DNA from: Roseiflexus sp.
GTDB taxonomy: Bacteria; Chloroflexota; Chloroflexia; Chloroflexales; Roseiflexaceae
Direction: 5' to 3'
DNA: 64,000 bases
NCBI GenBank assembly: GCA_017743475.1
Contig: JAGHYV010000014.1
Span: 1-64,000 of the forward strand
The first letter of the stretch is position 1. The number at the start of each line of letters is the position of its first letter. A model generated the notes under the pieces. The model saw nothing but the letters and a program-made list of their open reading frames with translations. It made no database searches and was not told the origin of the DNA. Shown here piece after piece: positions 1 to 64,000 of the stretch. A program made the translations under genes and the position numbers.

Positions 1-1499
1 GACCAGGAGAAGACCTTCTCTTCGAGCAGTTGTCCGGTTCCCTCGCAGCGTTCGCACTCCTCGCGCCCGTACCCGCGGCAGGTCGGACACTCTTCCGAGA
101 GTTGCTCGAATCGCGTCGTGCCGTCCGGTTCCCTAACCCTACGCGTGCGCAGAACTGTCCCACCTCCCTCGCACGTTCGACACGGAACCCTGCCTGCACT
201 GCTGCACTCCGGGCAACCAACTACACGCTGCGACCCCGGAAGGATCATCGTTTCAGCAGCGTGCGTCTCGAACGGCGGCAGATCGGGAACCGGCGCTTCC
301 CACAGGCTCACCTCGCGCGCTGGCGTCAGTGCGCCGCCGCGATGCACACTGAGCCGCACCTGCGGAGGGGTGCGGGTTTCATACGCCACGCGCAACTCGT
401 AAAAATAGAGGTTGTAACTGACAATCTGCTCTGGCTCAATCAGGTGACCAAGTTGCGGTCGGTGCGTCCAGCTCCGGCGACTCCAGCGATCCAGGAGACG
501 CCGGATGGCATCGACCCGATGCAGCGCATCGGCGCGGGCACGGCTGCGGGCGATGAAATCGGCATCGATCAGGTTGCCGAGCACCGTTTCAAGCGGGTTT
601 TCAAGCCATTCGGCAATCGGCTCCCAGCGCGCCTCCTCCATATCGACCGTCGCGGCGTCAATCTGCGCTCGCAATGCCTGCCGCAGCGCCGTGATCGCCT
701 GACCTGCGCTACTGTACCGCTGAGACGGATGGTGCGCCATCAGACGCTGGATCACTCGATCAACCGCAGCGAACGCTTCGTCCTGCAGCGCCAGCGACGG
801 CGGCGTACCCGATGGCGGCGGCGGTTCGCCGCTGAACATATGGTAGATGACCGCACCGAGGCTGTACAGATCGCTGGCTGGCATCGGTTGTCCGGATCGC
901 AACGTCTGCTCCGGTGCGGTGTACGGCGTGCGATAGTCGGTATCGTCGATACTCGACAGATCCGGCGTATCCGGGGCCGCCGCCAGGCTCAGATTCGCCA
1001 GGTATACGGTTCCCTGCGGCGTGATCAAAATGTTCGCCGGTTGTATATCGCGGTGGACGATATTCTGCGCGTGGAGATAATCGAGCACACTGGCGAGTTG
1101 CGCGGCGATACGGAGCGCCTGCAACGGTTCGAGCGCTCCACCCTCCAGCACGTCCTGTAACGAGCGCGTATCCAGGTACGGCATCACTAGATAGTGCCCG
1201 ATACGCTCATCATAACCGGCATCGATCACCGGTAGCAGGTTGGGATGGGTCAAATGCGCTGCGAGACGACCAGCGAGTTGAAAACGACTCGACGATACCC
1301 AGTCGGTGCGATAGAGCACCGAGATTAGCACGGGGCGGTCGAGCGTCAGATGCGTGGCACGGTACACGACTGCCAGTTCATCCTGGCCAATCCGCTGATC
1401 GAGGCGATAGTTGCGTAGTTCGCGGGCAGCACCCGACTGCGACGCCGAGCCGGTCGTGTCGCTATTGCCGGAGTGTGACTGTGCCCGTAGTGTCGCCAT
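1..1499 (-). CDS. Pseudokinase fused to DnaJ-type zinc fingers (3' end beyond window)
   Basis: My reverse-strand reading gives an open frame of at least 499 residues, running off the window's left edge. It starts at ATG 1499, just below an in-frame TGA. Residues about 31-280 have the fold pattern of a bacterial Hanks-type Ser/Thr kinase: HRD (149-151) with PAN after it, APEQ (195-198) and SDLYSLG. Key catalytic residues are missing. The VAIK lysine is Ser60, the glycine loop reads IGQDELAVV, HRDxK has Gln instead of Lys, and DFG is replaced by NLS (169-171). The C-terminal part (about 429-490) has four CxxC pairs, two in the CxxCxGxG form of the DnaJ zinc finger (CPTCRGYG, CERCEGTG). Inference: a non-catalytic signalling or scaffold protein. 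No transmembrane segment is visible in the part present. Confidence 0.85.
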   Translation of the reverse strand, partial: MATLRAQSHSGNSDTTGSASQSGAARELRNYRLDQRIGQDELAVVYRATHLTLDRPVLISVLYRTDWVSSSRFQLAGRLAAHLTHPNLLPVIDAGYDERIGHYLVMPYLDTRSLQDVLEGGALEPLQALRIAAQLASVLDYLHAQNIVHRDIQPANILITPQGTVYLANLSLAAAPDTPDLSSIDDTDYRTPYTAPEQTLRSGQPMPASDLYSLGAVIYHMFSGEPPPPSGTPPSLALQDEAFAAVDRVIQRLMAHHPSQRYSSAGQAITALRQALRAQIDAATVDMEEARWEPIAEWLENPLETVLGNLIDADFIARSRARADALHRVDAIRRLLDRWSRRSWTHRPQLGHLIEPEQIVSYNLYFYELRVAYETRTPPQVRLSVHRGGALTPAREVSLWEAPVPDLPPFETHAAETMILPGSQRVVGCPECSSAGRVPCRTCEGGGTVLRTRRVREPDGTTRFEQLSEECPTCRGYGREECERCEGTGQLLEEKVFSW

Positions 1500-1689
1500 T
1501 GCCAGCCTTCAACGCAGAACAAAGCGCTTCGAGCAATTCCAGCGCGATGAGTATAGCGCGGTATGCCGCCGAACGCAAACTAATGCAACATCCGGTTGCA
1601 GCAAAACGCTTTGCTTCTGCGCAATTGCCTCAAGCAAACAGTATTGGTCATGTTACTATTATAGCACACATGTTCACTCTCTAGAACCC

Positions 1690-1806
1690 CAGCATTCAAC
1701 GCGCAGCACCCTAACGTGTCAACGGTCAACGTTCCAACGTTCAATGTTCAACGCCCAGCGCTCAATACCCTAACGTTTCAACGTTCCAGCGTTCAACGTT
1801 TGACAG
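1690..1806. repeat. Degenerate heptanucleotide tandem array (AACGTTC-type)
   Basis: The stretch reads as about 14 imperfect copies of a 7-nt unit close to AACGTTC (AACGGTC, AACGTTC, AATGTTC, AACGCCC, AACGTTT), with occasional one-base slips. It fills most of the gap between the divergent pseudokinase and protease genes. The rest of that gap (1500-1689) shows no gene. Confidence 0.7.
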
Positions 1807-1896
1807 GCGCTTTCACAATGGGTACACTACCCTATGCGCAACACGCCGATCCAAAGGAGGGTGCGGCGTCTGCCGGTTCATCGCAGGAGAGATGCA

Positions 1897-3012
1897 GTGC
1901 TGGAAAGTGTACCAAGCGGTCTGGTGACCATTGCCGCCTTTCTACTCATGCTGGGACTGCTGGTGCTAGTGCATGAGTTAGGGCATTTTTTGACAGCAGT
2001 ATGGTTCGGCATCAAGGTCGAAGAGTTTGGTCTCGGATATCCGCCGCGAGCCATGGTGCTCTTCGAACGGGATGGTGTTAAGTACACCCTCAACTGGTTG
2101 CCCATCGGTGGGTTTGTCCGTTTCGGTGGCGAAGGCGATCAGATATATGGCGTCGGCAGTCTGGCAGCTGCGTCGCCCTGGAAAAAAATCGTCGTGCTCT
2201 TTGCAGGCCCGCTGATGAACCTGCTGCTGGCATTCGCTATCTTCAGCGCCATCTTCATGGTACGTGGCGTTCCTGCAGCGTTTGACGGCGCGCGGATCGA
2301 TATTGTCTATCCGGGAACACCAGCCGAACGCGCCGGGTTGCGCAGCGGCGACCTGCTGATCTCACTCGCCGGTCGTTCACTCAGTACCGATCTGAGCGAG
2401 ATTCGCCAGATTGCAGCAGAGAATCGCGGACGCCCGATCGAGGCGGTCGTTGAGCGTGATGGCGCCCGCATCGTTCTTTTGGTCACCCCTGGCAGATGGG
2501 AGCGCGACGGCGTTGTGTACGAAAACGGTTTCGGTTTCGCCTATGCTCCCAACATTCAAATCGTCCCGGCAACCCTGCCTCATGCGTTGACTACCGGGTT
2601 CTCGTATACCTTCGAGATCCTTGGGCGCTTTATCGGCGGCATTGGGCAGATGCTCGGCAGCCTGCTGGGGTTGAACCAGGCACCGCCAGGCGGAGTCGCT
2701 GGCGTGGTCGGGATTGCGCGTGGAACTGGTGAGGTTCTTCAGCGCGATGGCTGGATGGGCTTCTGGCAGTGGACAGCACTTATCAGCCTGAACCTGTTCC
2801 TGATCAACCTGCTGCCCATCCCGGCACTGGACGGCAGTCACATCCTGTTCGCCCTAATCGAGATTGCACGCGGCGGGAAGAAAATCCCGCCGGAGCGTGA
2901 AGCGATGGTGCACGCTATTGGTTTCATAATGCTCATGGGGTTGATGGTCGTGATTACGGTTTCCGACGTGGCGAACTGGATCGGTGGGAACCCAGTGCTG
3001 GGCGGCGGGTGA
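1897..3012 (+). CDS. rseP: RIP-type zinc metalloprotease RseP (site-2 protease, M50)
   Basis: Intramembrane protease that cuts transmembrane anti-sigma factors or signal-peptide remnants. The HELGH zinc site lies at residues 26-30 inside the first membrane helix. A PDZ domain follows (around 120-200, with YPGTPAERAGLRSGD), and the second zinc-ligand segment LLPIPALDG sits near the C-terminus between membrane helices. The GTG at 1897 is preferred because AGGAGA ends 6 nt upstream and it puts the first helix at the N-terminus, as in the family. An ATG at 1834 is in frame but has no ribosome site and would add an arginine-rich extension. Length of 372 residues is normal. The split Cas4-like genes follow 24 nt later and could share its transcript. 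Confidence 0.92.
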   Translation: MLESVPSGLVTIAAFLLMLGLLVLVHELGHFLTAVWFGIKVEEFGLGYPPRAMVLFERDGVKYTLNWLPIGGFVRFGGEGDQIYGVGSLAAASPWKKIVVLFAGPLMNLLLAFAIFSAIFMVRGVPAAFDGARIDIVYPGTPAERAGLRSGDLLISLAGRSLSTDLSEIRQIAAENRGRPIEAVVERDGARIVLLVTPGRWERDGVVYENGFGFAYAPNIQIVPATLPHALTTGFSYTFEILGRFIGGIGQMLGSLLGLNQAPPGGVAGVVGIARGTGEVLQRDGWMGFWQWTALISLNLFLINLLPIPALDGSHILFALIEIARGGKKIPPEREAMVHAIGFIMLMGLMVVITVSDVANWIGGNPVLGGG

Positions 3013-3036
3013 CAGCCCGTCTGTTGCTGATGTGCT

Positions 3037-3276
3037 ATGGCTCACCGACGCTTACCAACAATCCGCGTCAGTGAAGTGGGCGAATATGTCTACTGCGCCC
3101 GATCCTGGTGGCTGCGCCGTGTCGCTGGGCTGGAACCGGAGGGGCGTGAACGGCGTGAGCGCGGTGTGACACTGCACCGCCGCCACACACGCGCGGTAGC
3201 GTTGAGTCGGTTGTTACTGGCTGCCGCTGTGTTGCTCAGCGTTGCTGCGCTGATCGTGCCGGTCGTCGGAGGATAG
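3037..3276 (+). CDS. Cas4-like nuclease, N-terminal half with membrane anchor
   Basis: The 79-residue product begins with a segment like the start of Cas4/RecB-type nucleases: VSEVGEYVYCARSWWLRR has the first cluster cysteine (in YVYC) followed by the aromatic helix, and RGVTLHRRH keeps the GxxxH motif. The remainder is a single hydrophobic helix (about 56-78) ending at TAG. The catalytic aspartate, ExK motif and the three C-terminal cysteines are absent here but occur in the next ORF, in the same reading frame, after two stop codons (TAG 3274, TGA 3283). Seen: complementary motifs in adjacent ORFs. Inference: the two products form one nuclease through paired membrane helices. Alternative: an ancestral single gene broken by nonsense changes. 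Confidence 0.7.
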   Translation: MAHRRLPTIRVSEVGEYVYCARSWWLRRVAGLEPEGRERRERGVTLHRRHTRAVALSRLLLAAAVLLSVAALIVPVVGG

Positions 3277-3288
3277 GCGGGCTGAGCG

Positions 3289-3801
3289 ATGGCGACCACT
3301 GTCGGATTGGCACTGATTCTGCTGGCGCTGATTGCGCTAATCGGTGCTCTGCGTCTCCGTGCTGCAACCGGACTTCCGTGGGCGCCGGTTGTCTATCGCG
3401 ATACCGACTCCTGGACGCCGGAACGACCGCTGGTTGCGCGCCGGATTGGACTGGTTGGCAAGCCTGATTATCTGATCCAGATGCATGGGCGTCTCATACC
3501 CGTAGAAGTTAAGCCAGGGCGAAACGCTGCACGTCCATATGAATCCGACCTGATGCAACTGGCAGCATACTGCGTCTTGATTGAGGAGACGACCGGTGTC
3601 GCTCCGCCCTACGGTCTACTGCGGTACGCGGAGCGCACTTTCCGTCTCTCGTATACCGCGCGGGTGCGTGAAGAAGTGCTGACACTGCTTGATGAAATGC
3701 GCAACGCCCTTGACAACAACTGTGATCGGAGTCACGATGATCCTGCACGCTGTCGGGGATGCGGTTTCTTATCACAGTGTGATCAGGCGATCATTGGTTG
3801 A
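3289..3801 (+). CDS. Cas4-like PD-(D/E)XK nuclease, C-terminal half with membrane anchor
   Basis: The 170-residue product starts with a hydrophobic helix (about 4-25). The Cas4/RecB core follows: GKPDYLI with the motif II aspartate, VEVKPGR as the ExK motif III, and QLAAYCVLIEE as the Q-Y motif. It ends with CRGCGFLSQC, giving the three C-terminal cysteines of an iron-sulphur cluster. The first cluster cysteine and GxxxH motif lie in the preceding ORF. ATG 3289 comes 12 nt after that ORF's TAG in the same frame; GGAGG at about 3268 is rather far away, so coupling or re-initiation is possible. No cas1, cas2 or CRISPR array is present, so a role in general DNA processing is more likely than spacer acquisition. 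Confidence 0.75.
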   Translation: MATTVGLALILLALIALIGALRLRAATGLPWAPVVYRDTDSWTPERPLVARRIGLVGKPDYLIQMHGRLIPVEVKPGRNAARPYESDLMQLAAYCVLIEETTGVAPPYGLLRYAERTFRLSYTARVREEVLTLLDEMRNALDNNCDRSHDDPARCRGCGFLSQCDQAIIG

Positions 3802-3879
3802 CAGTTGCGAGCAGGACGTGGGAATTCGGAACGCACGAACATAGACCATATCGCTGCGAACACCTCGATAAATGGTATT

Positions 3880-4134
3880 ATGACCGTTATTACGCGCGAA
3901 ATGCTGGCTGAACAGATCGAGGCCCGACTGAGCGGCGCTATTACCGACGAAATGCTGGCAGCATGGGCATTTGACCGATTCTACGCCGTCGAACTTGGTC
4001 TGGCACAGATCGAAACCGGTGCCGAAGAGCATATTGCCGACGTACTCGACACCCTCATGTTTGCCGATCACGCTGCGTTTCGCCTGGAAGAAGGATCATT
4101 GCGCAGTCTGGTTGCACAGTTGAGAATGCTATGA
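3880..4134 (+). CDS. Small acidic protein of unknown function
   Basis: The 84-residue product begins MTVITREMLAEQIEARL and is predicted mostly helical, with many Glu, Ala and Leu. I do not recognise the family. The ATG at 3880 is preferred to an in-frame one at 3805 because the upstream part looks non-coding. The stop overlaps the ATG of the next gene (ATGA-type), which indicates a two-gene operon with translational coupling. A toxin-antitoxin pair is possible from size and overlap, but no toxin fold is visible. Confidence 0.6.
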   Translation: MTVITREMLAEQIEARLSGAITDEMLAAWAFDRFYAVELGLAQIETGAEEHIADVLDTLMFADHAAFRLEEGSLRSLVAQLRML

Positions 4135-4466
4135 AAATTCGGACCCATCCACGAATAGGTTCCATTCGCGTCGGTGATGAGGTATACTCGTATCGCTACC
4201 ATCTTTTTGCCCGAGTCGAAGCGGTCTTTCCCGCGGCAGTGTGTGTCAAGATTGCCGCGATCAATAGGGCGCATCCGCTGGAACTGACCCTCATCCCGCA
4301 ACTCTGGCGTGCCGACGATATTGAAAATCTGAGTATCTGTCGTTACTGCGGCGGGCGGGAGAATCTCATCCCGGAGCGCGAGACTGGCATTCCTTTCCGG
4401 GTTTGTGAACGCTGCCGCATTGTCCCCCCGCAGGAACACAGCTATGTGCAGTGGCGCTGGTGGTAG
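4131..4466 (+). CDS. Small zinc-ribbon protein of unknown function
   Basis: The 111-residue product overlaps the preceding gene by 4 nt. Its N-terminal half (VGDEVYSYRYHLFARVEAVF) looks like a small beta barrel. The C-terminal half has two CxxC pairs, CRYC near residue 74 and CERC near 97, as in a zinc ribbon. It ends close to the convergent GerMN gene. Function is unknown; nucleic-acid or protein binding is only a guess from the zinc ribbon. Confidence 0.65.
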   Translation: MKIRTHPRIGSIRVGDEVYSYRYHLFARVEAVFPAAVCVKIAAINRAHPLELTLIPQLWRADDIENLSICRYCGGRENLIPERETGIPFRVCERCRIVPPQEHSYVQWRWW

Positions 4467-4491
4467 GAGAGCCATCCGCTGCGCAGGATTA

Positions 4492-6123
4492 TTATCCCTC
4501 TGGGTTGATCAATGGCTTCGGGAAGACCTTCCCATACGGCTCACCCCACCACTCTGCCAGTGAGCGCCCCTCGACAAAAATCTGCACCCCGGTGACACCC
4601 GGCAGCGTCGTCAGCGACTCGACCAGCGTGCGCACCGCAGATGCACGATCCGTCGCTTCAGCAAACTGTGCGCTGAAATCAACGCGCACAACTCCCTGGT
4701 TGATCCCAATCGAGCGGAGTTTGGTCGTCGGCGGGATGGTGCGCTGTACGGCATACTCGTAGATCCCCGGTCCCTCAATCAAGGCACGGACCGTTCCCTC
4801 CGCAACCTGGCGCGTCTTCGGAACCATGCGAATGATGCGAATCGTATGATATCCGTCGTTCGCCAGATAGTACGTCGGCAAAAATTCCGTCGCTGCATAA
4901 TCGACCGGCAGATTATCCGGGTTGAGCGGATTGACAACCGGACGGGCGATCGGACCGCTTCCGTTGATGCCGATGTTGGCGCCATTAACCTGGAACTGGA
5001 CGCGATTGATCGTCTCGAAATGGGTCAGCGTCAGTACAATCGAATACAACCCGCGCGGATCGCCGTTCAGGTGCGGCGGTCGGTCGAAGTTGACCGTTGC
5101 GAGTCCGTTGCTGATCGTAATGCCCAACAACCGCGCTTGCGGATCGACCAGCCGTTCCAGACCGTTGCGCGGACCTTCGATCAGGGCATTGATAGCGGCA
5201 GTCGCCACCTTGCGATCCTCAACTGGAACGAGCCGTTGAGTCGGAACGAACAGCGTGCCGGTTGCATCCCCAAAGTAGAGCCACAACCGCTCATTGCGCA
5301 CGGTTGGCGCCGGTGGTCGTGGCGTTGCAGGAGGCGCCGTCGGCAGTGGCGGTGACGGCGGTGTGGTTGGAATAGCGGTTGGCGGAACGATGGTTGCCGT
5401 AGGCGTTGCGGTCGGTTGCGTCGGTTGATCCGTTGCGGTCGCTCCAGGTGTGACCGGCAGTTGCGTGGGTTGAAGGGTCGATGATGGAACAACCGTTGTG
5501 CCATTGGTTGGTTGGGTCGGCAACGCTGTTGGCACAAAAATGACCGGTTCCGGCATCGGCGTGGGAGAAGGTTGTGGCGACGGCGTGCCAGTTGGCAGCA
5601 GTGTCGGCGTGGGAGGAACTGCCGTTGCCGTAGCCGACGGTGTCGGTTGCGGCGACGCCCCTTCCGTGGCAGTCGCTGTCTCCAGTGCACCGACCGCACC
5701 ACCGCTCGTCGGCGATGCCACAATGGTTGATGGAATCAAACCGCCCCCGGTAAGCGCCTGCCATCCTGCAACCACATACACCAGGATAATGATCGCCAGC
5801 ATCCCCAGCATCAGCGCGTAGATTGCGCGATCCCGCGGCGACAGCGTCCCCAACCATCCGCGCAGACCGCCGGGAGCGACAGTCGCTGTGCCAGCGGGAC
5901 CGATCGTTGCTGGCGTTGAGGAGATTGTTAAACCCATGTATAATGGGCATTGAACGTGGTTGCGAGAAAGGCAGAAGGTACTCTGATCCACCGGTATTTC
6001 GACCGGCTCGCCACCAACGTAGCAACGATGCTCCGGCGTTGGCGACGAGAAGCGAATAGCGCGGTTCTGCTTCAGACCAAGATACGGGCAATATCCCTGG
6101 CCAGTTGGGGGTGCTTCGCTCAT
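4492..6123 (-). CDS. GerMN-domain membrane-anchored protein with Cys-rich N-terminus
   Basis: The 543-residue product has four parts. Residues 1-56 are a cysteine-containing head (CPYLGL, RCYVG, FCLS, QCPLYM). A single transmembrane helix lies around 104-124. A long Pro/Thr/Ala low-complexity linker runs to about 275. The C-terminus contains two GerMN-like modules (LWLYFGDATGTLFVPTQR; YYLANDGYHTIRI), each with ALIEGP and a TVNFD or RVDFS strand. GerMN domains occur in spore germination protein GerM and in lipoproteins such as LpqB. Inference: the Cys head is cytoplasmic and may bind metal, while the GerMN part faces outward. AAGGAG lies 12 nt before the ATG. Confidence 0.8.
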   Translation of the reverse strand: MSEAPPTGQGYCPYLGLKQNRAIRFSSPTPEHRCYVGGEPVEIPVDQSTFCLSRNHVQCPLYMGLTISSTPATIGPAGTATVAPGGLRGWLGTLSPRDRAIYALMLGMLAIIILVYVVAGWQALTGGGLIPSTIVASPTSGGAVGALETATATEGASPQPTPSATATAVPPTPTLLPTGTPSPQPSPTPMPEPVIFVPTALPTQPTNGTTVVPSSTLQPTQLPVTPGATATDQPTQPTATPTATIVPPTAIPTTPPSPPLPTAPPATPRPPAPTVRNERLWLYFGDATGTLFVPTQRLVPVEDRKVATAAINALIEGPRNGLERLVDPQARLLGITISNGLATVNFDRPPHLNGDPRGLYSIVLTLTHFETINRVQFQVNGANIGINGSGPIARPVVNPLNPDNLPVDYAATEFLPTYYLANDGYHTIRIIRMVPKTRQVAEGTVRALIEGPGIYEYAVQRTIPPTTKLRSIGINQGVVRVDFSAQFAEATDRASAVRTLVESLTTLPGVTGVQIFVEGRSLAEWWGEPYGKVFPKPLINPEG

Positions 6124-6332
6124 GGCACGCCGGGTCTCCTTGCACGCTGTGTGCTACGACATTCAGGCGTATTATAGAAGCGGGCAGAAATTGACGCAAA
6201 GCCCTGGCATTAACGAAACCTTACAACCAGGTTGCAGCTTGCCGTAACGCCCCACGAAAGCGCCCGGCGTGGTATCATGTCCATCATGCCTTGTTGCCTG
6301 ACATCGAGGGTCGCGAGGATAGACGTCTCTTT

Positions 6333-7067
6333 ATGCGCATCCTGATACTTTCGGATATTCACTCGAACATCGTGGCGCTCGAAACAGTTTTGTCTGCTGC
6401 CCGCCCTTTTGATACCGTCTGGAACCTTGGTGACACCATCGGGTACGGTCCGCGCCCCAATGAGTGCGTGGCAACGATCCGCGCAGTGGCAAGTGTGATG
6501 CTTGCAGGGAATCACGACCTCGCCTGTCTGGGATTGCTGGATCTGAGCGACTTCAACCCGGATGCACGTGCAGCAAACGTCTGGAATGGCAATCAACTAA
6601 CGGATGATCACCGCATATTGCTTGAAGAACTCGAACCCATCCAGCCGATAGATGAGCGGTTCCTGGCAGCGCACGGTAGTCCGCGCGAGCCGATCTGGGA
6701 ATATTTGCTGACCCGCTACCAGGCGTTCGATAACTTCCGTCGGTTTGATCACCAGGTCTGCCTGATCGGGCATTCGCACGTGCCGCTGATCTTTCAACTC
6801 ACGCCTGAAGGTCGCTGCGAGGGACCGTCTTCCCCCGATGATGGTACAACCCTGATGCTTAAACCCGGATTCCGGTATATCATTAACCCTGGTAGCGTTG
6901 GTCAACCACGTAATCAGGATCCACGCGCTGCATTTGCGGTATTTGATACATCAACCGACACGATCACATTTCACCGTGTTCGGTACGATGTGGGGAGAAC
7001 CCAGCGCCAGATGTACGAGGCGCAGTTGCCCGCAGCGCTGATCACACGGCTGGAGTACGGCATCTGA
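6333..7067 (+). CDS. Calcineurin-like metallophosphoesterase (YfcE/MJ0936 type)
   Basis: Predicted cytoplasmic phosphodiesterase with a two-metal centre. The motifs appear in order: DIH at the N-terminus (ILSDIHSNIVAL), GD (NLGDTIGYG), GNHD, then GHSH (LIGHSHVP), followed by NPGSVGQPR as in YfcE-type enzymes. ATG 6333 is chosen because the first strand starts there; an upstream in-frame ATG at 6291 adds 14 residues that do not fit. The length of 244 residues is typical. Its stop codon shares a base with the next gene's ATG, so the two are probably co-translated. The physiological substrate cannot be read from sequence. Confidence 0.88.
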   Translation: MRILILSDIHSNIVALETVLSAARPFDTVWNLGDTIGYGPRPNECVATIRAVASVMLAGNHDLACLGLLDLSDFNPDARAANVWNGNQLTDDHRILLEELEPIQPIDERFLAAHGSPREPIWEYLLTRYQAFDNFRRFDHQVCLIGHSHVPLIFQLTPEGRCEGPSSPDDGTTLMLKPGFRYIINPGSVGQPRNQDPRAAFAVFDTSTDTITFHRVRYDVGRTQRQMYEAQLPAALITRLEYGI

Positions 7068-8428
7068 TGTCGATTGTCGAGACGTACATTCGGCGCCACC
7101 CTCGATCGCAGGCACTGTTCGATCAGGCGCAGACCTTGTTTCCTAGCGGCGTCACCCATGACGGACGCTACGTAACGCCATTCCCGATCTACGTGGAGCG
7201 GTGTACAGGCGCACGCAAATGGGATGCCGACGGCAATGAACTGATCGACTACTGGATGGGACACGGCGCGCTATTGCTTGGTCATGGGCATCCATCGATT
7301 GTTGCGGCAGTGCAGCAACAGATGAAGCGTGGCACCCATTACGGCGCCGAACATGAACTTAGCCTGCAATGGGCGCACTTGATCAAGCGTCTCTTTACCA
7401 GCATTGAACAGGTGCGCTTCACTGCGTCTGGCACCGAAGCCACCATGATGGCGCTGCGCCTGGCACGCGCCTACACCGGCAAACCGATCATCATCCGCTT
7501 TGCCGGTCATTACCATGGCTGGCACGATATGCTGGCGCGCGATACGGATATCTTGCCGGTCGGATTGCTCGATGGATTGGCCAGGTCTACTATTGTCGTC
7601 CCGACTGATCTTACGTATGTCGAAGATGTCCTGCGTAAACGCAGCGATGTGGCAGCCGTCATTCTTGAACCGACCGGCGCATCGTATGGCGCCGTTCCGT
7701 TGCCTACCGGGTTTCTGCGCGATCTCCGGCAGTTGACCTGGAAGTATGGCGTGCTGTTGATCTGCGATGAAATCGTTACTGGGTTTCGTATTGCGCCAGG
7801 TGGCGCACAACAGCGCGAAGGGGTCGTTGCCGACCTGACTACCCTGGCAAAGGTAATGGCAGGTGGATTGCCGGGTGGCGCTGTTGGTGGGCGCGCCGAT
7901 ATCTTGAAACATCTGGCGTTTGGCGATGCTGAATGGAACCAGAAATGCAAAATTCGCCACTTTGGAACATTCAACGCAGCACCACTCTCGGCCGCTGCCG
8001 GGATTGCAATGCTCGAAATTGTGGCTGATGGCGCGCCCTGTGCATATGCCGCTAACCTGGGCGAGACCCTCGTTGCAGGTATGAATGCCGAAATCCGGAA
8101 GCGCCGTCTGGTCGGATGGGCGGCCTATGGCGACGGATCGATCATCCATCTTGTCGCTGGATGTTCCACTGGTTTCGCCCCTGGCGAACTCGATCCGCGC
8201 ACACCGACCGATGAACTGAAACGCGGCGGCGATCCGCGCTTGGTGCACCTGGTATGTCTCGGTATGATCAATCATGGCGTCGATCTCATGCGTGGTCGCA
8301 GCGGTTTCCTTTCGGCAGCGCACACATCCGCTGATGTTGCTGCCACAATTGCAGCATTCGCCGCCACACTCGATGCCATTGGCGAACACCATGCGCAACT
8401 CCAATCCAGCGCCAGTTGGCAGAGATAA
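7067..8428 (+). CDS. Class III PLP aminotransferase (glutamate-1-semialdehyde aminomutase-like)
   Basis: The 453-residue product belongs to fold-type I PLP enzymes close to glutamate-1-semialdehyde 2,1-aminomutase. Visible motifs are the N-terminal FPSGVTHDGRYV and WDADGNELIDYWMGHGALLLG, FTASGTEATMMALRLAR, the cofactor-binding ICDEIVTGFR, and TLAKVMAGGLPGGAVGG with the PLP lysine. It may make 5-aminolevulinate for haem and bacteriochlorophyll. However, HemL proteins are a little shorter, and many paralogues are general omega-aminotransferases. Its start overlaps the phosphoesterase stop by one base. Confidence 0.85.
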   Translation: MSIVETYIRRHPRSQALFDQAQTLFPSGVTHDGRYVTPFPIYVERCTGARKWDADGNELIDYWMGHGALLLGHGHPSIVAAVQQQMKRGTHYGAEHELSLQWAHLIKRLFTSIEQVRFTASGTEATMMALRLARAYTGKPIIIRFAGHYHGWHDMLARDTDILPVGLLDGLARSTIVVPTDLTYVEDVLRKRSDVAAVILEPTGASYGAVPLPTGFLRDLRQLTWKYGVLLICDEIVTGFRIAPGGAQQREGVVADLTTLAKVMAGGLPGGAVGGRADILKHLAFGDAEWNQKCKIRHFGTFNAAPLSAAAGIAMLEIVADGAPCAYAANLGETLVAGMNAEIRKRRLVGWAAYGDGSIIHLVAGCSTGFAPGELDPRTPTDELKRGGDPRLVHLVCLGMINHGVDLMRGRSGFLSAAHTSADVAATIAAFAATLDAIGEHHAQLQSSASWQR

Positions 8429-8443
8429 TCTACGGAATGAACA

Positions 8444-9061
8444 ATGCGTGTAATTACTGGCACAGCAAAAGGGCATCACCTGAAGGCGCCGAAAGGTCTA
8501 GGCACCCGCCCCATGCTGGATCGGGTGAAGGAAGCGCTCTTTTCCGTCCTTGAAGGGTATGGACCGATTCGCGGGCGAGTGCTCGACCTGTACGCTGGCA
8601 CTGGAGCGCTCGGCATCGAATGCCTCTCCCGCGGCGCCTCATGGGCCGACTTTGTCGAACACAAGGCGCATGTCTGCCGGATCATTCGTGAAAATCTGGA
8701 ACATACCCGCCTGGCAGATCGCGCACGAATCTTTCAGATGCCGGTCGAGCGGTTCCTGCGTCGGCGAGGTTCTCACGAGAAGTATGATATAATCATCATG
8801 GACCCGCCTTATGCCGATCCTGTAATTGAAGCGACGATTTGCGCCGTGCACGATGCCGACCTCCTGAAAGATAATGGTCTCCTGGTGGTCGGTCATTCAC
8901 CGCGCGTTGAACTCAACGATCGCTACCAGCGTTTCCACCGCCGTAAATTCCGCCGTCTGGGGGATTCGTGCTTCTCGATCTACGACCTAGCGACGGACGA
9001 CGCTGCCGACGGGCCTGGTGAGACGCACGATCAGTCTGTTCTGCCATCGATCGACGGTTGA
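8444..9061 (+). CDS. rsmD: 16S rRNA (guanine(966)-N2)-methyltransferase RsmD
   Basis: SAM-dependent methyltransferase acting on 16S rRNA in the small subunit. Motifs are the N-terminal MRVITGTAKGHHLKAP, PMLDRVKEALFSVL, the SAM loop VLDLYAGTGALGIECLSRGA, and the catalytic MDPPYAD. The length of 205 residues is slightly above typical because of an acidic C-terminal tail. It sits 66 nt before coaD. The rsmD-coaD order is common in bacteria and supports both assignments. Confidence 0.95.
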   Translation: MRVITGTAKGHHLKAPKGLGTRPMLDRVKEALFSVLEGYGPIRGRVLDLYAGTGALGIECLSRGASWADFVEHKAHVCRIIRENLEHTRLADRARIFQMPVERFLRRRGSHEKYDIIIMDPPYADPVIEATICAVHDADLLKDNGLLVVGHSPRVELNDRYQRFHRRKFRRLGDSCFSIYDLATDDAADGPGETHDQSVLPSIDG

Positions 9062-9126
9062 CCGACGGTTGATCGAACGATGCAGCGTTCTACGAGTCCT
9101 TGTTGCATCAGTGAAGGAGAGAAGGG

Positions 9127-9609
9127 GTGACGATCGCAGTCTATCCAGGAAGCTTCGATCCCGTTACCAATGGTCATCTTGATATTGCTGCGCGTGCGTC
9201 GCGCATTTTCGATACGGTCATCATGGCCGTCTTTGATCGCCCCAATAAACAGTTACTCTTCAGCACAGAAGAACGAGTAGCCCTGCTGCGCGAGTCGACC
9301 CGTCACCTTCCGCGTGTCAAAGTTGATACCTATTCAACACTGACTGTTGACTATGTGCGCAGCGTCGGCGCATCGGTCATCGTGCGCGGGATGCGCGCTG
9401 TCGGCGACTTTGAGGCAGAGTTTCAACTGGCGCAGATCAATCAAACGCTGGCGCCCGACATCGATATTGTCCTGTTTATGGCGAGTCATCGCTACACCTT
9501 CTTCAGTTCGAGCACTGTGCGTGAAATTGCATCACTTGGTGGTGATGTATCCTGGCTGGTTCCCGGTCCCGTCGTGGAAGCGCTGAAACGTGCATATGGC
9601 AGGAGGTGA
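9127..9609 (+). CDS. coaD: Pantetheine-phosphate adenylyltransferase (CoaD)
   Basis: Catalyses the penultimate step of coenzyme A synthesis, transferring AMP from ATP to 4'-phosphopantetheine. The product (160 residues, family length) has the nucleotidyltransferase motif YPGSFDPVTNGHLDI at the N-terminus, VRGMRAVGDFEAEFQ in the middle and FFSSSTVREI near the C-terminus. The start is GTG 9127, preceded by a GGAGAGAAGG ribosome site. A near-perfect Shine-Dalgarno for the next gene overlaps its stop codon. Confidence 0.96.
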   Translation: MTIAVYPGSFDPVTNGHLDIAARASRIFDTVIMAVFDRPNKQLLFSTEERVALLRESTRHLPRVKVDTYSTLTVDYVRSVGASVIVRGMRAVGDFEAEFQLAQINQTLAPDIDIVLFMASHRYTFFSSSTVREIASLGGDVSWLVPGPVVEALKRAYGRR

Positions 9610-9630
9610 TGGGCCATCGAACTGGATCAG

Positions 9631-10050
9631 TTGATCGATGAACTCGAAGATGTGATTGCTGAAGGGAAGCGGGTGCCGTTTAGCGGTCGGTTGCTGATCG
9701 ATGAAGATCGCGTACTCGACATTATCGACCGGATGCGGGTAGCGATCCCTGAAGAGTTGCGTCAGGCGCGCCGGATTATCAGCGAACAGGAGCGCCTGAT
9801 CCGTGAGGCACAGGAACGGGTGCAGCAGATGCTGCACGAGCAGGGGTTGCTGGAGGCAATCGAAGCAGAACGCGCACGATTGCTGGAACAGGCGGAGCGC
9901 GAAGCACGCGCCGTGCGGGCTGGCGCCGATGAGTATGCGCGCCAGGTGCTCGAAGAACTCGAACAACGACTGCTGAAAGTCATTACTAGCGTGCAGAATG
10001 GTCTCCAGGAACTGGGGGTAGCGCGTGAGCCGCATTCCTCCAGCAGGTGA
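9631..10050 (+). CDS. Coiled-coil protein of unknown function downstream of coaD
   Basis: The product (about 139 residues) opens with IDELEDVIAEGKRVPFSG and then forms a long charged helix (about 35-125), like the stalk of F-type ATP synthase subunit b or DivIVA-type proteins, but without a membrane segment. The start is uncertain. An almost perfect Shine-Dalgarno (AGGAGGTGAT, 9601-9610) overlaps the coaD stop, but in this frame there is no ATG or GTG at the right distance. TTG 9631 is the first usual start; CTG 9622 and an unusual ATC at 9616 are closer. Probably expressed from the rsmD-coaD transcript. Confidence 0.7.
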   Translation: MIDELEDVIAEGKRVPFSGRLLIDEDRVLDIIDRMRVAIPEELRQARRIISEQERLIREAQERVQQMLHEQGLLEAIEAERARLLEQAEREARAVRAGADEYARQVLEELEQRLLKVITSVQNGLQELGVAREPHSSSR

Positions 10051-10058
10051 CCATCCAT

Positions 10059-10087
10059 TTGACAATGCGGCGTTGCTGACCTATAAT
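10059..10087 (+). promoter_or_regulatory. Perfect consensus sigma-70 promoter for the DUF177-rpmF genes
   Basis: TTGACA (10059-10064), a 17-nt spacer and TATAAT (10082-10087) match the housekeeping consensus at every position. The predicted start point is near 10094, about 25 nt before the DUF177 start. This fits strong expression of a ribosomal protein gene. Confidence 0.85.
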
Positions 10088-10118
10088 GCAGCTTCTGTGA
10101 GCGCTGAAGGCGCTATTA

Positions 10119-10667
10119 GTGCACATGTCAAAACCAACTACAAATCTGAAGTTTAACGTTGCTCAACTGCTCCGCGAGTACGTTGGCGGATCGCGCCAAT
10201 ATGACTTTGTCGAGTCGGTCCTGCGTCTCGACGACGTGCTCGAAATGCACGACATCGTTGGTGAGGTGCGATTCACCCGCACTACTAGCGGTGTACTGGT
10301 CGATGTTCATGCTCGCGGAACCGTGGAGATGGAGTGTGTCCGCTGCCTCAATCCCGCTGTACAGCATGTTGAGGTGCGCTTCCGGGACGAGTTTCACTCA
10401 CGGATCGACGTGACGACGGGCACGCCGCTACCGCAACCTGATGAGGAAGACCCGTTCTACCTCGATGAGTTGCATATGGCGGATGTCGGTGAGATGCTGC
10501 GTGAGTATGTGCTGCTCGAATTGCCAATGCAACCGCTCTGCCGCTCTGACTGTCGCGGTCTCTGCCCGGAGTGTGGCGCAGATTTGAATGTTGAGCAGTG
10601 TTCATGCAGTAGCACCAGCGTTGATGAACGTTTTGCTACGCTGCGTACGCTGCTAAGGCCAGAGTAG
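10119..10667 (+). CDS. DUF177 (YceD-type) protein
   Basis: The 182-residue product has the YceD/DUF177 signature: a middle segment with VEMECVRCLNPA and a C-terminal LPMQPLCRSDCRGLCPECGADLN, both with cysteine pairs suggesting metal binding. Family members almost always lie directly before rpmF and have been linked to 23S rRNA metabolism or ribosome assembly. That arrangement holds here. GTG 10119 lies 8 nt after GAAGG; ATG 10125 is an alternative two codons later. Confidence 0.88.
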   Translation: MHMSKPTTNLKFNVAQLLREYVGGSRQYDFVESVLRLDDVLEMHDIVGEVRFTRTTSGVLVDVHARGTVEMECVRCLNPAVQHVEVRFRDEFHSRIDVTTGTPLPQPDEEDPFYLDELHMADVGEMLREYVLLELPMQPLCRSDCRGLCPECGADLNVEQCSCSSTSVDERFATLRTLLRPE

Positions 10668-10694
10668 TTGTTGATCGAAAAGGTAAAGTCCGTC

Positions 10695-10892
10695 ATGGGT
10701 GCCGTACCAAAAACCAAAGTCTCTCGCCACCGACGCGGCAATCGCCGCCAGCATCAGCGGATCGCCATGCCGACACTTGTGCCCTGCACGCGATGTGGCG
10801 CGTTGATGCGCGCCCATTATGTCTGCAAATCGTGCGGCTACTACCGGGGCCGCCTGGTTATCGAACCAAAGAGCGAAGCCGGGGAGAAATAA
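10695..10892 (+). CDS. rpmF: 50S ribosomal protein L32
   Basis: Small basic ribosomal protein of 65 residues. The N-terminus MGAVPKTKVSRHRRGNRR is typical, and CTRC plus CKSC form the zinc ribbon of the zinc-binding L32 type. ATG 10695 follows AAAAGG at a suitable distance; a TTG in frame at 10668 would add nine residues not seen in the family. It sits between DUF177 and fabH, the usual gene order. Confidence 0.96.
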   Translation: MGAVPKTKVSRHRRGNRRQHQRIAMPTLVPCTRCGALMRAHYVCKSCGYYRGRLVIEPKSEAGEK

Positions 10893-10913
10893 CAATCACG
10901 GGCGTGTCGTGAC

Positions 10914-10955
10914 GGGTTATTGACCTGCCATCCTGGCGCGTCAGTAACCCTTTTT
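10914..10955 (+). terminator. Intrinsic terminator after rpmF
   Basis: GGGTTATTGAC (10914-10924) pairs with GTCAGTAACCC (10940-10950) through 11 bp including one G-U pair, and five T residues follow directly. It should end most transcripts from the consensus promoter before fabH. fabH may then depend on partial read-through or on the TATTAT-like -10 just downstream. Confidence 0.85.
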
Positions 10956-10972
10956 GTATTATCGAGGCGGGC

Positions 10973-11962
10973 ATGGTGAACTACGCAGCGATGACAGGTT
11001 GGGGCATGGCAGTTCCTGAACGGGTGCTGACGAATGCCGAACTTGAACGAATGGTCGAAACGTCCGACGAGTGGATCCAAACCCGCACTGGTATTCGTGA
11101 ACGCCGGGTTGCAGGTCCCGGCGAATGTACGTCCACGCTGTCAATCGCAGCCGGACGCGCCGCCCTTGAGCGCGCCGGTCTCGACGCTGCTCAGATCGAT
11201 ACGGTCATCCTGGCAACCTGCACGCCCGACCGGCCTTTCCCGGCAACAGCCTGCACTGTTCAGGCAGGTATCGGTGCGCGCCGAGCTGCCGCCTTCGATA
11301 TCGTGGCAGCGTGTAGCGGCTTCGTCTATGGCTTGAATGTGGCAACCAGCATGATCCGCAGCGGCGCGGCGCGCAATGTGCTCTTCGTCGCCTGCGATAT
11401 CTTTACCCACTTTATCAACTGGAACGACCGCAATACCTGTGTACTGTTCGGCGATGGCGCAGGCGCTGTAGTGCTCCAACCTTCAGATGAACCGGCAGGG
11501 CTGATTTCGTGCGTGCTCGGCGCCGACGGCGAACAGGAAGACCTGATGGCGGTCGATGCTGGTGGGACGCGCCTCCCCGCGACGCCAGAACTCCTTGAAC
11601 AGGGACGTCAGTATGTCTACATGAACGGGCGCGAGATTTTCAAGCACGCCGTGCGGGAAATGGCAGCATCCTCTCTCGAAGCCATCCGCATCGCCGGTCT
11701 GTCTCCCGATGATATTGCGTTGATCATCCCTCACCAGGCGAACCTGCGTATCATCGAAGCGACTGCTAGACGCCTTGAATTGCCAATGGATCGTGTGTTC
11801 GTCAACCTCGACCGCTACGGCAATACCTCTGCCGCCAGCGTCCCGATTGCGCTTGTCGAAGCCGTCGAGCAGCAGCGGCTGCGCAGGGGAGACTATGCGC
11901 TCCTCACTGCGTTTGGCGGGGGTCTTACCTGGGCATCGGCGGTGATCCGCTGGACTGCCTGA
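10973..11962 (+). CDS. fabH: 3-oxoacyl-ACP synthase III (FabH)
   Basis: Condensing enzyme that joins an acyl-CoA starter unit with malonyl-ACP to begin fatty acid synthesis. The catalytic triad is visible: Cys114 in VAACSGFVYG, His in IIPHQANLRI and Asn in YGNTSAAS. The length of 329 residues is standard. ATG 10973 follows GAGGCGGGC. It lies after the rpmF terminator, so its expression may be set separately from L32. Confidence 0.96.
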   Translation: MVNYAAMTGWGMAVPERVLTNAELERMVETSDEWIQTRTGIRERRVAGPGECTSTLSIAAGRAALERAGLDAAQIDTVILATCTPDRPFPATACTVQAGIGARRAAAFDIVAACSGFVYGLNVATSMIRSGAARNVLFVACDIFTHFINWNDRNTCVLFGDGAGAVVLQPSDEPAGLISCVLGADGEQEDLMAVDAGGTRLPATPELLEQGRQYVYMNGREIFKHAVREMAASSLEAIRIAGLSPDDIALIIPHQANLRIIEATARRLELPMDRVFVNLDRYGNTSAASVPIALVEAVEQQRLRRGDYALLTAFGGGLTWASAVIRWTA

Positions 11963-11965
11963 AAA

Positions 11966-12880
11966 TCACGGGCAGTGCGACCCGCAACCCTTCACGCCTG
12001 ATACGCTGGCACTCACTCTGGTGTCTCGATAGTTATCGACAACTGCGTTCAAATCGTCGGTTTCGTAGAGGACCGCCAGCTGGTGGTCAACACTTGAGCC
12101 GCCTTCCGCAATCTTCAACAGGTATTCGACGTCCTGGCAACTCCCCAGTTCATCGAGCACTTCGTCAACGAAGGCGACCAGTTCGTACATCAGCGCCCCG
12201 ACATCTGCACTTGGCGCGTTTACCGAAATCGATCGGTTTGCCGTCCAGACCCCAGTGCTGCGTCTGCCACTTGTTCTCCATAATGACGGTGCGGCGGAAT
12301 TCGAGCATACCAAAAGAAGCACCTCTGAAACAGCACGGACTCTGAATGAGTCGGCAACCCTCTCCAGTTGATGATCGCAACGCGTGGCGAGCTGGAACCA
12401 CCAGAATGCGCCCCGGCGTCTAGCAGCGTATTCGAGCAGGCGCTGGCGTACTGGCAACTTCGCAGGCAACTGCTGCCAGACTTTCGCCGTTGTGTTCAAC
12501 AAACTGAAGCGATGCGCCATCAAATGAGAAACGTATCCACGCGCGAATGGGCGCTATGGTATGGATACCCTGGATCGCACTGACGCCTCAGGAAGAGACG
12601 TCAGTGCGATGCGAGCGCACAACGCCGGATCTGCCAGTAGAGCATCACCGAGACACTACAGGGCAGCAACGACCAGGCCAACGCTGTGTCGGAGCAGATC
12701 GTACTGCAGGAGTGTCAGAAACCGCAGGCGCATTACTGTAGTAAGCGGACGATCGCCGGAGAACAGGTTGCGCTCACGTTGCCTGGCAGTCAACGCCTCC
12801 CAGATCGCCTGTGCAATCGCTTTGTCCTGAAGCGCCGTATGATAATAATCGGCAATCGCCGTCTCCAGCATACACGCCAT
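11966..12880 (-). pseudogene. Decayed gene downstream of the ATP-grasp ligase
   Basis: The minus-strand region directly after the ATP-grasp gene reads as protein only in fragments. The first piece starts at 12880 (LETAIADYYHTALQDK, then FSGDRPLTTVMRLRFLT) and hits TAG at 12656-12658, but coding-like text continues beyond it (ALLADPALCARIAL). RVDTFLI then runs into TGA at 12520-12522. LQFVEHNGESLA appears in a shifted frame, and PRVAIINWRGLPTHSE in another. The last part (to 11990) has an open tail ending VLYETDDLNAVVDNYRD. The pieces fit one roughly 430-residue protein of a kind I recall beside ATP-grasp enzymes, but the region is too short, so parts are also deleted. The family name is uncertain. 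Confidence 0.65.
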
Positions 12881-12886
12881 CCGTTC

Positions 12887-13849
12887 CTACGCCTCTCCAT
12901 ACCGCGCATCGTGTGGGTTGAGCAAACGACTCCAGTGAATTTCATCGAGCTTTGCCGGGCCAGAGAGCGCTTTTGCGATGCACATATCTGCCATTTTCGT
13001 CACTGCCCAGCGGAAGAATTTTTCCTTGAGCGACCAGTAATCCAAATCCGGTGCCGGGTTGGTAAAGTCGATTGCATACGGAATGCCATCCTTGATTGCA
13101 AATTCGACCGTGTTCATATCATATCCCAGCGCGCGGCAGAGCGTCAGCGCATCACACACCACACGCTCGTGCTCTTCGGGCGTCAGATAGTCCGGATCGT
13201 CGAAGTAGCGATGCGGGTACGGCGCGCTCACATCGAATTTCATCACCAGCACATGCTCGCGACCGATAACCAGGCAGCGGACATACTTCTCCCAGTGAAT
13301 GAACTCCTGCATCATCATGCATTCAGTGCCGCTCTCATTGTACGCCGACCACAACCCTTGCATGTCGTACACCTTGTAGACCTGCTTGAACCCACCGCCA
13401 GCGTGCGGCTTCAAGATAAGGGGAAAGCCACCGACATACGCAACGTGCTCTTCCCAGGGAATGCGCGCTTCCAGGTTGCGCAGCGACTCAACCGGATGGA
13501 TGGCAGGGACGTATGAATGCGATGGGAGCGCAACTGTGCGCGGATGGGCGATGCCAAGGCGAGTTGCAATCGTCGCACCAGTGAACTTTTCGTCAGCGCT
13601 CCACCAGAACGGGTTATTGATTACGTGCGCTCCACCAATTGCTGCGGTTTTGAGAAAGGTACGGTAGTACGGTATCTCATGCGAAATGCGATCAACAATC
13701 ACTGCATAGCGCGGCGTTTCCGCCATACGGGTGCCGCTCAGTTTGACAAATTCCGCCGTGACTCCTGCATTCCGGCGGTTGACCTCCTCGATAAATGCGG
13801 GGGGCCAGGTACTCTCCCGTCCAACCAGGATGCCGATCTTTAGTGTCAC
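12887..13849 (-). CDS. ATP-grasp carboxylate-amine ligase (RimK/Ddl-like)
   Basis: The 320-residue product has an ATP-grasp layout: an N-terminal domain (KIGILVGRESTWPPAFIEEV), a central lobe with PLILKPHAGGGFKQVYKV for ATP binding, MMMQEFIHWEKYVRCLVIG, and a C-terminal metal site YAIDFTNPAPDLD. Such enzymes form peptide-like amide bonds through an acyl phosphate. The substrate is not evident. The start is GTG 13849 with AAGGAG six bases upstream. The downstream neighbour is a broken gene and the upstream neighbour is an esterase on the same strand, so a former biosynthetic cluster may be partly lost. Confidence 0.82.
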   Translation of the reverse strand: MTLKIGILVGRESTWPPAFIEEVNRRNAGVTAEFVKLSGTRMAETPRYAVIVDRISHEIPYYRTFLKTAAIGGAHVINNPFWWSADEKFTGATIATRLGIAHPRTVALPSHSYVPAIHPVESLRNLEARIPWEEHVAYVGGFPLILKPHAGGGFKQVYKVYDMQGLWSAYNESGTECMMMQEFIHWEKYVRCLVIGREHVLVMKFDVSAPYPHRYFDDPDYLTPEEHERVVCDALTLCRALGYDMNTVEFAIKDGIPYAIDFTNPAPDLDYWSLKEKFFRWAVTKMADMCIAKALSGPAKLDEIHWSRLLNPHDARYGEA

Positions 13850-13907
13850 ATGCCGCTCCTTATGAAGATTGAGAATGAAATCCGGTATGCGCCCTTGCCA
13901 TGAGGCT

Positions 13908-14062
13908 CATATTGAGCATTGCAGTATGCACCTCTTGCCGTCGGGCTAAAATCCTCAGTATCCAAAGCGAAGCCCGCCTGCGCGGGCGATTTCTTCAAAG
14001 ACCATAAGCACTCGGCTATACGGGACAAAGCCCACCTGCGTGAGTGAGAGCAGAGCAATCGT
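13908..14062 (-). repeat. Dispersed hairpin repeat, two-unit copy
   Basis: On the minus strand the region has two GC-rich hairpin units. One reads TCGCCCGCGCAGGCGGGCTT and the other CACGCAGGTGGGCTTTG. They are joined by a TATGGTCTTTGAAG-like linker and ATAGCCGAG boxes, and end with AGCCCGACGGC. The same arrangement occurs at 27868-28020, and a single-unit copy lies at 51430-51525. Confidence 0.7.
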
Positions 14063-14086
14063 TCAACAGCCATAGTGTGTACAGGA

Positions 14087-14806
14087 TTAATCCGCACCGT
14101 TAATATAGATCCGGATCATCTGCTGCCAGTAGGGCCAGTCGTGCGCCCAGCCGTCCCACCAGCGCATCGCGTGCCAGATGCCTTTGTGCCAGAACGCTTC
14201 TGAGAGCGCGGCATTGCTGGGTGCCAGTTCATCGTCGCGCCCAATAGCCATGATGATATCCAACCGACGAATCGCATCAGCGTACTGCCCCGGTTGAAGC
14301 CCACCAATAAATTCCACCGGGTTGTGAAAGTAGACCTCCTGATCATGGTAGCCGTCCATGAACGAACGGATATCCATCAAGCCGGAGAACGCCAGAATAC
14401 GGTTGAAGTATGTCGGATGCCGCAGACCGAAAAGCATGGCGTGTGTGGCGCCAAACGAACAGCCGTGCACCATGACATAGGGATTAGAGTTCTGGCTGCG
14501 AATGAACGGCAAAACTTCATGCAGAATGTACCGCTCGTACTGATCATGGCGACGCAGACGGTCGCGGGGATGGATCCATCCGCAGTACCAGCTTTCGGCA
14601 TCCACGCTATCAACGCAGTACAACTGGATCCATCCCTGATTAATGTGATGAGCGAGCGTCGCCACCATGCCACGGTCTTCGTACTCGAAAAACCGACCAC
14701 GCGACGTTGGAAACACAATCACTGGCGCACCGGCATGACCGAAGACGAGCAACTCCATCGGTCTGCCGAGCGCTGGACTTTCCCAGCAATAATAGGCGCG
14801 ATGCAT
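14087..14806 (-). CDS. Alpha/beta-hydrolase esterase (PHB-depolymerase/esterase D-like)
   Basis: The 239-residue product is an alpha/beta hydrolase with the nucleophile elbow VHGCSFGATHA (G-C-S-F-G). The acid is probably the Asp in MAIGRDDEL and the base the His in GWAHDWPYW. It resembles putative esterases of the esterase D type. ATG 14806 is chosen because GGTGGAG lies 5 nt upstream; a longer in-frame start at 14926 lacks a ribosome site. It precedes the ATP-grasp gene on the same strand, separated by a hairpin repeat, so co-regulation is uncertain. The substrate is unknown. Confidence 0.82.
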   Translation of the reverse strand: MHRAYYCWESPALGRPMELLVFGHAGAPVIVFPTSRGRFFEYEDRGMVATLAHHINQGWIQLYCVDSVDAESWYCGWIHPRDRLRRHDQYERYILHEVLPFIRSQNSNPYVMVHGCSFGATHAMLFGLRHPTYFNRILAFSGLMDIRSFMDGYHDQEVYFHNPVEFIGGLQPGQYADAIRRLDIIMAIGRDDELAPSNAALSEAFWHKGIWHAMRWWDGWAHDWPYWQQMIRIYINGAD

Positions 14807-15325
14807 GAGGACTCCACCTCGCAAGGAGGAAACGCATGCCAGTGAACGCAATTGCGTTTGTGGATGGCGGAAGAGACGCGCTTCGTCCCCAATGTGCGTC
14901 GTGTGGTTCGCTATGATACCGCACACGAGCGATGCCTGTCAATGGACTCGCAATAGTATCGATGACTTCACTGCTGAGACACTGAGCGCGCAGAGAACGC
15001 CAAAAACAAAACGTGGTTCGATGCGCGGCGAAGCATACGCCTGAGCCAGACAATCATTCATTTTCTCTGTGAGCGCTGCACCCTTGCGGTGACATATCCT
15101 TTTGCAGTGGACTCGTCGATAGAAGAATCCGGGCGCGCCAGCGTCGTGCGGCAGGTAATATTCTGCACGCAGATGCAGTGCGTCGCTCACGTACTTTGTG
15201 CATGTATGGTACAATCTTTCATGCCGATATACAGCGCGTTCGCGCGGTGGGCAACGGTGACGACCGCTGTCGCGCTTATTGACGGGCATTGTAGAATCAC
15301 GTCCATCGTGCAAGGAGGGCGCAGT
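14807..15325. other. Gene-free divergent region with degenerate palindromic remnant
   Basis: These 519 bases between the divergent esterase and O-methyltransferase genes hold no convincing ORF. Near 14964-15000 there is a degraded element (ACTGCTGAGACACTGAGCGC, then GCAGAGAACG) like the one near 30960. No clear promoter pair could be fixed, apart from an AAGGAGG ribosome site just before the plus-strand gene. Confidence 0.5.
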
Positions 15326-15979
15326 ATGCGTGACAATATCACCAACATCGCGATCGAAGATTACCTGGTCGAGCTGATGCCACCGCGACCGCAAGCGCTT
15401 GCTGAACTCGAGCGTCAGGCGCGGGAGCATGGATGGCCCCTAGTCGGCCCGGTCGAGGGTCAGTTCCTCTACATGCTGGCGAAGATGCACGGCGCGCGCG
15501 AAGCGCTGGAGATCGGCGTTGCCACCGGTTATGCCGCTATCTGGCTGTTGCGTGCCATTGCCCCAGCTGGCGGGCATTTGACGGCAATCGAGCGTAACCC
15601 GGAGCGGATCGCACTGGCTCGTACGTATGTCGCCCACGCTGGCTATGGCGATCATCTCAATATCATCGAAGGGGAATGGTTCAGCTCTCTCGAACAGATG
15701 CAAGGACCGTATGACCTTATCTTCCTCGATATTCTGCGTCATCTGAGCGACGAGCGCGATTCGTTACGCGCACTCGAACTGTGCGTGTCGCACCTGCGCC
15801 CCGGCGGGCTGCTCATCGCCGACAACGTGCTGTGCAGTGCACTGGTGCTTGAAGACGATGCAGCGCCTATTGTGCGCGGCATCCAGGAGTTCAACCGCGC
15901 CATCATGACCCACCCGCGCCTTGAATCGGTCATCGTGCCGTTACGTGACGGCGTGGGCATCTGTCGCAAGCGCGATTGA
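15326..15979 (+). CDS. SAM-dependent O-methyltransferase (family 3, caffeoyl-CoA type)
   Basis: The 217-residue product matches the small-molecule O-methyltransferase family 3 pattern. It has ALEIGVATGYAAIWLL for SAM binding, HLTAIERNPERIALAR, DLIFLDILRHLSDE (metal and catalytic region) and GGLLIADNVLCSALV. ATG 15326 follows AAGGAGG by 7 nt; a much longer in-frame ATG at 15089 gives an N-terminus without family features. The substrate is unknown. It converges on the membrane protein gene 4 nt downstream. Confidence 0.88.
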   Translation: MRDNITNIAIEDYLVELMPPRPQALAELERQAREHGWPLVGPVEGQFLYMLAKMHGAREALEIGVATGYAAIWLLRAIAPAGGHLTAIERNPERIALARTYVAHAGYGDHLNIIEGEWFSSLEQMQGPYDLIFLDILRHLSDERDSLRALELCVSHLRPGGLLIADNVLCSALVLEDDAAPIVRGIQEFNRAIMTHPRLESVIVPLRDGVGICRKRD

Positions 15980-15983
15980 CGCG

Positions 15984-16706
15984 CTACGCTGGCATTGTTC
16001 GACCAGGCACTGGTTGGCGACTCAATTCGCTGGCAATAATGTGTGCGCCCCACAGGACGAGTCCCAAAGTGCCGATCATGCCAATCGCAGCCGCCCACGA
16101 TTGGGCGCGGAGCAGTACAACTGTGTAGAGCGGTGCGCCAAGCAAGCCGTGCACAAGTGCGCTCATCAGCAGAGGGGTAGGCAGCACAACGGCAAGAAGC
16201 ATGGGCCAGGCGTAGTGGCGTGTGATCAGCAGCATAGCCAGCCCGCCCAGCGATACCAGCCCATTCATCAAACCGGCCAGCAGGGTGACGCTGACATTGA
16301 ACGGCAATGCGCCATTATTAGCGTATTCCCACCATCCGGCGCGGACGCCGATCGTTTCAATCAAGATGTGGTACAGCGTGAAGAGCACGAAGGTCAGTGC
16401 GCTGGCGAAGTATCCGGAAAACCACCAGCGGTGCTGACAGAGGAAAAAAATCGCTAGTGGCGGCAACATCAGCGTCCATCCCGCCAGGAAGACCAGCGTG
16501 GGCAATGACCGGTCCAGCACGCTGAAAAGCGCACCAAGCGATGGATCGTAGGAGAAGCCATAGAGCCGCTGCCAGAGCGGTGAGAGCAGGGTGGCAATCT
16601 GCCCCGCCGCCAGTGCAAACAGATAGTGCAGTTGATGGTCGCGCCAGGCAAGGAAGCCCGCTACACCAAACGCCCCAATGGTAAACAAGAGAATGCCAGG
16701 CTCCAT
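15984..16706 (-). CDS. Polytopic membrane protein of unknown function
   Basis: The 240-residue product has about seven hydrophobic helices. The central ETIGVRAGWWEYANN segment recalls the E/D-x-x-G-x-x-x-G-x-W motif of CrtYc/CarR-type lycopene cyclase domains and related membrane families, but the match is too short to assign a function. Its ATG shares a base with the stop of the DUF1444 gene upstream, so the pair is probably co-translated. It is the last gene of the purL-led minus-strand group. Confidence 0.7.
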   Translation of the reverse strand: MEPGILLFTIGAFGVAGFLAWRDHQLHYLFALAAGQIATLLSPLWQRLYGFSYDPSLGALFSVLDRSLPTLVFLAGWTLMLPPLAIFFLCQHRWWFSGYFASALTFVLFTLYHILIETIGVRAGWWEYANNGALPFNVSVTLLAGLMNGLVSLGGLAMLLITRHYAWPMLLAVVLPTPLLMSALVHGLLGAPLYTVVLLRAQSWAAAIGMIGTLGLVLWGAHIIASELSRQPVPGRTMPA

Positions 16707-17524
16707 CAGGTCATTTCGTACTCACGCACTTCTCCACCAACCAGGGTGAAGAGGCGATCAGTCAAACCATAATCGCGCTGGACAGCGTCGATCTGAATTT
16801 GCGCTGCCACACTGCGCAGAATGTCGGGGTTGGCGTCACCCAGCGCAATCAGAAAATCGCGGTTGGGGATGCCGATGACCAGGTGACCGTTCACGTGCTG
16901 CGCCCAGGTTGCCAGAATATCGGTCAGCAGCAGTCGTGTCGCATCGTAGCCGTCGTTGCTGTTGAAAATGAAGAGCCGCTGATCTCCTTCGCCAATCATC
17001 GTGTATGGCACCCGCTCATCGGTGCGTCGCCGCAGATTGCGCAACGCCAGTTTATGAATCTCACGCTCACTGACACCCCACCGATCAAGGTGTTGCTCAT
17101 TGATATAGGCAACACTCCGCGCCTCGTCTACCACATAGGTAATAATCAGGTCTGCCAGGAATGGGCGATAGACCAGCATTGGCAGGTTGCGCTCTCGCAC
17201 GAACACTAGTAGATTAATGGGCTTGAGCATAGGGAAGATGCGCTCGCGCAGGGATGCGAAATCACTCCGATCACGCGCCGGTATGTCGTGTGTTGCGGCG
17301 CTGACCACCGTTTGCATAATGGCGTCGAGTTGATCAGGATTTTTGACATACGCGTCATAGAACCGTCTAAGACTGACGGTAACATCGCTGCCTCGCACCC
17401 GCAGGATGAGTTCATCCCCGCGCCGCTCGCGCACTTCGATCACATCATCGTGCAGACTCAGACGCCGCACAACATAGGCGGCAAACTGATTGGCATCCAT
17501 GAGCAGCGTATCACCGTTGCGCAT
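16706..17524 (-). CDS. DUF1444 (YtpQ-like) protein
   Basis: The 272-residue soluble product shows the DUF1444 pattern: an N-terminal lobe (LRVRGSDVTVSLRRFYDAY), DEARSVAYINEQHLDRWGV with a following EIHKLALRNL, and FNSNDGYDATRLLL. The function of the family is not established. ATG 17524 is preferred because AAAGGGGGTGG precedes it; an in-frame ATG at 17551 would overlap the purL stop. It lies just downstream of purL. Confidence 0.8.
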   Translation of the reverse strand: MRNGDTLLMDANQFAAYVVRRLSLHDDVIEVRERRGDELILRVRGSDVTVSLRRFYDAYVKNPDQLDAIMQTVVSAATHDIPARDRSDFASLRERIFPMLKPINLLVFVRERNLPMLVYRPFLADLIITYVVDEARSVAYINEQHLDRWGVSEREIHKLALRNLRRRTDERVPYTMIGEGDQRLFIFNSNDGYDATRLLLTDILATWAQHVNGHLVIGIPNRDFLIALGDANPDILRSVAAQIQIDAVQRDYGLTDRLFTLVGGEVREYEMT

Positions 17525-17547
17525 ACCCACCCCCTTTCCCGGATTGT

Positions 17548-20505
17548 TCAAACAACACGTGTTCCCTGCCAGGCATCTTTGACGGCGGACAACGAGAGAT
17601 GAGCGAGCGTCTCACCCGTCAAGCCAGTGATCATCACGTCCGCTTCCGTCACCGTACCCACGCGCGCACAGGCGTGTCCGGTCATCGCCGCTTCAAATGC
17701 TGAAGCATCCGTGGAGCGCACCTCAACCAGAAAGCGGGTCGGCGACTCGCTGAACAGCAGAACCAGGTCATCGGCGGCAGCCAGGTTGTGCGGCACAGCG
17801 CGCACATCCAGGGTCACCCCAAGATTGCCAGCGAGCGCCATTTCCGCAGCTGCAACCCCCAACCCTCCCTCGCTCAGATCGTGGCAGGCGCGCACAAGAC
17901 CGGCGCTCATTGCAGCATGCAGCGCCGCCATCAACTGCGGCGCCTGCGCTAGATCGACCCGCGGCATCTGCGTCAGCGCATCGGAGAGCGCAGGGGAGAT
18001 ACACGACGCCGGCAGCACATCCAGCAGGTGACTGCCACCCAGTTCCGCCTTTGTCAACCCGACCAGGTACACCGCATTGCCCGGCTCTTTGAAATCTGAA
18101 GTTACTGCGCGGCGGATGTCGGGAACCAGCGCCAGCGCCGAGATTAGCAGAGTCGGCGGGATCGGCGTGCGGCGACCTTCGGCGTCACGGTACTCGTTGT
18201 TGAGCGAGTCCTTGCCGGAAATGAAGGGCGCGCTATATGCTACCGCCGCATCGTAGCAACCGGCGGCAGCGCGCACCAACCCTGCCATGCGGTCCGGCAG
18301 GCGCGGATCGCCCCAGCAGAAATTGTCGAGAATAGCGGCGCGGGTCGGATCGGCACCCACGGCGACCACGTTGCGCAGCGCTTCATCGACGCACGCCAGC
18401 GCCATCCAGTATGGATCGATTAGACCATAGCGCGGATTGATCCCGCACCCGATTGCAATCCCGCGCATTGACGATGTCAGCGGTTGAAGCACGGCGGCAT
18501 CGCCGGGTCCATCGCAGGCAGCGCCGACCAGTGGTTTCACAACCGTTCGTCCGCCAACCTCATGGTCATAGGTGCGGACGATGGGCGCTTTGGAGGCAAT
18601 GTTGGGATGCGCCAGCAACGCCAGCAACAGGTGCACGACGTCCACCCGGTCTTGATCGCCGTTGTGAACCGTCATCTGCGGGTTAGAGAGCGATCCGCCG
18701 TCCCAGCGCGCTTCCAGCACCCGCTGCGGGCGCCCCTCGTGAAGAAATGACATCGCCAGATCGACCACCAGTGCGCCATTGTAGCGCACAACCAGGCGCC
18801 CGGTATCAGTATAACGCCCGATGACCGTCGCCTCGACATCTTCGCTGGCGCAAAGCGCCAGCAGGCGTTCGAGACACTGTGGCGGCACTGCCAGCACCAT
18901 CCGTTCCTGCGCCTCTGAAAGCCAGATCTCCCAGGGTTGCAAACCGGCATACTTCAACGGTACATGCGCCAGTTCCACCTCCGCGCCACAATCGGCGCTC
19001 ATTTCACCCACTGCTGAGGACAATCCCCCGGCACCGCAGTCGGTAATCGCGCTGTAGAGACCCTGGTCACGCGCCTGAAGCACCACATCGATCATCTTCT
19101 TTTCCGTGATTGGGTCGCCGATCTGCACTGCGCTGCTGACTTCCTCAGCCGTAGTATGGGTCAGTTCTGCCGAAGAAAACGTCGCGCCGTGAATGCCGTC
19201 GCGACCAGTGCGTCCGCCAATGACCACAATCGCGTCACCAGGACGCACCGCACGCGGATGCGTATTACGCGGTGCAAGACCAACCGTGCCGCAGTAGACA
19301 AGCGGATTTGCCACATAGCCCCGGTCATAGAAGACCGCACCATTCACTGTAGGAATGCCAAGTTTATTGCCATAATCGCGCACGCCAGCAACCACGCCAG
19401 CAGCGATTCGTTGCGGATGCAACACACCAGGGCTAAGTTCGGTGGTTGGAAGATCAAGCGGTCCGAAGCAAAACACATCAGTATTGGCGATTGGTTGGGC
19501 AGAAACGCCGAGCACATCGCGCACCACACCACCGACACCAGTATTTGCACCGCCGAACGGCTCAAGTGCCGAAGGGTGGTTATGCGTTTCGACCTTGAAC
19601 GAGATCTCGTAGTGTTCATCGAACGCCACGATACCGGCGTTATCGACAAACGCTGAGATCACCGCGAAGTCGCTATCTCTGCGCTGATCGAGAACACGCC
19701 AGGTGGCAGCCATGAGAAAGGTGCGGATCAGGCTATCGATCTCACAATCGCGCGACAACAAATGCAGCGACGGGTAATGATTGGCGGGCAACGCCACATC
19801 CTGAGGGTTAGGCGGGACCTGATTGTTGTAGCGAATGCGCCCTTTGAACGTCTTATGACTGCAATGCTCACTCCACGTCTGCGCCAGCGTTTCGAGTTCA
19901 CCGTCGGTCGGCTCACGCCCTTCGGCACGATAGTACGCCTGAATCGCACGCATCTCCTCCAAATCGAGCGACAGCACCCCTGCCTGACTGATGCGCATCA
20001 ACTCATCGTCAGATGCAGTTGTTATCGGGATGTGCGCCACCAATGGCTCATGATCCGCAGGTGGGCAGATCAGATGCATATACCAGGCGCGTCGCTCGGA
20101 AGCGCCCGTACCTTCGGGATAGCGCAGCACTGTCTGGATCAGATCGTTATACAGATCGCGTTCATCGCCGGGATGCGCCACCCGGTAGCGACGGAGCGTT
20201 TTCACCGTGCGCAGACCCGTGATGCCAAGACGGGCTGCACCACTTCGCACACTCTCCGCTTCATTGTCGGTCACACCCGGACGATAGGCAATCTCGACCA
20301 GGATCATTCCCGTTGCGCTGGCAGACGGTTCATCGACCAGGTCATCGACCAGCGTCCAGGAAGCCTGTTGCACTACTGGATCATAGAGCAGATCGGTCGT
20401 CAGGCGGGCAATCGTTCCACCGTCGAGATCGCCATCGATCAAAAAAAGGTGATCAGGCGCGGACAGATCATGCAGCGAACGGACAGTGACAAGATATACA
20501 GTCAT
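17548..20505 (-). CDS. purL: Phosphoribosylformylglycinamidine synthase, PurS-like domain fused to PurL
   Basis: FGAM synthase converts FGAR, ATP and glutamine-derived ammonia to FGAM in purine synthesis. At 985 residues the protein is longer than stand-alone PurL (about 740) and shorter than the eukaryote/Gram-negative type (about 1300). The first 200 or so residues look like PurS-type sequence (ILVEIAYRPGVTDNEAESVR). The synthetase core then follows: TWSEHCSHKTFKGRIRY, VETHNHPSALEPFGGANTG, GRDGIHGATFSSAEL, PFISGKDSLNNEYRD, and a second half with HDLSEGGLGVAAAEMAL. No C-terminal glutaminase (PurQ) domain is present, so PurQ must be separate. The SDR gene lies 6 nt upstream on the same strand. 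Confidence 0.95.
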   Translation of the reverse strand: MTVYLVTVRSLHDLSAPDHLFLIDGDLDGGTIARLTTDLLYDPVVQQASWTLVDDLVDEPSASATGMILVEIAYRPGVTDNEAESVRSGAARLGITGLRTVKTLRRYRVAHPGDERDLYNDLIQTVLRYPEGTGASERRAWYMHLICPPADHEPLVAHIPITTASDDELMRISQAGVLSLDLEEMRAIQAYYRAEGREPTDGELETLAQTWSEHCSHKTFKGRIRYNNQVPPNPQDVALPANHYPSLHLLSRDCEIDSLIRTFLMAATWRVLDQRRDSDFAVISAFVDNAGIVAFDEHYEISFKVETHNHPSALEPFGGANTGVGGVVRDVLGVSAQPIANTDVFCFGPLDLPTTELSPGVLHPQRIAAGVVAGVRDYGNKLGIPTVNGAVFYDRGYVANPLVYCGTVGLAPRNTHPRAVRPGDAIVVIGGRTGRDGIHGATFSSAELTHTTAEEVSSAVQIGDPITEKKMIDVVLQARDQGLYSAITDCGAGGLSSAVGEMSADCGAEVELAHVPLKYAGLQPWEIWLSEAQERMVLAVPPQCLERLLALCASEDVEATVIGRYTDTGRLVVRYNGALVVDLAMSFLHEGRPQRVLEARWDGGSLSNPQMTVHNGDQDRVDVVHLLLALLAHPNIASKAPIVRTYDHEVGGRTVVKPLVGAACDGPGDAAVLQPLTSSMRGIAIGCGINPRYGLIDPYWMALACVDEALRNVVAVGADPTRAAILDNFCWGDPRLPDRMAGLVRAAAGCYDAAVAYSAPFISGKDSLNNEYRDAEGRRTPIPPTLLISALALVPDIRRAVTSDFKEPGNAVYLVGLTKAELGGSHLLDVLPASCISPALSDALTQMPRVDLAQAPQLMAALHAAMSAGLVRACHDLSEGGLGVAAAEMALAGNLGVTLDVRAVPHNLAAADDLVLLFSESPTRFLVEVRSTDASAFEAAMTGHACARVGTVTEADVMITGLTGETLAHLSLSAVKDAWQGTRVV

Positions 20506-20511
20506 AGCATC

Positions 20512-21273
20512 CTAATGGAGCACAATGGCTTCACCGGTCGTAGCGGCGCCATCAGGTCCGGCAAGGCGCAGCGCTGTGATGGCGACCTCCTCTGGCGACA
20601 TAACACGTTGCTGACCACTGCGCGACAGCAGCGCCTCGCGTGCTTCTTCCAGGGTACGCCCGGTTTTCGCAGCCAGTTCACTGATTGCGTTTTTCATCAT
20701 ATCGGTTTCGACCCAGGCGGGGCAGATAGCATTTGCAGTGATATGGTAGCGTTGTAATTCGAGCGCCAGGGAACGCGTCAGACCGAGCAGACCATGCTTT
20801 GCGGCGCTATAGGCAGCTGAAAATGGCATACCAACCAGCGCTGCCATCGAGGCGATATTGATAATCCGTCCGCCGCCACGTGCAATCATATCGGGAACAA
20901 TTGCTTTGCAGCAATAATAAGCGCCGTTGAGATTCACCTGAATGATCCGTTCCCAAAGCGCATCATCTGTATCAGTCAGTTTTGCACTATAAGTAATACC
21001 AGCGTTATTAACGAGAATATCGAAGGGACCCACCGCCGCGCGCGCCTCGCTGACAGCGGCGTAGACCTGCACTGGGTCAGCGACATCACAGGTAACGGCA
21101 ACGGCGCGACCGCCACGCTGCTCAATCGTCGCACACACCTCATCCAGCATCTCCCGGTTGCGCCCGGCAACCGCCACCGTCGCACCAGCGCCCGAAAAGG
21201 TTAGCGCAATCGCCCGACCAATCCCGCGCCCACCACCTGTAATGAACGCCGTTTTCTCATTCAACGTGCTCAT
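20512..21273 (-). CDS. Short-chain dehydrogenase/reductase
   Basis: Classical SDR of 253 residues with FITGGGRGIGRAIAL for NAD(P) binding, NNAG, the catalytic Ser in INIASMAALVG and YSAAKHG with Tyr and Lys. The C-terminal half (ICPAWVETDMMKNAI, QQRVMSPEEVA) resembles 3-hydroxybutyrate dehydrogenases and FabG-like 3-oxoacyl reductases. The exact substrate cannot be read. It leads the minus-strand group with purL. Confidence 0.88.
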   Translation of the reverse strand: MSTLNEKTAFITGGGRGIGRAIALTFSGAGATVAVAGRNREMLDEVCATIEQRGGRAVAVTCDVADPVQVYAAVSEARAAVGPFDILVNNAGITYSAKLTDTDDALWERIIQVNLNGAYYCCKAIVPDMIARGGGRIINIASMAALVGMPFSAAYSAAKHGLLGLTRSLALELQRYHITANAICPAWVETDMMKNAISELAAKTGRTLEEAREALLSRSGQQRVMSPEEVAITALRLAGPDGAATTGEAIVLH

Positions 21274-21437
21274 ACGTGAACCTCACCGTCTGATATACAA
21301 TACTTCGACAGTCTGGAGAGCGCGCTCGCACGTAGTCTACCGCAGCGTCACTGTACGGTCAACTGTGGCAGTATTGTACCATCCTCTTGTCTCCCATTTG
21401 CACAACAAACTGCATTAAATTGCATCACATTAAGGGC

Positions 21438-21466
21438 TTGTAAAGCTTCCCGGTAGAGTGTATACT
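21438..21466 (+). promoter_or_regulatory. Sigma-70 promoter for the structured RNA
   Basis: TTGTAA (21438-21443), a 17-nt spacer and TATACT (21461-21466) form a good promoter. The predicted start is near A21473, about 420 nt before the likely start codon of the M50 protease gene. Confidence 0.75.
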
Positions 21467-21472
21467 ATTTCT

Positions 21473-21820
21473 ACAGCCCTGACAGAGTAACTTAGCGAAG
21501 GGCCCGTTCTTGAACAACCTGACGTACCCGCACCTGGCAAGCGATAGTACTGAAAAAGGCTGTCGTAAGCTGAGGGAAACGAGAGATTTTGGATCTGCTC
21601 GGGGAGACCAGCAAATACGCGCGGCAGTGAAATACCCGTTGCGCTAGGAGTCAGGTGCGGCGCTTCGAGATGATTACGGTAGCACGAGAGTGTACCATGT
21701 CATCTCAGAGACTGGTGATGTCGATATGTCCTGCATACAGGCGTACGAAGCAACCAGTTGAAGCAGTCAGGTTCAGTAAAGAACGAAGCGCGCTGAGTGA
21801 AAAGCAGGGCGTTCTCTTTT
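21473..21820 (+). ncRNA. Candidate structured leader RNA with alternative terminator pairing
   Basis: Hand-folding finds nested helices. GCCCTG 21476-21481 pairs with 21805-21810; CGTTCTT 21505-21511 with 21779-21785; AACCTGAC 21516-21523 with 21766-21773. The last encloses three arms. Arm 1 is an 11-bp helix (21528-21538 with 21650-21660, one G-U). Arm 2 is GAGATGA 21667-21673 with 21700-21706, capped by a hairpin with a GAGA loop at 21686-21689. Arm 3 is ACTGGT 21711-21716 with 21753-21758, holding a CCTG-CATA-CAGG hairpin. The 3' strand AGAACG (21780-21785) can instead pair with CGTTCT 21810-21815 before a T-run. I saw no hallmark of RNase P RNA, tmRNA, SRP RNA, T-box, cobalamin or TPP elements. 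It may be a cis-acting leader of the protease gene or a free RNA. Confidence 0.6.
21780..21820 (+). terminator. Conditional intrinsic terminator in the leader RNA
   Basis: AGAACG (21780-21785) pairs with CGTTCT (21810-21815), with a short inner GCT/AGC stem, and CTTTT follows. The helix is modest. Its 5' strand is also needed for the long-range helix with 21505-21511, so the two folds exclude each other. Confidence 0.55.
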
Positions 21821-21894
21821 AAGCAGTGCCCCCTACCACACCCCCTTGCAAACATTATTCAACCCCACGGAACGCCATGCTAGAATGGAGGCGA

Positions 21895-24800
21895 ATGGCG
21901 ACGTTCAGTGGTGCAACAACTCACGAACCCCAACCAACAGCTGCCAGCGCCCAACCACTTCCGGGCGGCATATGGGCTGCAGTGCGGCAGCGCGTTGCCG
22001 AACCTCCTGTAACAAACGTCCAGGTCTTCACGATCCCGCACGAGCGTGGCGTTCGACCATCGGAAGAACAGCGCTTGTGGACGATCCTGCGCGAACGGAC
22101 GAATCCGCAACTCTACCGCCCGCACGCCATTCCCGATGTGGCCGCCGATCCAGTCGTCGAAGGGGGACAGACTTATTATATTGTGCGCACCCCTCAGGGC
22201 GCCTATATTCGCCTGACCGAAGCACAGCACGAGGTCTGGCGGGCAATGGATGGCACGCGCACCATTGCTGAACTGGGACTGGACGCATTTCGTCGGCATA
22301 GCCTGATCCTGCCGATCGGTGAACTGGTTGCGACCCTCAAGGCGGAGGGGTTGCTGCTCGATAAGCCAGTAGGCGTGTACCGTGCAATCAATGAAGCGCT
22401 TGCTAGAGGAACAACCCGCACATGGGGGCGCCGGATCAGGCGCGTGTTGACGGGCGCAACACTCACCCTGCCCGGTATCGATGCTTTCTACAGCGCAATC
22501 TATCGTTGGGGCGGCAGATTGCTGTTTACCCGCGTTTTTGCCGTGCTTGCCAGCATCATCGCCCTCGCCGGAATTATCGCCTTCGGACTGGCAATGAGCA
22601 GTGGGGCTGAAACGTATGAGGTCATCAGACTCAACGGTTCAGTGACGCTTGGGCTGGCAGCACTCTGGGCAGTCACGCTTCTGTCCTTTGTGATCCACGA
22701 AAGCGCACATGCACTGGCGGTCAAACATTTTGGACGCACGCTGACTCGGGGCGGCGTGATGCTGTACTACGGCTTGCCCGCCGCCTTTGTGGACACCAGC
22801 GACATCTGGCGCTCGCCACGCTCCGCGCGCATTATCGTGTCGGCAGCGGGTCCTGCGGCAGATCTGCTGGTCGGCAGCCTGGCAGCCATCGCAGCATATC
22901 TGACGCCGGAAGCCACCATTGGGGCGATAGCGTACAAACTGGCATTTACCAGTTTCGTGTCGAGCGTCTTCAATCTGAATCCGCTCCTTGAACTTGATGG
23001 CTACTACATTCTTGTCGATCTGATGCGGATGCCGGATCTGCGCCGTCAGGCGCTGGCATATGTGCGCGGTCCGCTGTGGGACAAACTCGGCGCTCATCTG
23101 CGCATGCAATCGATGCACTGGATGCGCTGCACTTCCAGACGTCCGCAGGCTACGACGGTCAACCTGGACGAGCGCACACTGCCGTTCAGTCGCCAGGAGC
23201 GCGTGTTCGCGCTGTATGGAGCAGCCACGGCGCTTTACACTGCACTGGCGATCATCGGCGCCGCATGGTTCTGGCGTGCGCAGATCCTCGAACCCGCGCT
23301 CGAACTGTTGCGGGGAGTCTGGTGGCAACAGGTGATCGGCGCGCTGCTGATCCTGATCGTTGTGCTGCCAGCAGTTGCAGCCGTCCTGCTGGCTCTGTGG
23401 GAAGCAGGGCAAACCACGGTCGGCTGGCTGGTACGGCGCGGTTATGGACGGCAACCCGGCCTTCTTTCAGCTTTCGGCGTCCTGCTGGCGATCAGCGCAT
23501 CGCTGGCGGTTCTGGCAACCCAGGAGGGTGGGTGGAGATGGGTCGGTCTGGCGCTCGGACCGGCGCTCTGGATTGTGGCGCTCAACGCGCTGCTGGCTGT
23601 CCGCCCGTACTACCGCGGCGCCGCCATCTACCCGGCAATACTGGCGTTGATCGCAACGACAGCGCTTGCCGGGCTGGCTGGCATCGCGCGCATGCTCCCC
23701 ATATCTCCGGGCATCTGGGTGATGCTTGACGGGCTGGCGTTCGTCGGGTTGCTGATAGCGGGTTTTACCGCGCTCCTCGATGTGGATCTGCGCGCCGCGC
23801 CGCTGCGCGAATTGCTGGGAACCGCCGTCCTGCTCATGGCTGCATTCGCAATTGGTGGAGCGGCGCTCTTCAGCGCCCAGGCGGTCTACCCCACGGCGGG
23901 GGCGCTCACGCTCCTGATCACGGCAGCGCCAGCATACTTCGGCGCGCTGGCGCTGGCGCTCCTCCTGCAACACCTGTTCGGTCTGGCAGACTCGCGGATG
24001 GTTTGGGCGTGGGCGTTGCTCTGGGCAGGCGTCCTGGTCAAAACGGCTGGCTATATTGCCGATCTGCACGGGCGCGGTCTGGCGCTCGATGTGCTGGGAT
24101 CGGGATTGTGGGCGACGGCATGGCTGGTGCACCTTGCAACGCTCCGCCATCTCACGCTGAGCGAATTTCGCTGGGAACACATTCCCAATATGAGCGAAAG
24201 CGACCGTCTGGCGCGGGCATTTCAATTGACGTACCACGGGTGTTATGAGATGCTGCACTCGGTCTACGGTGAGCGCCGCGCCCGTGCGCTCGACGACCGA
24301 ATGGACATTCTGGCTGCCACGGCGGACTGGGATGTCACCCTGGATCACGAACGCGCACGGATTGGCGCACAGGTGCGAACTCTCCCGATTGCGGAGCAGG
24401 GTGCGCGGTTTGCCGAAGTGTTACGCTACATTGTCGCCGAGATCGAGCAGATTGCCGGTGCTGCATTTGCGCGGCGCTGCATTCAGGCGGCATACGATGC
24501 ACTGCCCTGGCCCGAACGTGAGACTGCCAGCCGCCTCTGCTTCCCCGACACGCCGTGGGCGCGTGAATTGTCGAGTTCGTTTGGCGACATACGCGCAGCG
24601 CGCCTGCGGTTACTGCGGCAGGTGGATATATTCCTGAACTGTGACGACGGAGAACTCGAGGCGCTGGCGTCCAGCGTCGTCGAACAGACCTGTGCTGTGG
24701 GCGCGACGGTGCTGCAATCTGGCGCTCCAGTTCCGGGCATCTGGATTATTGAAGCCGGAGAGATCATTGCCCGACGGGGCGGGCGCATCGTTGCCGAACT

Positions 24801-25410
24801 GCACCGCGGCGACGTTATTGGCGTTGAAGAGGTGCTGGGCGGTAAACCGTGTCTCTACACCTACCGCGCAACGGTCGCATCAAGCCTGCTCTACCTGCCG
24901 GCAGACGAATTTTTCCGCCTGACGGCCGAACGCGCACCGCACGCCGCAGACGGGATGGAGTCGGTAGAAGTTTTGCGTCTGCTGGAGCGTGTGCCGTTGT
25001 TCGCTGACCTGCCGCGCAACACGCTGCGCGGACTAGTCGCTATCGCCGAACAGCGCACCTACCCGGCGCGCACAGTCGTCGTGCGCCAGGGGACGCCGAG
25101 CGGGACCTTCTTCATCATACGCAAAGGCATAGCAGCAGTCGTCCACCGCGAGGCAGCAACTAACGGAGCGCCAGCAACGACCCGACCCATCGCGCGGTTG
25201 GGACCACAGGAATTCTTTGGTGAACTCGAACTGCTGCGCAACGCACCTCCGGTGGCGAGCGTCGTTGCACTCACACCGCTCACCGTGCTGGCATTGCCGC
25301 ATGCCGCCATCCAGGCGCTGGTTCACAGCGATGGCGGCGTGTCGCGGAGGCTGGAACGGATCGGCAGCGGGCGGTTGAAGGCGTTAGAGGGAGCGGAGCG
25401 GGGCAGGTGA
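21895..25410 (+). CDS. PqqD-like / M50 intramembrane protease / dual cyclic-nucleotide-binding protein
   Basis: The 1171-residue product has three parts. Residues about 70-150 look like a PqqD-type winged helix (RLTEAQHEVWRAMDGTRTIAEL). A polytopic region follows with the M50 zinc site HESAH (268-272) and the second-site segment NLNPLLELDGYY (Asp about 368), flanked by many membrane helices to about 760. After a soluble helical stretch, two cyclic-nucleotide-binding domains fill the C-terminus (from about 905 and 1030), the second with GTFFIIRKG and EFFGELELLRNAPPVASV. ATG 21895 lies just after TGGAGG; 21877 and GTG 21826 are in-frame alternatives. It follows the structured RNA and its conditional terminator. 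Inference: proteolysis or peptide processing gated by a cyclic nucleotide. Proteins with PqqD plus M50 are often tied to peptide maturation, but no precursor peptide was seen. Confidence 0.82.
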   Translation: MATFSGATTHEPQPTAASAQPLPGGIWAAVRQRVAEPPVTNVQVFTIPHERGVRPSEEQRLWTILRERTNPQLYRPHAIPDVAADPVVEGGQTYYIVRTPQGAYIRLTEAQHEVWRAMDGTRTIAELGLDAFRRHSLILPIGELVATLKAEGLLLDKPVGVYRAINEALARGTTRTWGRRIRRVLTGATLTLPGIDAFYSAIYRWGGRLLFTRVFAVLASIIALAGIIAFGLAMSSGAETYEVIRLNGSVTLGLAALWAVTLLSFVIHESAHALAVKHFGRTLTRGGVMLYYGLPAAFVDTSDIWRSPRSARIIVSAAGPAADLLVGSLAAIAAYLTPEATIGAIAYKLAFTSFVSSVFNLNPLLELDGYYILVDLMRMPDLRRQALAYVRGPLWDKLGAHLRMQSMHWMRCTSRRPQATTVNLDERTLPFSRQERVFALYGAATALYTALAIIGAAWFWRAQILEPALELLRGVWWQQVIGALLILIVVLPAVAAVLLALWEAGQTTVGWLVRRGYGRQPGLLSAFGVLLAISASLAVLATQEGGWRWVGLALGPALWIVALNALLAVRPYYRGAAIYPAILALIATTALAGLAGIARMLPISPGIWVMLDGLAFVGLLIAGFTALLDVDLRAAPLRELLGTAVLLMAAFAIGGAALFSAQAVYPTAGALTLLITAAPAYFGALALALLLQHLFGLADSRMVWAWALLWAGVLVKTAGYIADLHGRGLALDVLGSGLWATAWLVHLATLRHLTLSEFRWEHIPNMSESDRLARAFQLTYHGCYEMLHSVYGERRARALDDRMDILAATADWDVTLDHERARIGAQVRTLPIAEQGARFAEVLRYIVAEIEQIAGAAFARRCIQAAYDALPWPERETASRLCFPDTPWARELSSSFGDIRAARLRLLRQVDIFLNCDDGELEALASSVVEQTCAVGATVLQSGAPVPGIWIIEAGEIIARRGGRIVAELHRGDVIGVEEVLGGKPCLYTYRATVASSLLYLPADEFFRLTAERAPHAADGMESVEVLRLLERVPLFADLPRNTLRGLVAIAEQRTYPARTVVVRQGTPSGTFFIIRKGIAAVVHREAATNGAPATTRPIARLGPQEFFGELELLRNAPPVASVVALTPLTVLALPHAAIQALVHSDGGVSRRLERIGSGRLKALEGAERGR

Positions 25411-25414
25411 CGGG

Positions 25415-26278
25415 CTACACCGCCAGATCGAACGGCAGATCGCTGATGTCGCGCAGTCGTTTGCCATCGATCAGGGTGCGAAGCATCTCTTGCTGGTCTT
25501 GATTGTTCTTAACTGCAATCTCCAGTTCGTGCAGCGCCATGTGGTACACACAGTCCAGATCGCCAGTTCCAAGCGCCAGAGATGCAATACGTGTCGGCAG
25601 CGGCTCCGCAGTAACCGCGACAATATGCGGAGTATGACCCTTACGATTCCGGATCAAATTCATCGCCTCTGTTCGGATATTCTGACTTCTATCACTCCTG
25701 ATCGTCCACTTACAGGAAATACTGGCGTGAAGAATCGGTTTTGAATCCTTTCTTCTTCTGAGAGGAGAATACCTGACTATATTGTGATTGAGATCTAAAA
25801 GTGTCCCTTCCTTGTTAATCTCATCATCCGATACCGGAACTCTGGCGATGATTATATCAGGTTTGATAATGTAGTCTATCCCGAAAATGGATGCAAGCTC
25901 CTGGTTTTCTCGTACCATTCTTTCAACTTCGGACAGATGTTCATACTGGTCGAATTTGGATATTGCTTCAGCAGAATGAATCCATTTTCCTGGTCTCAAG
26001 TGATTGAGAAGCCTGAAAGCTTCGTATATAAAATCTCTCGTCAACTCCTCGAATAGTTTACCGGTTTGTTGATCGGAAAGGTGGGCTTGCCTGAAGTGAC
26101 TACATCCCATTTCTTTCAAAACACCAGAAGCAATATCTCTGCTCGACTTACTGCTTGAGTCAGCAAAGTTAGGATATCCTTCCGGTTTTATCCAGACAAT
26201 CTGTGAACAGATACGCTCGTGATATTTCTTGCGCAGATCAGAGAAGCTCTCTGAGGGGCTTGTAGAATCCGATAACAT
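25415..26278 (-). CDS. Type II restriction endonuclease, NgoMIV-like
   Basis: The 287-residue product has the active-site pattern of the NgoMIV/Cfr10I group: PD (Asp141), then ISCK with Lys190, and Glu204 exactly 14 residues after the lysine, as K187/E201 in NgoMIV. An upstream LFEELT glutamate may be the fourth acid. The flanking text (WTIRSDRSQNIRTEAMNLIR, ASLALGTGDLDCVYH) is also characteristic. The family cuts CCGG-containing sites such as GCCGGC or RCCGGY; the exact site here is inferred, not shown. The 5' end overlaps the methyltransferase 3' end by 41 nt. Both genes are much more AT-rich than the surroundings, indicating transfer. Confidence 0.85.
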   Translation of the reverse strand: MLSDSTSPSESFSDLRKKYHERICSQIVWIKPEGYPNFADSSSKSSRDIASGVLKEMGCSHFRQAHLSDQQTGKLFEELTRDFIYEAFRLLNHLRPGKWIHSAEAISKFDQYEHLSEVERMVRENQELASIFGIDYIIKPDIIIARVPVSDDEINKEGTLLDLNHNIVRYSPLRRRKDSKPILHASISCKWTIRSDRSQNIRTEAMNLIRNRKGHTPHIVAVTAEPLPTRIASLALGTGDLDCVYHMALHELEIAVKNNQDQQEMLRTLIDGKRLRDISDLPFDLAV

Positions 26279-27671
26279 ACTCCTCGTGCATCCTCTGTTG
26301 TATTTGAGATTTAGTATCGATATTGGCGCCAGCGGGCATCATGCGTCGGTTTCGATCCAATTGACGTACCCCAATTCGGGGAACCAGAAATCCAAGCGAC
26401 TCACCGATTTCACTAAGGCACTCAGGAATCTTTACATCCTGTCCGCGGATTTTTGAGTTTCCTACGACGAAAACAGCTGTTCCTCCCGGTTTTAAAACTC
26501 GAAGCATTTCTGACACTACATTCCTCATTTCCGAGTAGTATCTGTGAAGAACCAATCCCTTCTTCCTATCTATCGAGGATAATCTTTCGATGATATCCGT
26601 TGTATTCGGGGGAAGGGTGTTCAGATATACGTCCTTCGTTCCTTCTGAACCAATGTACTTCTTTCTTTGTACTGCGAGATCATCTATGGAATAACCGAAC
26701 CAGACGAGCGAAAATTTATGGGCACGCATATAATCGATCGCATTTGAAGCATAGGGCGGAGAAGTGACAATAAGATCGACGCACGACGAACTCAGGGGAA
26801 TATTCTGTGCGTTTCCGTAAGAAACATAAGTTTTCGGTCTCTCTATACGTTCTTCAAAAAGATCAAACAGATCGATCTGATTAGTAGAGAGACCTATTTC
26901 AAGAAGAGATCTCAGGTTTTGCATAAATCTTCGCTCGAATTCTTCAAAAGGGGAACGAATCTTCTTTGAGCGAACCCTTCCCGTATGCAAAGCATCTCTT
27001 CTAAGATCACCGACAACATTGCCATTCCAGTCTATAGCCGATCTAACCCGATGAGGTCGGGTATGTGCAAGGTCGAGCGCGAGAGAGACTCCTCCCGATT
27101 TTGTTATAATGATCGCAGAAAATGATAGCTTGAAGAAATCTCTCAGGTCTTCGTCATCAATCCTTTCTATCTCGTTCAAAATCGCTTTAAGTGCGATTTG
27201 AACGTCTCTTGAAAACCAGTAATTTACAAAATCCCTCGTTTTTTCATCCCAAAACACACTCAATTCCGATTCGATTTCACCCCTACATCGATAGAACGCG
27301 AACTTCGCGCGACTAACGATTTCTTTACCCAAAACTATGGCCTGGTGTTGATTTATGGACGATATCTTGGTTTTCGTCAGCAAAATAGCAAGCGGATCAA
27401 TATCGAATCCTATCGCCTTTCTCCCCAGCAGAAACGCTTCAAGCACAGTTGTTCCCGACCCCATCATCGGATCAAGAACAGTGTCGCCGGGAATAGTCAG
27501 CGACTGAATAAACTTTCTCGGAAGCTGTGGGGGGAATTTCGCAGGAAAAGCATGAAAGTTATGAGAGGCGTATCCACTATCCTGATCATGGAAATCGAGA
27601 TCCTCAGCAAGCAGGCGACTCAATTTCTCAAGAGCAGTCTGATTTTCAACTGTTGCTGCGGATGTCATCAA
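26238..27671 (-). CDS. DNA methyltransferase of the type II R-M system (SPPY amino-methyltransferase)
   Basis: The 477-residue product has the SAM site DPMMGSGTTVLEAFLLG (about 67-83) with FDIDPLA following, and a catalytic TSPPYASNAIDY at 303-314. SPPY marks exocyclic amino methyltransferases, most often N4-cytosine. The order is SAM motif first and catalytic motif later, with a long insert between. A further motif, GGTAVFVVGNSKI, lies near the C-terminus. TTG 27671 is 10 nt after AGGAGG; ATG 27668 is an alternative. It should protect the genome from the overlapping NgoMIV-like endonuclease. Low GC and codon use differ from neighbours. Confidence 0.87.
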   Translation of the reverse strand: MMTSAATVENQTALEKLSRLLAEDLDFHDQDSGYASHNFHAFPAKFPPQLPRKFIQSLTIPGDTVLDPMMGSGTTVLEAFLLGRKAIGFDIDPLAILLTKTKISSINQHQAIVLGKEIVSRAKFAFYRCRGEIESELSVFWDEKTRDFVNYWFSRDVQIALKAILNEIERIDDEDLRDFFKLSFSAIIITKSGGVSLALDLAHTRPHRVRSAIDWNGNVVGDLRRDALHTGRVRSKKIRSPFEEFERRFMQNLRSLLEIGLSTNQIDLFDLFEERIERPKTYVSYGNAQNIPLSSSCVDLIVTSPPYASNAIDYMRAHKFSLVWFGYSIDDLAVQRKKYIGSEGTKDVYLNTLPPNTTDIIERLSSIDRKKGLVLHRYYSEMRNVVSEMLRVLKPGGTAVFVVGNSKIRGQDVKIPECLSEIGESLGFLVPRIGVRQLDRNRRMMPAGANIDTKSQIQQRMHEEYVIGFYKPLRELL

Positions 27672-27709
27672 TAAAACAACGCCTCCTGGATTGCGACATT
27701 TTAGGCGCT

Positions 27710-27718
27710 ATTATACCA
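27710..27718 (-). promoter_or_regulatory. Extended -10 promoter of the R-M operon
   Basis: On the minus strand TGG precedes TATAAT (27715-27710), giving an extended -10 element about 40 nt before the methyltransferase start. No good -35 box is visible. Confidence 0.55.
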
Positions 27719-27867
27719 CAGTTTATGTCATTTCCGATCACGCGAATACGGCAGCAGCCAGCAGCGTTCAACCGGGAACAGCATCGCCGCCATCGAGCGC
27801 CTCCTGTTCGCGCAAGACCGCAACTGTGCGCAGGAACGGTAATGGTCTTTGAATCAATAATCTGGTA

Positions 27868-28020
27868 TAGCCCGCGCAGGCGGGCTTTGCCCTGGATAGC
27901 CGAGGGCGTATGGTCTTTAAGTAATTATTCCGCTCTAGCCCGCGAGGCGGGCTTTGCATTCCATAGCCGAGGGCTTCAGCCCCACGGCTAGCGCGGTAGA
28001 GCGGAATAAATGCTCAATCT
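27868..28020 (+). repeat. Dispersed hairpin repeat, two-unit copy
   Basis: Two hairpin units, AGCCCGCGCAGGCGGGCTTT and AGCCCGCGAGGCGGGCTTT, are each followed by a TAGCCGAGGGC box and separated by GTATGGTCTTTAAG. The end carries GCCCCACGGC, a GGTAGAGCGGA box and AATCTCCATGAGCC. The tail box recurs at about 28176-28208 and in the 51.4 kb copy. Confidence 0.75.
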
Positions 28021-28073
28021 CCATGAGCCCGCATCACGCCCGACGACGGATGATGGCGGATGTCTTCTCTTAC

Positions 28074-28095
28074 CGACCGACGTGCACGTCGGTCG
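28074..28095. other. 22-bp perfect palindrome in gene-free region
   Basis: CGACCGACGTG is followed immediately by its exact reverse complement. A second short inverted repeat, GACCGAAA and TTTCGGTC with a TACA loop, lies at 28282-28301. The surrounding 27672-28424 has no gene; it holds repeats and hairpins only. These could be protein binding sites, hairpin terminators or repeat remnants. Confidence 0.6.
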
Positions 28096-28424
28096 CCGCG
28101 TGGGGAGCGCGACGGTGACTGTGGTCGTCCGAGGAGGTTCAATCTCTATGAGAAATGCTATAAGTTCTCAATCTTCATTAGCCCCACGGCTCGTTCGGTA
28201 GAGCGGATTATAGCAGTTCTCACAAAGGTTGAACCTATTGGAAAAGTTGAACACTCATGGAAATGACGCACCCCACGCGATGACCGAAATACATTTCGGT
28301 CTACACTCCGATGGACGCGGGCATCTCACACGATACGGCAAGCCCAGACAGGGGTTAACGTATCTGAGAACTGCTATAACCGCAAATCCGAGATCATAAT
28401 GAATCCGCCCCAAACCACCCATCC

Positions 28425-30827
28425 TCACCGCCGCCCCGTCGTTTCACGTCCCAGCAATCCGAGCAGCACCACATACGGCGTGCCCCGATTTTCGGGGTGA
28501 TACTCGAAGCGCGCGCGCTCGAAGTGCTGCGTCAGGTATGTTTTGCCGTCGGTCGGGTTGACTTCCATGAGCGGCGGGGTGAGCGGCAGACCGAAGAGTG
28601 CCAGGCTTTCCTCGAATGTGTACCCTGGACGACCATCCAGGTTCAGGCCGTGCGATGACCAGTACTGACGGAATTCGGGCGCAATCGCCTGTCCGGTTTG
28701 CGCAAAGTACATCGGTGCGCGCGGGTCGGCTTTCGGAAAATCGGACCAGTTGCGCCCGCTGGCTTCCAACCGTTCAGCGCCCAACCGCCCAAGCAGCACG
28801 TCGTAGGGCGGCGCATTCTGCGGGTGCAGTTCCAGGCGGTTGCGCTCGAACCATTGCGCCCGTACCGTTCGCCCTTCAATCACCATATCTTCTTCAGGAC
28901 CGATGGGGAACCCAAATACCGGCAGGCCGCCGTTCCGCTCCCAGTATTCGAGCAGGCGACCACATACCGTAAAGCCGGTCTCAGGAAACTGTCGGCACGG
29001 TCCGGTTGAGGGTTGCGGCGCAGGCGCAGGCGCGGGCGCCGGTTGCGGGGCAGGCGCAGCTGACGCACGATGGGTCACGAAGATCGGCGACGGACCCAGG
29101 TTCAATCCGTATGCACCGTTGACCGCTTCGATCTGCGATGCCCCGCCCCAGCGATCAACGATTGTCCCTACCGGCGCTGCAGTTGGCAGGTTGACGAATG
29201 CGCCACCCGGCGACCAGAGCACATCGATTGTATCGCTGCCGCGCGCGAAGCGCACGCCATACGCCTCAGGACCGCTGAGCACCGTCAGATCGTCGAGCCA
29301 GATCGATCCGGCGCCACTGCTGGTGTCCGGTTCATCATCGAGCACAATTGCAACCAGCGTCGCCGGAAAGTCCAGGCGCAGATTGCCGCTGCCGCTGATC
29401 CGATTGTACGACTCGACCGGAGCATTGATCGGCGTGGAGAGGAATGACCAACCGGGAGCGCCAACGAACCCCAGACGGAACTGGAGCGTTTCACCGCCAG
29501 CGTCGCGCAACCAGACCTTCAGCGCGTGACCGCTGCCGTCGCCGTAGACCCAGACCCCGATCTGTCCCGGCGCACCGGGGATTGTGATGGCAGGACGCGG
29601 CGTAAAGACGACAAAATCATTGCCGCCGCCGGGGAAGTTATAATCAAGGCGTCCGGCGGCGTTACCGCTCAAGCGTTGCGAACCATCGGCAGAGAATGAG
29701 CCGTTTGGCTGATCGCCGCGCCGCCATGTACCGAAACGCTCGAAATCGAAAACCACCTGGCGCGCTCCCAGGTCGATCATGCCAGCGGGCGTCGCGCCGC
29801 TGAGCTGGCGATTCAGCGTGCGGAACGCTGCCAGCGATGGCTTGGGCTGACTCAGATCGGCAGGACCGCCAGCTGAGCGCAGCAAACCGTACAGGTTACG
29901 CGGCTCGGTATCTTTCAGCGTGTACCAGATGACCTTCTCCACACCCGCTGCACGCAGCAGTGTGGCCGCGCGCACAAGAAAGTTCGCCTGCGTTTCTTCA
30001 TCAACGCCGCGCGGATCGCGATCGGCGGGACCGGTCGACCATCCAAACTCGGTTGCCCAGATCGGTTTGCGCCCCAGACTGTCCACCAGCGTTTTCACCG
30101 CACTGACATCACCCGTGCCGATCTGACCGTTCTCCGGGCTGAATGGATCAACATAGGGATGCAGCGCCAGAATATCGAATGAACCCCAGGCGCCCTGCGC
30201 GGCGATGGCGCGGATGAAGTCGATGTTGGTGGGAACGATGCCCGCACTCAAGACGACAGCGTTCGGATCTGCTGCTTTGATTGCAGGATAGGCAGCGCGC
30301 AGCAAGGTGGCATAGGCAGCGGGATCAGGTTGCGGTTGCCAGTAGCGCACATTCTCCGGCTCATTCCACACCTGCCAGAAGCGCACCCGGTCGCGGTAGC
30401 GTGTCACAACTGTCGAAGCGAAGCGCGCAAACGCAGCGGGATCAGGGGCATAGTAGGAAGGACGACCGGCCACATCCCCGCCGAACGGCGTGGCCCATGC
30501 TGGCGCCGTGTTGAGCACGCCGATGATGTTGACGCCACTGCCTGCCAGGCGCGAAATAGCGCGGTCGTAGATCGCCCAATCGAAGCGACCCGGCTCCGGT
30601 TCGAGCCAGTACCAGTGGAAGTCCTCACGCACCCAGCCAGCTGACGTTCCGGCGACCAGATCGACTGGCGCATCGAAACCGGACTGAACCGGATAGCGTG
30701 AAGCAAGGTGGGTATTCACGCCGAAATCGGATTGTCCAGGAGTGACCTGCGCCAACGCCGGCACCGACATCGACCAGGCAGCCAGTGTGACGACGATCAG
30801 AACGAGGGAAAGCAACCGAAACCGCAT
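28425..30827 (-). CDS. Secreted cellulase-fold glycoside hydrolase with C-terminal repeat modules
   Basis: The 800-residue product begins with a signal peptide (MRFRLLSLVLIVVTLAAWSM, cleaved after ALAQ). Residues about 30-340 form a TIM-barrel glycosidase of the GH5/GH39 clan, with the acid/base motif VWNEPENVRYW and the nucleophile probably in IWATEFGWS. A sandwich-like region follows (about 350-560). A Pro/Ala linker leads to two copies of a Chloroflexi-type module with EYWERNGGLPVFGFPI, WFERNRLELHPQN and a second FERARFEYHPEN. ATG 30827 follows AGGAGGAG by 3 nt; an in-frame ATG at 30860 is unlikely. It probably acts on extracellular polysaccharide; the substrate is unknown. Confidence 0.85.
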   Translation of the reverse strand: MRFRLLSLVLIVVTLAAWSMSVPALAQVTPGQSDFGVNTHLASRYPVQSGFDAPVDLVAGTSAGWVREDFHWYWLEPEPGRFDWAIYDRAISRLAGSGVNIIGVLNTAPAWATPFGGDVAGRPSYYAPDPAAFARFASTVVTRYRDRVRFWQVWNEPENVRYWQPQPDPAAYATLLRAAYPAIKAADPNAVVLSAGIVPTNIDFIRAIAAQGAWGSFDILALHPYVDPFSPENGQIGTGDVSAVKTLVDSLGRKPIWATEFGWSTGPADRDPRGVDEETQANFLVRAATLLRAAGVEKVIWYTLKDTEPRNLYGLLRSAGGPADLSQPKPSLAAFRTLNRQLSGATPAGMIDLGARQVVFDFERFGTWRRGDQPNGSFSADGSQRLSGNAAGRLDYNFPGGGNDFVVFTPRPAITIPGAPGQIGVWVYGDGSGHALKVWLRDAGGETLQFRLGFVGAPGWSFLSTPINAPVESYNRISGSGNLRLDFPATLVAIVLDDEPDTSSGAGSIWLDDLTVLSGPEAYGVRFARGSDTIDVLWSPGGAFVNLPTAAPVGTIVDRWGGASQIEAVNGAYGLNLGPSPIFVTHRASAAPAPQPAPAPAPAPQPSTGPCRQFPETGFTVCGRLLEYWERNGGLPVFGFPIGPEEDMVIEGRTVRAQWFERNRLELHPQNAPPYDVLLGRLGAERLEASGRNWSDFPKADPRAPMYFAQTGQAIAPEFRQYWSSHGLNLDGRPGYTFEESLALFGLPLTPPLMEVNPTDGKTYLTQHFERARFEYHPENRGTPYVVLLGLLGRETTGRR

Positions 30828-30954
30828 AGACTCCTCCTGCCATCTGCGACTGTTCGACACAGCGCACAGAGGAGTTTAGCAGCGGTTTGAGCATCGTGCA
30901 ATCGGTGCAATGATGACAGATTGATCGCAATATTGAGTCTGGTGCAACAAGGTT

Positions 30955-31028
30955 ATTTCACCGCAGCGGCGCAGTGGACACAGCAAGCAATGGAAGGAAA
31001 CCTCTGCGTGCCTTGCGTCTCGACGGTG
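30955..31028. repeat. Degenerate ACCGCAG-type palindromic element
   Basis: TTTCACCGCAGCGGCGCAGT at the left and CTCTGCGTGCCTTGCGTCTC followed by GACGGTG at the right form an imperfect inverted repeat. A related remnant is present near 14964-15000. It fills most of the gap between the glycosidase start and the kinase stop. Confidence 0.5.
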
Positions 31029-31053
31029 CGCTTTTGCGATGAAGTCATTGTGG

Positions 31054-32832
31054 TTACGGCGCGCGCACACCCAGAGTCACCGGAGAACCCCGATCAACCA
31101 GGTCTCCGCCGCGTGGTATCGAACTGACGACAATGCCGGGCGCGTACCGTTCGCACAGATCGCCAAGCTTATCGCATCCCTGATAATCGGAGTACGACCA
31201 GGTCAGCCCGGCAGCAACAACCTGACGGATCGCTTCCTCCTCTGGAAGCCCGGTGACGTCTGGCATTCGTACTTTATCACCCAGGCTGACGAAGATGGTC
31301 ACAGTGTCGCCACGTCGCAACAGCGTACCCGCAACTGGTTCGGTACGAAAGACGAAACCCGCGCTGAGGCGATCCGGCGCACTGATAACCTGCACCTGAA
31401 AACCGAGACTGCGTAACTGAAACTCGGCATCAATGCCGCGCATAGTAACGACTTCAGGCAGTGGGATCTGTTCCGGTCCGGTACTGACCACGTAGGTTAC
31501 CACTGTCGAAACGGTCACAAGCGTGGCTGGTGGCGGAAACTGGTCAAACACCAGCCCTGCCGAAACGACATCGGAGGCACGCGGCAATTCGGCATACGGC
31601 AGCAAATTTGCCCCTTCGATGGCCGCAATCGCAGCACGCTCATCGAGACCGATGACATTCGGCACCATGACCATCTCCGGCGTGGGGGTCACTTCCAGCG
31701 TCGCGGTCGGTTCGGGAAGCGTTATTGGCGGCGGAGAGGTTCCTCTGCCAGGATTGAACAGATTATCGAACGTACCAGTGGCAGCCAGATAGACCACGCC
31801 AAGCACGATACCGATAAACATCATGCCAAGCAGAAAGACGCCGAGATCGAACTCCCCGCTCGCTGGCGGCACCTGGGTAATCGCCGGTGAACGCGGCGGC
31901 AACGGCGCAATCCGTCCACTGCTATCTCCTGTCGGAGCAGCCGAAACAGGACCAGGTATGGCACGTGGAGGACCCTGACGGGGCGCAACCGGGCGCACAA
32001 TGGTCGCCTCCTGGCTCGCTGCACGGTACGCGCGCAGCATCTGCGCGAATTCGTGCGCCGACGCCGGGCGTTCATCAGGATTCTTGCTGAGTGCGGTCAG
32101 CACCAGCGTTTCGAGATGTGGTGGGATCTGAGGATTGAACATGCGCAGCGGCGGCGGATCGACGCTGACATGCTGCATGGCGACCGCAACCGCATTCTCG
32201 CCAGTAAACGGCAGGCGACCTGTCAACATCTCATACATCGTCACTCCGAGCGAATAGATGTCGGATCGTGGCGTGGCTGCAAACCCGCGCGCCTGTTCAG
32301 GCGATAGATAATCCGCCGTCCCAAACGTCATGCCGGTTTCGGTCAGCGCTGTCGAGAGCGAACTTTTAGCAATGCCAAAGTCGGTGATCTTCACCTCGCC
32401 AGAGAGACTGACCAGAATGTTCTGCGGCTTGACATCCCGATGCACCATGCCCAGGCGATGGGCGGCTTCCAATCCCCTGGCAACATCTTCAGCAATTGCA
32501 ACCGCCTGATTGATCGGTAACGAACCGTTGCGCAAGATCAGACTCTTCAGATCGCTGCCTTCGACATATTCCATCACGATATAGTGCGTATCGCCGTCCT
32601 GCCCGACATCGTACACATTGACGATGCATGGATGGCGCAGACCGGCTGCTGCCTGCGCTTCATGGTGAAAACGCTGGAGGAAGCTGACATCAGCGGCATA
32701 ATGCTCGTGCAGTACCTTGATGGCAACTCGCCGGTTGAGACGCAGATCGCGACCGCGATAAACGCGCGCCATGCCGCCTTCGCCGATCTTTTGCTCAAGT
32801 TCGTAGCGATTGTTCAGGATTTTCTTCTGCAT
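31054..32832 (-). CDS. PknB-type Ser/Thr protein kinase with PASTA repeats
   Basis: The 592-residue product has a complete Hanks kinase domain at the N-terminus: IGEGGMARVY, VAIKVL, MVHRDVKPQNIL, KITDFGIA and YLSPEQARG. A juxtamembrane Pro/Ala stretch and a transmembrane helix (about 335-355, LGVFLLGMMFIGIVLGVVYL) follow. Three extracellular PASTA-like domains start with VPNVIGLDERAA, LPEVVTMRGIDA and MPDVTGLPEEEA. PASTA kinases sense muropeptides and control cell-wall growth. ATG 32832 fits the kinase N-terminus; a longer in-frame ATG at 32895 overlaps the broken exonuclease. It is a full catalytic counterpart to the pseudokinase at the left end. Confidence 0.92.
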   Translation of the reverse strand: MQKKILNNRYELEQKIGEGGMARVYRGRDLRLNRRVAIKVLHEHYAADVSFLQRFHHEAQAAAGLRHPCIVNVYDVGQDGDTHYIVMEYVEGSDLKSLILRNGSLPINQAVAIAEDVARGLEAAHRLGMVHRDVKPQNILVSLSGEVKITDFGIAKSSLSTALTETGMTFGTADYLSPEQARGFAATPRSDIYSLGVTMYEMLTGRLPFTGENAVAVAMQHVSVDPPPLRMFNPQIPPHLETLVLTALSKNPDERPASAHEFAQMLRAYRAASQEATIVRPVAPRQGPPRAIPGPVSAAPTGDSSGRIAPLPPRSPAITQVPPASGEFDLGVFLLGMMFIGIVLGVVYLAATGTFDNLFNPGRGTSPPPITLPEPTATLEVTPTPEMVMVPNVIGLDERAAIAAIEGANLLPYAELPRASDVVSAGLVFDQFPPPATLVTVSTVVTYVVSTGPEQIPLPEVVTMRGIDAEFQLRSLGFQVQVISAPDRLSAGFVFRTEPVAGTLLRRGDTVTIFVSLGDKVRMPDVTGLPEEEAIRQVVAAGLTWSYSDYQGCDKLGDLCERYAPGIVVSSIPRGGDLVDRGSPVTLGVRAP

Positions 32833-32839
32833 AGAAGCA

Positions 32840-33330
32840 TCAGGCGTATATGTGGCGCACAGCCAGGCAGAGGTCGCCCGGTGGGACAAGACCAAGACGT
32901 TCTTCCAGGATTGCCAGATTGATCACGTCTTCACGGTTGTAGTCGAGCAGCATCTGCAGCGCCTGATGATCGCCGCACTTCTCATAGCGATCCCACAGGT
33001 ACAGCGCGTCGCGTCCGTTCATTCCCGGCGTTGTGCGTCGGATGCCCGGATATTTTTCGACAGCTTTGAGACCACCGCGCAAGCCGTGTTGTCGACAGAT
33101 GTACATGAGGTCACGATGCCCGAAGTCGCGCCGAAGATCGATAAGAAGGCGCCTGCGAATGACGGTAGATCAAATCCGGAACCATTGAATGTCACAAGTG
33201 TTTCCACACCCCGGAGCACATCGTACAGCGTCGTATCACGCACTCCCTCGCCGACCAACTGAATAGCGCCGCACTCTGGACGGTAGATGCCAATCACGCT
33301 GATCGCGCCTTTACCACTGGCACCGGATCA
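32840..33330 (-). pseudogene. Frameshifted YprB/RNase H-like 3'-5' exonuclease
   Basis: Two minus-strand fragments form one DEDD-type exonuclease of the YprB family. The upstream one (to about 33160) reads VIGIYRPECGAIQLVG and LVTFNGSGFDLP, which contains the Exo II motif. The downstream one, in another frame, reads IRRRLLIDLRRDFGHRDLMY, CRQHGLRGGLKAVEKYPGIR and LLDYNREDVINLAILEERLG (the Exo III region). One missing base near 33160 would restore continuity. The N-terminal Exo I motif (DxET) is also not readable; only SGKGAISVIG remains. The gene therefore appears inactive. It ends 8 nt before the kinase start. Confidence 0.75.
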
Positions 33331-33421
33331 TCATCGTACTCAGGAAAAAGGCAAAACTCCATCTGTACCTGTAGCAGCGTCATTATAGCACGCGCCGTAG
33401 CGCAAGAGGAACGCTGATACG

Positions 33422-33430
33422 TGGTATAAT
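33422..33430 (+). promoter_or_regulatory. Extended -10 promoter for the nucleoside hydrolase
   Basis: TGG directly precedes TATAAT (33425-33430), 37 nt before the gene's ATG. A matching -35 box is not evident, as expected for an extended -10 element. Confidence 0.55.
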
Positions 33431-33466
33431 ACTTGCTCCAGACTTGTATGACCGAAAGATGATCGT

Positions 33467-34483
33467 ATGACCACGCGCGTCATTCTCGACACTGATCCCG
33501 GCATCGATGACTCACTGGCGATTCTACTCGCAACTGCCTCCCCTGAAGTCGAACTCGCAGGCGTCACCGTCACCAGCGGTAACTGTCCGATGGCTGATGG
33601 TGTGCGCAATGCGCGTAACGTGCTGGCGCTTGCTGGTCGCCCCGATGTTCCGGTGTGCGGCGGGGTTGCGTTGCCGCTCATCCGCCCGCTCTACACTGCA
33701 CCCGAAACCCACGGCGAAACTGGCATCGGTTTTGCCTATCTCCCTGAGTCAACCGCACCGGTCAGCACGGAACATGGCGTCGATCTGATCATCCGTGAAA
33801 TCTTAGAGCATCCTGGCGAAGTCACGCTGGTCGCTGTTGCACCACTAACGAATGTCGCAATCGCGCTACGCAAAGAGCCGCGGATCATCAACGCAGTGCG
33901 CCAGGTCATTATCATGGGAGGTGCGTTGCGTACCGACGGCAACACCACCTCAGTGGCGGAGTTTAACTTTTTTGTCGATCCGCACGCAGCGCATATCGTT
34001 CTTGAAAGCGGCATGCCGATCACACTCCTGCCCTGGGACGTTACCAAAGACATTATTCTGACTCAGGCAAATGTTGATCAGTTGATCCGCACGCCATCGC
34101 CGGTTACGCGATTCATTGCTGATGCAACGCGATTCTACATTGAGTTCCATATGGCGGCATTCGGATACGCGGGGTGCTCGATTAACGATCCGGCGGCACT
34201 GGCGCTGGCGTTTATGCCAGACCTGGCACGCACCGAGCCAATGCATGTAGCGGTTGAGTATACCAGTGAACTTACCGCAGGGAAGAGTGTCATCAGTTAT
34301 ATTGGTCCGGCAACGCGCGAACCGGATGCGCACGATCTGACTGGGTACGACACTGCTGCCTGGCCCCCGCACTGGCGGCGTGCGTTCCGTCCAGCGCCAA
34401 ATGTGCGCACAGTGGTTGAATTCGATTCTCAACGTTTCATTGCGCTGTTTGTCGAACGCATGGAGCGACTGGCACGTCAGTAA
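33467..34483 (+). CDS. Inosine/uridine-preferring nucleoside hydrolase
   Basis: Hydrolyses the N-glycosidic bond of ribonucleosides for base salvage. The calcium-binding signature DTDPGIDD is at residues 8-15, followed by GVTVTSGNC. The middle contains the metal and substrate segments IIMGGAL, EFNFFVDPHAA and LPWDVTKDI, and the end has SINDPAALALAF with the last metal aspartate. The length of 338 residues is normal. It is followed 28 nt later by a membrane protein on the same strand. Confidence 0.93.
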   Translation: MTTRVILDTDPGIDDSLAILLATASPEVELAGVTVTSGNCPMADGVRNARNVLALAGRPDVPVCGGVALPLIRPLYTAPETHGETGIGFAYLPESTAPVSTEHGVDLIIREILEHPGEVTLVAVAPLTNVAIALRKEPRIINAVRQVIIMGGALRTDGNTTSVAEFNFFVDPHAAHIVLESGMPITLLPWDVTKDIILTQANVDQLIRTPSPVTRFIADATRFYIEFHMAAFGYAGCSINDPAALALAFMPDLARTEPMHVAVEYTSELTAGKSVISYIGPATREPDAHDLTGYDTAAWPPHWRRAFRPAPNVRTVVEFDSQRFIALFVERMERLARQ

Positions 34484-34511
34484 GCTTTCCGTATCAGCAA
34501 CAGGACAGCTG

Positions 34512-37301
34512 ATGAGCACTGCCCGACTGGTGCACGCCCTGGGGCCTCCGCTAGCATATCTCGTGCTGGCAGTCGTTTTTACCTGGCCACTGTCTGCCCA
34601 TCTGACGACGGCGACTGGCGGCGGTCTCGATCCATTATTGCAAACATGGGTGCTTGCCTGGGACGCACATGCGCTGATCACCGACCCTCGCACCGTCTGG
34701 CACGCGCCGATCTTCTTCCCCTACCCTGAGACACTGGCATACAGCGATCATCATCTCCTGCTGGCGATGATGACGCTGCCGTTGATCATCACAGGCGGTC
34801 CTGTGCTGGCGTACAATCTCCTGGTGCTGACCAGTTATTCCCTCACGGGGTGGGCCGTCTATCTGCTAGCATGCGACATGCTGGCACGCATGGACGATAC
34901 GCGGATGCGTATTGTTAGTGCTTTTGCTGCCGGTGCACTGTTTGCGTTTGGCACGTATCGGATGACACATGTTGTTCATCTGCAACTGCTGCAAACCGCC
35001 TGGCTGCCGCTGGCGCTGCTGTTTCTGCGGCGGTTGTTGTGCGACTCCGAAACGGGGAACAGGCGCTGGCGCAATGCAGCGCTGTTTGGGCTGTTTGCGG
35101 GTATTCAGTGCGCAACCGCGCTCTACTACGCATATTTTGCAGCGCTGGCGCTTGGGTTATCCATCACAGTCCGGCTGCGGGATGTGCTGAACTATCAGCG
35201 CCAACCCGACTTCTGGCAACGGATTGGCGGACTAGCGTTAGGTGGCGCGCTTGCCGTGCTCATTGCTGCGCCAGTGACGCTACCCTATATCCGTGTGTAC
35301 GAGTATCTGGGAGTTGTTCGCTCGCTACGCGAACTCGATAACTGGTCAGCACCGCTCCAGGCGTACCTGGCAGTCGTGCCGACAAACTGGCTGTACGGGG
35401 GGCGAGGCGCCTGGTTTGCCGCCAGCGGTGGTGAATTTGCCCTGTTTCCCGGCTTTGTAACTGCTGTGCTTGCCGTTGCGAGCCTGGCACTGGCAGTTTG
35501 GGAGCGGATTGGCAACAAGAAGAGCGCACTCTCTGCCCTGATCGGTGCATCGGATGCAATCTTCCTGGCAGTGCTGGCTTTCTGCGCATGGGTGTTATCT
35601 CTCGGCGTCGGCATCCGCCTGGAGCGCGGTGGTGAGATGTTGCCGATACCGATGCCATATGCGACGCTCTACGAGCGCATCCCCGGTTTTGGCGCACTGC
35701 GTGTTCCAGCGCGCTGGGCAATGTTGACCCATCTGGCGCTGGCGCTGCTTGCCAGCTTTGCGCTGGTTCGCGTGGGGCAATGGCTCCGATCAATGGTCAA
35801 CTATCGTCTGGCGCTGATCATTCCGGCAGTGATCGGAACAGTTGCACTCGTCGAGCATGCCTCCTTCCCACTGCCACTGGCAACTATTCCCACACCAAAG
35901 CCGGTGTATGCATGGCTTGGCACACAGCGCGATATGCGCGCCCTGCTGGAGTTGCCGGTTGGTCCTGTACCACGTGGCGCAGAACTGGAGCGTATCACCG
36001 AGCGTCAGTTTCACCAGATACACCACTGGAAGCCGCTCGCGGCCGGGTACAGCGGCGTCATTCCATTTGGCACGACCGATCTGCTGCGACGTGTGCAACG
36101 CCTGCCCGACGACGACACGCTGCGTTACCTGGCACTGATCGGCATCGATACGCTGGTGATCCATTGCGACGAGTACGATCCGGAAACGCTGACGCGCCTC
36201 CTGGCATGGGCAGACGCCACACCACTGCTGAACCGTCGCGCCAAAGTCGGTGACGCGCTGGTCTATGCCATCGACCCACAGGCTGACCCGTCGTCACCCG
36301 TGATGAGCGGAGCATCAATCTTTGTATCGTCAGACGAACGTGTGCCGGGAATGCTGGCGCTGGGTCTGATCCGACGCTGGGAAGCGGAAGGTGCCCACCT
36401 GTACGGTTTTGAACGGACACGCTACTACCCTACGTTGCGTCTCCCGCAACCCGGACAGGTTTTCGACTACGGGTTGCTGGCTGCCGATGAAGACCCGCTG
36501 ATCTACGGTTTCGATACCGAAGGGGTACGCTGGCGCTCGAACGGTCTGGCGCTGTACGCTCGCGATCCGCGGCTGCGCACGGCAATCGACCTGGCGCAAC
36601 CGGTTGCAGGACAGTTTCATCCGATGTATCCTGCTGCATTAACCCTGACCATCGAAACAGACCGGATACACATCCATGATAAAGTATTCACGTTGCATGC
36701 ACCGCTGACTGCGGCTGCCGTTGAACTGGACATCGCCAGCCTGGTGACGCAAACGCTGATGATCGACGGCAAAGCATACACTGTTCCACCCGGCGCGGTG
36801 ACGGTTGCTGCTTCGGCGCCGATCAACCGGACGACGGCGATCATCGGTCAGGCGGATCGCCTCAGCATCCAGCGGTTGCGGGTGCTGTCAGCCCCGCGCG
36901 CGCCCGCGCCGCCGCCGGAAGGATCGCTGGCGATCACCGCCGACTGTCGTTTTGATGGCACGCGATTGCTGGTCACTGCACGCATCGGCGGCGCGGGCGC
37001 GCTGGCATTGGATGTGCGCGGCGCATCCGCCCGCGACGATAAGCCCATCCATCTGCTCGAAGGAATACCGCCAGCAATTATGCCCAGCGACGGCGAGATT
37101 ACGTTCAGTGTGGACCTGCTCGACCCAACAGAACCGTGGTTGACCCACCGTGGGAAAGCGGAGGACGGGCGCTACATCGTGTACCTGAAATCCGCCGGGC
37201 GCTCCCGCGCCCCTGTTGCGCCGATTGCAACATTCTCCATACGCAACGGCGTTATTAGCGATGCACAACCGGCGCCCCTTCCGTTACACGCATTACGCTA
37301 A
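34512..37301 (+). CDS. Large polytopic membrane protein, GT-C glycosyltransferase-like
   Basis: The 929-residue product has about ten transmembrane helices in its first 470 residues and a large extracytoplasmic C-terminal part. The first loop after helix 1 (TTATGGGLDPLLQTWVLAWD) and the overall plan resemble GT-C lipid-linked sugar transferases or YfhO-type proteins, but the acceptor and donor are unknown. ATG 34512 follows AGGACAG; the frame is open from 34380, overlapping the nucleoside hydrolase, but that part looks non-coding. The C-terminal 350 residues show beta-rich sequence of no recognised family. Confidence 0.75.
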   Translation: MSTARLVHALGPPLAYLVLAVVFTWPLSAHLTTATGGGLDPLLQTWVLAWDAHALITDPRTVWHAPIFFPYPETLAYSDHHLLLAMMTLPLIITGGPVLAYNLLVLTSYSLTGWAVYLLACDMLARMDDTRMRIVSAFAAGALFAFGTYRMTHVVHLQLLQTAWLPLALLFLRRLLCDSETGNRRWRNAALFGLFAGIQCATALYYAYFAALALGLSITVRLRDVLNYQRQPDFWQRIGGLALGGALAVLIAAPVTLPYIRVYEYLGVVRSLRELDNWSAPLQAYLAVVPTNWLYGGRGAWFAASGGEFALFPGFVTAVLAVASLALAVWERIGNKKSALSALIGASDAIFLAVLAFCAWVLSLGVGIRLERGGEMLPIPMPYATLYERIPGFGALRVPARWAMLTHLALALLASFALVRVGQWLRSMVNYRLALIIPAVIGTVALVEHASFPLPLATIPTPKPVYAWLGTQRDMRALLELPVGPVPRGAELERITERQFHQIHHWKPLAAGYSGVIPFGTTDLLRRVQRLPDDDTLRYLALIGIDTLVIHCDEYDPETLTRLLAWADATPLLNRRAKVGDALVYAIDPQADPSSPVMSGASIFVSSDERVPGMLALGLIRRWEAEGAHLYGFERTRYYPTLRLPQPGQVFDYGLLAADEDPLIYGFDTEGVRWRSNGLALYARDPRLRTAIDLAQPVAGQFHPMYPAALTLTIETDRIHIHDKVFTLHAPLTAAAVELDIASLVTQTLMIDGKAYTVPPGAVTVAASAPINRTTAIIGQADRLSIQRLRVLSAPRAPAPPPEGSLAITADCRFDGTRLLVTARIGGAGALALDVRGASARDDKPIHLLEGIPPAIMPSDGEITFSVDLLDPTEPWLTHRGKAEDGRYIVYLKSAGRSRAPVAPIATFSIRNGVISDAQPAPLPLHALR

Positions 37302-37390
37302 GAAAGTGAACACGTATGACGAGCACACACGACGAGATGCAGACTGGAATTCCCGATGCAGCCGGACTTCTGCGCCAATGACAGACCCGT

Positions 37391-38383
37391 ATGCTCGACG
37401 GTCTACTAATCGTGTTGAGCATCGTCGGTCTGCTGGCAGTCATCGGCGGCAGCTGGTCAGATTATAACGTCTACGGAGCGGAGGTAATACCGCTGATTAT
37501 TGCCTACGCAGTAATGTACGCAATCGTCTTGGTTATTGCTCTGGTGAAACAACTCGGATATACAGTACGCGCGATAGTGCTGCTTGGAATTGTTGTAGTC
37601 TTGGGCGCCTTTGTGCTTGTCAGCGATGGCTTGTTGGGGAGCAGACGTCTTATCTGTATGGAGGGCGTCGTTTTAACAGCGGCATTGTTCAGGGTGCGCG
37701 GCGGTATCGTTGCACTGGCAATTTCACTGGCGGGCTTCAGTATTGTCGGATGGCTTTACATTCAAGGAATACTGGTCAGTTCTCCGGCGCGCATAACAGT
37801 ATTGGACACACTACCTTCCTGGATTGGAGCAGTTACGATTTATGCATGCATGACCTGTCTGGCGGCAGTCCCTTTTATGTATCTTCTGAATCGTCTCAGT
37901 ACACTGGCGAGTGGCGCGATCGCCGATGCCGCGCGAGCGGAGGCGAATGCGCGACTCGCGGAGGAACGCGCCGCCGAACTGGAGCGTCAGACGACGCGCC
38001 TTCATGAAACCGAGAACATGCTACGCAACCTGGTTTACACGCTGGAAACGCCGACCGTCCCGCTTGCCAGCGGCGTCCTGCTGGCGCCGATTGTCGGGCA
38101 ACTGGATAGCCGCCGCGCCGAGGCGCTCGTGCATCGCCTCCTCACTGTCGCCAGCGCCGAGCGCACCCGCCTGATGGTCATCGACATCGCAGGCGTGCCC
38201 ACATTCGACACTCAGGTTGCGCAGAGTCTGCTTCGCGCTGCTCAGGCGCTCGAAGTGATCGGTTGCCGCGTGGCGCTGACCGGCATTTCTCCCACCACAG
38301 CGCAGACAATAACGGCGCTTGGGATACGGATGGACAACATTATGATTGCGCGTTCGCCGCAAGATATTCTGGCGCAGCGATAA
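37391..38383 (+). CDS. Membrane protein with C-terminal STAS domain (RsbR-like)
   Basis: The 330-residue product has about six hydrophobic helices (1-185), a short coiled coil (AEANARLAEERAAELERQ) and a C-terminal STAS domain with LMVIDIAGVPTFDTQVAQSL, where the usual phosphorylated Ser/Thr would be Thr in FDT. It resembles RsbR/RsbS regulators of sigma-factor switching. In the same frame upstream, ATG 37316 opens 21 codons (MTSTHDEMQTGIPDAAGLLR...) ended by a TGA at 37379, only three codons before ATG 37391. The original gene may have begun there. A paralogue lies at 51802-52842. Confidence 0.8.
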   Translation: MLDGLLIVLSIVGLLAVIGGSWSDYNVYGAEVIPLIIAYAVMYAIVLVIALVKQLGYTVRAIVLLGIVVVLGAFVLVSDGLLGSRRLICMEGVVLTAALFRVRGGIVALAISLAGFSIVGWLYIQGILVSSPARITVLDTLPSWIGAVTIYACMTCLAAVPFMYLLNRLSTLASGAIADAARAEANARLAEERAAELERQTTRLHETENMLRNLVYTLETPTVPLASGVLLAPIVGQLDSRRAEALVHRLLTVASAERTRLMVIDIAGVPTFDTQVAQSLLRAAQALEVIGCRVALTGISPTTAQTITALGIRMDNIMIARSPQDILAQR

Positions 38384-38475
38384 CAGAACAGGCAAAGGCG
38401 GCGCATCTCCCTTACACAACCCTATGGTACACTATTGTTGTCGCTTGCAAGCCAGCATTCCAGGAGAAGACAGCC

Positions 38476-39456
38476 ATGCGCGCCGTTCGTTTTGCATCCT
38501 TTGGCGAACCTGCTAATGTTCTGACCGTTGAACACATCCCTGCGCCGCAGCCCGGTCCGGGGCAGGTACTGGTGCGGGTGCGGGTGCGCCCGATCAACCC
38601 CTCTGATCTGTTTGTCATTCGCGGATTGTACGGTGCACTGCCGCGGTTGCCCGCCGTTCCCGGCTTTGAAGGCGCCGGCGTCATTGTTGGCCTTGGCGAA
38701 GGGGTGACCGACCGCACTATCGGGCAACTGGTCATCCCGATAGGTGCCTCTGGTCTATGGCAGGAATATGTCGTTGTCCCGGCAGCTAGGGCGATCCCGG
38801 TTCCTGAGCCGATCGGCGATCGCCAGGCAGCGACAGCATTCGTCAACCCGGCAACTGCCTGGCTGATGCTGACAGAAACGTTGCGCGTCGAACCCGGCGA
38901 ATGGGTGCTGCAGAACGCTGCCAGTTCCGTCGTTGGGCGGCATGTTATCCAGCTGGGACGACGCCTCAACTTCCGAACAATCAATGTTGTGCGGCGACGC
39001 GAGGTGATGGACGAGTTGCGTGCACTGGGAGCGGACGAAGTTATCTGTGAGCAGGATGAGAATGTTGTGGCGCGGGTGCATGCGCTGACGGGCGGGAGAG
39101 GGGTGCGCTACGCGCTCGACTCGGTTGGCGGCGCAAGCGGGGCGCGCCTGGCAGCGTCGCTCGGCGCAGGCGGCACAATGCTGGTTTATGGCGCAATTGC
39201 AGGCGAATCACTGACGATCCATCCAGGCATGCTTCTCTTCCGCAGCGCCTCCATCCGCGGCTGGTGGCTCACGCACTGGTTCCAGTCCGCAACACCAGCG
39301 CAGGTGCAGAGTCTCTTCGATACCCTGTTTCGGTTGATCGGTGACGGAACGCTCAGCACCCCGATCGTGGCAGAGTACGACCTTGCTGACGTGCGGGAAG
39401 CGGTACGCGCAGCCGAGCGCAAGACACGCCCCGGCAAGGTGTTGCTGGTGGGATGA
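38476..39456 (+). CDS. MDR-family oxidoreductase (trans-2-enoyl-CoA reductase-like)
   Basis: The 326-residue product is a medium-chain dehydrogenase without structural zinc cysteines. It has INPSDLFVIRGLYG, PAVPGFEGAGVI, LQNAASSVVGRHVIQL for cofactor binding and GIRGWWLTHW-like text near the end (SIRGWWLTHWF). This pattern fits the MECR/ETR group, which reduces trans-2-enoyl-CoA or -ACP with NADPH, and related quinone reductases. ATG 38476 lies after CAGGAGAAG; a longer in-frame start (38263) overlaps the STAS gene and is unlikely. Confidence 0.87.
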   Translation: MRAVRFASFGEPANVLTVEHIPAPQPGPGQVLVRVRVRPINPSDLFVIRGLYGALPRLPAVPGFEGAGVIVGLGEGVTDRTIGQLVIPIGASGLWQEYVVVPAARAIPVPEPIGDRQAATAFVNPATAWLMLTETLRVEPGEWVLQNAASSVVGRHVIQLGRRLNFRTINVVRRREVMDELRALGADEVICEQDENVVARVHALTGGRGVRYALDSVGGASGARLAASLGAGGTMLVYGAIAGESLTIHPGMLLFRSASIRGWWLTHWFQSATPAQVQSLFDTLFRLIGDGTLSTPIVAEYDLADVREAVRAAERKTRPGKVLLVG

Positions 39457-39641
39457 TCGAATATGCGGCGTTTCACCGACGCGGTGCACACAGCGACGAT
39501 CATTTGAACGTATAATACCAGGGACAACCGCGCACTGAGGCGAGAAGGGGATGCAGGCGCCGCGTCCCTTCCTTATGTCACATTCGATGACCATGCTTGT
39601 CATCAATCGTCCTGCAGGGCGACCTTTTCTGGAGAAATTTC

Positions 39642-40907
39642 ATGCGCATTGCAATGTTGAGCGTTCATAGCAGCCCCCTCGCGCATCTGGGCGGCAAGGA
39701 GGCGGGCGGCATGAACGTCTATGTCCGCGAATTGAGCCGCGAGTTCGGACGTCGCGGTATAGCAGTCGATATATTCACCCGCGCTCAGGCGCACGACGCA
39801 CCGACTGTCGTTCAGATCGATCGGGGCGTGCGCCTGATCCATGTGCGCGCCGGTCCACCGGCACCCTGCGATAAAAACCGCTTACTGGACTATCTGCCGG
39901 AGTTCATCGGGCGGGTGCGCTGCTTCGCTGACGGTGAAGACCTGCACTACGACATTATTCACAGCCACTACTGGATTTCTGGCGAGGCAGCGCTGGCGCT
40001 GCGCCGTAGTTGGGGAGCGCCGGTCGTTCATATGTTCCATACGCTCGGTGCAATGAAAAATCTGGTTGCGCGCGGCGACCAGGAGTATGAAACCCATCAG
40101 CGAATTGCGGTTGAGGAGCGTATCCTGCGCGAAGCCGACGCCATCGTAGCGGCCACTCCGCTTGACCGGGCGCAGATGGTTTGGCACTATGCCGCCGATG
40201 TGGGCAGGATTCGCGTTGTTCCGGCAGGGGTTGATCTGCGCCGCTTTCAGCCACGCGATGCAGCAATGGCGCGCACGATGCTCGATCTCCCGCCAGCGCC
40301 GCACCGCATCATCCTGCTGGTGGCGCGTATTGAGCCGCTCAAAGGCATCGATGCGCTGATCGAAGCCAGCGCGCTGCTGGTGCAGCGTCACCCTGAGTGG
40401 CGCGGTGCGCTGACAGCATTGATCGTCGGCGGGGGCAGCGAGGAGGAACGAGCGCACTGGAACGCCGAGCAGCGGCGTCTAGACGCGATCCGGCAGCGGC
40501 TTGGGATCGCCAATGTCGTTCGGTTCGCTGGCGCGCAGCCGCAGGAACGCCTGCCACTCTATTATGCAGCTGCCGATGTCGTTACCATGCCGTCGCATTA
40601 CGAGTCGTTCGGGATGGCGGCGCTCGAAGCACTGGCATGCGGCAAGCCGGTGGTAGCGACGAGTGCAGGCGGTCCAGCGTTCATCGTTGAAGATGGCGTT
40701 AGCGGCTTGCTGACTCCGCCTTCCGATCCGTCGACCCTCGCGCAGCGTCTTGAGCGCCTGCTGCTGAATGACGACGAGCGCGCAACGATGGGCGCAGCGG
40801 CACGGGAACGGGCGCAGCGGTTCGGTTGGGAGCATATTGGGTGTGATATTCTTGGCATCTACCGCGACCTGTTGCGGCAGCGCGACCGTCAGGCGCGGGC
40901 TGGGTAG
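39642..40907 (+). CDS. GT4 family glycosyltransferase (MshA/sucrose-phosphate-synthase-like)
   Basis: The 421-residue GT-B enzyme has the donor and acceptor loop LGGKEAGGMNVYVRELSREF at the N-terminus, IIHSHYWISGEAAL, VVPAGVDLRRFQP, and the C-terminal ESFGMAALEALACGKPVVAT with the paired glutamates of retaining GT4 enzymes. The overall pattern is closest to MshA-type inositol glycosyltransferases and sucrose synthases. The sugar is not determined. ATG 39642 follows GGAGAAATTTC. A TATAAT box at 39511-39516 may be its promoter. Confidence 0.88.
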   Translation: MRIAMLSVHSSPLAHLGGKEAGGMNVYVRELSREFGRRGIAVDIFTRAQAHDAPTVVQIDRGVRLIHVRAGPPAPCDKNRLLDYLPEFIGRVRCFADGEDLHYDIIHSHYWISGEAALALRRSWGAPVVHMFHTLGAMKNLVARGDQEYETHQRIAVEERILREADAIVAATPLDRAQMVWHYAADVGRIRVVPAGVDLRRFQPRDAAMARTMLDLPPAPHRIILLVARIEPLKGIDALIEASALLVQRHPEWRGALTALIVGGGSEEERAHWNAEQRRLDAIRQRLGIANVVRFAGAQPQERLPLYYAAADVVTMPSHYESFGMAALEALACGKPVVATSAGGPAFIVEDGVSGLLTPPSDPSTLAQRLERLLLNDDERATMGAAARERAQRFGWEHIGCDILGIYRDLLRQRDRQARAG

Positions 40908-40923
40908 CGTATCTTTCAAGCCA

Positions 40924-42261
40924 GTGCAACCGGTTCGTCTTCAACCACGTCATCGCCGCCATTGGCGGCATCATGCGCGGCGTGTCACGCCGCCGGTTGT
41001 GCGCATTGTGCTGATCATAGCTGGCGCGCTGCTGATAACGCTTGTGACCTGTAGTGCGCTGCTTCTGCCGCTCAGACTCTGGCAGACGTCTGAAACGGCG
41101 CCGACACTGCTCCCGGCTATGCCGCTCGTCTCTGATCCAACGATGGTTGCCACGAAAGCGCCACAACTGTCGCCGACGCCGCAACCATCAGCAACACCCA
41201 TTGCCACACCGACTCCCACGCCAACGCTGATGCCGGGTTCTGCGCCCGGCGCGCCACCGCTCGATCCGCTTGGGCGTGAGATTGATGCATACCTGACTGG
41301 ACTCACTACCGGCGGACAATTTCAGGGAGTAGTGCTTGTCGCGCAGGGCGGAAAAGTGGTAATTGCGCGTGGCTATGGCAATGCTGATGAGCATGTTCCG
41401 AACACAGTGTTTACTCGCTTCCGCCTGGCATCGATCACTAAACAGTTTACCGCCGCTGCGATTCTGGCATTGCAGCAGGATGGGAAACTGACCGTGGATG
41501 ATGCAATTTGCGTCTACCTGGACAATTGCCCCGATGCCTGGAAACCACTGACGATCCGTCATCTGCTGACCCATACGTCCGGTCTGGTCGATTACACCGA
41601 TTTTGCCAGTTTCGAGTCGACCGAGATGCACCCGACAACACCTCAGGAACTGGTTGAACGGTTTCGCACCTTTCCGCTTTCCTTTGCACCTGGTACTCTC
41701 TACGATTACTGCAACTCGAACTACGTGCTGCTGGGACTGATTATCGAACGTGCGTCGGGCATAACGTATGCCGATTACCTGCACCAGCGCTTCTTCCTGC
41801 CGCTCGGCATGACTTCCACCGGTTACGATACCAGTCGGGGCACGATTGCTGACGGCGCGCAGGGATATGTCGTTCCTGGCAAGAAATCCGGCTTCCTCGA
41901 CGCTTCAACGCTCTACGCAGCCGGAGGACTGTACTCGACAGTTGGCGACCTTTTCCGCTGGGATCAGGCGCTTTACACGAATGAGGCGCTCGACCGCGAT
42001 CAACTGGATCAGATGTTCACCCCCGCATTGCGCAATTATGGGTTTGGCTGGAAGATCGAAGTGATCAACGGACGCCGACGAATCAGCCATCCCGGTAACA
42101 TGACCGGCGTCGCTACGTTCTTTGCCCGCTACCCCGACGACCGCGCGACGATTATTGTGCTGTCGAACATGGAGTACGCCAACGTCGAAGGGATCGCCAA
42201 CTATATCGCATCGCGCATGTTCTCGCCGCCGCCAACACCTTCTCCCACCCAGACCCGATGA
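40924..42261 (+). CDS. Membrane-anchored serine hydrolase (beta-lactamase class C/DD-peptidase-like)
   Basis: The product (about 445 residues) has an N-terminal basic stretch and a membrane helix (IVLIIAGALLITLVTCSALL), then a Pro/Thr linker and a class C beta-lactamase-type domain. Active-site motifs are RLASITKQFTA (SxxK), LYDYCNSNYVLL (YxN) and HPGNMTG in place of KTG. Such proteins are D-aminopeptidases, carboxypeptidases or esterases; resistance function should not be assumed. The start is uncertain. GTG 40924 is the first codon after the glycosyltransferase stop that gives a plausible N-terminus, but no clear ribosome site is present. The frame is open from 40768. Confidence 0.82.
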   Translation: MQPVRLQPRHRRHWRHHARRVTPPVVRIVLIIAGALLITLVTCSALLLPLRLWQTSETAPTLLPAMPLVSDPTMVATKAPQLSPTPQPSATPIATPTPTPTLMPGSAPGAPPLDPLGREIDAYLTGLTTGGQFQGVVLVAQGGKVVIARGYGNADEHVPNTVFTRFRLASITKQFTAAAILALQQDGKLTVDDAICVYLDNCPDAWKPLTIRHLLTHTSGLVDYTDFASFESTEMHPTTPQELVERFRTFPLSFAPGTLYDYCNSNYVLLGLIIERASGITYADYLHQRFFLPLGMTSTGYDTSRGTIADGAQGYVVPGKKSGFLDASTLYAAGGLYSTVGDLFRWDQALYTNEALDRDQLDQMFTPALRNYGFGWKIEVINGRRRISHPGNMTGVATFFARYPDDRATIIVLSNMEYANVEGIANYIASRMFSPPPTPSPTQTR

Positions 42262-42264
42262 CGC

Positions 42265-43164
42265 TCACTGCGCCCACTCCGGAGTTGGTGCCACGATGAC
42301 GAGCAGTGTGCCGCTTCGCGGATGCAGCAATTCCAGACGTTCGGCGTGCAGGTAATGGTGGAATACCGGGATACCGCGCCAGATGGACGGACCGCCATAT
42401 TTGCTGTCGCCGATGAGCGGATGACCCAGGAAGGCAAGGTGCAGCCGGATCTGGTGTGTACGCCCGGTGAGGGGCCAGGCACGCACCAGCGCGGCATCGT
42501 CCAACCGTCGAATAACGCGGAATCGTGTGCGCATTGACTTAACCGTTCCGCCCTGCGGAAGTGTGCGCCCGATCGCTTCGGGCGGGAACACCCGGAACAT
42601 GCCGCCACGCCCCCGCCCATGCCCGGTTTCGATCTCGATCTCATCGAAAGAAGGCAGACCGGCGCAGAGCGCCAGGTATGTCTTGTGCACTGCTCCGTCC
42701 CGAAACATGCGTTGCAGCGCTGCATTGACATTGGGCGTCTTCGAGACCAACAGGACGCCAGATGTGTCCCGATCCAGGCGGTGTGCCAGATGCAACGGCG
42801 GTGCATCGCCGTTGCGCATTGCCAGGAATCGTGCCAGTGCTGCACGCAGATGCCCCTCTGCATCCCAGGGCGTCGCCTCAACATAAGCGTCTGTCGGTTT
42901 GTTGAGCGCAATCAGATCGTTGTCTTCGTACAGGATCATCTCCGACGTCACGACTGGTTCGCGATAGATGCCATCGGGGGGGCGATGAACCACAACGGTT
43001 GCGTCTGCAGGCAGACGCATGCCCGGATCGCGCACACGTACGCCATTGACCCATACGCCGCCACGCACGATTAGCCACAAGGCTTCTGTTGCATCGCCGA
43101 GCGTAGCGGTAAGTGCATCGCACAGCAATGTGCCGGGAGAGATTGTCGATATCGTCAACGGCAT
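42265..43164 (-). CDS. RluA-family RNA pseudouridine synthase
   Basis: Isomerises uridine to pseudouridine in rRNA or tRNA. The 299-residue product has an S4-like N-terminal part (GGVWVNGVRVRDPGMRLP), then ILYEDNDLIALNKPTDAYV and the catalytic HRLDRDTSGVLLVSKT with Asp in LDRDTSG. KTYLALCAG and GRTHQIRLHLAFLGHPLIGD follow. Target specificity (RluC, RluD or TruC type) cannot be decided. It converges with the serine hydrolase, leaving 3 nt between stop codons. Confidence 0.93.
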   Translation of the reverse strand: MPLTISTISPGTLLCDALTATLGDATEALWLIVRGGVWVNGVRVRDPGMRLPADATVVVHRPPDGIYREPVVTSEMILYEDNDLIALNKPTDAYVEATPWDAEGHLRAALARFLAMRNGDAPPLHLAHRLDRDTSGVLLVSKTPNVNAALQRMFRDGAVHKTYLALCAGLPSFDEIEIETGHGRGRGGMFRVFPPEAIGRTLPQGGTVKSMRTRFRVIRRLDDAALVRAWPLTGRTHQIRLHLAFLGHPLIGDSKYGGPSIWRGIPVFHHYLHAERLELLHPRSGTLLVIVAPTPEWAQ

Positions 43165-43212
43165 GGCTCAGAACCAATCCAGACGGACATTATTCTACTG
43201 CTTTCTGACTTT

Positions 43213-43320
43213 GTAGCTGTTCATACCTGGGGCAACCACGCGCCTGTGAGCGAGAGTGCCCTGCACTTGTCGTATCTACGAGGGCAAGATGCCTTCGCTC
43301 CCAGGAGATATGTGACACTC
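43213..43320. repeat. Dispersed inverted-repeat element
   Basis: CTGTTCATACCTGGGGCAAC at the left and GATGCCTTCGCTCCCAGGAG at the right surround a TCTACGAGGGCAA core. Closely similar text occurs at 62706-62885. It lies immediately before the Uma2 promoter. Confidence 0.7.
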
Positions 43321-43327
43321 ACCTGAC

Positions 43328-43356
43328 TTTACCATTTTGACACATGTGTCTATAAT
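43328..43356 (+). promoter_or_regulatory. Promoter of the first Uma2 gene with spacer palindrome
   Basis: TTTACC (43328-43333), 17 nt and TATAAT (43351-43356) make a reasonable promoter. The 12-bp perfect palindrome GACACATGTGTC (43339-43350) fills the spacer up to the -10 box, a typical position for a repressor operator. Confidence 0.6.
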
Positions 43357-43364
43357 GGTGACGT

Positions 43365-44069
43365 TACCTGCACCTGGAGCGTATGCTATGACGACCGTAA
43401 CCGAAACGCCAACCGCTGATCGCTTCCCCTACGGATGGCGCTATGTCGAACGTGTCGCGCCCGATGGCACAGTGACGTTCGAACAGATCCCCCTGACGCT
43501 GGAAGATGTCGCACATCCCCAGGAGGGCGACCAGGTGACCCATAGTGACTTGCATCAGCGCATCTGCGCCTATCTGTACAATGTCCTGCGCGGCTTGCTC
43601 GCCAGCATCCCCGGCGCAGTCGTGCTGCACGATGTGCGCATCGCCTGGGACGTTCCCGACCTGAAAGCGCACGGTCCCGACCTGGCGGTGATCTTCGGCG
43701 TGCGGGAGTACAAAAACTGGAGCACCTTCGATGTCGCTGTCGAGGGGGTGCGCCCCACGCTGATTATCGAAGTCACCTCCCCCGAAACGCGCGCTATCGA
43801 CTTGATGGTCAAACTCGACGAGTACGACCTTGCTGGGGTTGAATTCTACGTCATTGTGGATATGGTGCAGCGGCGCGGGCAGGTTGCGCCGCGTCTGCTT
43901 GGCTACCGGCGGACGCCAACCGTCTACGGCGTGCTGTCGCCCGACGCGCAGGGGCGATTGTGGATCGAGCCGCTCCAGATCTGGCTCGGCGTGCAGGAGC
44001 AGGCAGTGGTGTGCTATGATGCTTCCGGCAAACCAATTGGCGATTACCCCGACCTCCAGGCGGCGCTCA
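43365..44069 (+). repeat. Tandem duplication, unit 1
   Basis: About 705 bp appear identical to 44225-44929, offset by 860 nt. The unit starts in the leader (TACCTGCACCTGGAGCGTAT) and ends inside the coiled-coil codons. Identity includes silent positions. Confidence 0.9.
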
Positions 44070-44140
44070 TAACCGCTGAGCAGCGTATTGCTGCGCTTGA
44101 AGCTGAACTCCGCCGACTACGCGGCGAAGGAAATGCCTGA
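43388..44140 (+). CDS. Uma2-family (DUF820) PD-(D/E)XK protein, copy 1
   Basis: The 250-residue product has the Uma2/DUF820 nuclease fold: GDQVTHSDLHQRICAYL, the motif GPDLAVIFGV with the Asp, and LIIEVTSPETRAIDL with the ExxS variant of the ExK region, then KLDEYDLAGVEFYVIVD. It ends with a short coiled coil. The biochemical role of this very common Chloroflexi/cyanobacterial family is poorly defined. Copy 2 lies 860 nt downstream. This copy lacks about seven residues in the coiled-coil region found in copy 2. Upstream is a promoter with a palindromic spacer. Confidence 0.88.
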   Translation: MTTVTETPTADRFPYGWRYVERVAPDGTVTFEQIPLTLEDVAHPQEGDQVTHSDLHQRICAYLYNVLRGLLASIPGAVVLHDVRIAWDVPDLKAHGPDLAVIFGVREYKNWSTFDVAVEGVRPTLIIEVTSPETRAIDLMVKLDEYDLAGVEFYVIVDMVQRRGQVAPRLLGYRRTPTVYGVLSPDAQGRLWIEPLQIWLGVQEQAVVCYDASGKPIGDYPDLQAALITAEQRIAALEAELRRLRGEGNA

Positions 44141-44224
44141 TATCCCTCGTCCGAACAGGGCAACTATGAGAGGATGCCAGACGGAACTCAATGGTATTTG
44201 TGTCTCACAGAACAATAACTACGC

Positions 44225-44929
44225 TACCTGCACCTGGAGCGTATGCTATGACGACCGTAACCGAAACGCCAACCGCTGATCGCTTCCCCTACGGATGGCG
44301 CTATGTCGAACGTGTCGCGCCCGATGGCACAGTGACGTTCGAACAGATCCCCCTGACGCTGGAAGATGTCGCACATCCCCAGGAGGGCGACCAGGTGACC
44401 CATAGTGACTTGCATCAGCGCATCTGCGCCTATCTGTACAATGTCCTGCGCGGCTTGCTCGCCAGCATCCCCGGCGCAGTCGTGCTGCACGATGTGCGCA
44501 TCGCCTGGGACGTTCCCGACCTGAAAGCGCACGGTCCCGACCTGGCGGTGATCTTCGGCGTGCGGGAGTACAAAAACTGGAGCACCTTCGATGTCGCTGT
44601 CGAGGGGGTGCGCCCCACGCTGATTATCGAAGTCACCTCCCCCGAAACGCGCGCTATCGACTTGATGGTCAAACTCGACGAGTACGACCTTGCTGGGGTT
44701 GAATTCTACGTCATTGTGGATATGGTGCAGCGGCGCGGGCAGGTTGCGCCGCGTCTGCTTGGCTACCGGCGGACGCCAACCGTCTACGGCGTGCTGTCGC
44801 CCGACGCGCAGGGGCGATTGTGGATCGAGCCGCTCCAGATCTGGCTCGGCGTGCAGGAGCAGGCAGTGGTGTGCTATGATGCTTCCGGCAAACCAATTGG
44901 CGATTACCCCGACCTCCAGGCGGCGCTCA
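44225..44929 (+). repeat. Tandem duplication, unit 2
   Basis: Second unit of the duplication described at 43365-44069. The -10 box and spacer palindrome lie outside the duplicated unit, so copy 2 does not carry that promoter. Confidence 0.9.
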
Positions 44930-45021
44930 ACGCCGAAACCGCAGCGCGCATCGCAGCCGAACAGCGTATTGCTGCGCTTGAAGCTGAACTCCGCCGACTG
45001 CGTGGCGAGGGAAATGCCTGA
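44248..45021 (+). CDS. Uma2-family (DUF820) PD-(D/E)XK protein, copy 2
   Basis: The 257-residue product is identical to copy 1 for its first 229 or so residues and differs only in the coiled-coil tail, where NAETAARIAAEQR replaces ITAEQR. The downstream end (AALEAELRRLRGEGNA) is again the same protein sequence, but with three silent base differences (ctacgcggcgaa versus ctgcgtggcgag), so the tail is older than the main identical block. It has no promoter copy of its own and may be read from the first gene's transcript. Confidence 0.88.
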   Translation: MTTVTETPTADRFPYGWRYVERVAPDGTVTFEQIPLTLEDVAHPQEGDQVTHSDLHQRICAYLYNVLRGLLASIPGAVVLHDVRIAWDVPDLKAHGPDLAVIFGVREYKNWSTFDVAVEGVRPTLIIEVTSPETRAIDLMVKLDEYDLAGVEFYVIVDMVQRRGQVAPRLLGYRRTPTVYGVLSPDAQGRLWIEPLQIWLGVQEQAVVCYDASGKPIGDYPDLQAALNAETAARIAAEQRIAALEAELRRLRGEGNA

Positions 45022-45035
45022 TACCCCGTTTCCTG

Positions 45036-45044
45036 TGGTACAAT
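45036..45044 (+). promoter_or_regulatory. Extended -10 element positioned for leaderless transcription
   Basis: TGG precedes TACAAT (45039-45044) and the ATG of the lytic transglycosylase starts at 45051, seven bases later. The predicted transcription start coincides with the start codon, and no Shine-Dalgarno is present. Confidence 0.5.
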
Positions 45045-45050
45045 ATAACT

Positions 45051-47552
45051 ATGTGTTGTCTTAGAGGCGTGTTGGTAATTGCACTGTTGCTCATTGCCTG
45101 TACGCCAGAAATCGCAACAAACGTTCCGGCCCCTTCTCTGATCGAAGCAGCGACGCCAGTCGGAACTCAAGGTACGCCGGAAACCGCAACAAATGTTCCG
45201 TCTCTTCCTGATGCTCCTCTAGCTGCTTCACCACAGCAGCGTCCCGACACGGCATCTCCGGAGGTGCCGGGAACACTGCAACCTGATTCGCCACCCGCTC
45301 CCCCCGGCGGTTCACCTTCCTCTGCCGCCTCGCCTGACGAGTTGCTTGCGCGTGGGCTGGAGCGGCGCGAAGCCGGCGACTATGATGCGGCCGCTGAGGC
45401 ATTCTTTGCGGCTGCCAATGCCGCGCCGGGAACATCGGCGGGACGTATGGCACGCTTCTACCTGGCAGAAAGTTTTGCTCTCCGCCAGCGCTGGACATCG
45501 GCCGTCGAAGCACTGAATGCATTTGTTGCCGACGGGATCCAGGACGATCTGACAGCGCGGGCATGGTTTTGGATTGCGCGCGGGCATGAAGAAGCCGGTT
45601 CACATGCTGCGGCGGTCGCTGCATATGAGCAGTTCCGATCCTTCACCACACCTGCTGAGACGTATGCTCGTCTGCGACAGGCAGCTCAAGAACGTGTCCT
45701 TGGCCGCCTTGATGCTGCTGCTGCAAACTATGAGGCGGTTGCGCGTAGCGATCTTGCGCGCAGTCAGCGCGCTGCGGCATATGAAGCGGCTATTCAGGTG
45801 CGTCGTGACCTGGGACAGCGTGATAGAGCGTTGCAACTGGCAAATGAACTGCTGACACTGGCAGAGCAACCGGCATACCGCGCCCGCCTGCTGGTTGAAC
45901 TTGCCGACCTTCCATACAGCCAGGGAGACGCAGCGCTGGCGCGCGCCTGGTTGATCGAGGCAATCGAACGCGCTCCAGCTTCGCCATCGGCGCTAGCGGC
46001 GCTTGACCGATTGCGTGCAGATATGGGGGCGACTGTACCGCCGAAACTGGCAGCCCGCGTCTACGAGGCACATGGCCGCTGGTCCGACGCAGTTGCTGCG
46101 CTTGATGCTGCACTCGCCACGGCGGACGACTCACAGCGCGCCGATCTGCTCCGGCGACGAGCTCTGGCGCTGCGTGGTCTGGGAGATTTTCCGGCAGCAC
46201 TGGCAGGGTTCGATGCTGCAATTGCTGAGGCTGGCGAGAGCGACGCTGGCATTCAGGCGCGCCTCGACCGAATTCAGACGGTCGGGCAGAGTGGCGCCAC
46301 CGAAGCAGCCATTCAGGGATACCGTGATTTTGCTGCGACGTTCCCTGATGATCGCCGCGCTCCAGAGGCACTGCGTCGCGCTGCGACATTGCTCGATAGA
46401 CTTGGTAATGGCGATGCAGCGGCGCAGCAGCGCATCGACCTAGGTCGGCGATATCCATCTCTGCCACTGGCGCAGGAAGCCTGGTTCGCAGGCGGGCTGC
46501 ATCTGTTCGCGTCTGGTCAGGCGGTGCAGGCACACCAGGTGTGGAACGAGCTGGCTGCCGTTGCCACGGGTGCCGTGGCGCTGCGGGCGCGGTACTGGGC
46601 AGGACGCGCAGCGCTCGCCACGGGCAACGGCGAAGAAGGGCGCACATTGCTGGATCAGGTGATTGCGTTTGCACCAGACTCCTACTTTGCTGCGCGTGCC
46701 CGCGCGTTGCTCAATCGCCAGGAAACGGGCGCGATTGCGCCCGATGACCCGATGAGCCCAGATGACTGGCGCTCCATCGAGGAGTGGCTTGCCACATGGG
46801 CTGGCGAACCGCCGCCCGACGTAACCAATCCGGCTGATGACCCCACAGTCCAGCGCGCGCGCGAACTCGACGCTCTTCATCTGCGCGTCGAGGCAATGGC
46901 GGAATGGTCTGCAGCGCTGGCAACGCGCAATGATAACCCATATGCGCTCTACCTGCTGGCGCGCTATGCATATGAACAGGGTGCTGCCAGCATTGCACTG
47001 CGCGCTGCTAACCGCCTGATCCGTCTCTCCCCTGGCGGTGCAGCGTCAGACGCACCGCTTGCGCTGCGGCGCATCCTCTATCCAGTTCCATTCACAGCGA
47101 CGGTACTGACACGATCACGAGAGTTCGGCGTCGATCCTGCTCTCATGTATGCGCTGCTGCGCCAGGAGAGCGCCTTTGACCCGGCAGCAACCTCATGGGC
47201 TGGAGCACGCGGCCTGGCGCAGGTGATGCCTGCAACCGGGCGGGGTATCGCCCAGGCGCTCGGAGTAACCGGATTCCGCGAAGCAGATCTCTATCTCCCT
47301 GATCTAAGCATTCGTTTTGGTGCGTTCTATCTCAGTCGTCAGATGACAGCAATGAATGGAAGCATCGAAGGAGCGCTTGCCGCGTACAACGGTGGACCCG
47401 GTAATGCGCGACGCTGGTCGGGCGGCGCGCCTATCACCGATCCTGATCTGTTCGCCGAGCGGATCGACTTCGAAGAGACCAGAAATTACGTCAAGTCGGT
47501 AATCGCCCAGTACGATGTTTATCGGCGTCTGTACCGCTGGGACGGGGAATGA
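45051..47552 (+). CDS. Slt-like soluble lytic transglycosylase, lipoprotein
   Basis: Peptidoglycan-cleaving enzyme of 833 residues. The N-terminus has a lipoprotein signal peptide with lipobox LLIAC (Cys17), then a Pro/Thr/Ser linker. Residues about 95-640 are TPR-like helical repeats (LERREAGDYDAAAEAFFAAA; RWSDAVAALDAALATAD). The C-terminal SLT domain has the catalytic Glu in ALLRQESAFDPAA, followed by GARGLAQVMPATG and GALAAYNGGPGNARRW. The superhelix-plus-SLT plan matches E. coli Slt70. It probably acts outside the membrane in wall turnover. The gene appears leaderless. Confidence 0.92.
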   Translation: MCCLRGVLVIALLLIACTPEIATNVPAPSLIEAATPVGTQGTPETATNVPSLPDAPLAASPQQRPDTASPEVPGTLQPDSPPAPPGGSPSSAASPDELLARGLERREAGDYDAAAEAFFAAANAAPGTSAGRMARFYLAESFALRQRWTSAVEALNAFVADGIQDDLTARAWFWIARGHEEAGSHAAAVAAYEQFRSFTTPAETYARLRQAAQERVLGRLDAAAANYEAVARSDLARSQRAAAYEAAIQVRRDLGQRDRALQLANELLTLAEQPAYRARLLVELADLPYSQGDAALARAWLIEAIERAPASPSALAALDRLRADMGATVPPKLAARVYEAHGRWSDAVAALDAALATADDSQRADLLRRRALALRGLGDFPAALAGFDAAIAEAGESDAGIQARLDRIQTVGQSGATEAAIQGYRDFAATFPDDRRAPEALRRAATLLDRLGNGDAAAQQRIDLGRRYPSLPLAQEAWFAGGLHLFASGQAVQAHQVWNELAAVATGAVALRARYWAGRAALATGNGEEGRTLLDQVIAFAPDSYFAARARALLNRQETGAIAPDDPMSPDDWRSIEEWLATWAGEPPPDVTNPADDPTVQRARELDALHLRVEAMAEWSAALATRNDNPYALYLLARYAYEQGAASIALRAANRLIRLSPGGAASDAPLALRRILYPVPFTATVLTRSREFGVDPALMYALLRQESAFDPAATSWAGARGLAQVMPATGRGIAQALGVTGFREADLYLPDLSIRFGAFYLSRQMTAMNGSIEGALAAYNGGPGNARRWSGGAPITDPDLFAERIDFEETRNYVKSVIAQYDVYRRLYRWDGE

Positions 47553-47834
47553 CTATAACACCAGTTTGCGTTCGCGCACCAGGCGCTGCTTGGTCTTCTT
47601 GAACAGTTCGTCATAACTCAGACGACCCATCGTAATCTCGTATTTGTGCGCCTGGAGCATCTTGTGAATCTCAGCGTCAAGGCGTTCTTCAACCAGCAGT
47701 TCATCAGTGATAATCTGCTGCACTGCCAGGCGCAACTGGCTGTCGTTACCTCGGAACATTACGCCGTCCACTTCTGCCAAATAGTCAACAAGTGACGCCG
47801 ACAACTGTTCGATTTTCGCAGGCGAAAGTTTCAT
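47553..47834 (-). CDS. DUF507 family protein
   Basis: The 93-residue product matches DUF507: it starts MKLSPAKIEQLSASLVDYLA and has VQQIITDELLVEERLDAEI, then YEITMGRLSYDELFKKTKQR. The function is unknown. Its stop codon abuts that of the transglycosylase (convergent), and it is the last gene after crtL on the minus strand. Confidence 0.88.
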   Translation of the reverse strand: MKLSPAKIEQLSASLVDYLAEVDGVMFRGNDSQLRLAVQQIITDELLVEERLDAEIHKMLQAHKYEITMGRLSYDELFKKTKQRLVRERKLVL

Positions 47835-47849
47835 CTGAAATCCTCCGCT

Positions 47850-49091
47850 TCAAGCCTGACCAAGCGCCGCACGGCGCAGCAGCGCGTGTTCTGCGCCCAG
47901 GGCTGCCACCAGGGTTCGGCGCACATTTCCGGGCGCGCGGATGAATAGACGTAGCATCATGCGTGCCAGCTCGACGGTGCTCAACGTATCCGATAGATAC
48001 CCCATCCATTCGTAACGCGGCAGACTGAAAAAAAGAGCGAAAAATGCCTGGATTGTCGCGCTATCGCAGCGCATCAGGCTCGCCAGCCCGAACAGGTACA
48101 ATTGCCTGCGACGCAGGTGCGCCGGTGACCAGAGCGCCTGCCATCCGGTACGGGCAGCGCTGCGCGGGGTAGCGCCCGCTGCGCCCAATGCGCGAGCAAT
48201 CGCCTGCGCAACCTCAGGGGCGCGGCGCAGCACCTTGCCGACCATGTACCCCGACGGGGGATGCACCATACTCGCTGCGCCGCCAAACCCAATCATCGGC
48301 TGATCGAGGTATGGCAACGGGTTATTCATCGGGAATAGACACCGCTCGATATGCACAACCTGCTGCACCATCACACCTCTGGCGTTCAACCGGCGCTGCA
48401 ACCGCTGTTCGAGTGTGGTGAGCGGTAAGCCAGGCACATGCGCCAGCGACGTTTCCTCGACAAAAAACCGTCCGCCACCCAGATCCATGGCGTACAAAAA
48501 GGTTGGCGGCTCACGCCGTTCCTCAGCGGTCAGATGATCGGCGCGGTAGTCCATCAGCACCATCCGATTCGGCTGAATCGGCGGGGCAGAGAAGACGCCG
48601 ACGATGCCATACGCCGCCTGACGCGCTACATGCAACGTTGCAGGGCGACGCAGCAGCGCTGGTGAATGACCGCTGGCATCCACCACTAACCGCGCTGCAA
48701 CAACACGCCCGTCGCGCGTGGTCACCAGAGAGTGGGTCGCCTGATGCTCGACACGCGCTGCAATCCCGGCAAACCAAACAACGCCGCGGCGTTCGCACTG
48801 ATCCAGGAGATACCGCTGCAACCGCAGGTTATCGAACAACCCATACGCGCGATCAAGGGCGATAGTACGCTCACTAGTGCACACTACAACATCCGACCAG
48901 TGATGCCCCAGCGTGTCACGCAATTCCGGCGTCGGCAGTTCATCGAGCCACACGCCATAGGTATTCTGCCACGGTTTTGTCGGCGGCACTGCCGAAAGCC
49001 CTGCCACGCGTAGTCCTGTGGCGCTGAGAGCAGCAGCGATTGCCATGCCAGCCGGACCAGCGCCGACGACGAGAACATCATGCATAGTCAT
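47850..49091 (-). CDS. crtL: Lycopene cyclase (CrtL/CrtY-type FAD enzyme)
   Basis: Forms cyclic end groups on lycopene in carotenoid synthesis. The 413-residue product has the N-terminal dinucleotide fold DVLVVGAGPAGMAIAAAL, the cyclase motif KPWQNTYGVWLDEL, VDASGHSP, FLYAMDLGGGRFFVEETSLA, and MIGFGGAASMVHPPSGYMVG. This pattern is that of CrtL/CrtY rather than CruA. Together with the genus guess it fits monocyclic gamma-carotene derivatives of Roseiflexus-type phototrophs. ATG 49091 is preferred; TTG 49097 overlaps the aminopeptidase stop. It is probably co-transcribed with the aminopeptidase upstream. Confidence 0.92.
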   Translation of the reverse strand: MTMHDVLVVGAGPAGMAIAAALSATGLRVAGLSAVPPTKPWQNTYGVWLDELPTPELRDTLGHHWSDVVVCTSERTIALDRAYGLFDNLRLQRYLLDQCERRGVVWFAGIAARVEHQATHSLVTTRDGRVVAARLVVDASGHSPALLRRPATLHVARQAAYGIVGVFSAPPIQPNRMVLMDYRADHLTAEERREPPTFLYAMDLGGGRFFVEETSLAHVPGLPLTTLEQRLQRRLNARGVMVQQVVHIERCLFPMNNPLPYLDQPMIGFGGAASMVHPPSGYMVGKVLRRAPEVAQAIARALGAAGATPRSAARTGWQALWSPAHLRRRQLYLFGLASLMRCDSATIQAFFALFFSLPRYEWMGYLSDTLSTVELARMMLRLFIRAPGNVRRTLVAALGAEHALLRRAALGQA

Positions 49092-49093
49092 GC

Positions 49094-50194
49094 TCAAATC
49101 AAAAACTTCCCATCTTTGTAGATCAGGCGTCCATCAGCATACGCCTCGCCCTGGCGCATATCGCAGATCATGTCCCAGTGAAGCGCCGATATGTTCTGTG
49201 AGCCGGTTTCCGGGTACCCTGCGCCAAGCGCAAGGTGGACTGTACCGCCGATCTTTTCATCGAACAGAATATTCCGGCTAAAGCGAGTAATATCGTAATT
49301 CGTGCCAAAGGCCACTTCGCCTAGTCGCCGCGCTCCCTCATCCATATTTAATAGCGAGTGCAACAGATCCTCACCTTTTGCCGCTGTCGCCTTGACGACC
49401 CTGCCGTTCTCAAACCACAGACGAATGTCTTCAACCTCGCGCCCGGCATAGATAGCCGGGAAACTGTAGCGGATATACCCCTGGGTCGCGGTTTCATCGC
49501 AACTGGAGAAGACCTCGCCATCGGGAAAGTTACGATCGCCCGCACAATTGATCCAGGTACGCCCGGCAACACGATAGGTCAGGTCGGTATCGGGTGCGAC
49601 GAGGCGGATAACATTGCACTCATTGAGCAGATCGGCAATCCGTTGCTGCTCAGCGGATGTTTTGCGCCATTCGGCGACTGGGTCCTCGTAGTGCAATTTG
49701 CAGGCACGGTAGACAAAATCCTCAAAATCGCTCAGCGACATATCGGCATCCTGTGCTGCCGCATTAGTCGGAAACAACGTCACGCACCAGTTAAGCGTTC
49801 CTTCAGCGGAACGCTGCATGGTACGCTTCTGGATGTCACTCAATGCCTGACGACGCAACGCGATTTTGTCCGGGTCGATCCCAGAAAGTGCGCGGGTGTT
49901 ATCGCTCGCCATTATTCGAATAGTTGCATTGATCTCTTCAATCTCCTGCCGCATGATAGGCGAAACGAACCGGATCTGCGCTTCAGAGCCATATCGGAAG
50001 AGCAATTCTTCCGTTTCTTCAAGAGTCAATGCCAGATAGGGATGCGCACCAGCGAGCAGAGCTTCTTTGTACAATGCGCGCACCAGAGGTGCAGCTGCTG
50101 GCGGCGCAACAATACGAAACAGATCGCCCGGCTTGATAGCCAGCGAGTAGCGCACCAGCACCTGAGCCATCTTTTCGACACGCGGATCAGCCAT
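49094..50194 (-). CDS. M29-family thermophilic aminopeptidase
   Basis: Metal-dependent exopeptidase of the AmpS/AmpT/PepS family. The 366-residue product has VLVRYSLAIKPGDLFRIVA at the N-terminus. The metal-binding glutamates and histidines lie in the C-terminal half, including NFPDGEVFSS, ARRLGEVAFGTNYDI, DEKIGGTVHLALG and SALHWDMICDMR. The start overlaps the YvcK-like gene by 8 nt, indicating coupling. AAAGG precedes the ATG. Confidence 0.92.
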   Translation of the reverse strand: MADPRVEKMAQVLVRYSLAIKPGDLFRIVAPPAAAPLVRALYKEALLAGAHPYLALTLEETEELLFRYGSEAQIRFVSPIMRQEIEEINATIRIMASDNTRALSGIDPDKIALRRQALSDIQKRTMQRSAEGTLNWCVTLFPTNAAAQDADMSLSDFEDFVYRACKLHYEDPVAEWRKTSAEQQRIADLLNECNVIRLVAPDTDLTYRVAGRTWINCAGDRNFPDGEVFSSCDETATQGYIRYSFPAIYAGREVEDIRLWFENGRVVKATAAKGEDLLHSLLNMDEGARRLGEVAFGTNYDITRFSRNILFDEKIGGTVHLALGAGYPETGSQNISALHWDMICDMRQGEAYADGRLIYKDGKFLI

Positions 50195-51212
50195 TGGTCT
50201 TACCTTTCTTCATGACAGCCTCACGGAGCGCCGCACCCAGCGCACCAGTATCGTAGCGAATAGTATCCTGCTTGTTCCACAATGCGCGTCGCGGTTCCAC
50301 ATATCCGATCAATTCCCGCACCAGCGGGGTCACCCCCAGTGCGCGAACGGCAGCGATTTCATCATCATTGGGGCGCAACAGGTAGAGTCCCTCCTCCTCA
50401 TATGGACGAAGCGCCTCCGCATCCGGGCTGCTGCAGTTGATCAGCGCCACATCGAGCACACCCGGACCCAGCGCTGCGACGATTCGCTGCACATGGTCAA
50501 TACAGCGGTAGCCATCGGTCTGCCCCGGCTGCGTTGTCGAATTGCAGACATACGCCACCGTCCCGCGACAATGCGCCAGTGCTTCTACCACACCGCCAAA
50601 CTGCAAACAGGCAAGCACCGACGTCCATAAACTTCCAGGACCGATTACCACCAGATCGGCGGAGCGGATTGCATCGAGCGCCGGAGGATAGGCATTCGCC
50701 GGTTCACACAGGAATAGGCGGGCGAGCGGAGATTTGCCCGGCGCGCGCACCTCGAACTCCCCCGTCACGTGTGTGCCATCGAGCAGTTCGGCGCACAAGG
50801 TGGTGTTGGCGACACTGACTGGCAGCACATGCACCAACGCCCCTGCCAGGCGCGCGGTATGCTCAACAGCTGCAGCAAAGTCACCAGTGACACGGGTCAG
50901 TGCAGCAATCAGCAGATTGCCGAACGCCATTCCTGCAAGCGCAGGAACACCAGCGCCATCGAAGCGGTGGTTCAGCGTCTCTGCCATGACCTGATCGCTG
51001 GCGAACGCTGCGATCGTCGCGCGCAGATCGCCGGGGGCGGGCATTGCGCCAATCTGTCGCGCCAGCCCGGTGGAACGACCGGTATCAGTCACAGCGATAA
51101 TCGCTGTGCGCGACGCGGCGAACGGCGCAACTGAACGCAATACGTGGGTTGCGCCACTGCCGCCGCCAATTGCAACAACATCAATTTTTATGTCAAATGA
51201 ACAGAGATCCAT
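50187..51212 (-). CDS. YvcK/CofD-like protein, copy A
   Basis: The 341-residue product belongs to the CofD/YvcK group. It has VVAIGGGSGATHVLRSVAPF, VTDTGRSTGLARQIGAMPAPGDLR (compare the DDGGSSGRLR motif), GMAFGNLLIAAL, LVVIGPGSLWTSVLACL and VCNSTTQPGQTDGY. YvcK is linked to gluconeogenic growth, cell shape and UDP-sugar binding. A CofD-type lactyl-guanosine reaction is less likely because no F420 genes are present. A second, longer paralogue is at 55606-56823. Confidence 0.87.
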   Translation of the reverse strand: MDLCSFDIKIDVVAIGGGSGATHVLRSVAPFAASRTAIIAVTDTGRSTGLARQIGAMPAPGDLRATIAAFASDQVMAETLNHRFDGAGVPALAGMAFGNLLIAALTRVTGDFAAAVEHTARLAGALVHVLPVSVANTTLCAELLDGTHVTGEFEVRAPGKSPLARLFLCEPANAYPPALDAIRSADLVVIGPGSLWTSVLACLQFGGVVEALAHCRGTVAYVCNSTTQPGQTDGYRCIDHVQRIVAALGPGVLDVALINCSSPDAEALRPYEEEGLYLLRPNDDEIAAVRALGVTPLVRELIGYVEPRRALWNKQDTIRYDTGALGAALREAVMKKGKTNG

Positions 51213-51429
51213 GCCGGATCATGCGGCAAACGTCGGTTCATGGCGAGATGGCAGGCATGTACCGGGCATTATACAGAACAGGTGTGGCAGGCGCAAACCA
51301 GAGCGTGGCTTTGATTATGTGCTGATGTTGTAGCATTTCTTAGAGACATTGATCATCGTCCCTATCCGTCGTGTTGCGCAAGGCACCCGCTTCCGGCGGC
51401 GTGGAGACATTATGGACTTTGAGCGATTA

Positions 51430-51525
51430 TTTCGCTCTCGCCTGCGCAGGCGGGCTTCGCCCTGCATAGCCGAGGGCTTTGGCCCCACGGCAGCTCGGTA
51501 TAGAGGATTCAATTCTCAATCTCCA
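51430..51525 (+). repeat. Dispersed hairpin repeat, single-unit copy
   Basis: CGCCTGCGCAGGCGGGCTTC is followed by a CATAGCCGAGGGC box, GCCCCACGGC, a GGTATAGAGGATT box and AATCTCCATCAGACCC, matching one unit plus tail of the 27.9 kb copy. The rest of 51213-51801 has no gene and no other structure that I can support. Confidence 0.7.
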
Positions 51526-51801
51526 TCAGACCCATGACCAGAACGCCCGGCATACCTACCTACCTAATTCTTGATCTTCACACCCCCACAGCCATAATCT
51601 TCACCATGCCCTCGCGCCCGTGACAAGCCACATTGCTGCGAGCAGGCAAGGCGCCTGCGCACGTAGAGACACGCGCCGTACCAGCACGCCAGGAATATCA
51701 TGAAACGATCACGTAGCACACTGGCGGGAATGTATTCTACAAGATTATGGTATGAGTGCTCTCTATGGACAGCAGCGGAAAAACCCAGATATGCGCAATC
51801 A

Positions 51802-52842
51802 CTACCCGGAATGATCGAAAGCGCGCGCAGCCACCACTCGAAGCGCTTCCTGCGGGTTGCGCATGGTTTGCATCTCTTCCAGTCGCATCCCCAGGTTGCT
51901 CAGCGTCATTGCCGTTTCTGAAGAGATCCCCGTTAGCGCGACACGACTGCCAAGCAAACGGATGGATTGCGCTGTGCGAACTAGCAACTGGGCCACCTGC
52001 GTATCGACCAGCGGCACGCCAGCAATGTCGATAATCACTGCATGTGCCCGCTGCGTATAGACGGCATCCAGGAGTCGCTGCGTTAGCTGCCCGGCGCGCC
52101 GACTATCCAGGTGACCAACGATTGGCGCTAGCAGCACCCCCTCGGCGATAGCGATCACAGGCGTTTCAAGCGCGCTCACCAGATCGAGCAGGCGTTGCTG
52201 TTCAGCGTACTGTTGTGCGATGGTAGATTGAGCATCCTCGGCTCGCTGCCGCGCTTTTTCGGCTTCCTCCGCACGATTATCGGCAAGCGTTACAGCTGCA
52301 TCAGAGATAGCGAGCAACCGGTCACTTAGGAGCCAGATAATCACCAGCAAGGTGACAAATCCGATGCTACTGAAGAGTGGCAGCGCGTCGCCAATGATAA
52401 CTTGCTCCACTCTGAATGACGGCGCAAACCATGTGAGCCCTGCGCCAGCAATAATACTGCTGACCAGCGTCAATAGAATGGAGAGGCGATGTCGTCCAAG
52501 AGTGACCAGCACAATCGGAACAGAAAAGAACGGAAGCGCCACAAATGTCTGCTCTGGGACCAGAAGCACGCTCATAATGATTCCCACTATCATCCCGGTT
52601 ACCATGGGGAGGATAGCCTGCCATAGTATCCGACGACTCAGCAGTGCCAGTGTGATAAGACTTCCGGCGAGTCCCAATGCCACCACGCCAGCGTAGGATA
52701 CAAGACTGACAACATTTCCCGTTATGACCATTAGGATAGCGATCAACATCAGAGCGGCGCACGAACTTACCACAATTGTGAGTGCAATAAGACGGATCAG
52801 TTGTCGTCGTGCGTTTGCAACGAACTCCAGACCAGTTCCCAT
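51802..52842 (-). CDS. Membrane protein with C-terminal STAS domain, second paralogue
   Basis: The 346-residue product has six hydrophobic helices (about 15-180), a coiled coil (ADNRAEEAEKARQRAEDAQS) and a C-terminal STAS domain with AVIIDIAGVPLVDTQVAQLL. The STAS core LASGVLLAPIVGQLDSRR of the paralogue at 37391 is nearly repeated here as IAEGVLLAPIVGHLDSRRAG. The likely phospho-acceptor is Thr in VDT. ATG 52842 follows GAAAGGAAAGCAAGG; an upstream in-frame start at 52941 is less likely. It is divergent from the terpene synthase gene. Confidence 0.83.
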   Translation of the reverse strand: MGTGLEFVANARRQLIRLIALTIVVSSCAALMLIAILMVITGNVVSLVSYAGVVALGLAGSLITLALLSRRILWQAILPMVTGMIVGIIMSVLLVPEQTFVALPFFSVPIVLVTLGRHRLSILLTLVSSIIAGAGLTWFAPSFRVEQVIIGDALPLFSSIGFVTLLVIIWLLSDRLLAISDAAVTLADNRAEEAEKARQRAEDAQSTIAQQYAEQQRLLDLVSALETPVIAIAEGVLLAPIVGHLDSRRAGQLTQRLLDAVYTQRAHAVIIDIAGVPLVDTQVAQLLVRTAQSIRLLGSRVALTGISSETAMTLSNLGMRLEEMQTMRNPQEALRVVAARAFDHSG

Positions 52843-53021
52843 CCTTGCTTTCCTTTCTATACAGGCTCCGGATATACTATAATTGCAGCTGATCGGCGCT
52901 CTGCCGTACAACATAGTCTCGAAACGGTAGCGGTTCTGCAACTATCGAGGTCGTAGAAGTATCTCGCAGCAGGCGCATATTACACCATCCACGCCAGCGT
53001 CGTGAAAGGAAACATTGCCGT

Positions 53022-53969
53022 ATGACGATCGAGTCGTGGTATTGGCAGGCTGTCGAGTCGATAAACTACCCATTTCCGCAGCGGATACACCCTGATGTTG
53101 ACTGGTTAGAACGAGAAATCATTGATTGGTGCTGTGCTCACGGCTTACTCAAGAGTCAGGAGCAAATCGAACACATCCGTGACGCACTCCTGGCAGAGTT
53201 TATTGCACGTGCAAATGCAGACCTAAGCCGTCCCATGCTTCGTCTGATCGGACTATGGACTGTCTGGTTTTTCTTTCTGGATGATCTGACCGATACAGTT
53301 CCCTCAGTCGACGCGCTGGCAGATTTCCATCTGCGCATCCTTTCGGCAACAACCGAAGATACTACATATGGGCAGGCGCATCCGCTCATTTCTGCAGTTG
53401 CGGATCTTTGGGCTGAACTCAGGCGATATGCAGGACCTGTCACACAGGTTCGTTTTCAACGTGCATTTGTTCAAACACTGGAGGCTCATCTGTGGGAGGT
53501 ATCCACTCGAGTTGCTCGCATCTATCTGGATAGCGCAACATATGCTGACATGCGTCTCTGGTCTGGAGCATTCTTTCCAATAATTGCACTGATAGACATG
53601 GCGCGTGACTTTGTTCTGCCATCTTATCTCTTCGAGCACACCCTGGTGCGAGAATTGTTAGACGCAGCCGCTCGAACTGTGCTGTGGTATAACGATCTCT
53701 GGTCATACCCGAAAGAGCAGAGCGCAAATGCTCTAGCTCATAATATTGTCCACATCCTCATCCAGGAGCAGCGCCTTTCTCTCTATGAAGCACTGGATCG
53801 GGTCATTACTCAGCATAACTGGTCGCTTCGACGGTTTCTGGAACTCAAACAGCAGATACGGGACTTTAGTGGCGAAAATGCCCAAACAACGGTTTTTGCA
53901 GAACACGTCGCAGCCTGGTTGCGCGCGACGCAAGACTGGTCGCATCGCACGAACCGTTATAGACTATAG
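53022..53969 (+). CDS. Class I terpene synthase
   Basis: Ionises a prenyl diphosphate and cyclises the carbocation. The 315-residue product has the aspartate-rich motif DDLTD at 87-91 and the NSE-type motif NDLWSYPKE with Asn224, Ser228 and Glu232. A C-terminal WSHRTNRY (306-313) carries the conserved Arg-Tyr pair. The length is normal for bacterial sesqui- or diterpene cyclases. The product cannot be predicted. AAAGGAAAC lies before ATG 53022. The local composition is slightly less GC-rich than the neighbours, so transfer is possible. No P450 or other tailoring gene is adjacent. Confidence 0.9.
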   Translation: MTIESWYWQAVESINYPFPQRIHPDVDWLEREIIDWCCAHGLLKSQEQIEHIRDALLAEFIARANADLSRPMLRLIGLWTVWFFFLDDLTDTVPSVDALADFHLRILSATTEDTTYGQAHPLISAVADLWAELRRYAGPVTQVRFQRAFVQTLEAHLWEVSTRVARIYLDSATYADMRLWSGAFFPIIALIDMARDFVLPSYLFEHTLVRELLDAAARTVLWYNDLWSYPKEQSANALAHNIVHILIQEQRLSLYEALDRVITQHNWSLRRFLELKQQIRDFSGENAQTTVFAEHVAAWLRATQDWSHRTNRYRL

Positions 53970-54059
53970 ATGGTCGGGACAATCCATATCTGAAACCATT
54001 CCTGGCTCACCGTTCTTGCACCCGCGAAGCGGGCAGGCGCACGTCCTGTGCTGCCGTTG

Positions 54060-54217
54060 TGCCTGATTCCCGGTTCCCAGTACTTAGCTTAGTTCTTGGT
54101 CCCTAATTCCCGGACTTCCGTCTCCAGTTCTCGGTTCTCAGTTCTCGGTTCTCGGTTCTCAGTCCCCAGTCCCCAGTTCTTGGTTCTGAGTTCCCGGTCC
54201 CCAATTCTCACTTCTCA
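54060..54217. repeat. Heptanucleotide tandem array (GTTCTCR / CCCCAGT-type)
   Basis: From about 54115 the sequence reads in strict 7-nt steps: GTTCTCG, GTTCTCA, GTTCTCG, GTTCTCG, GTTCTCA, GTCCCCA, GTCCCCA, GTTCTTG, GTTCTGA, GTTCCCG, GTCCCCA. More degraded units lie upstream to 54066. It ends at the 3' end of the minus-strand nucleotidyltransferase gene. A three-unit trace of the same type lies at 59462-59482. Confidence 0.8.
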
Positions 54218-55588
54218 CCCCCCCGACGCTTCGACCAGGTCAAAGGCGCGCACTGCTTCTGCTTCCGCATGCCGCAGCGCCGCTTCATCGCGCTCGCCAC
54301 CATCGTCCAACCCAGCGCGGTCGCCACGCGTCATAGCGAACACAGCGCGGAGCACTTCTTCCTGCTCGACGCTCATGCTTACCTTGCGACGAGCCATAAC
54401 TTTGCGCGCTACGTCGATCATCGACTGAATGCGGTACTCACGGAACACTTCGCCGCCCCAAGTGAAGGGCGGAATAGTTTTGGGTGCAAAGTGAACCCCA
54501 AAAATGTTCGAACCAGTGCCGATGACGGCGCCGCCGTTCAAATGGACCCCAATCCCCAGTTTGACATGATCAGCGAGGAAACATCCCAGTTTCAGGACAC
54601 CGCTGTCAATCTGACCAAATCCTTCAATCACCATGCGGATTGTGCCGTAAGTGTTCTTCAGATCACTGTTGGTGGTCATTGCACCGATGTTGACCCACTC
54701 ACCGAGGTACGAATGCCCGAGAAAACCGTCGTGATGCTTGTTGCTGTACCCCTGAACGATGCTCGCCTCGACCTCGCCGCCAATACGGCAGACAGGTCCG
54801 ATGCTTGTTTCGCCGCGTATGCGCGCACTGGCGATCAGTGAGCCAGGACCGATCCAGGCTGGTCCCTGGATGAACGAAAACGGCTCAATTCGCGCGGCAT
54901 CGATCACGATTGGCCCATCACGCGCATCGAGCGCCAGCGGCGGTTCCAGGCGCGCATCGCGGTGGATGAAGACGTGCGCCGGGTTGCTGACAACAATCGA
55001 TGGATGGGCAGGCGGTTGGTCGGCCGCGCTGATCCAGCCGTCTTGCCTGACGACGAGTGGAACATCGCGCACGATCTGTTCGCCGTTCAGCACAATCAAG
55101 TCCCAGGGGAAGGTGAGCAGGCGCGTCTCAATCTCGATGAGACGCCCGATACGACGCAGTTCCGCCAGCGCCGCTGCGCCACGCTGATCGAGAAGGTAGG
55201 GGAACACCGCACTTGCCATCCATGGGGTCAGACGAGCACCCAGCAGAACTGGACTGCCAAGCAGGGCATGTCCTGCGTCGGTGAGGTACACTGTTCCCGC
55301 TGGCTCATCGAGCAGATCGAGGATCCATCCCGCATCGAGCGTACGCGCATTCACAAAGGTGAGCGGTGTACTCCGACTGAGCAGCGTGAGGGGCCAGCGC
55401 CCAACGCCATATGCCCGCGCCAGGTGAGAACGGCAGATGACTGCTGGCGCAATGCCCGTTAGCGCGCACACCCGCTCGCGCAGGGTAAAGATGCCGCAGC
55501 GCAGGTCACAAACAGGCCGCGTATATGTCAATGGCAGAAATGTGCGGCATCCCTCGTCTTCAAAGAGAACAATTGTTTCATCAGTCAT
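54215..55588 (-). CDS. GlmU-like putative sugar nucleotidyltransferase
   Basis: The 457-residue product has an N-terminal nucleotidyltransferase-like domain that starts IVLFEDEGCRTFLPLTYTRP and a C-terminal left-handed beta helix (IEPFSFIQGPAWIGPGSLIA, GETSIGPVCRIGG, GYSNKHHDGFLGHSYLG, NGGAVIGTGSNIFG). This is the plan of the GlmU-related putative sugar nucleotidyltransferase family common in Bacteroidetes and Chloroflexi, distinct from true GlmU. It probably makes a nucleotide sugar for surface glycans. ATG 55588 is used; an in-frame ATG at 55621 overlaps the YvcK-like stop. It ends the four-gene minus-strand group. Confidence 0.82.
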   Translation of the reverse strand: MTDETIVLFEDEGCRTFLPLTYTRPVCDLRCGIFTLRERVCALTGIAPAVICRSHLARAYGVGRWPLTLLSRSTPLTFVNARTLDAGWILDLLDEPAGTVYLTDAGHALLGSPVLLGARLTPWMASAVFPYLLDQRGAAALAELRRIGRLIEIETRLLTFPWDLIVLNGEQIVRDVPLVVRQDGWISAADQPPAHPSIVVSNPAHVFIHRDARLEPPLALDARDGPIVIDAARIEPFSFIQGPAWIGPGSLIASARIRGETSIGPVCRIGGEVEASIVQGYSNKHHDGFLGHSYLGEWVNIGAMTTNSDLKNTYGTIRMVIEGFGQIDSGVLKLGCFLADHVKLGIGVHLNGGAVIGTGSNIFGVHFAPKTIPPFTWGGEVFREYRIQSMIDVARKVMARRKVSMSVEQEEVLRAVFAMTRGDRAGLDDGGERDEAALRHAEAEAVRAFDLVEASGG

Positions 55589-55605
55589 AGCAGATCTGGC
55601 ACAGA

Positions 55606-56823
55606 TTACTGCCGCTTCCACACTTCCATGATCGCGGTCGCCAGTTTTTCAGGATCATGACGCAACACTCGTACCGTGCGCCCCTCGCCGGGATGATCGA
55701 GCGACGCAGTCAACTGGACCACCGCAGTTGCAAGATCGGCTTCAATAACTTTTGCGCCCTCGATAAGAATATCCCGCGTGGTTAGCCGGTCGGTCGTGCT
55801 GACTGCGGTTTCTTCGTATTCCTCGGGCGTGAGAAAGACCGGCATCTGCCCGGCTGCCGCATAAATCCGGCGCACTTCTGCATCGATACGTGGTGCGTTG
55901 ACCAGGACATAATCGGGAGTGAAACCGCCGAAGCGCACGATCTGGCGCACATGATCACCAACGCTGTAACCGGTGGTCATGCCAGGTTCAGTCATCAGGC
56001 TACATATGTAGATTTTGCATGCCTTACTGCGACGGATGGCGTCGCGCAGGTCGGGAATGAGCAGGTTGGGCAGAATGCTTTCGTACAGACTGCCGGGACC
56101 GAACACAATGACATCAGCGGAGGCAATCGCATCGAGTGCAACCTGGGTTACCCGCAACGGCGTAGTGGTGGGTCCGTGCTCATCGCCGATGTAGATATTG
56201 ACGATGTGGCGCTGCGCCAGGCGTTCATCGTGGGCGATATTGTGCTTGATATTGAAGCGTTGACCATCGTCGAGCTCAACAAACACCTCATGCGGTTCAA
56301 GCGTTGGCACCACAAAGACCACATTTTCGAAGTTGAACAGACTGGACGCGCGGTAGTAATACTCGACCGGATCCTGAACCGGAGTGATACAGGTCAACAA
56401 CTGAGCCATTCGACCGAGACTGGCAGTGATCAACAACCCCGCGCCGCCTGAAATGACTGTCATCCGCGGACGCATCTGATCATGCTGATAGGCGAGCACC
56501 ACCTCGGCGCTTGTGTCGCGTGCGTCGAGTGAAATAACCGCAACGCCGCTAAGTTGCCACATGCCGACGGCGAGCACGATCAGCCCCAATGCCACAAAGA
56601 CCAGCCCGCGCGCCCACAAGGGCAGAAATTGCAGCGTGATGAATGAGAACATCGGCGGCAGCGTGGCTGTACGGTAAACGAAGATGAAGAAATACGCCAC
56701 GCCGAGCGACAGCAGGACGATGCCGATAAATGTCAACGCAAGCGGACGGAGCAGTCGACGCAACGAACTCAGACGTTGCACAACAGGTTGCATAGTGATG
56801 GCGTTCTCCTGTTCCTGTATCAC
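55606..56823 (-). CDS. YvcK/CofD-like protein with N-terminal membrane helices, copy B
   Basis: The 405-residue product starts with two hydrophobic helices (about 27-50 and 62-90). The YvcK/CofD core follows: MTVISGGAGLLITASLGRMA, ADVIVFGPGSLYESILPNLL and ICSLMTEPGMTTGYSVGDHV. The glycine loop and the DDGGS region are altered relative to copy A, so activity may differ. GTG 56823 overlaps the upstream mutase stop by 4 nt (GTGA); ATG 56793 is an alternative with AGGAG upstream. The membrane-anchored form is less usual for the family. Gene context is nucleotide-sugar metabolism. Confidence 0.82.
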   Translation of the reverse strand: MIQEQENAITMQPVVQRLSSLRRLLRPLALTFIGIVLLSLGVAYFFIFVYRTATLPPMFSFITLQFLPLWARGLVFVALGLIVLAVGMWQLSGVAVISLDARDTSAEVVLAYQHDQMRPRMTVISGGAGLLITASLGRMAQLLTCITPVQDPVEYYYRASSLFNFENVVFVVPTLEPHEVFVELDDGQRFNIKHNIAHDERLAQRHIVNIYIGDEHGPTTTPLRVTQVALDAIASADVIVFGPGSLYESILPNLLIPDLRDAIRRSKACKIYICSLMTEPGMTTGYSVGDHVRQIVRFGGFTPDYVLVNAPRIDAEVRRIYAAAGQMPVFLTPEEYEETAVSTTDRLTTRDILIEGAKVIEADLATAVVQLTASLDHPGEGRTVRVLRHDPEKLATAIMEVWKRQ

Positions 56824-57929
56824 GCCCCCTGCGGTTGACGCAACTTTTCACGTAGCACACGCAGTTTCATACCACGACGCGCTACCAGTTCAACGAGCAT
56901 GAGCGCCGCCAGCGGTGCATCGCCAATGCCGCCAGCACGTCCAAATGTCAGTTGCCCATCCTCTGTAACACCAATCAGCACCTGACACGCCACGCGCGCT
57001 TCGGCGATGCGCAGCGCTGGTTGCTCGGCAAACTCAACACTCAAGCCGGTTTGTGTTTCCCAGACGCGCACCCAGGGCGCCGACGCCGCTGCGGAAGCGG
57101 GAACAATAACCAGCCCGCGCTGACGATACTGGCGATTGAGGTAATGCGCTAGCAACAGTGCGATCTCAAGAGGTGACGCTAGTTCGCCTTCGTTATCGAC
57201 CACCCCAAGCGCCCGACCATCCGCTGAAATCGCGACTCCGAGATGCGAGTCGCTCTCGCGCACCAGTTTGCGTAGACGCACAAGTGAGGCGCTGTGCGGA
57301 TGCGGTGTCTGACGACCAAACCAGGCGTCCTGTTCGCGGTTGATCTCAATCGTTTTGGTGCGGGCGTCGTCACCGATCACAGCGGGAATAACGCCGCCTG
57401 TCGTGCCGTTCATTACATCCACAAAAATGGTCAGTGATGTCTGACGTACCAGTTCGACATCGATCGCATTGCGCAGGCTATCGATATAGATGCGGCGCGC
57501 GTCAACAAGGCTGGCGCTAGGCGCTTCCGTAGGAAATGGCGCACATTCGACAGGCAGCGCCCCATCCAAGAATGGACTCAACCCTGGCGCGGGTGCAATC
57601 AGGATCAATCCATTGAGCCAGTACTCCCGGTTACCAGCAGACACGATCAGCGTACAATCGGCAACATGCCGGTCGAGCGCGACATCGACCGCTGGAAGCG
57701 GCAATGGTGTAGCACTGAGCAATACCTGCGCTCCCAATGCGCGCAGTCCCCAGTAGCAGTCGGCAGCAATTTGTGCAGAAAGAAAGCGCGTATCGCAAGC
57801 GACCAGACACCGCCATCCACGCGCATTGAGCAGATCAGCCAGCGCCGCATATCGGCGACGGACTGCGTCAAGCGTGAAATCGGCAACAACCGCGCCTTCC
57901 CAACAGTACGTATATCGCACGGTTTGCAT
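56820..57929 (-). CDS. Degenerate phosphohexomutase-like protein, probably inactive
   Basis: The 369-residue product aligns with alpha-D-phosphohexomutases but is shorter by about 100 residues. The catalytic serine loop (TASHNP in the neighbour) reads VSAGNR at 96-101, so Ser is replaced by Ala. The metal loop (DGDGDR in the neighbour) reads SADGRA at 235-240, losing two of three Asp ligands. The following LGVVDNEG is retained. It lies between the intact mutase and the YvcK-like gene in one operon. Inference: regulatory or binding protein. Alternative: a gene in decay, but the frame is fully open. Confidence 0.75.
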   Translation of the reverse strand: MQTVRYTYCWEGAVVADFTLDAVRRRYAALADLLNARGWRCLVACDTRFLSAQIAADCYWGLRALGAQVLLSATPLPLPAVDVALDRHVADCTLIVSAGNREYWLNGLILIAPAPGLSPFLDGALPVECAPFPTEAPSASLVDARRIYIDSLRNAIDVELVRQTSLTIFVDVMNGTTGGVIPAVIGDDARTKTIEINREQDAWFGRQTPHPHSASLVRLRKLVRESDSHLGVAISADGRALGVVDNEGELASPLEIALLLAHYLNRQYRQRGLVIVPASAAASAPWVRVWETQTGLSVEFAEQPALRIAEARVACQVLIGVTEDGQLTFGRAGGIGDAPLAALMLVELVARRGMKLRVLREKLRQPQGA

Positions 57930-57950
57930 AGTTGGGACTCGACCGCCGCT

Positions 57951-59360
57951 TCATCCGCGCTCATTGCGCCCGACGGCGCTCGTGCCATGATCCGCAGACG
58001 TAAACTCGCGCAGCTTACCGATCATCGTATCGCGGATTTCGTACACGCGCTCTACAGTGCGTGCCTCGAAACGGGTGGTAATTGCCGGTTCGGTGTTGGA
58101 TGCGCGCAGGATGCCCCAGCCATCGCCGAAATCGACGCGCACGCCATCGACATCGATAACCGGGTAACGCGCAGCGAAGTAGTCACGCACGAACTCAATC
58201 GCTTTGAATTTCGTTTCTTCATCGAAGGGCAGACGACCTTCGGACAGCGATGGCAGCGGCGGGAACGGCGCCAGCGCTTCGGCAAGAGTTTGTCCACTCT
58301 TTTCTAGTGCATCGAGCAGCATACATCCGGCAAAGATACCGTCATCGTGATAATGGTGTTCGACTGCGCCAAATACGTGACCGCTCAACTCGCCTGCCAG
58401 TGGAGCGCCAGTTTCACGCATCTTTGCCGAGAGGTTTGAGTAGCCAGTCCGCCACATCACCGGCGTCCCGCCAAACGCACGAATGGCGTCGATCAGCACT
58501 GTGCTGCACTTCACATCGAACACGATCGGCGCCGGTCCCTGCGCCAGCACCTGTCTCGCCAGAACGATCAGGTACCGGTCGGCAAAAACAATCTCGCCAT
58601 TGCCATCGACGACACCAAGCCGGTCGCCATCGCCATCCAACCCGATGCCCATATTGGCGCCGGTTTCCCGCACTGTACGAATGAGGTCTTGAAGATTCTC
58701 CTCCTTGAGCGGGTCGGGATGGTGGTTGGGGAAGGTTCCATCAGGTTCGATGAATAACGGAACTACATCACAGCCGATTGCTTCTAGAGTGCGCACGCCC
58801 AGCGGTCCTGCCACGCCGTTTCCTCCGTCGATCACAACCTTTGGTCGACGTTTGAGCGCAATATGACGAACAACATCGCGCACATAATCGTCCACCGCAT
58901 CGTATTGTTCGTACCCACCCTTTCCGGAAGCGAACGAACCGGCGGCGGCAATTCGCCCTATTTCCTGGATCTGATCACTGCTAAGCGGCGTACCGCCATA
59001 TATTGGATCAGAGAGACGCAACTTTAGACCGTTGAAGTGTGGCGGGTTGTGACTGGCGGTCACGACGGTGCCGCCATCGGCGCGCAGAAAGGAAACTGCA
59101 AAATACATAAGCGGCGTTGGCGCCATGCCAATATCGACAACATCGCACCCGCTCTGGCGCAGACCTTCGATCAACGCTGCGGCATACGCTGGCGAAGTCA
59201 GGCGCGCGTCGCGCGCCACCACGATCCGACGGCGTTCATGCTGCCGAAAGAACGTGCCGCTGGCGCGCCCCAACGTTCGATACACCTCTTCCGAGAGATC
59301 GCGATCAACAACACCGCGGATGTCGTATGCGCGAAAGATGGCGGGGTTCACTGTCGTCAT
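57951..59360 (-). CDS. Phosphomannomutase/phosphoglucomutase
   Basis: Interconverts hexose 1- and 6-phosphates for nucleotide-sugar synthesis. The 469-residue product has IFRAYDIRGVVDRDL at the N-terminus, the phosphoserine loop VVTASHNPPHFNGLKL (Ser103), the metal site GLDGDGDRLGVVDGNG, the sugar loop GELSGHVFG and the phosphate-binding RASNTEPAITTRFEA at the end. All catalytic elements are present. ATG 59360 follows AAGGAG by 8-9 nt. It is the first gene of the operon that also contains the dead paralogue, the YvcK-like gene and the nucleotidyltransferase. Confidence 0.94.
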   Translation of the reverse strand: MTTVNPAIFRAYDIRGVVDRDLSEEVYRTLGRASGTFFRQHERRRIVVARDARLTSPAYAAALIEGLRQSGCDVVDIGMAPTPLMYFAVSFLRADGGTVVTASHNPPHFNGLKLRLSDPIYGGTPLSSDQIQEIGRIAAAGSFASGKGGYEQYDAVDDYVRDVVRHIALKRRPKVVIDGGNGVAGPLGVRTLEAIGCDVVPLFIEPDGTFPNHHPDPLKEENLQDLIRTVRETGANMGIGLDGDGDRLGVVDGNGEIVFADRYLIVLARQVLAQGPAPIVFDVKCSTVLIDAIRAFGGTPVMWRTGYSNLSAKMRETGAPLAGELSGHVFGAVEHHYHDDGIFAGCMLLDALEKSGQTLAEALAPFPPLPSLSEGRLPFDEETKFKAIEFVRDYFAARYPVIDVDGVRVDFGDGWGILRASNTEPAITTRFEARTVERVYEIRDTMIGKLREFTSADHGTSAVGRNERG

Positions 59361-59419
59361 CAGAGCGCTCCTTGCGCAATACCAGCGATCGCACACGAAG
59401 TGCAACATTCAGCGCACGT

Positions 59420-59448
59420 ATTGTAGTACCAACGTACAATCATAGCAA
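59420..59448 (-). promoter_or_regulatory. Promoter of the phosphomannomutase operon
   Basis: Minus-strand TTGCTA (59448-59443), a 17-nt spacer and TACAAT (59425-59420) form a plausible sigma-70 promoter 60 nt before the mutase ATG. Confidence 0.6.
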
Positions 59449-59468
59449 CCCGGCTCAGGGGTCGGTTC

Positions 59469-60968
59469 TCAGTTCTCACTTCTCTCCACAACGGTCGTCA
59501 GCACCCAAAATGCGATTGCCAGGTCTGGCACGAAATAGAACCGATCGACCAGACCGTGGAAGAGTGCAGCAGTCATCGCTGCCAGCGCCCCCGCTACCAC
59601 CACCTCACGCCGTTTCATCACAGCGATGAGGGCGTTGTGATAGAAGCGCACCAGCACCAGACCAAAAGCCAGAACCCCCAGAGGTCCGACATTCACCCAG
59701 GTATCAAGCAGCAGGTTGTGAGGATGAGCAGCAAATTCCTCGCTCGTGCCGATCAGCGATGGATCGATTGCACTCCGCCCGAATGCCGGATTGTGGTAAT
59801 AGTAAAACTGGTCGATTCCCAATCCGAGCGGATTCTGCCGGAGATAGACCAGCGCCTCGCGCCAGAGAAGCAGACGCGCATCGACACTTCCGCCGCCAGG
59901 ACCGCCGCGCAGCGTCAGCGCCAGTCCAGTCATCCCCACGACCAGCGCCCCAATGAGCGCCAGCGCCGACCAGCGCATTGCCTGTCGATGCTGTGACCAG
60001 TGCAGCAGCCAACCAGCTCCCAACACAATTGCCGCGACCACGCTCGCCAGCCACGCGCCGCGCGAAAAGGAAACCACAACCCCCGTCAGCGATAGCAGCG
60101 CACAGGTGGCAAAGAAGAAGGCAGCACCGGTTGATCGTCTTTCCAACACAGCAGGAGAAGCGCCAGTTGCCCCGTCTCCATGCTGCACACGCCATGTCCA
60201 TGCTGCCATTGCCGCTGCCAGTGGCCAGACCCGTTCTAGATAGAGACCCAGATTGTTGGGATGACCATAGACCGATGTTACCCGTCGCACTCCATCCACA
60301 ACAATAATGTTTTCGCTAAAGGCGCGTTTCTCGCCGATTAGTGGTGTCAGGTCCAGTCCGACAAACTGGAATGCACCGATCACTGCCACGAATGCGCCAC
60401 TGAGCGCCAGGGCGCCGATCAGGGTTTCGCGCGACATGCTGATTGCGCGCACGAGTCCATAGAACAGTAACGGCTCGACGATCAACCAGCGAAACTCGCG
60501 CAGCGCAGCGCCTCGACCCTCCGGAACTGCCAGCATCACGCCGATGATTCCCGCCAGCGCCAGCAACACTTCTGGAGCACGGGAAACGCTCATTGCGCGC
60601 ACACGTCGCAGTGCAGCGCCCGCATCGGGCATGCGGCGATCTCGCATGTGTCCGCCGATCCAGCGCCAGCATACGGCGGCAGTCGTGATCAGCAGCGCGA
60701 CTTCGTGAAGCGGAAGCAACAGCGTTCGCGTCGGAATATTGACTGTCGCTGGCATCAGGTAGAGTGGCGCTGTCAGTATGACGCACACCAGGCCACCTGC
60801 CGGCTGCACCAGCGCCAGCGCTGCAAACAGGAACAAGCCTGTCAGGCGAAATGCGAGCGGCAATCCGCCAGTAGAGAAGACAGCCAGACACAGCGCCATG
60901 AAGAGGGACGCCTGCATAAACGTTGCGCGCGCAGTGCGCTGATAGAGATCGAACAGAAAACCAGGCAT
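59469..60968 (-). CDS. O-antigen ligase-like membrane protein (Wzy_C)
   Basis: The 499-residue polytopic protein (about 12 helices) has the Wzy/WaaL hallmark in a large periplasmic loop: the region around 330-400 with NPLGLGIDQFYYYHNP and AAHPHNLLLDTWVNVGPLGV. Such proteins polymerise or ligate lipid-linked sugar chains at the outer face of the membrane. It follows a membrane-anchored glycoside hydrolase gene by 20 nt on the same strand, suggesting a small surface-glycan unit. Confidence 0.88.
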   Translation of the reverse strand: MPGFLFDLYQRTARATFMQASLFMALCLAVFSTGGLPLAFRLTGLFLFAALALVQPAGGLVCVILTAPLYLMPATVNIPTRTLLLPLHEVALLITTAAVCWRWIGGHMRDRRMPDAGAALRRVRAMSVSRAPEVLLALAGIIGVMLAVPEGRGAALREFRWLIVEPLLFYGLVRAISMSRETLIGALALSGAFVAVIGAFQFVGLDLTPLIGEKRAFSENIIVVDGVRRVTSVYGHPNNLGLYLERVWPLAAAMAAWTWRVQHGDGATGASPAVLERRSTGAAFFFATCALLSLTGVVVSFSRGAWLASVVAAIVLGAGWLLHWSQHRQAMRWSALALIGALVVGMTGLALTLRGGPGGGSVDARLLLWREALVYLRQNPLGLGIDQFYYYHNPAFGRSAIDPSLIGTSEEFAAHPHNLLLDTWVNVGPLGVLAFGLVLVRFYHNALIAVMKRREVVVAGALAAMTAALFHGLVDRFYFVPDLAIAFWVLTTVVERSEN

Positions 60969-60988
60969 GATGATGTTTATTCAGTCCC

Positions 60989-62641
60989 TCACCGCCGCGC
61001 AACGCTCTTCCCGATTTCCAGCATCATCAGCGCACCGGCACATGCCAGCGCCACCGTCAGCAAGGCAGGCACCAGCGTCCACACCCACGGAAGCGGGCGC
61101 TCACGACCGACAACGAAGTAATCCGGCGCAACGGCGCTCCGAATGATGCACGTATGCACGCCATCGGTCAACCCTGAAGCAACCTGCGCCAGACCACCAT
61201 CACCTGACGGATCAAAGCGCAGCGCCGCCCCGCCATCGAGTGTCACCTCAGCAGGTGCATTGAAACGAATGGCGAGCGATTGACCGGTAAAACGCAGACG
61301 CCACTCCCCCTCACCGAGGGACTCGACTGCCGGGTGATACCAGGTATGCGCACCAACACCCGCAATTGAGCCATTATTAGCGTAGGCACGCACTGCATCA
61401 TAAGCGGGCAGCGGACGAAAATCGCGATCAACCAGCGCAAAGTAGGGTGTCGGGTCGGCGGGGTCTGGTTCACGGTAGCCACCCCAGCGCAAAAACCAGA
61501 TATTCATCACCCCCACCCAGGGCCACTCACGACGGGCGCGTTCTAGCTGTCCGACCAGGTAGGCGCCCTTTGTTTCTTCGGAGACGGGCGGACCCCATGT
61601 GCTGCGCGCCGGTTCCGGTATGTGGTCTGGGGCGCTGTTATAGCCGAATTCGCTGATCCACACCGCTTTTGCACCATCACCGTGACGTTCCATCACTTCT
61701 CGCAGCATCACGACACGCGAAACATCGATCCGCGAATCGATTGGTCGGTCGAGGTCGCGGAAAGGCGCATCTGGTCGCCAGCGCAACCGGATATAGCGGT
61801 TCTCGTCGGGCGGTTGACCCAGACCATACGCCTGCGCCGACATGATATCGAAGTACGGCGCGCCGCCAGCGCGGTATACACGGTCGAGATACTCCAGTTC
61901 GCTCATCGGCGCAATGCGTGGCTCCTTCCCGTCGGTTGGCGAGAGGCTGGGAAACAGGATCACCACGTCGGGATTGGCAGTGCGTGCCGCAATGGCCGCC
62001 ATACGCAACAGTTCGACGAAACGCTCCGGCTCAGGCGTCCGCCAGCTCCACTCATACGCCAGGTTCGGCTCATTCCAGATCTGGATGAACCGAACCTGCC
62101 CACGGTACCGCACCACAACCGCAGCGACGAAATCGGCATAATCGGCATAGTTCTCCGGTGGACCAGTCGAACTGGCATATTCTGCCAGACCTGCCCGGAA
62201 ACGTGGATCGGCATCATCGTTGGGACGCGCCCACGCTGGCGCGCGGTCGATGCGGACGATCAACTCTAGCCCTAGACGCCGCGCCTCCTGAACGATGGTA
62301 TCGTACTTTTCCCAGGAACTGCGCACCAGACTCGGATTGCGGCGATCAACGAAATCTCCCTTGGCATGGATTTCGACATCGTCCCACGGCATCTGGATGC
62401 GCACAAAATGCGCACCCATGTCGCGCGCCAGTTCGAGGGTGCGGGTGACATTCGCCACATCAGGTTCGAACTGGAGGTTGAACGCATTCACGCCGATCTG
62501 CGGCACATCCGTCCACGCAATTGGCGTGGCGGGCGGCTCATACGTCACCCCGCGATTGACCTCGTTGTCAAACCAGGTCCATACCGCCAGCGCACCGGTC
62601 AGGACGCCAATCACCGAAATATGCACCAGGACGCGAATCAT
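60989..62641 (-). CDS. Membrane-anchored cellulase-fold glycoside hydrolase
   Basis: The 550-residue product has an N-terminal signal anchor (VLVHISVIGVLTGALAVWTW) and a TIM-barrel hydrolase domain of the GH5/GH39 clan (about 45-420). The acid/base motif is FIQIWNEPNLAYEW and the likely nucleophile lies in AVWISEFGYNSAP. A small beta domain (about 440-510) follows, then a C-terminal membrane helix (WVWTLVPALLTVALACAGAL). The two anchors place the enzyme at the outer face of the membrane. AGGAGGAAGC precedes the ATG. It is related in its catalytic part to the secreted enzyme at 28425. Confidence 0.86.
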   Translation of the reverse strand: MIRVLVHISVIGVLTGALAVWTWFDNEVNRGVTYEPPATPIAWTDVPQIGVNAFNLQFEPDVANVTRTLELARDMGAHFVRIQMPWDDVEIHAKGDFVDRRNPSLVRSSWEKYDTIVQEARRLGLELIVRIDRAPAWARPNDDADPRFRAGLAEYASSTGPPENYADYADFVAAVVVRYRGQVRFIQIWNEPNLAYEWSWRTPEPERFVELLRMAAIAARTANPDVVILFPSLSPTDGKEPRIAPMSELEYLDRVYRAGGAPYFDIMSAQAYGLGQPPDENRYIRLRWRPDAPFRDLDRPIDSRIDVSRVVMLREVMERHGDGAKAVWISEFGYNSAPDHIPEPARSTWGPPVSEETKGAYLVGQLERARREWPWVGVMNIWFLRWGGYREPDPADPTPYFALVDRDFRPLPAYDAVRAYANNGSIAGVGAHTWYHPAVESLGEGEWRLRFTGQSLAIRFNAPAEVTLDGGAALRFDPSGDGGLAQVASGLTDGVHTCIIRSAVAPDYFVVGRERPLPWVWTLVPALLTVALACAGALMMLEIGKSVARR

Positions 62642-62704
62642 GCTTCCTCCTCGTCCAACCAGGCGGGGAGTATAGCGGTATCAGAGAATGGCGTCAAGGC
62701 ACCC

Positions 62705-62885
62705 GACAATCGTAAGTGTTCACATCTCTCCTGGGAGCAAGGGTGCCCCGCTTTCGTCGCGTCTACGAGAGCAAGATGCCTTCGCTCCCAGGCGCGTGTG
62801 TCACCCCAGTATTAGACAACGCCAAATTTGCGTGATGTGGTCTCGCTCCCAGGCGCGTGTGTTACTCCAGGTGTGAACAGTTACG
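62705..62885. repeat. Dispersed inverted-repeat element, nested copies
   Basis: TGTTCACATCTCTCCTGGGAGCAAGG-type text (62719-62745) is inverted relative to GATGCCTTCGCTCCCAGGCG (about 62775-62795). A third arm, TCTCGCTCCCAGGCGCGTGT followed by TACTCCAGGTGTGAACAG, closes the element. The first two arms plus the TCTACGAGAGCAA core match the copy at 43213-43320. The region between genes (62642-62959) contains nothing else recognisable. Confidence 0.7.
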
Positions 62886-62959
62886 ACAATCCTGCCTGTC
62901 GACGCGCTGCGCCATGTATGGCATCATGAAACTGATGATCTATAACGGAGGCTTAAACA

Positions 62960-63628
62960 ATGGCGTTCACCGTTCGTCCTGCAACGCAAGCGGATATTCC
63001 CGATCTGGCGCGTCTGATTGTCGAACTGTATCAGGCAGAAATGCCAGGCGCGCTGACCGGTCCTGTCGAAAAACAAATAGAACTGTTGCGCTTTACTCTG
63101 GAAGCCAACGGCAACAGGGCAGCACATCACCGTTACGTCCTGTGCAACGAACGCGGTATTGTCATTGGAACGGGCATGATTGAATTTCCCGGCAATGGGC
63201 GTTTCGAGCGCGCCCCCAATGGTACCGTGGCAACTGCGTTTCGCACACTGGGCGTTTTCCCGGCACTACGATTGTTCGGCATCGTCGCACGCATGCTGTT
63301 TGGAGTCTACCATCATACTGACCAGCATAGTGCACTGATCCACACGGTCGTGATAACCAGAAGCGAGCGCAGCAGAGGTGCTGGTGCAGTCCTGATGCAT
63401 GCCTTAGAAAGTGCGATCCGCGAGTTCGGCTACACCCGCGCGCGGTTGCAGGTGCTAGCGTGGAATACCGGGGCGCAGCGTTTTTATGAACGTCTTGGTT
63501 ACACCACTATCTGGCGTCTTTCAGGCTGGCGCGCCTTGCTTTCGTGGCCCAGCGTTGTGATGGAAAAGGTGCTGGAAGATTGCCAGGGCAGCGAACGCTT
63601 TTCAACGATGCCTGTCTCTTCAGGATAA
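62960..63628 (+). CDS. GNAT-family N-acetyltransferase
   Basis: Transfers an acetyl group from acetyl-CoA to an amine of an unknown substrate. The 222-residue product starts FTVRPATQADIPDLARLIVE. It has the acetyl-CoA pyrophosphate loop in VITRSERSRGAGAVLMHALE (R-x-x-G-x-A/G type) and the C-terminal LQVLAWNTGAQRFYERLGY. Between them is an insert with hydrophobic stretches (GVFPALRLFGIVARMLFGVY). GGAGG lies 8 nt before the ATG. It is monocistronic between two gene-free regions. Confidence 0.9.
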   Translation: MAFTVRPATQADIPDLARLIVELYQAEMPGALTGPVEKQIELLRFTLEANGNRAAHHRYVLCNERGIVIGTGMIEFPGNGRFERAPNGTVATAFRTLGVFPALRLFGIVARMLFGVYHHTDQHSALIHTVVITRSERSRGAGAVLMHALESAIREFGYTRARLQVLAWNTGAQRFYERLGYTTIWRLSGWRALLSWPSVVMEKVLEDCQGSERFSTMPVSSG

Positions 63629-63679
63629 CGTTCCTGTCTCTCACACCTTTTCTGAAGCGATTCAGAATCACGTCCCTGG

Positions 63680-63707
63680 TTGCGTCGCTGGGTAAACGTG
63701 CTATAAT
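63680..63707 (+). promoter_or_regulatory. Likely promoter upstream of the right-end gene
   Basis: TTGCGT (63680-63685), 16 nt and TATAAT (63702-63707) form a plausible promoter. A second -10-like TATACT lies at 63886-63891. The rest of 63629-63957 shows no gene. Confidence 0.5.
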
Positions 63708-63957
63708 TATAAGGTAACTCCCTGAAGGCGATACACCATCGCCCAACGTGACCGCTGTCATCCTCGCCAGAGAGCACGTATCAGCAACGAGCCGCTGAAG
63801 TCACCCGACATTCGATCCGATGCACCTGATTGGGGCAGCGATTCTTGCGCTGCCGAACGTATCCAGCATCCAATGAAGTGTGCTGTATACTAGGAGACCA
63901 TTGCACCGCAATGATGCGGACCGACAAGGGACGCCTCTCCCTGGAAAGGGGAGAACC

Positions 63958-64000
63958 ATGAGTGAACCCGAACGGTCGAATGACCTATCCAACGACTCTC
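63958..64000 (+). CDS. Start of an unidentified gene (cut by window end)
   Basis: ATG 63958 is preceded by AAAGGGGAG at a good distance and opens MSEPERSNDLSNDS before the window ends. Fourteen codons are not enough to name the product. Confidence 0.5.
   Translation, partial: MSEPERSNDLSNDS

Follow-up and report, generated by a model that had tools for sequence, protein, structure and literature searches.

The intergenic DNA between an SDR gene and an M50 peptidase gene of Roseiflexus sp. raises the question of whether it encodes a leader that controls the downstream gene or an RNA gene in its own right. The window, a stretch of 64,000 nucleotides, holds this locus near position 21,500. An initial annotation offered two readings: a sensing leader of the M50/cNMP gene, switched by a strand that pairs with either of two partners, or a separate RNA roughly 350 nt long. 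The parts of the RNA are as follows.

21476..21811, plus strand: RNA body, from the P1 5' strand through the P1 3' strand plus a G, delimited by homologues, covariation and MFE z-score
21476-21481 / 21805-21810, plus strand: P1, the end-closing helix GCCCUG/CAGGGC, paired in 7/7
21490-21496 / 21792-21798, plus strand: P2, 93.9% of cells paired, a double change in 1 pair and one-sided changes in 2 pairs
21505-21512 / 21777-21785, plus strand: P3, an interrupted helix, 95% paired, 2 pairs with double changes
21516-21523 / 21766-21773, plus strand: P4, 8 bp, AACCUGAC/GUCAGGUU, 98.2% paired, double changes in 2 pairs
21528-21538 / 21650-21660, plus strand: P5, 11 bp with G-U pairs, CCGCACCUGGC/GUCAGGUGCGG, the most conserved domain
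21541-21566, 21569-21612 and 21618-21643, plus strand: the P5 hairpins P5a, P5b and P5c
21662-21666 / 21760-21764, plus strand: P6, which closes P7 and P8
21667..21706, plus strand: P7 hairpin with a GNRA tetraloop at 21686-21689 (GAGA in the window), 100% paired, double changes in 6/15 pairs
21710-21716 / 21753-21759, plus strand: P8 outer helix, 100% paired, double changes in 5/7 pairs
21721-21731 / 21740-21748, plus strand: P8 inner helix, within the P8 hairpin 21710..21759

P1 and P2 join the ends of the RNA. P3 and P4 then run to a junction where P5, with its three hairpins, meets P6, which bears P7 and P8. The closed multi-branch fold, including the 8-bp and 11-bp helices, had been described in the initial annotation and is present. 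The plus strand of 21473-21820 folds at an MFE of -143 kcal/mol (z -6.6), and 0/100 dinucleotide shuffles fold as low. The minus strand of the same region is weaker, at -118 kcal/mol (z -4.3). Across all seven homologues the z-scores range from -5.9 to -9.6 at 37 C and from -6.5 to -10.3 at 55 C.

The compensatory changes that the initial annotation had proposed looking for in homologous regions are found. An alignment of the seven RNA sequences yields 110 consensus pairs, with standard pairing in 97.5% of 768 base-pair cells. Double-sided changes occur in 23 of these pairs compared with 10.4 in shuffles, with 0/500 shuffles reaching 23, in a sample of seven sequences where many pairs of P1, P5 and P5b are invariant and carry no independent support. 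Sliding the pairing partner as a control leaves 0-8 pairs with double-sided changes, against the 23 of the true register. P7 and P8 are the site of most compensatory changes. Sequence is nearly constant across the P5 domain, including P5b and its purine-rich internal loop GGAAA/GGGAGA. The six core pairs of P1 are invariant, and its seventh pair, where present, changes compensatorily. The RNA at 21476-21811 has the covariation-backed secondary structure of a stand-alone structured noncoding RNA, and it is virtually certain that it is a structured RNA under selection. An alternative in which the 5' strand of P4 pairs with the 3' strand of P5 suits the genus, is broken in G005 and was set aside.

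The GAGA tetraloop noted at the outset caps P7. The loop reads GAGA, GAAA, GCAA, GCAA, GAAA, GCCA and GCAA in the seven species and stays GNRA in six of them. Because the GNRA form is kept despite these changes, the alignment suggests that the P7 loop makes a tertiary contact.

That the locus is a small protein-coding gene or a chance fold can practically be discounted. The window copy does contain a 50-codon ATG frame; however, no such frame is listed in G009, G005 lacks the ATG and G013 has a shorter piece only. No reading frame is common to the seven homologues, and the sequence changes track base pairing, which already contradicts this reading.

BLASTN finds homologues of the RNA in 6/6 of the Roseiflexus-genus genomes examined and in one genome of a sister genus, G005 (n=7). 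In GTDB r220 contigs, a scan for an exact pattern returned five matches, all in Roseiflexus or Chloroflexi/Chloroflexota MAGs. The six other homologues share 75-94.5% identity with the window copy. In each comparison with the adjacent SDR coding DNA the RNA is the more conserved of the two (94.5 vs 90.8%, 83.8 vs 79.7% and 75.0 vs 72.6%), and the intergenic stretch between SDR and RNA, at 61-82% identity, falls below the RNA in every pair. Two covariance models extended the search. R1, a core model of the P5 domain, was run on 82 genomes of the order and 158 of the class, and R2, a model of the full-length RNA, on 400 of the phylum, 26 of the family and 36 chosen from the order; neither returned a member beyond the seven, with a first-look filter in the larger searches that scored few candidates per genome and that a diverged relative could escape. 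Phages, plasmids and viral contigs searched for the RNA gave no match. A weak match in G058 (19 bits) aligns well at the 5' end only, lies inside a protein-coding gene and is no tRNA; it was set aside as chance.

The elements that would start and end the transcript lie on either side of this fold, and a second promoter faces away from it.

21334..21362, minus strand: divergent promoter, TTGACC and TAGACT with a 17-nt spacer, probably that of the SDR gene
21438..21466, plus strand: RNA promoter, TTGTAA (21438-21443) and TATACT (21461-21466) with a 17-nt spacer
about 21473, plus strand: predicted 5' end of the RNA, three bases before P1
21812..21820, plus strand: U/C-rich tract UUCUCUUUU, immediately 3' of P1, the probable 3' end

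The RNA promoter is present as initially annotated and is the sole sigma-70-like site on the plus strand within 21250-21960. TTGTAA, TATACT, their 17-nt spacing and the 9 nt from TATACT to P1 are invariant in 7/7, while the sequence of the spacer diverges. The RNA has, in all seven homologues, the promoter of its own at a fixed distance from P1 that characterizes a stand-alone structured noncoding RNA. Upstream of this promoter, 21401-21443 forms a genus-conserved block with a 10-bp near-repeat, TGCATTAAAT / TGCATCACAT, and an invariant ATTAAGG precedes the -35 element. This block is possibly an UP element or a regulator site.

At the other end, the tract that follows P1 is pyrimidine-rich in 7/7 (69-100% of 16 nt). 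No canonical hairpin terminator was found downstream of the RNA. In this genome tmRNA and RNase P are each followed by one; read-through, or processing out of a longer transcript, is therefore possible for the RNA.

The locus is best explained as a noncoding RNA gene in its own right, about 340-350 nt long and probably stand-alone rather than a leader. The second reading of the initial annotation is well supported by the invariant promoter, the closure by P1 and the pyrimidine tract, and further by the lack of an ORF, the variable spacer and the separate candidate promoter of M50. The housekeeping-type promoter would start transcription near 21473, and the RNA would fold into its closed multi-branch structure with the ends joined by P1 and P2. 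Transcription would most likely end in the U-rich tract just 3' of P1. Its interior holds P5, a domain of three hairpins that hardly varies, and P7, an arm with a GNRA cap. Most likely the RNA would act in trans, either as the RNA component of a ribonucleoprotein or as a scaffold that folds by itself.

The leader reading, the first of the two, turns on the gene downstream.

21878..21886, plus strand: TGCTAGAAT, the extended -10 assigned to the M50/cNMP gene, with 8 nt between it and the ATG at 21895
21895..25410, plus strand: M50 peptidase with two cNMP-binding stretches (Pfam PF02163, PF00027), a neighbour and not part of the RNA

Read as a cis leader, the RNA would regulate the M50/cNMP gene in the manner of a riboswitch or attenuator, through a terminator in competition with the P3 strand. 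The proposed alternative pairing, of 21779-21785 with 21505-21511 or with 21810-21815, can be drawn in the window, and both duplexes have -6.3 kcal/mol. The switch did not survive comparison, however. The terminator arm GAACG/CGUUC occurs only in G000 and in G009, its nearest relative, and is absent from 5/7 species. The consensus fold of the proposed terminator region has 3 pairs, and no species goes beyond z -1.7 against shuffled sequence. A conserved mutually exclusive expression platform, the mark of a riboswitch or attenuator, was looked for across the homologues and not found. Orientation and order are the same in 6/6 genomes with M50 on the contig, yet the distance from the end of the RNA to the M50 ATG varies widely in these six (83, 92, 205, 322, 379 and 448 nt).

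By strict consensus M50 lacks a strong promoter of its own, and no canonical terminator separates it from the RNA. Against this stands the extended -10 TGCTAGAAT, a 9-mer that is identical in 6/6 genomes, 7-8 nt ahead of the M50 ATG, within surrounding sequence that has diverged. A -10 box so close to the ATG implies a leaderless transcript, and as judged from its sequence the M50/cNMP gene is likely leaderless, transcribed from its own candidate promoter. Bacterial leaderless genes are described as marked by TANNNT some 12 bp ahead of the start, and Chloroflexi are among the phyla reported to have such genes (PMC3160421). A similar TGnTAnnnT box lies ahead of the candidate starts of two long ORFs of the window, 44988-47549 and 14978-15976.

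Four other genera (G001, G006, G007 and G014) have M50 homologues without the RNA, and the regions upstream of these homologues, searched with filters off, contain nothing resembling it. Because the order SDR, RNA, M50 is constant wherever the contig permits, the case against a link between the RNA and M50 rests on these other genera and on the separate -10 of M50. Like riboswitch and attenuator leaders, the RNA is structured and precedes a gene in the same orientation; unlike them, it combines a variable distance and no conserved expression platform with a downstream gene that has its own candidate start. That it is a leader of the M50/cNMP gene is quite improbable.

A different switch would reside in the ends of the RNA itself.

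21476-21480 / 21499-21503, plus strand: alternative 5' hairpin GCCCU/AGGGC, mutually exclusive with P1 and P2

In a bistable RNA the 5' GCCCU would pair either with AGGGC (21499-21503) or with the 3' CAGGGC, and formation of P1 beside the U-rich tract would set termination against read-through. Both partners of GCCCU are invariant in 7/7, the hairpin 21476..21503 forms in all seven at -6.7 to -10.3 kcal/mol, and each has the U/C tract after P1. The invariance of the outer pairs makes covariation neutral, however, neither for nor against, and M50 has a candidate promoter of its own. In addition, for end-closed RNAs a short-lived 5' hairpin is a usual stage of folding. The bistable reading, which could be combined with the stand-alone one, is unlikely.

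If the RNA is a gene of its own, a known class has to be considered, above all a highly diverged housekeeping RNA such as RNase P, tmRNA, 6S or another Rfam class. With tmRNA, RNase P and 6S, all stable RNAs, it shares ends joined by a helix and a promoter of its own, and its size is like that of RNase P and tmRNA. Nevertheless, a scan of 21250-21950 against the 4227 families of Rfam 15 gave no match at the gathering level or up to E=10, in agreement with the initial remark that known RNA classes do not fit. Furthermore, the genome has all three of these RNAs at other loci: RNase P RNA on C56 (E 4e-20; the RNA locus has no match to RF00010), tmRNA (E 4e-69) and 6S (E 9e-10). A diverged housekeeping RNA is already contradicted by these matches and is very improbable. 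The RNase P RNA of this genome (L015:1501-1947) is itself atypical, a full-length match that scores only 69 bits where the gathering score is 100, and an earlier tool paper predicted rnpB in Roseiflexus as partial regions only (PMC2996960).

The family is undescribed in Rfam, and no published account of a Roseiflexus RNA of such kind was found in the literature searched. Its kind, the orphan large bacterial noncoding RNAs, is already known. In kind, the closest published counterpart, likened here by description, is the smtA motif or 'Soda Lake RNA' of Thioalkalivibrio. Both RNAs have more than 350 nt or nearly so in a complex covarying fold, are confined to one genus of extremophiles or its kin, have no assigned function and occupy an intergenic locus with divergent neighbour genes; the host and the neighbours differ (PMC11109978). 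OLE RNA is likewise large, highly structured, bacterial and found in extremophile hosts, but it has about 600 nt, occurs mainly in Gram-positive bacteria and has known protein partners, and the locus has no Rfam match to it (PMC12286853, PMC9723947). The raiA-motif RNA, or ModT, is another bacterial structured noncoding RNA; it is present in more than 2,500 species compared with 7 genomes for the Roseiflexus RNA, again with no Rfam match (PMC11706538).

Few bacterial RNAs of more than 300 nt combine covariation of such quality with no known function. As far as searched, this RNA belongs to a small clade and to one fixed locus, and it is conserved above the neighbouring coding DNA. A bolder proposal, and a rather unlikely one, is that the family is unique to Roseiflexus and its nearest kin, was born in that lineage and has a biochemical activity of its own, as a ribozyme, an RNA-only assembly or the core of a new RNP. 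The size of the RNA would allow cryo-EM, SHAPE or pull-down, and through it one can test how a lineage gains its own complex RNA.

Two further features of the window were recorded. The palindrome GCCCGCCTGCGCGGGC, called CRISPR-DR28 by Rfam, occurs as single copies at 13966-13989 and 27868-27891 in opposite orientation; because no array is present, these look like dispersed palindromes and not CRISPR repeats. On the minus strand, 25415-27671 encodes a type II restriction-modification pair, an NgoMIV-like enzyme (PF09015, E 3e-103) and a DNA methylase (PF01555).
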